Origin: a virus
DNA: 24,233 nucleotides
IMG/VR virus record: IMGVR_UViG_3300032093_000820
Coordinates: 1-24,233 of that record
Reading direction: 5' to 3' (one strand)
Below, one piece after another: positions 1 to 24,233 of this stretch (positions within the stretch are counted from its first letter, which is position 1; each line of letters begins with the position of its first letter). Under the pieces are notes generated by a model. It was not told the DNA's origin and made no database searches. It worked only from the letters and a program-made list of their open reading frames with translations. The translations under genes were made by a program, and so were the position numbers.

Positions 1-55
1 GTTCGAAATTACCTGCGGCGCACGGCGGCGGAAGGACCCGCAAATGGTTCTGGTT

Positions 56-75
56 ATCATTCTCAGATCCCCTGC
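56..75. repeat. Left copy of an inverted repeat flanking the GC-rich block
   Basis: Reading inward from the left, this stretch is ATCATTCTCAGATCCCCTGC. Its reverse complement recurs, with one inserted base and two missing ones, at 2571-2589; the outer 11 bases are identical. The two copies lie just inside the limits of the GC-rich segment. This could be a terminal inverted repeat of a small mobile segment. The core also resembles a Fur-type half site, so a regulatory reading is possible. No obvious target-site duplication is visible outside it. Confidence 0.4.
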
Positions 76-103
76 AGGGCGGCCGGTCCCGGCGTCAGGG
101 CAC

Positions 104-128
104 AAAAAAACCCGGCGCGATGGCCGGG
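104..128 (-). terminator. Rho-independent terminator ending the leftward GC-rich operon
   Basis: On the minus strand CCCGGC and GCCGGG form a 6-bp all-GC stem (128 to 111) around a 6-base loop, followed at once by seven T (110 to 104). It sits 26 bases beyond the stop codon of the gp88-family gene, which is where the end of this leftward transcript would be expected. Confidence 0.85.
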
Positions 129-153
129 CGGGTGAGGTTATGGGGCAAGCGGG

Positions 154-858
154 TTAAGTTGCCGCTGCTAGTGCTGATTCGGCGCGGCGCTTAGCTGTGC
201 CATGCGCCAAAAAAGCGATGATGACGCGACGACCGCGTTTTTGACCGTGGCATAGCTGACAGTCTGCGCACGTCTTAGTGTCTGACCGTTGGGCGGGACA
301 GACTAGGACGCGGTTCCCGGCTGCAGTTTGCCACGTTGTCCGCGTCTCGCCCGATGGCACGGTTAGCACAGCCGGAAGGCCGGAGGCTATGGCAGCGTCG
401 GCGGCTGATTCTGATTCGGTAGAGACGTTAACGGTGAAGCCCTGCCGATTGGCCTGCCGCAATAGCTGGAGATTCTCGCCAACAGTCAGGCTGTGATGGG
501 TATACGTGTAGCCAAAACGGCCACGGTTCGCGGCGATGATTGCCCGCATAAACCGCCGGGAGATTCTGCCGGCCGTGTGGGGCAAGTCGCCGGCCTGATT
601 GTGGCGCCATAGCTGGTCAGCCGGAAGCGCGGCGATATTGGCCAAAAAACGGGCGAGAGGTTCGCCACGTTCGCCACGGGTCACGGCATCCCAATGGTGG
701 CGCATAGGATAGTTTGCCGCATAGCAGCCGCCGCCCTGATAGAAGGGGCAGGTTTTTGGGCAGGTGACGGCGGATGACGTGCTGACCGGCAGGTCGCCAG
801 TTTTCCTGTTGCTGCTGTGTCGGGAAAAATGGAAGCGGAGCGATGACAGGGTTGCCAT
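154..858 (-). CDS. gp88-family (DUF7227) phage/plasmid protein, function unknown
   Basis: A 234-residue protein from the ATG at 858. The open frame continues upstream to 1044, but that part would overlap the preceding gene and lacks family features. Near the N-terminus is a cysteine motif, CPKTCPFY...GGCYA (C33, C37, C45). It is followed by LWRHNQAGDLP (residues 83-93), an AANRG...GYTYTH segment (109-121) and a C-terminal cluster (C187, C197, C200, C203). This order matches the gp88/DUF7227 family, found on phages and plasmids with no established function as far as I know. Seven cysteines in two clusters suggest a bound metal or iron-sulphur centre (inference). It is the last gene before the terminator at 104-128 and is GC-rich like its upstream neighbours. 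Confidence 0.8.
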   Translation of the reverse strand: MATLSSLRFHFSRHSSNRKTGDLPVSTSSAVTCPKTCPFYQGGGCYAANYPMRHHWDAVTRGERGEPLARFLANIAALPADQLWRHNQAGDLPHTAGRISRRFMRAIIAANRGRFGYTYTHHSLTVGENLQLLRQANRQGFTVNVSTESESAADAAIASGLPAVLTVPSGETRTTWQTAAGNRVLVCPAQRSDTKTCADCQLCHGQKRGRRVIIAFLAHGTAKRRAESALAAAT

Positions 859-889
859 AGGTTCAGGTTGCGATGGGATCGAGTGACGG

Positions 890-1147
890 TTAGGCGCTGA
901 AGCGACCGGGTGACATACGGGCGGCTTGTTGGCCTTGTTTGAGAAGGGAGCGGTAGGTTGACTGGCTGACGGCCACGGCATGGCAAACGGCGGCGGCGTT
1001 GCGCAGCTCGGGAGGCACAGCATGGTGACCGCTGTAACCGTCATCCCACGCGCCGACTAACTGGCCGTGTTGATCGAATGCGCAAAAGACCCGGCAGGGG
1101 TTGCCGTCACGGTCGTTTGTGGCCTTGAAAAGAACAACGGAATGCAT
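890..1147 (-). CDS. Hypothetical 85-residue protein
   Basis: A small protein that I do not recognise. The N-terminal half reads as a beta-rich sheet (MHSVVLFKATNDRDGNP, then CRVFCAFDQHGQLVGAW). The C-terminal half looks helical, with a possible helix-turn-helix around residues 48-70 (ELRNAAAVCHAVAVSQSTYR). It starts at an ATG with no clear Shine-Dalgarno site and ends 31 bases before the gp88-family gene. A promoter-like sequence lies just upstream at 1193-1220, so this gene and the gp88 gene may form their own sub-operon. DNA-binding function is only a guess. Confidence 0.6.
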   Translation of the reverse strand: MHSVVLFKATNDRDGNPCRVFCAFDQHGQLVGAWDDGYSGHHAVPPELRNAAAVCHAVAVSQSTYRSLLKQGQQAARMSPGRFSA

Positions 1148-1192
1148 GATGGGGTCGCGATTGGATGGGGCAGGATGCTGTCCTTGCTAAGA

Positions 1193-1220
1193 ATTCTACC
1201 ACCTATCGGTAGGAGCGCAA
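1193..1220 (-). promoter_or_regulatory. Candidate leftward promoter with palindromic spacer
   Basis: On the minus strand TTGCGC (1220-1215) and TAGAAT (1198-1193) are separated by 16 bases, resembling a sigma70-type promoter with a good -10 box and a weaker -35 box. The spacer contains CTACCGATAGGTGGTAG, in which CTACC and GGTAG are inverted, so it may carry an operator. Expected transcription would start near 1186, about 40 bases before the ATG at 1147. Confidence 0.35.
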
Positions 1221-1223
1221 CGG

Positions 1224-1373
1224 TTACGGCCAATCGGGAATCACCCCGAACGCCAAAAACGGGTCCATGTCTTCCGGGTCAGGCTGCCAATCATCGGGCA
1301 GGCCGTTCGCGTCCATAAATTCGGCCAGTGATTCGGCGCGGTCATCGGCCAAGCTTGGCTGTAGGGGCAACAT
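1224..1373 (-). CDS. Small acidic protein, 49 residues
   Basis: The ATG at 1373-1371 overlaps the stop codon of the preceding gene by one base (TGATG), a typical translational-coupling arrangement. The product is short and strongly acidic, with many Asp and Pro residues (for example LPDDWQPDPEDMDPF) and an aromatic C-terminus. I recognise no family. The coupling, the same GC-rich composition and the strand shared with its neighbours make a real gene likely. It ends close to the promoter-like sequence at 1193-1220. Confidence 0.6.
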   Translation of the reverse strand: MLPLQPSLADDRAESLAEFMDANGLPDDWQPDPEDMDPFLAFGVIPDWP

Positions 1374-2017
1374 CACATCACCCCTAAAATCACCGGCCAA
1401 GCGTCCGGCGCGTCAGTTTCAACGGTTCGCCCGTCGGGTGATTCGGCGACCGAATCCAGCAGCCACGTCTCAACCTCTCCCATGGTGGGAACCGGCCACC
1501 ATCGGCCGCGCCACCTAACCTCGGGACCGTCGGCACCATCGCGCCACCTATCACGCGGCAGGTTTTCAGCTACCGGGAACGGTTCGGCGGCGTCATCATC
1601 GGGCACAGCAACGTGACCCATAGCAGCGGCGACCGCGTCGCGAACCTCGGCGAACGTTTGAGCATTCTCGAGACGTTGCAACGGGTCAACGGTTACCGGT
1701 CCCTTTAGGGGCAGGCTGCCAACCCGGCCGAGGTCATCCCTGAATGCTGCCAGATGTTGCCACATTCGCGGATTTTTGGGATCGATCGAAGCGGCGGCGG
1801 CGTCCCACAGCTTGGCCAGGGCGACCGCGTCATTTTTGGCGACGTTAAGCGTTGTGACCGATAGGCCGGTCGGGCGGTGCGTGATGCCCCAGTGACGCGG
1901 GGCGTTGCTTGCCCCTTTTTTTGTAAGCGGGCGGTGCACGGCTAACGTCTCGCCAATCCAAACGGCGGTAACGTCGCGGGTGGATTCGAGACAACGAACG
2001 GTGAGCGTGGCGGGCAT
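1373..2017 (-). CDS. Hypothetical 214-residue protein
   Basis: Not recognised. The first 50 residues look like a beta-rich domain (PATLTVRCLESTRDVTAVW, then GETLAVHR) with a motif HWGITHRPTGL near residue 43. The middle is helical (DAVALAKLWDAAAASIDPKNPRMWQHLAAF), followed by LENAQTFAEVRDAVAAAM. The C-terminal part holds a basic, Trp-rich stretch (EVRWRGRWWPVPTMGEVETW). The ATG at 2017 has no clear Shine-Dalgarno site. A tandem GGGGTT repeat lies 18 bases upstream. It is coupled to the 49-residue gene downstream. The composition is GC-rich, unlike the phage genes beyond 2834. Confidence 0.65.
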   Translation of the reverse strand: MPATLTVRCLESTRDVTAVWIGETLAVHRPLTKKGASNAPRHWGITHRPTGLSVTTLNVAKNDAVALAKLWDAAAASIDPKNPRMWQHLAAFRDDLGRVGSLPLKGPVTVDPLQRLENAQTFAEVRDAVAAAMGHVAVPDDDAAEPFPVAENLPRDRWRDGADGPEVRWRGRWWPVPTMGEVETWLLDSVAESPDGRTVETDAPDAWPVILGVM

Positions 2018-2035
2018 GGCAGGGCGGCGTTAGTT

Positions 2036-2051
2036 GGGGTTGGGGTTGGGG
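2036..2051 (+). repeat. Tandem GGGGTT repeat, possible G-quadruplex former
   Basis: Three GGGG runs spaced by TT (2036-2039, 2042-2045, 2048-2051) lie in the 79-base gap between two leftward genes. On the transcribed strand they appear as CCCCAA repeats in the leader of the 214-residue gene. A fourth G-run is lacking, so an intramolecular quadruplex would need nearby G residues. Confidence 0.6.
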
Positions 2052-2096
2052 TTGCGCGAATCAGGGCGGCGCATTCGCCCGGAAGGAGCGGTCCTG

Positions 2097-2285
2097 TCAT
2101 GCGGCAGACAATGCGACGCGGACGCGGTAACGGCTGCAGCCAAGCTGTGAGGCTATGGCGGATTGGGTTAGGCCGGCGCGGCGCAACAGCCGAATGCGGC
2201 GATCCTGCCCCATGGTGGCCAGGTCAATCAGGGCGGCCACGGCCAGCAACGGCAACAGCAGCCAGAAAAAAACGGTAAGGGTCAT
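2097..2285 (-). CDS. Small membrane-anchored helix-turn-helix protein, 62 residues
   Basis: Residues 1-22 form one hydrophobic membrane segment (TVFFWLLLPLLAVAALIDLA). Residues 28-58 form a likely helix-turn-helix (DRRIRLLRRAGLTQSAIASQ, then LGCSRYRVRVAL), like the N-terminus of Hin/Sin resolvases and sigma region 4. A protein with just these two parts would be a membrane-tethered DNA-binding protein. It is the first gene of the leftward GC-rich operon, directly downstream of the promoter-like repeats at 2335-2387, and might autoregulate (inference). No partner is visible. Confidence 0.6.
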   Translation of the reverse strand: MTLTVFFWLLLPLLAVAALIDLATMGQDRRIRLLRRAGLTQSAIASQLGCSRYRVRVALSAA

Positions 2286-2334
2286 TTTTCAGGGTCGGCG
2301 CGGATGCGATCGGAAAAAACCGCGCCCATGGGCA

Positions 2335-2393
2335 AGTGTACCGCCTAGCAGTAGGGGTCAACGGGTGGACCCCAAAAATAGGGTCAATTTTTT
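2335..2393 (-). promoter_or_regulatory. Candidate promoter/operator with three GACCC half-sites
   Basis: On the minus strand TTGACC (2361-2356) and TACACT (2340-2335) lie 15 bases apart, a short spacer for a promoter. TTGACCC occurs twice in direct orientation (2387-2381 and 2361-2355), with an inverted GGGGTC between them (2373-2368). On the plus strand GGGGTC/GACCCC and GACCC/GGGTC are mutually exclusive hairpins, the second followed by six T (2388-2393), so a weak rightward terminator is an alternative reading. Confidence 0.3.
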
Positions 2394-2429
2394 GATTGTC
2401 ACAACGCGCGGCATGGTGCGCCGGTTTGA

Positions 2430-2494
2430 GCCGTTGCGCATTGTCTGGCACGTGGCAGGGCGGCCAGGCTGCGGGTTCGAACCTCGGCAACGGT
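2430..2494 (+). other. tRNA-like fold without a D-arm (possible tRNA remnant)
   Basis: GCCGTTG (2430-2436) pairs with CAACGGT (2488-2494) as a 7-bp acceptor-like stem. GCGGG-TTCGAAC-CTCGG (2471-2487) gives a T-arm with the conserved TTCGAAC loop, four of five pairs being good. Between them GTCTGGC (2443-2449) pairs with GCCAGGC (2463-2469), leaving a 13-base loop. There is no room for a D-arm and no normal anticodon loop, so this is not a standard tRNA. It may be a degraded tRNA, such as an old attachment-site remnant, or coincidence. Confidence 0.25.
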
Positions 2495-2570
2495 CGCGCC
2501 ATTGCGCCCCATATATAAAGAGAGGCGGACCGCCGAAAAACCGGGCGAACCGGCAGGGCGGACCGTATGC

Positions 2571-2589
2571 GCAGGATTCTGAGAATGAT
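2571..2589. repeat. Right copy of the inverted repeat flanking the GC-rich block
   Basis: GCAGGATTCTGAGAATGAT is the inverted partner of 56-75. CTGAGAATGAT (2579-2589) is an exact 11-base match to the reverse complement of 56-66, and GCAGG matches again at the inner end. A third, palindromic copy of the core (TGAGAATGATTCTCA) follows at 2617-2631. Confidence 0.4.
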
Positions 2590-2616
2590 TCCCATTCCCA
2601 CCCGCTGATTCGGTGT

Positions 2617-2631
2617 TGAGAATGATTCTCA
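2617..2631. promoter_or_regulatory. Fur-type 7-1-7 palindrome
   Basis: TGAGAAT-G-ATTCTCA is a perfect 7-1-7 palindrome, the layout of a Fur box (TGATAATNATTATCA), differing only by one symmetric base in each arm. The extended sequence 2618-2636 matches 16 of 19 positions of the classic Fur box. No gene starts within 300 bases on either side, and the LexA-type box at 2641-2654 is 9 bases away. Fur control of phage genes would be unusual, so it could instead be an element end or another repressor's operator. Confidence 0.4.
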
Positions 2632-2640
2632 TTATCAAGT

Positions 2641-2654
2641 AGTACAGGTGTACT
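2641..2654. promoter_or_regulatory. LexA-type (SOS) box
   Basis: AGTACAGGTGTACT is a perfect 6-2-6 palindrome and fits the cyanobacterial LexA-box consensus RGTACNNNDGTWCB on both strands. A second perfect match lies at 10295-10308, just upstream of the rightward early operon. Which promoter this copy would control is unclear. The nearest genes that could be read from here are the leftward GC-rich operon starting at 2285. Confidence 0.5.
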
Positions 2655-2707
2655 CCCGACAGCTCAAATCGGGGAAAATACAACCTGCATCCGTGTGTGA
2701 ATTATAC

Positions 2708-2834
2708 CCTAAACCGACCTCGTTTCGGTACAAAAAACGCCCTAAACCGACCCCTCGCAAGAACTTGGCCATTTTGGCCTAAACCGACCTGCCGCAAGAA
2801 CTGAGGCCGTTAAACCGACACCCCGCAAGAACTT
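2708..2834 (+). repeat. Iteron-like array of four imperfect repeats
   Basis: The unit is CCTAAACCGACC, then a few bases, then CGCAAGAACT(T). The first half occurs at 2708-2719, 2741-2752, 2778-2789 and, as TTAAACCGAC, at 2810-2819. The second half follows in the last three copies (2756-2766, 2793-2802, 2824-2834). Spacing is 31-37 bases, about three helical turns, so a protein would bind on one face of the DNA. The last copy runs into the stop codon of the gpZ-like gene. Candidate roles are a replication origin, a partition site or a multi-site operator. Confidence 0.6.
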
Positions 2835-3604
2835 CAACGCAAAACCAACGCGGAGAATGTGCGATTGAATTCTGTGTTGATAGTTGTCGTTGCGATGTCC
2901 TTGAAGGCAAACTTGCCGGTGTAATTAGGCAATCCAATTTCACTCATCACTTTGCTCAACTTGCCATTCATTGAGAAGAAGATACCTGGACGACGTGAGT
3001 TCAGATTTCTGTACTGATCATCAAGCATTTCTTGACTGACGTAGAAATAACGCCCTGCTGTTTTGTTGCGCCCCTTGCCGCGATTGACAATGCGGTTGCC
3101 TGCACTGGATTCGTTGCGAAGGCTGGAAAGGATTTGGGTGTACTGCCCAGGCGACATGTTGCCGTAAGTATTTCTACGCACCATTGCAGAGCCTGTTGGG
3201 ATCATGATCCGGTTAGGCGCAAGAATTGGACCGCCGTCATCGGGGTTGACCGTGTACCCCAACGCACGCTGAAAACGTGTGCGGTAATGCGTGCCGCCGT
3301 AAATCTGCGGCAATAGGTAGCGACTAGGCGAGTTGCCTTTCGGAACATCGTCGCGAATAAATAGTTTTGCCTCCAAGTTGTCTTGCGTTGCTTTCTTGTA
3401 CAAGAAGGCGTTCAAAGTCAACGGAACAGGTCGCTTATCACCGTGAGTGAATGTTTTTTCAGCTTGACGTTTCAACTCTTGCGACGCTTCAAATACAGCT
3501 TTGTTGAGCGCAAGCATGCCAGCCCGTGGAATCTGAACACGCTGCAGTTCAGTGATTTTGCCAATGATCTTTTCAGCATCAAAGACGATGTCAGCTTCGA
3601 TCAT
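2834..3604 (-). CDS. Putative minor tail protein, lambda gpZ-like (tail completion)
   Basis: A 256-residue protein. The ATG at 3604 is preceded at four bases by AGGAGG (3614-3609), one of the clearest Shine-Dalgarno sites in the window; the frame stays open 12 codons further up without such a site. The N-terminal part (IPRAGMLALNKAVFEASQEL, then KRQAEKTF) and a middle region of lysine-rich strands recall lambda gpZ, which acts in tail completion. The similarity is by pattern, not by a catalytic motif. It also has RYLLPQIYGGTHYRTRFQRA near residue 100. A structural gene at the end of a DNA-metabolism block is odd; the strong ribosome site and the preceding terminator-like hairpin suggest separate, perhaps late, expression. 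Confidence 0.5.
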   Translation of the reverse strand: MIEADIVFDAEKIIGKITELQRVQIPRAGMLALNKAVFEASQELKRQAEKTFTHGDKRPVPLTLNAFLYKKATQDNLEAKLFIRDDVPKGNSPSRYLLPQIYGGTHYRTRFQRALGYTVNPDDGGPILAPNRIMIPTGSAMVRRNTYGNMSPGQYTQILSSLRNESSAGNRIVNRGKGRNKTAGRYFYVSQEMLDDQYRNLNSRRPGIFFSMNGKLSKVMSEIGLPNYTGKFAFKDIATTTINTEFNRTFSALVLR

Positions 3605-3629
3605 GTGACCTCCTGCGTAACACCAGCAT

Positions 3630-3681
3630 AAAAAAATCACCCCGGTGAAGCCACTGCCTCAGCGCGGGGCGATCCAATCGC
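3630..3681 (-). terminator. Weak terminator-like hairpin after the RusA gene
   Basis: On the minus strand TCAC-CGGG-GTGA (3648-3637) is followed by seven T (3636-3630). The stem has only 4 bp, so termination would be partial. A second small hairpin, GCGAT-CCA-ATCGC, lies just before it (3669-3681). Both sit in the 94-base gap between the RusA stop and the gpZ-like start. Confidence 0.35.
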
Positions 3682-3698
3682 GAACTCAGTGTAGCACC

Positions 3699-4145
3699 TC
3701 ATGGTCTGAACGGAAGATCCGTGGTGTCCATGACGGTGATCAACACGCCAGGCTCCTCCTGCCCTACGCAGTATCGCTTGTGGGCATTGATGCTGTAGAC
3801 CAGCGAGTCATCAGCGATCATGCCCGCGTAAACGAGGCTGTCGAGCACCCCACGGGTGAGCTTGTCAAGGTCTGGGCGCGTGGTCTTATGCGTAGGCGCT
3901 GTGGCGAGCACTGTGCCGTTTTTGCCGTAGTGCCGTTTGGGGCGCGGGAAACAGAACACGAGCGAAACACCAACAGGCGTGTCGATGACACCGGTGATGT
4001 TCTGCTGCTTGGCATCAGCAATAATCGCCTCTCGCCAAGGTTTGAGCGCCTTGCAGGATTCAATCATGCGACCACCACCGACATGCCGTTTGCTCCCTTG
4101 TGGAGCAGGAATGCCGATGGTCTTCCAGGAATACGACTGATTCAT
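3699..4145 (-). CDS. rusA: RusA-family Holliday junction resolvase
   Basis: A 148-residue protein of typical RusA length. RusA dimers cut Holliday junctions symmetrically and need clustered aspartates. The family core is visible as RPDLDKLTRGVLDSLVYAG (residues 90-108), giving D92 and D94, followed by ADDS (111-114), giving D112 and D113. The N-terminus (IGIPAPQGSKRHVGGG) is the usual first strand and basic loop. It overlaps the upstream gene by ATGA (4145-4142), so it is co-translated with it. In a phage it would process recombination intermediates or branched replication DNA before packaging, together with the RecB-like nuclease and the annealing protein encoded here. Confidence 0.88.
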   Translation of the reverse strand: MNQSYSWKTIGIPAPQGSKRHVGGGRMIESCKALKPWREAIIADAKQQNITGVIDTPVGVSLVFCFPRPKRHYGKNGTVLATAPTHKTTRPDLDKLTRGVLDSLVYAGMIADDSLVYSINAHKRYCVGQEEPGVLITVMDTTDLPFRP

Positions 4146-4378
4146 TGGGAATCTGGCAGTGCCTCCAACTCGGCGGCGATGTCGCGGAGTTCACAAGGAT
4201 TGATCACAGCACCAGCAAGCGAGTCTTCAAACGTGAGCTGATCCACAGCAGCACGCAGGGCGGCGGCAATAGCAATCTCAATTCGACCTGTTGTTGCGTA
4301 CTGCTCAGTTGTGATCGAGTTTCCAAAGGCATCCAGCACCGCCTGCGCGGCAGGGCTCAGTGGGGTGGGGTTAGTCAT
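4142..4378 (-). CDS. Small alanine-rich cyanophage-type protein, 78 residues
   Basis: Starts at the ATG at 4378, which overlaps the end of the previous gene by 8 bases; an in-frame start further up (4405) would overlap more. The sequence MTNPTPLSPAAQAVLDAFGN and IAAALRAAVDQL resembles a family of short helical proteins that I associate with Synechococcus/Cyanobium phages. No function is known to me. The C-terminus (CELRDIAAELEAL) is a likely amphipathic helix. It is coupled by ATGA to the RusA gene. Confidence 0.65.
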   Translation of the reverse strand: MTNPTPLSPAAQAVLDAFGNSITTEQYATTGRIEIAIAAALRAAVDQLTFEDSLAGAVINPCELRDIAAELEALPDSQ

Positions 4379-4733
4379 CAAGCTGCTCCAGTGCGCGGCG
4401 GACAACGTTGCTTACGTCAGGAGACAGTTGGCCATCAGCGACAGCGGTGTCGATGGCGAGCAACGCCTGCTCCTTCAAGCTCTGCGGCTTGGGGCGGCGG
4501 CAATCACGGAGTCTTTCCGCTAAGTTTCTACTGCTCCAATAGCTAACCTCTTTTGCACACGCTTCCAGCTCAGTGTCAGCGCCCCAGCGGGCGGCTCGGG
4601 TGGCGACGTTTTGGAGCCTGCTGCTTGTGATCGTCATGGATGAAAATGTGGACGCATCCGAGAGGTAGTCCTCGGAACACAGCCACTCTCCAACCAGCTC
4701 CGGCGGTGGGGTGATTGGGTGTTGTTCAGTCAT
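4371..4733 (-). CDS. Conserved cyanophage-type protein, 120 residues
   Basis: The N-terminus MTEQHPITPPPELVGEW and the central RAARWGADTELEACAKEV recall a recurrent small protein of cyanobacterial phages with unknown function. The C-terminal third (RRPKPQSLKEQALLAIDTAV) is helical and also recurrent. An overlapping palindrome lies immediately upstream at 4737-4755. The gene overlaps the following one by 8 bases. No catalytic motif is visible. Confidence 0.7.
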   Translation of the reverse strand: MTEQHPITPPPELVGEWLCSEDYLSDASTFSSMTITSSRLQNVATRAARWGADTELEACAKEVSYWSSRNLAERLRDCRRPKPQSLKEQALLAIDTAVADGQLSPDVSNVVRRALEQLDD

Positions 4734-4736
4734 AAC

Positions 4737-4755
4737 TTCAAATTTGAATCAAATT
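4737..4755. promoter_or_regulatory. Overlapping AT-rich palindromes between two leftward genes
   Basis: TTCAAATTTGAA (4737-4748) is a perfect 12-bp palindrome, and it overlaps AATTTGA-A-TCAAATT (4741-4755), a perfect 7-1-7 palindrome. They fill the 20-base gap between the 62-residue zinc-ribbon gene and the 120-residue gene, one of the few places in this operon where genes do not overlap. An operator or an RNA-processing hairpin are both possible. Confidence 0.3.
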
Positions 4756-4942
4756 AGGAGTTCGTCAGAATCAAACGCTTTGCCTGCCAAGCGTATTCCT
4801 CACGTTGCATGATGTATTCATGCGTGAAGACGTTGGTGCCGCATGAACGGCACTTCAGATGCCGCAGGGTGTGATCTTCGCAGGGATAGGTTTTGACCAC
4901 ACGCATTGACGTGGAGCCGCATTCGGAACAGGTGTGTTTCAT
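4754..4942 (-). CDS. Zinc-ribbon protein with an NrdR-like N-terminus, 62 residues
   Basis: Two cysteine pairs, CSEC (C5, C8) and CRSC (C31, C34), frame a zinc ribbon, with an extra C21. The spacing and the beta-strand sequence resemble the N-terminal DNA-binding ribbon of NrdR, without the ATP-cone that senses nucleotides. Its ATG overlaps the stop of the 111-residue zinc-ribbon gene by four bases (ATGA). It probably binds DNA or acts as a small adaptor (inference). The C-terminal half (EYIMQREEYAWQAKRLILT) is a single helix. Confidence 0.7.
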   Translation of the reverse strand: MKHTCSECGSTSMRVVKTYPCEDHTLRHLKCRSCGTNVFTHEYIMQREEYAWQAKRLILTNS

Positions 4943-5274
4943 GGTTTAAAAAAGTAAGAACATTCTTCGGCAAAAGAGCCGCCAGCTTCTGGAAGTGACA
5001 GCAAGCATTTGCCATTGGTGAATTGATGACAGTCATTGCAACTTTTTGTTGGCACATCAAGCGATAACATAAAAGTTTTTAGGTTATCAAGTTTTTTCTC
5101 CAAGTTTCTGTAGTGGTCAAGGATTTCAGCGGTGACTTCATAAATTGTCCAAGAATGATTGCAGTTAAGGCAACGTCGTCTAATTCGACGCGCTGTGTTA
5201 TTGAAAGTTGGCGATGATTCAATAACACTGAGTTTGGTGTAATTACATTTGGGGCAACGGCGACCATTATTCAT
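4939..5274 (-). CDS. NrdR-like zinc-ribbon protein with a second cysteine cluster, 111 residues
   Basis: Residues 5-46 match the NrdR-type zinc ribbon: C7 and C10, then the basic segment RRIRRRC with C35 and C38, then SWTIYE, like the RFTTYE of NrdR. Residues 50-75 are a coiled-coil-like helix (LDHYRNLEKKLDNLKTF). The C-terminus has a second cluster (C79, C82, C90, C105), which could bind another zinc. NrdR represses ribonucleotide reductase genes, but no such gene or ATP-cone is present here, so a different DNA target is likely. It overlaps the preceding 250-residue gene by one base (TAATG) and the 62-residue zinc-ribbon gene by ATGA. AT-richer than its downstream neighbours. Confidence 0.7.
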   Translation of the reverse strand: MNNGRRCPKCNYTKLSVIESSPTFNNTARRIRRRCLNCNHSWTIYEVTAEILDHYRNLEKKLDNLKTFMLSLDVPTKSCNDCHQFTNGKCLLSLPEAGGSFAEECSYFFKP

Positions 5275-6026
5275 TAATCAATTAATTCAAAATGGAACCC
5301 ATTGGCTGCATGGCCGCAACGAATCGCTCTTGATATGCCTTGACGAACGACGTGAACATCACGCGCAGCAGCACCCAAGCTTTTGTAAATTTTGCCGGTT
5401 TCAATGCATCGCACTCGTTTTGCTTTGATTAAAGGATCACGACGTTTTGGATATTGGCGAAGAATATCTTTTGCTTTTTTTGAATCTTCAAGCATGATTT
5501 GTAATCCAATTTCATTTACACCGCCTAAGCATTCAGGGTGATATTGCGCAAAACGAATAAAGTCAAGACGCGAAACGTAATTGAAGGCAAACCGCTTGCC
5601 ATTGTGTTGATATGTTTGAAGTGGTTTTTTTGTTAATCGTTTCCAACCTGCAATGGTCCATTTGGAAATGCCAAGTATTTCGCTAAGACGTTGAAATGTA
5701 AAATATTCAATTTGCGGTTTTGTACGATAACCAAGCCTGCGTAATTTGTGACTAATTGAATTGTTTGAGCGAAAAGGATAGTTGTGTTGAGTAGCCCAAA
5801 TTTTGTAAGCCCGAACAAGTCTGTGAAAAGGTGCGCTTTCGGCGTACTTCGTCAAGAATTCGATTTCAGAATCACTCCATAAAGCTGGCTTTGATCGATT
5901 AAATACGCTGCACTGCTTGCTGCATGTTTTACGTAAAGAAGGGCGTCCATTTCGCATGATCTTAATGTCAAAAATTCCACCGCAAACTGTACAAATGCGT
6001 TGATATTTTGAGCCTTGCATCAACAT
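5274..6026 (-). CDS. Zinc-finger/HTH protein with a C-terminal NUMOD1-like DNA-binding segment
   Basis: 250 residues, AT-rich. Residues 10-40 carry a four-cysteine finger (C12, C15, C35, C39). Residues 50-100 form a basic helical region (WSDSEIEFLTKYA, SISHKLRRLGY). Residues 108-128 are a helix-turn-helix (FQRLSEILGISKWTIAGWKR). Residues 205-250 resemble a NUMOD1 repeat (VRCIETGKIYKSLGAAARDV, then RQGISRAIRCG, then GFHFE), which homing endonucleases use to grip DNA. No GIY-YIG or HNH nuclease core is visible, so it may be a nuclease-less relic or a regulator. It is coupled by TAATG to the gene before it. Confidence 0.65.
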   Translation of the reverse strand: MLMQGSKYQRICTVCGGIFDIKIMRNGRPSLRKTCSKQCSVFNRSKPALWSDSEIEFLTKYAESAPFHRLVRAYKIWATQHNYPFRSNNSISHKLRRLGYRTKPQIEYFTFQRLSEILGISKWTIAGWKRLTKKPLQTYQHNGKRFAFNYVSRLDFIRFAQYHPECLGGVNEIGLQIMLEDSKKAKDILRQYPKRRDPLIKAKRVRCIETGKIYKSLGAAARDVHVVRQGISRAIRCGHAANGFHFELID

Positions 6027-6286
6027 TAAACGGACAGGAACTCAGACGGGGTACGAGCGATCAGGCGCATGCAGTTGACCACAGTGGCGCCATCGGGAAC
6101 GAAGGGATCGTTCGGGTTGTTCATCGCTGCTTCGAGGATGTCGCACAGCTTGTCGATGGCTGCACGGGCTTGACGTTGCGCCAGTTCCTTGGAGTTGTAA
6201 GCGAACTGACTGCTGATAGATGCAGCGACGATGTCGATAACATTCAAGTTATCAAGTGAGATGTCGGTGGGTTGAGGGTCGTTCAT
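6026..6286 (-). CDS. Hypothetical 86-residue protein
   Basis: Starts at the ATG at 6286, which overlaps the preceding stop as ATGA; the frame is open 13 codons further but without support. The protein is mostly helical, with AASISSQFAYNSKELAQRQA in the middle and an acidic N-terminus. I do not recognise a family. It ends one base into the start of the 250-residue gene (TAATG), so it sits in the same translationally coupled chain. Confidence 0.6.
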   Translation of the reverse strand: MNDPQPTDISLDNLNVIDIVAASISSQFAYNSKELAQRQARAAIDKLCDILEAAMNNPNDPFVPDGATVVNCMRLIARTPSEFLSV

Positions 6287-6507
6287 GATTGACAAAAGCG
6301 ATTGAGGACAGCAATAACAAAACAAGACATGGTGCCTTCTTCAACTGCTGTTTGGATTGACTGATCAGTTTCTACTTGCCACCAGTGCATGGCAAATTCA
6401 TCAACCGCATCCATGTTTGGAAGCTTCATTGGCACAAGGCAATTGGCAATGTGCTCAGCGCAGGCTGCTTGAATCTGCGCCATTTGCTCCTTAGTAAAGT
6501 CAGCCAT
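6283..6507 (-). CDS. Hypothetical 74-residue protein
   Basis: Starts at the ATG at 6507, sharing one base with the stop of the 25-codon gene upstream (TAATG), and ends in an ATGA overlap with the next gene. The product is helical, with MADFTKEQMAQIQAACAEHI at the N-terminus and two Trp (HWWQVETDQS) in the middle. No family is recognised. Coding status is supported mainly by the seamless overlaps on both sides. Confidence 0.6.
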   Translation of the reverse strand: MADFTKEQMAQIQAACAEHIANCLVPMKLPNMDAVDEFAMHWWQVETDQSIQTAVEEGTMSCFVIAVLNRFCQS

Positions 6508-6584
6508 TAACTTGCACCCAAATACAAGGCACCGATTAGTACAGCGGTGAGAATGCAGATGGTGAGTGTGGAAACGGTAGTCAT
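6507..6584 (-). CDS. Single-helix membrane peptide, 25 residues
   Basis: A 26-codon frame from the ATG at 6584. The ATG overlaps the stop of the homing endonuclease gene (ATGA), and its stop TAA overlaps the ATG of the next gene (TAATG). The peptide is almost entirely one hydrophobic helix (STLTICILTAVLIGALYL) with a short polar N-terminus, so it should sit in the membrane. Without it there would be a 73-base gap in an otherwise gap-poor operon. Function unknown; small phage membrane peptides include holin-like and superinfection-exclusion factors. Confidence 0.55.
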   Translation of the reverse strand: MTTVSTLTICILTAVLIGALYLGAS

Positions 6585-7105
6585 TTGAAAGAGTTATTGT
6601 AAATATTTGATAAATATTTTATTTCAGCTTCTTTTCTCGCTTTAATTGCATCTTCAATGTTTTTAAAACAACCAAGATAATAACGTTTTTTGTTAACAGA
6701 AAGATTTGCTATCCAAATGTTTTTATTTTTATGAAAATTAACTCCAGTTACATTTGATTTTGTTTGATTGGTTAAAGTTTGATTTTTATTATGATGATTT
6801 TGCCAAGCTTCAACAAGCCTTAAATTTTCAATTTTATTGTTTAATGAATTTCGGTCAATATGATCAATTTGTTTTAAAAATGGATCTTCACCATAATGCA
6901 TAAACCAAAAAACTCTATGAGCCATATATCTTTGCCCAAAAAAATGAAGACTCCTGTAATTATTTGGCGTAATAGAACCAACTTCTTTGCCTATTTGTAA
7001 ATTTCTGCTTATTTGTTTTTTCCAAGTGCCAATACCAGTATTTGGATTGTAGTCAATATATTCATGCAGCAAATCAAATGGTGGCATAATTTTTTGGTTA
7101 GTCAT
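6581..7105 (-). CDS. HNH homing endonuclease with AP2-like DNA-binding domain
   Basis: A 174-residue free-standing homing endonuclease. The HNH core is KQIDHIDRNSLNNKIENLRL (residues 78-97), with D81, H82, N90 and N94, followed by WQNHHNK (101-107). The AP2-like module spans about 119-162 (TGVNFHKNKNIWIANLSVNK, then RYYLGCF, then EDAIKAR). Such proteins cut an intact target allele so that repair copies the gene in. The gene is strikingly AT-rich compared with its neighbours, a sign of recent transfer, yet it joins both neighbours by 4-base ATGA overlaps. Confidence 0.9.
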   Translation of the reverse strand: MTNQKIMPPFDLLHEYIDYNPNTGIGTWKKQISRNLQIGKEVGSITPNNYRSLHFFGQRYMAHRVFWFMHYGEDPFLKQIDHIDRNSLNNKIENLRLVEAWQNHHNKNQTLTNQTKSNVTGVNFHKNKNIWIANLSVNKKRYYLGCFKNIEDAIKARKEAEIKYLSNIYNNSFK

Positions 7106-7443
7106 GCACGCACCGTCCAGAAAGGTGTGCCGACTTTTTGCACAGCAGTGCCAAGAGCCTTGGCGGTGTCTTCAAGCTCTTTGGTGTTTTCGCGTGCAGC
7201 GATCACGTCCGTGCAGTCACTGAAGTCGTAGGTGACACGACCAGGCGAGTAGACGTAGTTGATTTCCTCGAACTTGAAGGTGTTGTCAGCGTCGGTCTTA
7301 AGGTGATCCAGATCGCCGGCAAGGACGTGTTGCGTGAGCTGTGCTTGCAGGTCTTTGATTTGATTCTCAAGGGCACGCTGTTCGTACTTGAGCTGGGCTA
7401 GTGCGTGCAACCGTTGTTCGGCAATGCGCTGATAGTTGTCCAT
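7102..7443 (-). CDS. Hypothetical coiled-coil protein, 113 residues
   Basis: I chose the ATG at 7443; a TTG at 7485 would add 14 residues and leave only 9 bases after the upstream stop, so it is a fair alternative. Residues 5-45 are a heptad-rich helix (RIAEQRLHALAQLKYEQRAL, then ENQIKDLQAQL), probably a coiled coil. The second half looks beta-rich (FEEINYVYSPGRVTYDFSDC) and ends with a conserved-looking GTPFWTV. I know no function. It overlaps the homing endonuclease gene by ATGA, which places the insertion exactly at its stop codon. Confidence 0.6.
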   Translation of the reverse strand: MDNYQRIAEQRLHALAQLKYEQRALENQIKDLQAQLTQHVLAGDLDHLKTDADNTFKFEEINYVYSPGRVTYDFSDCTDVIAARENTKELEDTAKALGTAVQKVGTPFWTVRA

Positions 7444-7494
7444 CTGTAGTCGATTGATGAAGTTGGGTGAAAGCTGTAATGCCAAGGCAGACGA

Positions 7495-7701
7495 TCAGAA
7501 AAACAACCGAGCGCATCGTTCTTGCAGTTCAGAAGTGTCTTCAGTGGGTTCAGGATCAGTGGTGTCGTGCCACTGGATCTTGTTCCAGAGATGGCTGTAC
7601 TCCTTGAAGGCGCGAGCCTTGGCGTCAAAAAAGCTGTAGGCATCGACGAAGTCAAAGACGTTGGCGTCCTTGATTTCGAAGTAATAGCGTTTGGTGTTCA
7701 T
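7495..7701 (-). CDS. Hypothetical 68-residue protein
   Basis: Starts at the ATG at 7701 (MNTKRYYFEIKDANVFDFVD). A longer in-frame version to 7749 begins with a low-complexity stretch and lacks support. The N-terminal part reads as a strand and helix (YYFEIKDANVFDFVDAYSFF), and the C-terminal part is acidic and polar (HDTTDPEPTEDTSELQE). No family is recognised. It lies between the RecB-like nuclease gene and the coiled-coil gene. Confidence 0.6.
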   Translation of the reverse strand: MNTKRYYFEIKDANVFDFVDAYSFFDAKARAFKEYSHLWNKIQWHDTTDPEPTEDTSELQERCARLFF

Positions 7702-7764
7702 GGCGGGTGGCGGGGACGATTGGGAACCCCGTGACCATGATGATTGCACCCCTATGGGCAGGTG

Positions 7765-8496
7765 TCAAGGGTTTTGCAGTGCAAACGCCTGAATTCGTTG
7801 AGTCCAATGCGTCTCATGCCGCTCAAGCTCCTTGCCTGCGGCGGCAACCGGGTAAGCCGGCTGGTCAGGGAAGACGTACAGCGCCAGGAATCGGTTCACT
7901 TGGATGCCGTAGTTCTCGGATAAACAAAGGCGATACGCCTGCATCTGACACATCGCCTCATCACTGATCTGCTTGGTGGGCTTGGCTTTGTTTGGGGCTT
8001 TGGTCTTTAGGTCGAACAGCACGAATTCGCCGTTGAGTTTCAGCAGGGCATCCAGGGTGCCGGCAAAGGGCACGATGCCTTCATCGCTGCAGACCTGATG
8101 TTCCGTGCAGACAACGTGATCCAATACCTTCCAGATCGGTGCGGCGATGATGCGCTCACACCAAGGAGCAATTGCCTCAGGAATCTCAGGTGATTCTCGA
8201 AGTAAGAACTTCTCAAACCAGTCGTGGATTTGTGAACCACGGCGAGCGGCTTGATCACGCGTCTCATCGGGATCACCACCTTCAGCGATGATCTTTGCTT
8301 TCCAGCGGCGCAGCGCCATCTTTGTAGCTTCTGATTGCGTAGCTGAAAGAATTGACGTGATGCTGCTGTAGCGAAGATCTGGACGCTGCTCGTTCCAGTA
8401 GTAGCGCGGCTGACCTACCGGATTGCGCTGAATCAGTGGTAGGCGCTGCAACGGCATGCAATCGCTACTGCTTTTGTCAAGGGTAACGACTGTCAC
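7765..8496 (-). CDS. RecB-like PD-(D/E)XK exonuclease
   Basis: 243 residues, starting at a GTG (8496-8494) that overlaps the preceding stop (GTGA). The RecB/Cas4-type nuclease motifs appear in order: RRGSQIH (residues 85-91), GTLDALLKLNGEFVLFDLKT (146-165) with D149, D162 and K164, and QMQAYRL (184-190), the QxxxY motif. No iron-sulphur cysteine set as in Cas4 is evident. In phages this type usually resects DNA ends to give 3' tails for an annealing protein, here probably the rightward-encoded DUF1071-like protein. Alternatives are a replication-repair nuclease or a host-DNA degrading enzyme. Confidence 0.82.
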   Translation of the reverse strand: MTVVTLDKSSSDCMPLQRLPLIQRNPVGQPRYYWNEQRPDLRYSSITSILSATQSEATKMALRRWKAKIIAEGGDPDETRDQAARRGSQIHDWFEKFLLRESPEIPEAIAPWCERIIAAPIWKVLDHVVCTEHQVCSDEGIVPFAGTLDALLKLNGEFVLFDLKTKAPNKAKPTKQISDEAMCQMQAYRLCLSENYGIQVNRFLALYVFPDQPAYPVAAAGKELERHETHWTQRIQAFALQNP

Positions 8497-8720
8497 AGAA
8501 CAAAGTCAGAGTCCTGATTGTCTTCAGCATCACGCAGCAAGTTGCGGTAGGTGGGTTGTTCGGTTTTTAGGTTCTTGTTCATCGGATGGCGCGACCATTC
8601 TCTAAGGAGCATCTTTGTGCCTGGTGGTGGGTTGTCGAGCTGCTCAACAGTCCAGTAACCCTTAGTCACGCCATCACGCAGGATCTTCATCGCTGCGGCG
8701 TGATCAAAAGTTTGTTTCAT
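8493..8720 (-). CDS. Hypothetical 75-residue protein
   Basis: Real start at the ATG at 8720 (MKQTFDHAAAMKILRDGVTK); the longer open frame to 8993 runs antisense-like through the neighbouring gene. The middle, WTVEQLDNPPPGTKM, and a basic C-terminal part (LLREWSRHPMNKN) suggest a small DNA- or protein-binding module, but no family is recognised. It overlaps the preceding gene by 17 bases and the RecB-like nuclease start by 4 bases (GTGA). It may be an accessory factor of that nuclease, judged only by coupling. Confidence 0.65.
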   Translation of the reverse strand: MKQTFDHAAAMKILRDGVTKGYWTVEQLDNPPPGTKMLLREWSRHPMNKNLKTEQPTYRNLLRDAEDNQDSDFVL

Positions 8721-9258
8721 TGATTTGGTTAAATAAATTGTAGTACTTGGCTGCAAAAAATTGATCCCAATTTGGATTGCAATGTCGCCGCAATAAATTA
8801 TTGTCCAAGAAATAAGAGCTGCGCTTGCAATCGTATTGATTGTGTACACCATTGATCGCAATTTCGTAACCCATTGCCCATCCGCAAACATTGCAGTATC
8901 CAGTAATTGGATCAACAACAACTTTGCTCCAGGCGTAGGAAAGTTTGTTGGGCTTGGTAACTTCATCCGACCAGAGAAACAGTCGATTACCAAACTTGGA
9001 CATCGCCCGAACTTCCCAGATATCGCCTACATCAACGCCGCAAAATCCTTTATCGGTTGATAGGTATTCCCAGTCGATTTCAAGCTCAAAGTAAATCAGT
9101 AATGCAACTTCTCCAAGCACGCCCATAAACGACCAGATGCTTTTGTCATCGGTTCGATCACTGCTGTAATCAACAGAATTACGACGGTTGTGATCACGTT
9201 GCTGAGCGCACAGTTTGCATTGATCAACCAGGGCAGAGGAAAGTTCAACAATCGCCAT
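8704..9258 (-). CDS. Hypothetical protein, possible PD-(D/E)XK fold, 184 residues
   Basis: Residues 40-90 contain SFMGVLGEVALLIYFELEID, then DVGDIWEVRAMS, then RLFLW. A helix with Glu followed by D-x-n-E-V-R is a pattern seen in some PD-(D/E)XK nuclease-like phage proteins; here the last motif has Arg where Lys is usual, so activity is doubtful. The C-terminal half has several cysteines (C122, C125, C144, C160), perhaps a metal site, and ends in an AT-rich stretch. It starts at an ATG sharing one base with the preceding stop (TGATG). Function not established. Confidence 0.6.
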   Translation of the reverse strand: MAIVELSSALVDQCKLCAQQRDHNRRNSVDYSSDRTDDKSIWSFMGVLGEVALLIYFELEIDWEYLSTDKGFCGVDVGDIWEVRAMSKFGNRLFLWSDEVTKPNKLSYAWSKVVVDPITGYCNVCGWAMGYEIAINGVHNQYDCKRSSYFLDNNLLRRHCNPNWDQFFAAKYYNLFNQINETNF

Positions 9259-9578
9259 CAGAACTCAGTCTCCTTGTAAGACCCAAATGAGTTGAGTGAT
9301 CCCCAAACCTTGGCTTTGATCGCCGCCTGCATTTCCTGATCGGCGCCAGGGTGCTTGACAAACTTGCTGGACAAGAGGCTGTTGGGATCCTCGTCACCGG
9401 TCATGGGCACGAACGTCCAGTAACAGCCATCGGAATCAAAACGACCGATGGGGTGACCGTGAACGGCATTCGGCGGTGGTGTGGTGCTCTTGGACGGGGC
9501 GTAGCTCGCCTTGCTGGACTTCGGGTCAGCAGTCGCCCAGATGTACATCCCGGCGAATTCAGGTGCGTAGAGCTTCAT
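9258..9578 (-). CDS. Hypothetical 106-residue protein
   Basis: Not recognised. The N-terminus (MKLYAPEFAGMYIWATADPK) is followed by a Pro/Ser-rich segment (SKSTTPPPNAVHGH) and a short beta-like stretch (RFDSDGCYWTFVPMTG). It overlaps the replication gene by ATGA (9578-9575) and the next gene by one base, so it is the second gene of the leftward early operon and is expected to be made together with the replication protein. Confidence 0.6.
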   Translation of the reverse strand: MKLYAPEFAGMYIWATADPKSSKASYAPSKSTTPPPNAVHGHPIGRFDSDGCYWTFVPMTGDEDPNSLLSSKFVKHPGADQEMQAAIKAKVWGSLNSFGSYKETEF

Positions 9579-10141
9579 TCGTACACCGTGTAGCCGTTGA
9601 TCATGCGCGGACCAGCAGGGACGTGATCTTCCAGGTGAACAGCAAACCGTTCGTCACGAAGCCACCGAAAAGCGTCTGGAAGGGGCGCACACCACTCGTC
9701 TTGGAGCTTCGCCTGCTTGATCTGCTCAACCGCCCTTCTAGCGGCTTCCAGGAGCCTCTCCGGTCTTTCCAGCTTCGTAGCTTCCTTCCACTGCTCAAAC
9801 GCTTTGTTCTTGCTCTGCGCGTTCGCCTTGATCGGTGCGCGTTGGTACTCGTTCCAAAAAGCTGTAAAGGCTTCGTCGTAATCAGGTCTTACGCGCTTTT
9901 TTTTCGACTTTTGCAGCTTATATTGATTACTTGTATTTAATTCTTCTTCTAGATTAATAGAAATAGAAGAAGAAGTAGAGGCTACGCTCGCTTCCGCTCG
10001 CTCCGCCAGCGTAACAGGCGTGTCAACTGCCTGCTCCAGCAAAAGGCTGCAGAAGCTTGTCAGGGACAGGGATTCGGGCTTTTTTTTGAGCAGTTTTTGC
10101 GCCACTCCGTCCGGTAAACGCAGGAAAATGGGCTTTGGCAT
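9575..10141 (-). CDS. Putative phage replication protein (O/DnaT-like)
   Basis: 188 residues from the ATG at 10141; the frame is open further up through the control region, but the tandem operator-like repeats there and the sense of MPKPIFLRLPDGVAQKLL fix this start. Residues 1-40 resemble a ribbon-helix-helix or small DNA-binding unit. Residues 50-90 are a Ser/Glu-rich linker. Residues 95-175 (YDEAFTAFWNEYQRAPIKAN, AFEQWKEATK, APLPDAFRWLRDER) match the pattern of phage replication-initiation or helicase-loading proteins (FWxxYxR...K). It is the first gene of the leftward operon, facing the divergent control region. The linker DNA carries an origin-like structure (9918-10004). Confidence 0.6.
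   Translation of the reverse strand: MPKPIFLRLPDGVAQKLLKKKPESLSLTSFCSLLLEQAVDTPVTLAERAEASVASTSSSISINLEEELNTSNQYKLQKSKKKRVRPDYDEAFTAFWNEYQRAPIKANAQSKNKAFEQWKEATKLERPERLLEAARRAVEQIKQAKLQDEWCAPLPDAFRWLRDERFAVHLEDHVPAGPRMINGYTVYE
9918..10004. other. Origin-like structure inside the replication gene
   Basis: TTCTTCTTCTA (9941-9951) and TAGAAGAAGAA (9964-9974) form a perfect 11-bp inverted repeat around a 12-base AT-rich loop, inside an AT-rich stretch of about 60 bases (9918-9977). Next to it CGCTCGCTTC and CGCTCGCTCC repeat in tandem (9985-10004, 10-bp period). It lies in the part of the gene encoding the linker. Lambda-type origins have the same layout, with initiator sites beside an AT-rich unwinding region within the O gene. 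Only two GC repeats are present, so this is suggestive. Confidence 0.4.
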
Positions 10142-10240
10142 TTGATTGCTTTTGATTGCGGTATGCAAGGGGAACCGGCAGAAATTAGCACGGGAGTTCA
10201 GGCGTGACAAGCCTGCAGTTGCTAGCGGTATGCAATCAAA
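10141..10240. promoter_or_regulatory. Operator-like repeats in the divergent control region
   Basis: TTTGATTGC occurs twice in exact tandem (10141-10149, 10150-10158), starting at the ATG of the replication gene, and once inverted as GCAATCAAA (10232-10240). GCGGTATGCAA occurs twice in direct orientation (10157-10167, 10225-10235). Each cluster combines both motifs, about 70 bases apart, which would suit cooperative binding or looping by a regulator of both operons. No -10/-35 pair is clear enough to assign. Confidence 0.5.
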
Positions 10241-10244
10241 CACA

Positions 10245-10289
10245 GTCTCAACAAACTTTTTTGAGACGCAACCCAATTCCAAGAATTGG
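10245..10289. promoter_or_regulatory. Two inverted repeats upstream of the rightward early operon
   Basis: GTCTCAA (10245-10251) and TTGAGAC (10261-10267) form a 7-bp inverted repeat with a 9-base spacer. CCAATTC-CAA-GAATTGG (10273-10289) is a perfect 7-3-7 palindrome, typical of a dimeric repressor operator. They lie 33-77 bases before the first rightward gene, next to the LexA-type box. Confidence 0.5.
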
Positions 10290-10294
10290 CGTAT

Positions 10295-10308
10295 GGTACC
10301 CAGGTACT
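10295..10308 (+). promoter_or_regulatory. LexA-type (SOS) box before the early operon
   Basis: GGTACCCAGGTACT fits the cyanobacterial LexA consensus RGTACNNNDGTWCB exactly, as does the site at 2641-2654. It ends 13 bases before the ATG of the first early gene and overlaps a possible -10 element (TATGGT, 10292-10297). In that position a bound repressor would block the early operon, and host DNA damage would release it. No matching -35 box is obvious. Confidence 0.5.
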
Positions 10309-10321
10309 CCAGCCATTTCCC

Positions 10322-10498
10322 ATGGCAATTCAACTGACCGCCAAAGCCTCCAGCACCAAGACCGTGATGCTTCAGCTCGACCCCGAGCTGTACGTGCGCA
10401 TCAAAGCCGCTGCCAAGCACTACAACATGCCCGCCGCCGCCGCCATGCGTCAGATCCTTGAGCAGGGCATTGATGAGGTGGAGGCGAACATCGCCTGA
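10322..10498 (+). CDS. Ribbon-helix-helix (Arc/CopG-like) regulator, 58 residues
   Basis: Starts at the ATG at 10322; the frame is open 12 codons upstream, but those codons overlap the LexA-type box and have no Shine-Dalgarno site. TKTVMLQLDPELYVRIKAAA, then KHYNMPAAAAMRQILEQGID, is the strand-helix-helix layout of Arc/CopG repressors, with a basic N-terminal extension. It is the first gene of the rightward early operon and a likely autoregulator binding the palindromes just upstream (inference). Its stop shares one base with the next start (TGATG). Confidence 0.75.
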   Translation: MAIQLTAKASSTKTVMLQLDPELYVRIKAAAKHYNMPAAAAMRQILEQGIDEVEANIA

Positions 10499-11247
10499 TG
10501 TCAGACCTCGCTCCCGTCTATCCCAACCTGGCGGGAGTCATCACTCTTTCTGACGTAAAGCAGAAAGGGACTGGCTCCTATGCCGCTGATTACGTTCCCT
10601 GGGCAAAGGTGATGCAGCTCATCAACGCCCACTGCAATGGGTGGTTGCCTGAGCTGATTGCAGCCAACGATTCCTGTTTCGTTCACAAGGCTCCCGACGG
10701 CACCGGATACCTCTGTATTCAGTTTGTCAACGGCAACTGCAGTACCCCGATCTGGCCATTTGCCATCACGGATGCTCGCAACAACCCGATCCCACATGAC
10801 AAGATCAGCGCCCGCAATCTTGCTGATTCACACCGTCGTGGTCTGTGTTCGGCTGCCGCTGCGTTCTTTGGCCTTGCCTATGAACTCTGGGCGCGTGAAG
10901 AAGTAGCCACTACTTCCAGCCCTGAAACTGTTGAGACTCAACCTGAGATTCAACTGCAACAGGATGCGCCCAAGCCCAAGCGCACCAAGGTTGAAAAACC
11001 TGCGCCGGAACCCACAAAGCTGCCGCCAAGTGCTGACAGCGAAGAGAACATCAAAAAGGAACTGATTGACAATTGCGTCGATCTGATCCAGATGAAACTT
11101 GACCGCATGCAGCAGATCGCTTGGATCGCCGACAAGGCGACGAAGTGGGATTTGGATGAAAGCGGCAGTAAGCTCGCTCAGATGACCGTTGATCAGCTTC
11201 AAAGCTGCATTGACGAACTGAGCAGCAAACCCAACTTGAAACAGTGA
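10498..11247 (+). CDS. Single-strand annealing protein, Sak3/DUF1071-like
   Basis: 249 residues. Residues 15-135 fit the DUF1071/Sak3 pattern: LSDVKQKGTGSYAADYVPWA near the N-terminus, PIWPFAITDARNNPI near residue 85, and SARNLADSHRRGLCSAAAAF, then FGLAYELWARE, at 104-135. Members anneal complementary single strands in phage recombination. Residues 135-185 are a Pro/Lys-rich linker and the rest is helical, perhaps for binding a single-strand DNA-binding protein. It would pair with the leftward RecB-like exonuclease. Overlaps of one base at both ends couple it to the two small ribbon-helix-helix genes. Confidence 0.7.
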   Translation: MSDLAPVYPNLAGVITLSDVKQKGTGSYAADYVPWAKVMQLINAHCNGWLPELIAANDSCFVHKAPDGTGYLCIQFVNGNCSTPIWPFAITDARNNPIPHDKISARNLADSHRRGLCSAAAAFFGLAYELWAREEVATTSSPETVETQPEIQLQQDAPKPKRTKVEKPAPEPTKLPPSADSEENIKKELIDNCVDLIQMKLDRMQQIAWIADKATKWDLDESGSKLAQMTVDQLQSCIDELSSKPNLKQ

Positions 11248-11426
11248 TGGCTACTCCCGCAGGTAACAAAATGCGGGTGCAGGTGCTTCTTGACCCGGAG
11301 GCGTTAGTGCTGATGGAGCGTGAGGTTCAACTCCGCTACAACACACCGCACCGGGTCACTGTTTCTTCTCTCGCAAACGAGATTATCAAATCTCACTACG
11401 CAATCCTCGACCCCGAACATGAGTGA
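11247..11426 (+). CDS. Small ribbon-helix-helix-like protein, 59 residues
   Basis: Starts at the ATG at 11247, which overlaps the preceding TGA by one base (TGATG); a GTG one codon earlier is also possible. KMRVQVLLDPEALVLMEREV, then RVTVSSLANEIIKSHY, resembles a CopG-type fold: strand, helix, then a helix beginning at a TVSSLA turn. It is the second such small regulator in this operon. It overlaps the next gene by 8 bases. Confidence 0.65.
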   Translation: MATPAGNKMRVQVLLDPEALVLMEREVQLRYNTPHRVTVSSLANEIIKSHYAILDPEHE

Positions 11427-11709
11427 TTTTGAGTCGGCGTTTGACGCCAAGTTCACGTTGTTTGACGTGAAAGAAAAGAAGAGCGACCGCGCACCTGACA
11501 AGACCGGTTCGCTTGAAATTGAACTCAGCGAAGCCATGAAGCTGGCTGAGTATCTCACCGCTCATCCCGGTGAAGATGGTTACGGCGGCAAGACCGTGAT
11601 CAAAATTCCCGTCTCTGCTTGGAATCAGCGTTCGCAATCCGGCACTGATTACATCAGCGGCAAACTGTGGGCAAAGAAGCCTGAGCGTTCTGGTCCGCCT
11701 CCGTTCTAA
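11419..11709 (+). CDS. Hypothetical 96-residue protein next to the annealing protein
   Basis: Starts at the ATG at 11419, 8 bases inside the previous gene. It appears beta-rich in its second half (GGKTVIKIPVSAWNQRSQSG, then DYISGKLWAKKP) and ends in SGPPPF. A role as a single-strand DNA-binding or accessory protein would fit its place after the annealing protein, and the terminal PPPF faintly recalls SSB tails, but the acidic residues of such tails are missing and no OB-fold signature is clear. Treat the function as unknown. Confidence 0.65.
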   Translation: MSDFESAFDAKFTLFDVKEKKSDRAPDKTGSLEIELSEAMKLAEYLTAHPGEDGYGGKTVIKIPVSAWNQRSQSGTDYISGKLWAKKPERSGPPPF

Positions 11710-11712
11710 TTA

Positions 11713-11970
11713 ATGGCAATTGATTTCACTGCCCTTTTCCCCGAGGAGCCTCAGCCCAATCATGGACCGGGCATGTCCTATTGCGTTGCGCCTAATGCCC
11801 GCATGTTTGACTACGAACTGCTTACTCCCGGCGAGTGTCGGCTGCGGGGTTGTCTCCGTGCTGTTGATCAAGAGGATGCGAAACGCATTCTCCTCAACCG
11901 TCACCCTGGAGCAACGCAAATCATCATTGGGAAAGGGCGGCGAATTTCTTCTCCATCAACGAAGGCTTGA
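11713..11970 (+). CDS. Hypothetical 85-residue protein
   Basis: Begins at the ATG at 11713, three bases after the preceding stop. The N-terminus is short and acidic (MAIDFTALFPEEPQPNHGPG), followed by SYCVAPNARMFDYELLTPGE and a C-terminal AVDQEDAKRILLNRHPGATQ. The last part looks like a helix and strand of a small alpha-beta domain. No family assigned. It is followed after three bases by a 53-residue gene in the same operon. Confidence 0.6.
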   Translation: MAIDFTALFPEEPQPNHGPGMSYCVAPNARMFDYELLTPGECRLRGCLRAVDQEDAKRILLNRHPGATQIIIGKGRRISSPSTKA

Positions 11971-11973
11971 TCC

Positions 11974-12135
11974 ATGTTGAACAACCGCCGGTATGAACCC
12001 GACAAGCTCAAGCCATTAATTCCACCACCGCCACCGGTACATCCCAATCCCGAGATTGATCGGCAGATGATGGAGGACTACGCGATGAAACGTTATTTCG
12101 CCCAACTGTTTATTGACACCGGATCTGACAAATGA
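11974..12135 (+). CDS. Proline-rich small protein, 53 residues
   Basis: The ATG at 11974 follows the previous stop after three bases, and its stop overlaps the next ATG (ATGA at 12132). The product has a basic N-terminus (MLNNRRYEPDKLKP), a run of five prolines (LIPPPPPVHPNPE) and a C-terminal helix (MKRYFAQLFIDTG). I know no family. The intergenic fit makes it a likely gene despite its size. Confidence 0.6.
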   Translation: MLNNRRYEPDKLKPLIPPPPPVHPNPEIDRQMMEDYAMKRYFAQLFIDTGSDK

Positions 12136-12341
12136 AGCGCATCACTATTAAACAGTTGACGCAACTCTGTGCGTTGATGCTTGAAACAGAGCCGCGCAAA
12201 TACGGCGCTGAGGATTACGACGTGATGGATAACCGTCAGTACATCCTCGATGCGCTATACGTCATTGACGGGCGACATAAGCCTGCACATCCAATGCACA
12301 GCCTTTACACGGGTCTGTGGCGCAAGTACGTGAAGGCGTGA
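12132..12341 (+). CDS. Hypothetical 69-residue protein
   Basis: A helical protein (MKRITIKQLTQLCALMLETE) with a middle motif DVMDNRQYILDALYVIDGRH and a basic C-terminus (YTGLWRKYVKA). Not recognised. It is coupled to the gene before by ATGA and to the gene after by a one-base overlap (TGATG at 12339-12343). Confidence 0.65.
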   Translation: MKRITIKQLTQLCALMLETEPRKYGAEDYDVMDNRQYILDALYVIDGRHKPAHPMHSLYTGLWRKYVKA

Positions 12342-12796
12342 TGAAGGCGCCGCTTTGGCTACCCCGCTACCGTTCAAACAGATGGGTGCCGGTGATGGCT
12401 GCTCCTAACGCAGACTTCCAATTCACGGAAGGTCACATCCGCATCCTGCTTTGGATGTGCGACTCGCATCAAGATTGGATTGATGCAGCGTCAACCAAAA
12501 TCATGGAAAACGGCGAAATGCCGTCCGACAATTTGATGCGCTGCCGTGAAGGCATTGCTGATTTGAAGTGTTGGGCGTATCGCTTACTGGAGGTAATTGA
12601 AGCCACCCCAGATGACGAGGAATATGACGATGATGATGATGAGGAAGACTTGGGCTACGACGATGTCAATTCACAGGAACTGGCGGATTTCGTCAACAAT
12701 CTCGAAGCGGGATGGAGCGTACATCGATGTGCTGGAGGACGGTCCACACATCCTGTACAGAAGCTGCGCCGGTGGCTACTGTCGCTATTCGGATGA
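12341..12796 (+). CDS. Acidic hypothetical protein, apparently frameshifted near 12710
   Basis: Starts at the ATG at 12341 (TGATG overlap); an internal ATG at 12395 is a possible alternative. Residues 20-95 look helical (GHIRILLWMCDSHQDWIDAA) and residues 85-110 are extremely acidic (DDEEYDDDDDEEDLGYDD). After about residue 123 the natural-looking acidic sequence stops and an arginine-rich, atypical tail follows (GWSVHRCAGGRSTHPV). The +1 frame continues with a sequence of normal composition. Removing one G from the run GGG at 12709-12711 joins the two into LEADGAYIDVLEDG and would give a 171-residue protein. Function unknown. Confidence 0.6.
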   Translation: MKAPLWLPRYRSNRWVPVMAAPNADFQFTEGHIRILLWMCDSHQDWIDAASTKIMENGEMPSDNLMRCREGIADLKCWAYRLLEVIEATPDDEEYDDDDDEEDLGYDDVNSQELADFVNNLEAGWSVHRCAGGRSTHPVQKLRRWLLSLFG

Positions 12797-12857
12797 CCTG
12801 TGGCAGGCAGAGATTTACGTGGAGCACCTGTTAGCCAAGGTCACTCCGGCTGACTGA
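12663..12857 (+). pseudogene. Out-of-frame 3' part of the acidic protein, or an overlapping small gene
   Basis: From about 12711 this frame reads DGAYIDVLEDGPHILYRSCA, then GGYCRYSDDLWQAEIYVEHL, a protein-like acidic sequence ending at 12857, and it is the likely true C-terminus of the gene starting at 12341. It could also be an independent 64-residue gene from the ATG at 12663, but the first 15 residues from there are basic and atypical. Its end overlaps the convergent leftward gene by 17 bases. Confidence 0.5.
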
Positions 12858-13107
12858 TTGCCTGCTGCAGGATCTCATTTTCAAGTTCAGGGCGTCCAAG
12901 GTTCCTAGCGGCTTCGCCAGCTAACCACTTGGTCATGGTGCGTTGCTGGTGCAGCATCGTGTTCAGCAACAGTGCAGCGTTGTATATCCCCTTGATATCA
13001 CCGTTATGCAGCCACTCCTCCAACATCTTTGCAGTAGCCACCTCTGAGAAATGGCTTTCCTGCGTCCGTTCAATGGGATGCCATTCCATGGGCGTGTTTG
13101 GCTGCAT
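12841..13107 (-). CDS. Hypothetical helical protein, 88 residues
   Basis: I take the ATG at 13107 because GAGG lies six bases upstream; an ATG at 13089 is an alternative. The product is helical, with TAKMLEEWLHNGDIKGIYNA and TMLHQQRTMTKWLAGEAARN. No family recognised. It runs leftward, against the early operon, and its 3' end overlaps that operon's last frame by 17 bases. It overlaps the 60-residue gene upstream by 38 bases. Confidence 0.6.
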   Translation of the reverse strand: MQPNTPMEWHPIERTQESHFSEVATAKMLEEWLHNGDIKGIYNAALLLNTMLHQQRTMTKWLAGEAARNLGRPELENEILQQAISQPE

Positions 13108-13252
13108 TGACCGCCTCACTTTCGGTATCAAAGCAGCTTGGCAGGTAATACGCAGTGTTTTGCTTTAGAAACCACGCAGACCAGTATCCGCTGACTCCAA
13201 AGCGCACCCAGACGGCGCCAAAACCTTCCCGCGTGAATGGACCGGGCAACAT
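13070..13252 (-). CDS. Hypothetical 60-residue protein
   Basis: Starts at the ATG at 13252. The sequence is rich in Trp, Tyr and Phe (AVWVRFGVSGYWSAWFLKQN), followed by PSCFDTESEAVNAAKHA, which looks like a strand-helix unit. No family recognised. It faces the rightward HNH gene across 62 bases, which may hold divergent promoters, though I see no convincing box. It overlaps the next leftward gene. Confidence 0.5.
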   Translation of the reverse strand: MLPGPFTREGFGAVWVRFGVSGYWSAWFLKQNTAYYLPSCFDTESEAVNAAKHAHGMASH

Positions 13253-13314
13253 CGCATTTCCTTCTTCTTTTTGCTGTCAATCCTTCCTACGATTTGCGCA
13301 ACGCGGGAGGCGCC

Positions 13315-13632
13315 ATGCACTCTTGGATCGACGAGACCAGTCTGATTCCAAAGAGAGAAACAAAGGCGCGATTCAGATTAAAAATCTTTGATGCTTTTCG
13401 CGGTAAATGTGCCTATTGCGGTGAACACGCGCAGTCGCTAGACCACGTGATTCCTAAACATCGTGGTGGACAGACCGTGATAGAAAACCTAGTGCCAGCA
13501 TGCCTGCGCTGCAATGGATCCAAAGGATCAACAGAATGGACGCTTTGGTATAGATCGCAAGAGTTTTATGCAATTGACAGTGAGATTGCAATTTGGGAAT
13601 GGATTTATCAGTTCAGGGATGAACTTTACTAG
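13315..13632 (+). CDS. HNH endonuclease
   Basis: 105 residues from the ATG at 13315, five bases after GGGAGG; a longer open frame to 13237 lacks a ribosome site. It is an HNH protein with a zinc ribbon: KCAYCG (C32, C35), the catalytic-type SLDHVIPKHRGG (D43, H44), N58 in VIENLVP, and CLRCN (C63, C66, N67). It lacks the extra DNA-binding repeats of the homing endonuclease at 6581-7105. Small phage HNH proteins can assist packaging or act as mobile genes. This one stands alone on the plus strand between leftward genes, which fits a mobile gene. Its 3' end overlaps the dCTP deaminase-like gene by 20 bases. Confidence 0.85.
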   Translation: MHSWIDETSLIPKRETKARFRLKIFDAFRGKCAYCGEHAQSLDHVIPKHRGGQTVIENLVPACLRCNGSKGSTEWTLWYRSQEFYAIDSEIAIWEWIYQFRDELY

Positions 13633-14134
13633 CTGACACAGTTTTGTCGTTGTTGTAATGACCAGTTTCAGCGTAACTTTTGTTTGGTTCTGAACTCATC
13701 CAATAGAAGATTATTTGCCCAATTTTTAATCCTGGATACAGCGGCAGTGAATGCATCTTGCGTGCATTTTGTAATTCCAATGTCAGCTTGCTACCGTGCC
13801 AACCGGGATCGATCCAGCCCGCAAGCATATGTGAATAGCCAGCCCGTGCGCGGCTGCTCTTCAAAGCAAACTGACCGCTGACCTTGTTTGGGATGTTGAA
13901 GGTTTCACGGGTCTCAGCCAGCACAAACTCGCCAGGGCGCAGCCAATACGGCGCATCAGGCGTGCAACCACGAATGTCGATCTTGCGCAGATCCACGTTG
14001 GTGGGATCCTCGATCATCAGGTGATCGCCCAAGACCACATCAAGCGATGCTGGGTTGAGCAGTTCTTCGTCAAATGGTGTGACCATGCCACCAGCGCAAA
14101 GGGCACGGATCTGCCAATCACAAAGAACAGACAC
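13613..14134 (-). CDS. dcd: dCTP deaminase/dUTPase-family enzyme
   Basis: 173 residues from a GTG at 14134 that shares one base with the endolysin stop (TAGTG). Dcd enzymes make dUTP from dCTP, feeding thymidylate synthesis; some relatives also hydrolyse dUTP to dUMP. The trimeric beta-fold signatures are present: NPASLDVVLG (residues 27-36), LRPGEFVLAET (65-75), ALKSSRARAG (90-99), AGWIDPGWHGSKLTLELQN (105-123) with the likely catalytic E120, and GLKIGQIIF (135-143). The C-terminal SYAETGHYNNDK corresponds to the nucleotide-closing tail. Its place directly after the lysis genes, far from the other DNA-metabolism genes, is unusual. Confidence 0.85.
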   Translation of the reverse strand: MSVLCDWQIRALCAGGMVTPFDEELLNPASLDVVLGDHLMIEDPTNVDLRKIDIRGCTPDAPYWLRPGEFVLAETRETFNIPNKVSGQFALKSSRARAGYSHMLAGWIDPGWHGSKLTLELQNARKMHSLPLYPGLKIGQIIFYWMSSEPNKSYAETGHYNNDKTVSASKVHP

Positions 14135-15150
14135 TAATAATCCCAGCGAATACGTGGACGACCCAGCCGCATGCCCAGATGGACGAACCCCTTGGTTGCG
14201 CCGTATCCGAGGCTGTACGCCCAAGTTTGGTCACAGTACTCCTGCACTTCGTAGATGTCCACGTTCTTGACGTAGAAGTCCACAGCGCCTACGCCAGTCA
14301 TGTTGTACAAGTGCTCGCTGTTGCTGGCGCCACCGACGCTTGCATTGATAGCGGGCGGTCTATACCCACTGGTGATCACAATCGGATTGCCACCAAAGTG
14401 AGCGCGAACCTTCTCTAGGTATTTGCACAGCTCCAGTGCGGTGTCGCATTGCGCCTGCACTTGAAAGCGGCGTTTTTCATCACCCAGCGTCAGCTCGCCA
14501 TAGGTAATGTTTGGCGTGATTTTGAAGTTGAACGGCTTGTCAGGGGTGAACTTATCGTTAGCCGGCTTGCCCTGCACGTGCTGATTCATCAGTTTGATCA
14601 GCTTATCGGCGTAGGTCGGATCCGTGGCATAGCCATCGTTCACCAGCCAACGCGCAGCATCCTCCCTATCAGAGGCGTTGTTGCAACCCTTGTAGACGTG
14701 ATAGTCCTTGTACCAACGCTCAACCAAGTAATAGACGCAAGTCTCAAGATCAGGGAAATCAAGGAAAGTGTCTTGGATTGTGATCCACCGACCGTTGATG
14801 TATTCCTTGGTATTACGCAGCGTGCCAGTGCCCTTAAGTCCGAAATAATTGTTTTCACCGCTGACGTGTTTGCCGTAGCCCGATTCAAGCGCCCACTGCG
14901 CAGCTACCAGTTCAGGAAATTTGGCACCAGCTTTTTTGGCAGCCAGATAAACACCGTCCCAGTTGTTGTCAAACCGATCCTGTTTGCCAGCTTGGCTCCA
15001 CGTCTTGAACCAGATTTGATCCCTATTCAAGATTCCGGGGCTCGCCTTTAATATCGCAGCTTCCAATTCAAAGATTGCCGCTGTTTGATGCGGCAGTTCC
15101 TTGTAATACTTGAACAGATCAACTAGCCGCAGGCGGTTCTGGGTCGTCAT
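14134..15150 (-). CDS. Two-domain endolysin: glucosaminidase plus M15-type peptidase
   Basis: 338 residues from the ATG at 15150 (MTTQNRLRLVDLFKYYKELP). Residues 1-60 are a conserved-looking lead module ending in WFKTWSQAGKQ. Residues 68-190 fit a GH73-type N-acetylglucosaminidase: AAQWALESGYGKHVSGENNY, then FGLKG, with E89 as the likely acid. Residues 225-338 fit an M15-type carboxypeptidase: ITSGYRPPAINASVGG, SEHLYN (H280), AVDFYV (D291) and FVHLG (H324), the three zinc ligands. The enzyme would cut both the glycan and the peptides of peptidoglycan. There is no signal peptide, so release through a holin is expected; candidate holins are encoded just upstream. Confidence 0.88.
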   Translation of the reverse strand: MTTQNRLRLVDLFKYYKELPHQTAAIFELEAAILKASPGILNRDQIWFKTWSQAGKQDRFDNNWDGVYLAAKKAGAKFPELVAAQWALESGYGKHVSGENNYFGLKGTGTLRNTKEYINGRWITIQDTFLDFPDLETCVYYLVERWYKDYHVYKGCNNASDREDAARWLVNDGYATDPTYADKLIKLMNQHVQGKPANDKFTPDKPFNFKITPNITYGELTLGDEKRRFQVQAQCDTALELCKYLEKVRAHFGGNPIVITSGYRPPAINASVGGASNSEHLYNMTGVGAVDFYVKNVDIYEVQEYCDQTWAYSLGYGATKGFVHLGMRLGRPRIRWDY

Positions 15151-15415
15151 CGTTCCATGGGGATGAGATAGACATCGGACCGCCCAGCAAGCGGCTTTCA
15201 CCAGTCTGCTCAGGCGTAGGTTCTTCGTGTTTGATTACAGGCTGACGTTTTTGACGTTCATTTTCAAGATCAATAACTTGATTGACCTTTTCAATTTCAC
15301 GGTCTAACCGTGGCGTTAACGTCGCGTGAAACTTGGCTTGTTGAGCAGCACGCAGAAGGTGATGCCGCCAATCCCGTTTGTCGTAACGCCACAGCCAAAC
15401 AACGTCAGCGTTCAA
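15119..15415 (-). CDS. Hypothetical lysis-cassette protein, 98 residues
   Basis: The likely start is a TTG (15415-15413) that overlaps the preceding stop (TTGA), mirroring the ATGA overlaps elsewhere; no ATG is available. The first half is basic and helical (YDKRDWRHHLLRAAQQAKFH), with a short coiled-coil stretch (REIEKVNQVIDLENERQKR). The end is Pro/Glu-rich (EEPTPEQTGES). There is no membrane segment. It overlaps the endolysin start by 32 bases. A lysis regulator or spanin-like role is possible but unsupported. Confidence 0.5.
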   Translation of the reverse strand: MNADVVWLWRYDKRDWRHHLLRAAQQAKFHATLTPRLDREIEKVNQVIDLENERQKRQPVIKHEEPTPEQTGESRLLGGPMSISSPWNDDDPEPPAAS

Positions 15416-15549
15416 CGCTTTGGGAAGACAAGCTTCAGCACTTTGACAATCAATTGCACCCAGGAATTTTCCTTGATTGGCAGGATGGCAATGATTTCGG
15501 AGCCGGCAGCCACAAGGATGGCAAGAGCGGCAGCAGTGGTGGGATCCAT
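15412..15549 (-). CDS. Small membrane protein, candidate holin component, 45 residues
   Basis: A 46-codon frame from the ATG at 15549. The product begins MDPTTAAALAILVAAGSEII, a hydrophobic helix, followed by AILPIKENSW and an amphipathic, basic C-terminus (VQLIVKVLKLVFPKR). Such short proteins with one membrane helix and a positive tail are common beside phage endolysins. It lies between the 76-residue membrane protein and the TTG-started gene, and overlaps the latter by four bases. Confidence 0.6.
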   Translation of the reverse strand: MDPTTAAALAILVAAGSEIIAILPIKENSWVQLIVKVLKLVFPKR

Positions 15550-15573
15550 GACGGAATAGCGTCTACTACCAGC

Positions 15574-15804
15574 TTACTTTCGGATCTCTAGCTTGATCAA
15601 CCGCTGCTCGTGATCAAGGATACGGTCGTCAATCTTGCCAATTTTTTCTTCAAATTTGATCTGGTTTTTCAACACGTCATCCAGCTTTGTGGGCACGGTA
15701 TAGACGAGGTAAAAAATACCGGAAGCAAGAGCAATTGTGGCTGCAACGCCAATGCCAGCGATGGTTTCTTGTTTGACACCACGCCAGAAACCGCCGTCAG
15801 ACAT
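15574..15804 (-). CDS. Membrane protein with coiled-coil tail, candidate holin, 76 residues
   Basis: An N-terminal amphipathic part (MSDGGFWRGVKQETIAG) leads into one membrane helix (residues 17-36, GIGVAATIALASGIFYLVYT). A heptad-rich C-terminus follows (LDDVLKNQIKFEEKIGKIDD, RILDHEQRLIKLE), probably a coiled coil. One membrane helix with a coiled-coil tail occurs in phage holins and lysis accessory proteins. It lies immediately before the 45-residue membrane gene, so the two may act as a holin pair. Membrane topology is not decidable from sequence alone. Confidence 0.65.
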   Translation of the reverse strand: MSDGGFWRGVKQETIAGIGVAATIALASGIFYLVYTVPTKLDDVLKNQIKFEEKIGKIDDRILDHEQRLIKLEIRK

Positions 15805-15830
15805 CGCGCGTCTGCAAGTACGGTTTTATG

Positions 15831-15965
15831 TTATCGCCCTTGACCACGGGTTTTTTTACGCCCGTGATTTGGTAAAGAATTTACCCCTTGTCCCTGACGT
15901 GTCCGCTTGGGCTTGCCGGGAACATGCTGAACGGCTTTGACGCCGACCTTACTCTTGACCGCCAT
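15831..15965 (-). CDS. Small basic protein with GKPKRTRQG motif, 44 residues
   Basis: Starts at the ATG at 15965, inside the end of the preceding 55-residue gene (17-base overlap). The sequence is strongly basic: MAVKSKVGVKAVQHVPGKPK, then RTRQGQG, ending GRKKTRGQGR. I recall a recurrent short protein of marine and freshwater phages with the same GKPK-TRQG core and RGQG end, function unknown. The 7-A run in the coding strand (15851-15857) lies in the loop of a hairpin formed by CACGGG and CCCGTG (15846-15867). Confidence 0.6.
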   Translation of the reverse strand: MAVKSKVGVKAVQHVPGKPKRTRQGQGVNSLPNHGRKKTRGQGR

Positions 15966-16116
15966 CTTCCTCAGCCTCAGGCTCCGCAAATTCCAGGGTG
16001 TCGACAACACCGCTCAGCATTTGTGCTGCCACTTGAATCAGCGTTGCATCATTGCTGACGCGGGCGGCAGCGTAACTGTTGATTGCTGAGACCAGTTGTT
16101 CCTTGGTGCAAGGCAT
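15949..16116 (-). CDS. Small acidic cyanophage-type protein, 55 residues
   Basis: A 56-codon frame from the ATG at 16116, six bases after the stop of the fibre gene. TKEQLVSAINSYAAARVSND, then LIQVAAQMLSGVVDTLEF, is a clean helical sequence followed by an acidic tail (AEPEAEEDGGQE). It resembles short proteins seen next to tail-fibre genes in cyanobacterial phages (from memory). Function unknown. It overlaps the basic 44-residue gene. Confidence 0.6.
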   Translation of the reverse strand: MPCTKEQLVSAINSYAAARVSNDATLIQVAAQMLSGVVDTLEFAEPEAEEDGGQE

Positions 16117-16122
16117 CAGTGT

Positions 16123-17367
16123 TTAGGTTGCGATGAGACCGAGTGAACGGAGGCGAGCCAGGGCAGCCTCTAATTTGGCTTCCAGCTCTGTGCAATATTT
16201 AAGCAGTTCTACAACAGTTGGCGCCGCTGCATCAGCGATCACCTGTGAACCCGTAGCTGTTGGCAGCGTGCCGGTGGTGGCGGTAACAGTCAGATCAGCG
16301 ATGGCTGCAGGCTGCACCACGGGGGTGGCGTTGTAGAAGCCGAGCTTTTGCGTGGTGGCGGTGCCGATCTTGGTGCCAGTCGTGGTGTTGACGGCGATGT
16401 TGACCGCATCAGCCAGCGTGAGCGTGCCAGCTTGCAGGGTGAGCCGAGTAGTCAGAGTGCCAGCGTTTTGAATCTTGAAGGCGAGCTGCCCAAACTCGGC
16501 GTTGTTCGTAACGTCAATGATGGTGCCTTCGATGGCGGCGTAGTCCACCTGCTCAGTGGTGGCATTGTTGTTATGACCGCGCCAGTAGATGGTGCTCAGC
16601 AGGTCGTTGTTTTGACCGACAGTGGATGCCCCACGCCGGCGGTACATGGTGATGTCTGCGCCACTGCTGGCATCGTTCAATGTGCATTGCAGTTGGAGGG
16701 TGGTGCTGGAGACCGTGTTGCTGACGTGCAGCGGAAAGATCGGGTTGCTCTCGCTGATGCCGACGTTGGAACCTTTCAGCCGCAGACGCATGGCACTGGC
16801 ACCAGCATCGGCAGTCATCAGATCAAGGATGCCGACCTCAGAGGTATTGGTGACCGTTGAAATCGTGGACAGGATCTGGGCGTAGGTCTGATCGTTGCCG
16901 GCGCTGTCCTTACCGCGAAACTCCAGGTTGCCGAGGTTGTCATTATTGGCAGGGCTGGCACTGTTGCGATACAGGACAACATCAGGCGCTGTGTCCAAGC
17001 CAGCGTCGGTGTTTTCGATGATGACCTGATCAGTCGTGTCGGCGCTGAAGAGATGCAGTTGCGCTGCAGCGGTGCCAGTGCCGAGTTGGAAGCCCTGTGT
17101 GGTGAACTTGCCTTGGAAGGTGCTGTTGGTGGTGAAGGCAATTTCGTTGGCGGCTGAGCGGTAGAAGCCCGTGACGCCAGTGTCAGCAGTCCAGGCGATG
17201 CTGGGTGCGCCAACCGTTCCGCTCGGAATGTTGCGGAGGAAGGTGCCGTATTGGATCTTTTTGTTCTTGTTGGCGGCAGTGGGTTCTGCGGCGACAACGA
17301 TGGGCAGCAGGTCAGCGGCTACTGGTGAGGTGAGTTCCGCGAGGTCTGTGATTTTGCGGTCAGCCAT
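16123..17367 (-). CDS. Tail fibre/virion structural protein, 414 residues
   Basis: Preceded by AGGAGA six bases before the ATG. The N-terminus (MADRKITDLAELTSPVAADL, then NKKIQYGTFLRNI) is a recurrent attachment module of cyanophage fibres. Residues 48-80 hold the motif GAPSIAW..DTG-TGFY, shared with the neighbouring fibre. The shaft has two related segments, VVLYRNSASPANNDNLGNLE and ITMYRRRGASTVGQNNDLLS, each followed by a FRGKD or WRGHN strand, indicating an internal duplication. The C-terminus (KIGTATTQKLGFYNATPVVQ, then ELLKYCTELEAKLEAALARL) ends in a coiled coil suited to trimer formation. No chaperone domain is present, unlike the next fibre. Confidence 0.78.
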   Translation of the reverse strand: MADRKITDLAELTSPVAADLLPIVVAAEPTAANKNKKIQYGTFLRNIPSGTVGAPSIAWTADTGVTGFYRSAANEIAFTTNSTFQGKFTTQGFQLGTGTAAAQLHLFSADTTDQVIIENTDAGLDTAPDVVLYRNSASPANNDNLGNLEFRGKDSAGNDQTYAQILSTISTVTNTSEVGILDLMTADAGASAMRLRLKGSNVGISESNPIFPLHVSNTVSSTTLQLQCTLNDASSGADITMYRRRGASTVGQNNDLLSTIYWRGHNNNATTEQVDYAAIEGTIIDVTNNAEFGQLAFKIQNAGTLTTRLTLQAGTLTLADAVNIAVNTTTGTKIGTATTQKLGFYNATPVVQPAAIADLTVTATTGTLPTATGSQVIADAAAPTVVELLKYCTELEAKLEAALARLRSLGLIAT

Positions 17368-17398
17368 GGTTTCTCCTGCTGTGTATTAGTGAAGGGGA

Positions 17399-18715
17399 CT
17401 ACGACTGCTGGAGTGCCGTAACGGCGGCTTCCAGTTGTTCAATTCGAGTCAACGCTTCCTGCAACGCAGCGGTCAACAGCGGCACCAGCTTGGATTGGTC
17501 GATGCCTTGGTATTTGGGATTGCCTTCGTCATCGATTGCATCCTTCTCCCCTGTGACAGCTTCAGGCGCAACAGCTTGCACTTCGTGAGCAATGAAACCA
17601 TTAATTGCTGTGTCAGGCTCAGAAATAAAGTTAAAACTCCTGGGTTTAAGTTGCTTGACGAGCGCAGTAGCATTTTCCAGGTCTACAACGTTTTCCTTTA
17701 GTCTGTAGTCCGAAGTTGTATTGTAAAAGACCTGTGCGCTACTAATGCTGATTGAGCCGATCTGAGATTCATTGCGATAAAAAGCTACCGCGCCACGGTT
17801 TACTGAGTCGGCATATGATTGGTTAATATGGATAAACTCACCAGCTCGCCTTGAATCAATATACAAAACAGAATTACTGGTATCACTAAAGGCAAAGATT
17901 CGCGCATCCACGTCCTGTGGGGCAGCGGTTGTATTGCCAGGTGTCCAAAGAGAAAGGCTCCCTTTACTATCAATCCTCATCCGCTCCGTCGGAGAAGACG
18001 CCGCATCCGCCGTGGTGCTCAGTGTGATCCGCCCCGGCATGTCATTAGCGCCAGGAGTGCTATCTACCTCGACGGCGATTGATGCACTTTGAACCAGCGC
18101 AGAACCATCTGCACCATAAAAATGAATTTTTCCAAGAATATCGCCGGCTTGAACTAGGGTGTTAGAGCCAAGTGACGTGCCACGGCTTTTGCCTAAAGTT
18201 AAGAATCCGCCAAATATATCCGCGGTGTTGGCGATGATTGATTGACTTGCGAATGTGCCAGATCCAGCGTTTTCAATCTGAAATTGAGAACTGACACCAC
18301 TCCAACTACGGCTAGAAGACGTTTTCACTAGAAGCCTGCCCGAACTGTCCACCGTTGCCCGCTGCGTGCCACCAGTCGTGATCGCAACAGAGTCAGTGCC
18401 CGGGCTGTAAATACCCGTATCCGTCCCTGAATCCTTGAAGTAGATCGACGGGGCAGCAGCGGTGCCGTTCTCAAACGGAACAACCGTCCACTCGCCGTCA
18501 AGTTGGAACAGGGTGATCCACGCACTGTTGGCTGCATTACGCAGCTTCATCACCGTGGGCGAGCTGCCCGTATCAGCCCACCACTGGTAGGCGTAGGTGG
18601 TAGTTGGCTCCGTGGCGGAGCTGTTGTTGGTGGCGATTGCCGCCAGGGCGTTGTTCAGGTCAGCACGGACAGCCGCGCCAGAGGCATTGCTGATGATGTA
18701 GTCGTGCGTTGCCAT
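17399..18715 (-). CDS. Tail fibre with C-terminal S74 self-cleaving chaperone domain
   Basis: 438 residues. The N-terminal part (MATHDYIISNASGAAVRADL) is a tail-attachment module; YQWWADTGSSPTVMKLRNAA follows. Residues 85-130 carry the GTAAAPSIYFKDSGTDTGIY repeat shared with the 414-residue fibre. The C-terminal 104 residues are a peptidase S74 intramolecular chaperone: SDYRLKENV starts at S335 with K340 as the likely dyad, then GFIAHEVQAVAPEAV and KLVPLLTAALQEALTRIEQL. This domain folds the trimer and then cuts itself off. The protein should bind the host surface. Two bases separate it from J. Confidence 0.88.
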   Translation of the reverse strand: MATHDYIISNASGAAVRADLNNALAAIATNNSSATEPTTTYAYQWWADTGSSPTVMKLRNAANSAWITLFQLDGEWTVVPFENGTAAAPSIYFKDSGTDTGIYSPGTDSVAITTGGTQRATVDSSGRLLVKTSSSRSWSGVSSQFQIENAGSGTFASQSIIANTADIFGGFLTLGKSRGTSLGSNTLVQAGDILGKIHFYGADGSALVQSASIAVEVDSTPGANDMPGRITLSTTADAASSPTERMRIDSKGSLSLWTPGNTTAAPQDVDARIFAFSDTSNSVLYIDSRRAGEFIHINQSYADSVNRGAVAFYRNESQIGSISISSAQVFYNTTSDYRLKENVVDLENATALVKQLKPRSFNFISEPDTAINGFIAHEVQAVAPEAVTGEKDAIDDEGNPKYQGIDQSKLVPLLTAALQEALTRIEQLEAAVTALQQS

Positions 18716-18717
18716 GA

Positions 18718-21700
18718 TTAAGCCTGTTCAGTGCCGTAGCCACTGGCGATGTACTGGAAGTTCCGGCTGATAGCAGTGCCAGCACTGTTGCGGAACGTCA
18801 CCGTAAAGCCAGTCCTGCTAGCAGAAGTCACTTCATAGTAATCCCCTGTGGCAAGGTTGAACGCAGTGATGCCAATGGCTGGCGTTGCATAGAACGCTTT
18901 GGAGTAGGTCACCGCGTAGGACGCCGCACCGCTGGTGATCGTGGCGCTGTTTTCGGTTCTGGAACGCAACACCAGCTCAAAGCCCAGTTCGTCCACCAGC
19001 GGGGTCTGGTCGGTGCGGGCGCTGCTGAGTGCCGCCTTGAACTGGAACTGGCGACCGGCGTAACTGCCGTTGTACATGGGCAGCCATGTTCCAAAGTTGA
19101 TGTTGGACTCCAACTGGAACCGATCCGGCGTGGCTTCCATCAGCAGTTTGTCGCCGTCTTCCAGCAACACAAATTCGCTAACGGTTGCCTGATCGCTGCT
19201 ACGGAAGTAAATGTCGGCACTGGTGTCATCAGCCAAGGCGCCATCAAAATCGCTCCAGCGGTCAAGATCCTCGGTGCGGCTATCAATGTTGTCGGCTGGG
19301 TACAACCCGCGTGTGGTCAGGATGCGGCGGAAATCAACCGTAAATTTGGCGCCAAGGTCAACGATGTTGGTGAAGTAATACTCACCACTGAGGCGCTGTT
19401 GCCCAGTGAAATCCATCGCGCCGATGGCATCAAAATCAAGGATCTCGTCAATCGTTGCCGTGCCATCAATCACGATGGCGTCGTATTCGTCTGAATAGCG
19501 GCTATTGAGGAATGTGCCTTGGAATGGCGGGCTGGTAGTGTCTTCGCGGACGGTGGTGACGGATAGGACCGGAATTTGATCGGGCTGATTGAAGATCGCG
19601 CTGGTGGCATTTTCACTACGCAGTCCGGCTGGATCTTCAAACTTCAGCAGGTATTCGCCGTTGAGTTTGGGCACCAGGGCGTAGGTGGTGTTGGCGCCAA
19701 TGCGGTCTGCTAGCAGCGTGGAATCAGCCCACTCGCCAGTGCCATCAGTCTTGGTGCTGTGGCGGATGATTGCCGTTAGGAAGTCAGATCCAACGCCCAC
19801 TGGTTTTGCCCAGCGCAGCATGATCTGGTTATTGGCAATCTGTTCCAACGTGACGCTTTGCGCGTCTTCCGGTAGCTGCTGAACGCTGCCAGTTGGATTT
19901 GCTGTTGATGCAAATGATGGAACGCGGAACGATTCGCGGGCAATCGGTGAACTCTTTTTGAAGCCCAAGCCGTAGGCAATGATCGAAACATTGAGGTCGA
20001 AGTTCTCCGGCAGACCGATGATTTCAATATTGGGATTGGTTGTGCGAACCGTACGGCTATTGCCTTGGGCGGTGTTGTACGAAACGTCGTAGCCAAAGGT
20101 TGCACCACCAGAACCCTTTGCCCAGGACACATTCACCTGCGTGGTGAGCACTGTGCCATCGCGGACTTGACCGGCGCTGAACGCAATGTTCTTGACTGCA
20201 GGCGGCGCCGAATCAAACGTTGTGATGTCCGGGAACTGGAGCGCCTGTCCGTTATCAACCGAGGCATAGATGCTGTCGTTGTGGACAATGCCGGTGATCG
20301 TGTAAGTGCCATCGGCACCTTCGGCAGCACTGATGCAACGGAACTTCTGATTGGCAACGCCTGAGGTTGTAATGCTCCAGATCGACTGGGCGTTGGGTGC
20401 AGTAGTGAAGGCGCTGCTGACGTTGATCGTGCTGCCGGCAACGCTGCTGATGTCGCGGGTTTCAACCGTGCCGTTGGGCAGCAGGCAGGTCAGCTTGGGG
20501 CTGGATCCAGCAGGCAACGTGATCGCCTGATCCGCAACAACGGCAGTCGTCGTAGCCGAGGAGATGCGACCGGAGATCCGCGTGCCTTGGCGCAGTTCAT
20601 CGCAGACCGCAAAAATCTGACCGGGCAGCACCACTGCACCCTGCAGACCCGTGGAGAACGACACCACCTCATCGTCCAGGGCTTCCGTCTTCAGCGTCCA
20701 TAGCCCCACGCGCTGGGCTTGCCACTTGGAGGTGCAGCCGAAACCGATCAGCTCTTTGACGATGTAGCCGTATTTGGCGATCAGCGACGCGTCTTCAACA
20801 ACAACGACGTTCGGCTTGTAGAAATTCTCTGGGTCGTTGTAGCGGACGTGAACGCTGGTGCTACGGGTTTTGAGCGAGCTGCCGGAATATTCAAAGACGC
20901 CGCCGACAACGTTGGAGTTGTTGTAGATATGTGAGACGCCAAGCTCGCTGCCATCAAGGTTGCCGTGATCTGCTGCGACCTGGATGACATTGTTTGACCA
21001 GAACAGGATGCCCCGGAATACCGAAGCCATGTCCATCAAGACGTTGTAAGCCTCGGCGCGATCACCGATGACGACGTTGCAGGCGAAGCGCGGCTCGCGG
21101 GTACCGTCTGGGTTGGTGACAAGTTGGTTCGCGTATTTGGCGATGGGGTACAGATCGACCCAGTTCAGGTTGGAGGCGGTGACAAACTGACCCGCGCCAT
21201 AGCGGCGGTTGGTGAGCAGGTCGTAGAAGCAGCAGACCGGACAGGTGGTCCACTTCTCGGCGGTTTGGAGCGCACCGTTGAAGCTGGCGTCATCGAAGGT
21301 CAGGTAACCGCTGGATTGAACGGTGGCGCCAGTCGGGATCTTGACCAGGCGACCTTTGATCAGATATGCCCGTGACGGCAGGCTGCTGAACGCCTTGGTT
21401 GAAATCGACAGTTCGTTGAGTGCCGAGTAGTTGTAGTTGACGTTTTGAGCAATCGTCTGGGAGTACGAAGACCAGATGATTTGATTGCCGCGATTATTGG
21501 CGAGAGGTGTGTTCTGCGGTGTTTCTTTGAAACTGGTGTACTTGATCTCGAAATGATTTTCACCGAGGTCCACTTTTTCGACTTTGATATTCCAGGGACC
21601 GGCGCCAAAGGTCTTGAGGTTGATCAGACCGCTGCTGTACTGGTAGTTATTGGTAGAGACGCCATCAATACGTTTGTCGGACGCCAAGATGAAGCCGGTG

Positions 21701-22170
21701 CTGCTGCCCTTGGCTTGCACATAGACGCGCACACGCAGCGTGCCACCGAACAGTTGCCCCTTGGCAAGGCTTTCCTGCGCTACGGAATACAGCTTGGGGA
21801 TCGTAAATAGCAGCTCGACGTAATCAACAGTTGGGTCAGTAATCTGGCGCGTGATTGTTCCAGCGCCGTACTTACGGTTGACGACTTCGTTATTGCTGTT
21901 CAGATCTTCGCTGTAGTTTTCGCCAATCTCTTGGTTGACTTCAACGATCTCAGATGTGCCGTCGTTGAACCATGCGGTCTTGCCTTGACGGGCGGAGCCA
22001 ATTAACGCATTGGCAGCGATTTGATCTTGCGGAAAGTTATAACTACCGTCGCTATTTTGTATCGGTGTTTCGTTTAGATAAATGCCCTGCAGCCCGTTGA
22101 TCACGCCACCAATCGGACCTTCACACAGGAGGTCAAGAACTTTGATAGTGGTGACTGAGTTAAGTGCCAT
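18718..22170 (-). CDS. J: Tail tip / host specificity protein (lambda J-like)
   Basis: 1150 residues, close to the length of lambda J. The N-terminus (VTTIKVLDLLCEGPIGGVIN, then GLQGIYLNETPI) is typical of J, which forms the tail tip and, in lambda, contacts the receptor. The middle part includes the hub-like domain (FACNVVIGDRAEAYNVLMDM, ASVFRGILFWSNNVIQVAAD). It is followed by beta-sandwich repeats resembling fibronectin type III (around residues 660-880). The C-terminal region (NINFGTWLPMYNGSYAGRQF, ELVLRSRTEN) is also found in phage J-like proteins. The I-like gene lies one base upstream. Host range is probably shared with the two fibres that follow. Confidence 0.9.
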   Translation of the reverse strand: MALNSVTTIKVLDLLCEGPIGGVINGLQGIYLNETPIQNSDGSYNFPQDQIAANALIGSARQGKTAWFNDGTSEIVEVNQEIGENYSEDLNSNNEVVNRKYGAGTITRQITDPTVDYVELLFTIPKLYSVAQESLAKGQLFGGTLRVRVYVQAKGSSTGFILASDKRIDGVSTNNYQYSSGLINLKTFGAGPWNIKVEKVDLGENHFEIKYTSFKETPQNTPLANNRGNQIIWSSYSQTIAQNVNYNYSALNELSISTKAFSSLPSRAYLIKGRLVKIPTGATVQSSGYLTFDDASFNGALQTAEKWTTCPVCCFYDLLTNRRYGAGQFVTASNLNWVDLYPIAKYANQLVTNPDGTREPRFACNVVIGDRAEAYNVLMDMASVFRGILFWSNNVIQVAADHGNLDGSELGVSHIYNNSNVVGGVFEYSGSSLKTRSTSVHVRYNDPENFYKPNVVVVEDASLIAKYGYIVKELIGFGCTSKWQAQRVGLWTLKTEALDDEVVSFSTGLQGAVVLPGQIFAVCDELRQGTRISGRISSATTTAVVADQAITLPAGSSPKLTCLLPNGTVETRDISSVAGSTINVSSAFTTAPNAQSIWSITTSGVANQKFRCISAAEGADGTYTITGIVHNDSIYASVDNGQALQFPDITTFDSAPPAVKNIAFSAGQVRDGTVLTTQVNVSWAKGSGGATFGYDVSYNTAQGNSRTVRTTNPNIEIIGLPENFDLNVSIIAYGLGFKKSSPIARESFRVPSFASTANPTGSVQQLPEDAQSVTLEQIANNQIMLRWAKPVGVGSDFLTAIIRHSTKTDGTGEWADSTLLADRIGANTTYALVPKLNGEYLLKFEDPAGLRSENATSAIFNQPDQIPVLSVTTVREDTTSPPFQGTFLNSRYSDEYDAIVIDGTATIDEILDFDAIGAMDFTGQQRLSGEYYFTNIVDLGAKFTVDFRRILTTRGLYPADNIDSRTEDLDRWSDFDGALADDTSADIYFRSSDQATVSEFVLLEDGDKLLMEATPDRFQLESNINFGTWLPMYNGSYAGRQFQFKAALSSARTDQTPLVDELGFELVLRSRTENSATITSGAASYAVTYSKAFYATPAIGITAFNLATGDYYEVTSASRTGFTVTFRNSAGTAISRNFQYIASGYGTEQA

Positions 22171-22171
22171 C

Positions 22172-23482
22172 TCAGTAGAGCTGATACCCGATGCTATTGA
22201 GCCGCAGGTAGATCGGGTTGCTGCCGTTACTGCCGTTAGCCACTGCGCCAGCCGCGATCACTTCAACCTGTACGGTGACAACGCTTTCGGTGTTGATGTC
22301 CGGCAGTTCCAAGCGGTGCATCCATCCAAAGAACTGTCCGCCAAAGATCAAACCTTGAATTGTTGCCTGATCGGCTGCAATCAGATAATCATCGGTGGTG
22401 AAATAATCGCGGAAAACCTTCAGTTCGTAGGTGATATAACCATCAACAAATGTTGTTCCAGGTCCACCGGCATAGTCGTACAGCCCATCCTGTAATGACA
22501 GGGCAACGTTGAAGTCTTGATATTGAGCGGTACTTGCCATGTAGCCGCCGTAGACATTCAGCGAAGCTAGGCAACGGCTAACCGTGGGATCGACGCGGAT
22601 AAGTTGCGTGCTGTTGGTGACGCCGTACTGACCGACCGGATCAAAGTATGCCGGCGAATTGAACGCAGTCTTGTACACGCGCTTGGCGATAACGCCCGAC
22701 TTGTCCGAAAAGTCATCCGTAAGGATTTCGTTGCCGAAGCGGATGGTGCTAACACCGGGCGAACGCAGCGAAGTCAGCACCGGGTCAGACTCATCGGCAA
22801 TCTGGAATTTGGACTTGAGCAGGTGGCTGCCGACGAGCACCTTGCCGTAAGCCAATGGCACCGTTGCGCCAACGCCCACCGTATTTGCAGCGCCGGTGTA
22901 GGCATAGGACTGCTGACCGTCGATGCCCGAGGTGACGTTTTCGGGTCCGTTGGTGCGGTTCCGGCTGCCCATGCGGTTGCCAGCACCAAAATTGCCACTA
23001 AAACCTCCCAAAGTTGGAATCTGTGGTTGAGGCGACATAAGTTGAGCTACGCCACCAATGGCAAGACTCAAGCCAACGCCCCCAACAATGCTCGCAGCAG
23101 TAGCTCCAAACAGACTGCCGCCAACGCCCATCCCAAGTCCGAGAAATCCTCCAACGGCAGGACCCAGCACGATTGCAGCAAGTACTAATCCAATGCCTGT
23201 TAATACGTTGGTAAAACCATCGCCAGAACCGCTCAAAACTGGAACAATGACTAGATCCTTTTCGCCAAAAGGCAACAACAGTTCTTCGTAGCCAAAGTCT
23301 TGCCCGCCCTGCAGTACTTGGTAGCTGATGCCGTTTTCTTCTGAGTTCAGCAAAAAGTCCTTAAATTCCGGCTTGTTGATGCACAGAATTTTGATCGCGT
23401 CCGCCGGTGTACGCAGGTTGTAGTAAGTGTGCTCAGCGCCAAACCGTTCGCCCAGCTCACCCAGCAGACGAACCCGCTGCAT
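22172..23482 (-). CDS. I: Tail assembly protein (lambda I-like) with an extended C-terminus
   Basis: 436 residues from the ATG at 23482; a TTG at 23500 is less likely. Residues 1-95 (MQRVRLLGELGERFGAEHTY, ALKIL-type segment AIKILCINKPEFKDFL) and the Gly-rich hydrophobic stretch at about 90-150 (GIGLVLAAIVLGPAVGGFLG) are characteristic of phage lambda gpI. Lambda I is about half this length. The remaining 250 residues begin with YTGAANTVGVGATVPLAYGK, the segment that follows in I-J type proteins, and then beta-rich sequence. The gene sits between the NlpC/P60 gene (26-base overlap) and J, the expected K-I-J order. Confidence 0.8.
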   Translation of the reverse strand: MQRVRLLGELGERFGAEHTYYNLRTPADAIKILCINKPEFKDFLLNSEENGISYQVLQGGQDFGYEELLLPFGEKDLVIVPVLSGSGDGFTNVLTGIGLVLAAIVLGPAVGGFLGLGMGVGGSLFGATAASIVGGVGLSLAIGGVAQLMSPQPQIPTLGGFSGNFGAGNRMGSRNRTNGPENVTSGIDGQQSYAYTGAANTVGVGATVPLAYGKVLVGSHLLKSKFQIADESDPVLTSLRSPGVSTIRFGNEILTDDFSDKSGVIAKRVYKTAFNSPAYFDPVGQYGVTNSTQLIRVDPTVSRCLASLNVYGGYMASTAQYQDFNVALSLQDGLYDYAGGPGTTFVDGYITYELKVFRDYFTTDDYLIAADQATIQGLIFGGQFFGWMHRLELPDINTESVVTVQVEVIAAGAVANGSNGSNPIYLRLNSIGYQLY

Positions 23483-23846
23483 ATCGGAACACCGCAGCAA
23501 TGCTTTTTACATAGTAGCTGGATAACCACTCCACACCACTGAGCCGGTTCCGCATGTGATGCAGGATTTCCCAAGGCGCAACAAAGATTGCCGCGTGCAT
23601 CGGCTCCCGTGTCCCCAGCTTCATGATCGCCACATCGCCAATTCGGCGCTGCTCAAATTCCACCCGCTCAAATCCCAGCGCCAAAGCTTGCCGCATGTAA
23701 ATGCTGGAGGTGGTCTCCAGGTCGTCCGGGCGCTCAAAGTCCGGCAGGTCGATCCCCTGCAACTGGAAGTACGACCGCACCATCGTGTAGCAGTCCTGCT
23801 CGCCGTAGATCCAGGGCTTGCCGATCAGTTGCCGATGGTCAGCCAT
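23457..23846 (-). CDS. NlpC/P60-type peptidase of the tail tip (C-terminal half of lambda K)
   Basis: 129 residues. GKPWIYGEQDCYTMVRSYFQ gives the nucleophile C19 at the start of a helix, EPMHAAIFV gives H84, and EILHH (H96) the third position, the usual Cys-His-His layout of NlpC/P60 enzymes. In lambda, gene K fuses a JAB domain to this domain; here they are separate genes overlapping by 22 bases. The enzyme probably sits at the tail tip, cutting peptidoglycan peptides during DNA entry, or acts in tail assembly. Its end overlaps the I-like gene. Confidence 0.85.
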   Translation of the reverse strand: MADHRQLIGKPWIYGEQDCYTMVRSYFQLQGIDLPDFERPDDLETTSSIYMRQALALGFERVEFEQRRIGDVAIMKLGTREPMHAAIFVAPWEILHHMRNRLSGVEWLSSYYVKSIAAVFRYAAGSSAG

Positions 23847-24160
23847 TTGTCCTGCGGCAGTTGGTAGATGAGCCAGGGCAGCTTGCTTTGCTGGCAGGCT
23901 TTGTGGTCCAGCTCGCTGGCATCCTGTCCTTCGGGGTGGCTGTGGATGATGGCGACAATGGTTCCGCTCAGCGTTGCCCGCAGGTAGTCTCGCGGGTCAA
24001 GGACAAAGTGTTGCTCCGGCTGTTCGCATAGATTGCGGCACCGTAAGTATTTCTGCTCAGCGCCGACCTGTACCAGCAATCCGCACGCTTCCCATGGCGC
24101 AACCTCGCGGGCGTGGGCTTCGGCGTCAAGTTTGGATGCGGGAGCCAGGGTAACCGCCAT
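23825..24160 (-). CDS. JAB/MPN metallopeptidase of the tail tip (N-terminal half of lambda K)
   Basis: 111 residues from the ATG at 24160; the longer open frame to 24229 overlaps the end of the L gene. The JAMM zinc site is visible: E24 in PWEACGLLV, H73 and H75 in IIHSHPEGQ, and S82 with D85 in ASELD. The C-terminal part (LPWLIYQLPQDKWLTI) is the usual last strand. It corresponds to the first half of lambda K, here as a separate gene overlapping both the L-like gene (35 bases) and the NlpC/P60 gene (22 bases). It may trim a tail protein during assembly. Confidence 0.83.
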   Translation of the reverse strand: MAVTLAPASKLDAEAHAREVAPWEACGLLVQVGAEQKYLRCRNLCEQPEQHFVLDPRDYLRATLSGTIVAIIHSHPEGQDASELDHKACQQSKLPWLIYQLPQDKWLTIGN

Positions 24161-24233
24161 GCGGATAGTCGGAAACGCCAAGGGTGTCGAAGCGGATCTT
24201 GCAGCTATTGAACCGCTTGCCGCATACATCGTT
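24126..24233 (-). CDS. L: C-terminal end of minor tail protein (lambda L-like), partial
   Basis: Only the last 35 codons lie inside the window; the gene enters from the right edge. NDVCGKRFNSCKIRFDTLGV, then SDYPHGGYPGSRIQT, matches the end of lambda L: a CG-x5-C-x2-RF pattern followed by an HGGYPG turn. Lambda L binds an iron-sulphur cluster through conserved cysteines, of which C4 and C11 of this fragment would be two. The order L, then JAB, NlpC, I and J is the lambda tail-tip order, which supports the call. Confidence 0.72.
   Translation of the reverse strand, partial: NDVCGKRFNSCKIRFDTLGVSDYPHGGYPGSRIQT

Follow-up and report, generated by a model that had tools for sequence, protein, structure and literature searches.

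What recognises a small array of repeats abutting the end of a tail protein gene in an uncultured phage, and what might the array do there? It lies in a 24,233-bp uncultured virus contig (the window) and consists of one box (2708–2732) followed by three bipartite 24-bp units (2743–2834), the full units having the layout TAAACCGA-N6-GCAAGAACTT and starting at 2743, 2780 and 2811 (Table 1). A preliminary description of the locus had reported an iteron-like array of four copies, recurring every 33–37 bases and running up to the stop codon of a gpZ-like gene. Four copies are indeed present in register (spacing 33/37/31), but the first lacks the second half of the unit and carries an inverted pair in its place, so that the array is better described as three units and a box. 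The last unit does reach the stop codon (2834–2836, minus strand), which it abuts or overlaps, and the unit is unique in the window as had been claimed: exact matches to TAAACCGAC occur only at 2710, 2743, 2780 and 2811, and those to CGCAAGAACT only at 2756, 2793 and 2824. Because a simple 4^-9 estimate predicts about 0.2 exact 9-mers over both strands of the whole window, whereas four were observed on one strand within 110 bp, the array is not a product of chance. In alignments, the dyad of the box covaries in several relatives (ACCGA..TCGGT versus ACCGG..CCGGT) and is lost in others.

Table 1. Features of the window around the array and the genome end.
Feature	Position	Strand	Evidence
GTTCGAAATTACC, cos terminus of phage genome	1..13	.	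both ends of G017 and G012; 27 TerS loci
DUF7227 gene (PF23872), right-end gene	154..1044	-	Pfam, 1e-77
62-aa protein, hydrophobic N-terminus and HTH	2097..2285	-	HTH_23 match weak, below cut-off
Conserved non-coding block, promoter-like GTGACA-16-TATTTT (2402-2375)	2372..2530	-	alignment, BLAST
Fur-type palindrome TGAGAATGATTCCCA	2580..2594	.	
Fur-type palindrome TGAGAATGATTCTCA	2617..2631	.	
Cyanobacterial LexA-type palindrome AGTACAGGTGTACT	2641..2654	.	
Box 0, inverted half-sites TAAACCGA-N7-TCGGTACA	2708..2732	+	sequence; relatives
Unit 1, TAAACCGACCCCTCGCAAGAACTT	2743..2766	+	
Unit 2, TAAACCGACCTGCCGCAAGAACTG	2780..2803	+	
Unit 3, TAAACCGACACCCCGCAAGAACTT, abutting gpZ stop	2811..2834	+	
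gpZ-like minor tail protein gene	2834..3640 (homology from 3604)	-	phrog_1924, 5e-40; beside every array found

Scanning of viral contigs with one exact unit recovered 19 stretches in 18 further contigs, one of which contributed two, and each of the 18 records has exactly three units at two mismatches or fewer, on a single strand and with none elsewhere; a more permissive pattern of two units brought in four others, including an AT-rich and distant one (G022), again with three units in 4/4, although all these counts are of records rather than independent lineages and one phage may have been sampled more than once. In all 22 contigs found by motif there is a box or box remnant and a gpZ-like gene that ends at the last unit. 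A census of 59 loci with a gpZ profile comprised, by our own count, 41 canonical-type arrays, 11 related ones, three unrelated ones, three loci with no array and one that was uninformative. The orientation of the array is constant, it is found only behind gpZ, and the distance from the gpZ stop to the first CTTGC core is 5–8 nt in most genomes. Genome-wide searches revealed no scattered copies, the half-sites being essentially absent outside the array in these 36–39 kb genomes, and the array is conserved in relatives. The three-turn helical phasing suggested earlier did not hold, since unit spacing across relatives is 23, 24, 27, 29, 31, 33, 35, 37, 41, 43 or 47 bp, half-turn values included.

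A search for the exact unit in 84,980 bacterial and archaeal species gave three unrelated single matches, which is about chance level, and no host copy or prophage; sequence searches of cultured phages did not find the array, nor did the part of the literature on related cyanophages that was covered describe it. The nearest cultured phages by TerL are S-CBS1 and S-CBS3 (∼45% identity), in which the gpZ-like gene is the last before TerL, and the only cultured match to the 250-aa DNA-binding protein (5274–6026) of the window is the cyanosiphovirus S-LBS1; all three are without the 24-bp units. Repeats of another kind, CCTAACCT/GGTTGGGCAG, do occur at that genome end in S-LBS1 (L050), at ∼34235–34641 between the last gene and the terminase end. 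From these likenesses and from the LexA-type sites we infer a cyanobacterial host, and dozens of uncultured phages, probably of such hosts, have the array.

The position of the array is best understood from the genome end. The sequence GTTCGAAATTACC stands at the start and end of two genomes (G017, 38,903 bp; G012, 38,804 bp), follows directly upon an Illumina adapter at the opening of two contigs (G013 and G021), is the exact start of 27 TerS loci, and lies within contigs that span the junction (G004, G007, G010, G015 and others), as would be expected of a physical cos end; it is probably a filled-in 13-nt 5′ overhang. This cohesive-type terminus is conserved over a wide group. On the circular map, the order along the minus strand is replication genes, RusA, gpZ, array, palindromes, right-end genes (HTH60 and DUF7227), cos, TerS, TerL and late genes, and where the phage end is covered the array lies 1.7–2.9 kb from cos. 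In relatives that have no array (L076, L078, L082, L256 and others), a conserved cos-proximal motif, GCGGGTCC, comes only tens of bases after gpZ. The array, the operator-like palindromes and the right-end genes thus form one extra segment between gpZ and cos, absent from array-less relatives, and the genome junction placed here by the preliminary description is real, with gpZ on one side and the cos-proximal right-end segment on the other.

The Fur-type and LexA-type palindromes reported to the left of the array are present in the window, and palindromes of both kinds (TGAGAATGATTCTCA and AGTACATTTGTACT), putative Fur and LexA sites by consensus, cluster there in many array genomes. A second cluster lies within ∼200 bp of cos in several, and such palindromes are almost absent elsewhere in array genomes, their type differing between genomes. 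They are at 2580–2654 in the window, at 45–103 and 2414–2548 in G017 and at 73–132 and 1995–2122 in G020; those near cos are 29 bp apart, with Fur and LexA types interchangeable between genomes. The non-coding block (2372–2530), which also contains TATATATGGGNCGCAATGGCG, is ∼300 bp from the array; its promoter-like pair is a consensus match only and scored at the level of shuffled sequence in a promoter scan. Among nearby genes, the 62-aa protein is kept in most array genomes, with some exceptions, and the DUF7227 product has conserved cysteines and is 64–97% identical across relatives. The 250-aa protein, conserved in most array genomes, has a Cys-rich N-terminus and MerR-like and NUMOD1-like parts (weak Pfam matches). 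A tRNA scan found none, and an RNA family search gave no Rfam match. We also set aside a likeness of TAAACCG to the type I-E CRISPR handle, the hairpin part being absent.

If the units are recognition sites, a partner might be sought among the phage's own proteins, and natural exchanges between phages bear on this. Units within one genome change together: those of L116 carry ATAACCGA, those of L066 GCAAGACC and those of G048, G049 and G050 AAGGGACCTGCRAGGTTTC. The concerted changes in L116 and L066 are smaller than those in G048 and G049, where, on the minus strand, every unit has AAGGGACCTGCRAGGTTTCNGTTTA in place of AAGTTCTTGCRRGGNNTCGGTTTA. Other genomes have different repeats at the same position, either unrelated ones (G053, L246) or six TATCCCACGGTGGGG-type copies downstream of gpZ (L252, L253); the TATCCCACGGTGGGG copies are an imperfect palindrome, with TTGATCAA-type palindromes after them. 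Beside these switches, the mapped proteins are mostly near-identical. Relative to G017, TerS of G048 and G049 is 100/100% identical, the 188-aa replication protein 98.6/96.7%, the 250-aa protein 95.6/94.4% and the exonuclease 99.6/98.8%, and TerS is 99–100% identical across array types. The converse is seen in G015 and its 99.9% identical extension G024, in which a VirE-type primase-polymerase and helicase module replaces the replication genes of the window; neither the 188-aa nor the 250-aa protein was found in the part covered, which excludes the structural genes, and the array of G015 is canonical.

The array type therefore varies independently of the proteins mapped for replication, packaging and DNA binding. 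The 188-residue protein and the 250-aa protein were each not found in a genome that keeps the array and are near-identical in genomes that have switched it, and TerS is identical in G048 and G049 although their units differ from those of G017. The ribbon-helix-helix (RHH) protein of G049 is 88% identical to that of G017 while the array differs, and that of G048 is only 33% identical although G048 and G049, with dissimilar RHH proteins, share an array. HTH60 and DUF7227 were rejected because several array-bearing genomes lack them. On these comparisons, the 188-residue, RHH, TerS and 250-aa proteins are poor partner candidates. The concerted change of units itself suggests a trans-acting partner, with gene conversion as the alternative explanation, and switching of units as a set, while most of the mapped phage proteins are unchanged, points to a recognition element with a putative partner and not to a replication origin.

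We tentatively favour the reading that the array is a set of binding sites through which some factor, from the host or not recognised here, controls the right-end module (the region from the gpZ stop to cos). A sequence-specific protein, most likely host-encoded or the product of a small unrecognised gene, would bind the inverted box and all three direct units as DNA at the upstream edge of this module and control transcription into the right-end genes, acting jointly with the operators of Fur and LexA type and with the promoter-like block. This reading is favoured by the presence of exactly three units in all 22 records found by motif, always with gpZ; by the virtual absence of half-sites elsewhere and the joint change of units against a constant backbone; by the operator-type palindromes beside both the array and cos together with a promoter-like block on the same strand; and by the lack of a consistent RNA fold (see below). 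It is weakened by the distance and chance-level score of the promoter-like block, by spacing that is not phased, by the lack of a candidate binder among the mapped phage proteins, and by the fact that homogenisation of tandem repeats through gene conversion needs no trans partner. Among known systems, the arrangement resembles phage operator or activator arrays at late or right-end promoters, which likewise have multiple sites, palindromic operators, a promoter-like block nearby and a position upstream of a gene group on the same strand. In contrast to these, no cognate phage regulator was found, the array sits at the stop codon of a tail gene, and its specificity varies between near-identical phages.

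Alternatively, the array might form the 3′ end of gpZ mRNA, in which case a protein or a small RNA would recognise it in the transcript rather than in the DNA. The tight adjacency to the gpZ stop makes a role at the level of mRNA possible, as does the contrast between the near-fixed distance from stop to first core and the free spacing of the units (23–47 nt), and both the constant orientation and the restriction to sites behind gpZ agree with it. However, folding z-scores across 15 genomes ranged from +0.6 to −2.7, with no secondary structure common to them, the box is a DNA-like dyad, and joint inheritance of gpZ and the array would explain their adjacency. We regard this explanation as possible but improbable.

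The array might instead be a site for the machinery that packages or ejects DNA near the genome end, with gpZ itself as a possible partner. Of the proteins that are swapped, gpZ alone is present in every array genome; it lies directly beside cos in array-less relatives, and Z of phage lambda acts on particle DNA. Yet array type does not follow gpZ, since the gpZ proteins of G051 and G048 are 73% identical while their arrays differ, and canonical arrays accompany gpZ proteins only 29–37% identical; the constancy of TerS and the distance to cos also speak against such a site, which we consider unlikely. More doubtful still is a role as a module-boundary sequence, kept as homology for exchange of the right-end cassette. 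Cassettes from gpZ to cos are indeed exchanged, as described below, but their left breakpoints are at the start of gpZ and not inside the array, and neither conserved bipartite halves nor a fixed count of three would be needed for homology.

The preliminary description had seen the array as part of a control or replication locus, with sites for an initiator or partition protein. An array of non-coding sites at a junction, beside operator-like palindromes, is supported, whereas an origin, or iterons for the 188-residue or RHH proteins, is very improbable. The units do look like the iterons of lambda-type or plasmid origins (lambda O, RepA-type) in being short direct repeats in a conserved non-coding cluster unique in the genome. 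They differ in having no linked initiator, no regular phasing and no consistently AT-rich tract, and the canonical array is kept with an unrelated replication module and switched beside an almost unchanged replication protein. Moreover, no ParA was seen, and the GC-skew extremes of G017, G012 and G020 (weak evidence) are near 5–8.5 kb and near cos, with none at the array. The remaining candidates were rejected: lambda cosB R sites are also three in number, of a similar size class and near cos, but the array lies 1.7–2.9 kb away on the side away from TerS and changes while TerS is identical; a ParB/RHH centromere does not fit because the array does not covary with the RHH protein; integrase arm sites (attP) do not because tblastn found an integrase only in G017 and none in the complete G012 or the window; and a transposon end does not because no second, inverted set of units lies near cos.

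The exchanges between relatives have a sharp edge. When G049, G050 and G051 are aligned to G017, homology spans TerS and ends with base 13 of cos, whereas in G053 and G048 it breaks off 26 and 33 bases past cos, respectively. Homology resumes near the gpZ start on the other side, which indicates that the block of gpZ, array and right-end genes is exchanged as a cassette, one edge of which coincides with cos or lies close to it. An attractive cause would be that cohesive ends of different phages join. A more speculative possibility is that the array is a host-matched, rapidly diversifying cis-element whose type fits the phage to a factor of its host, not to a phage protein, as near-identical backbones swap these cassettes at the cohesive end.

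The array is thus a putative control element, so far undescribed in the literature searched (which was covered in part), shared across a large group of uncultured siphoviruses that are of cos type and probably infect cyanobacteria. The swaps seen in public contigs already rule out the obvious partners encoded by the phage, so the true partner can be sought directly. If the cohesive ends of co-infecting phages can join, as the sharp exchange edge at cos suggests, right-end modules may be reassorted in this way, a testable idea about how phage mosaicism arises.
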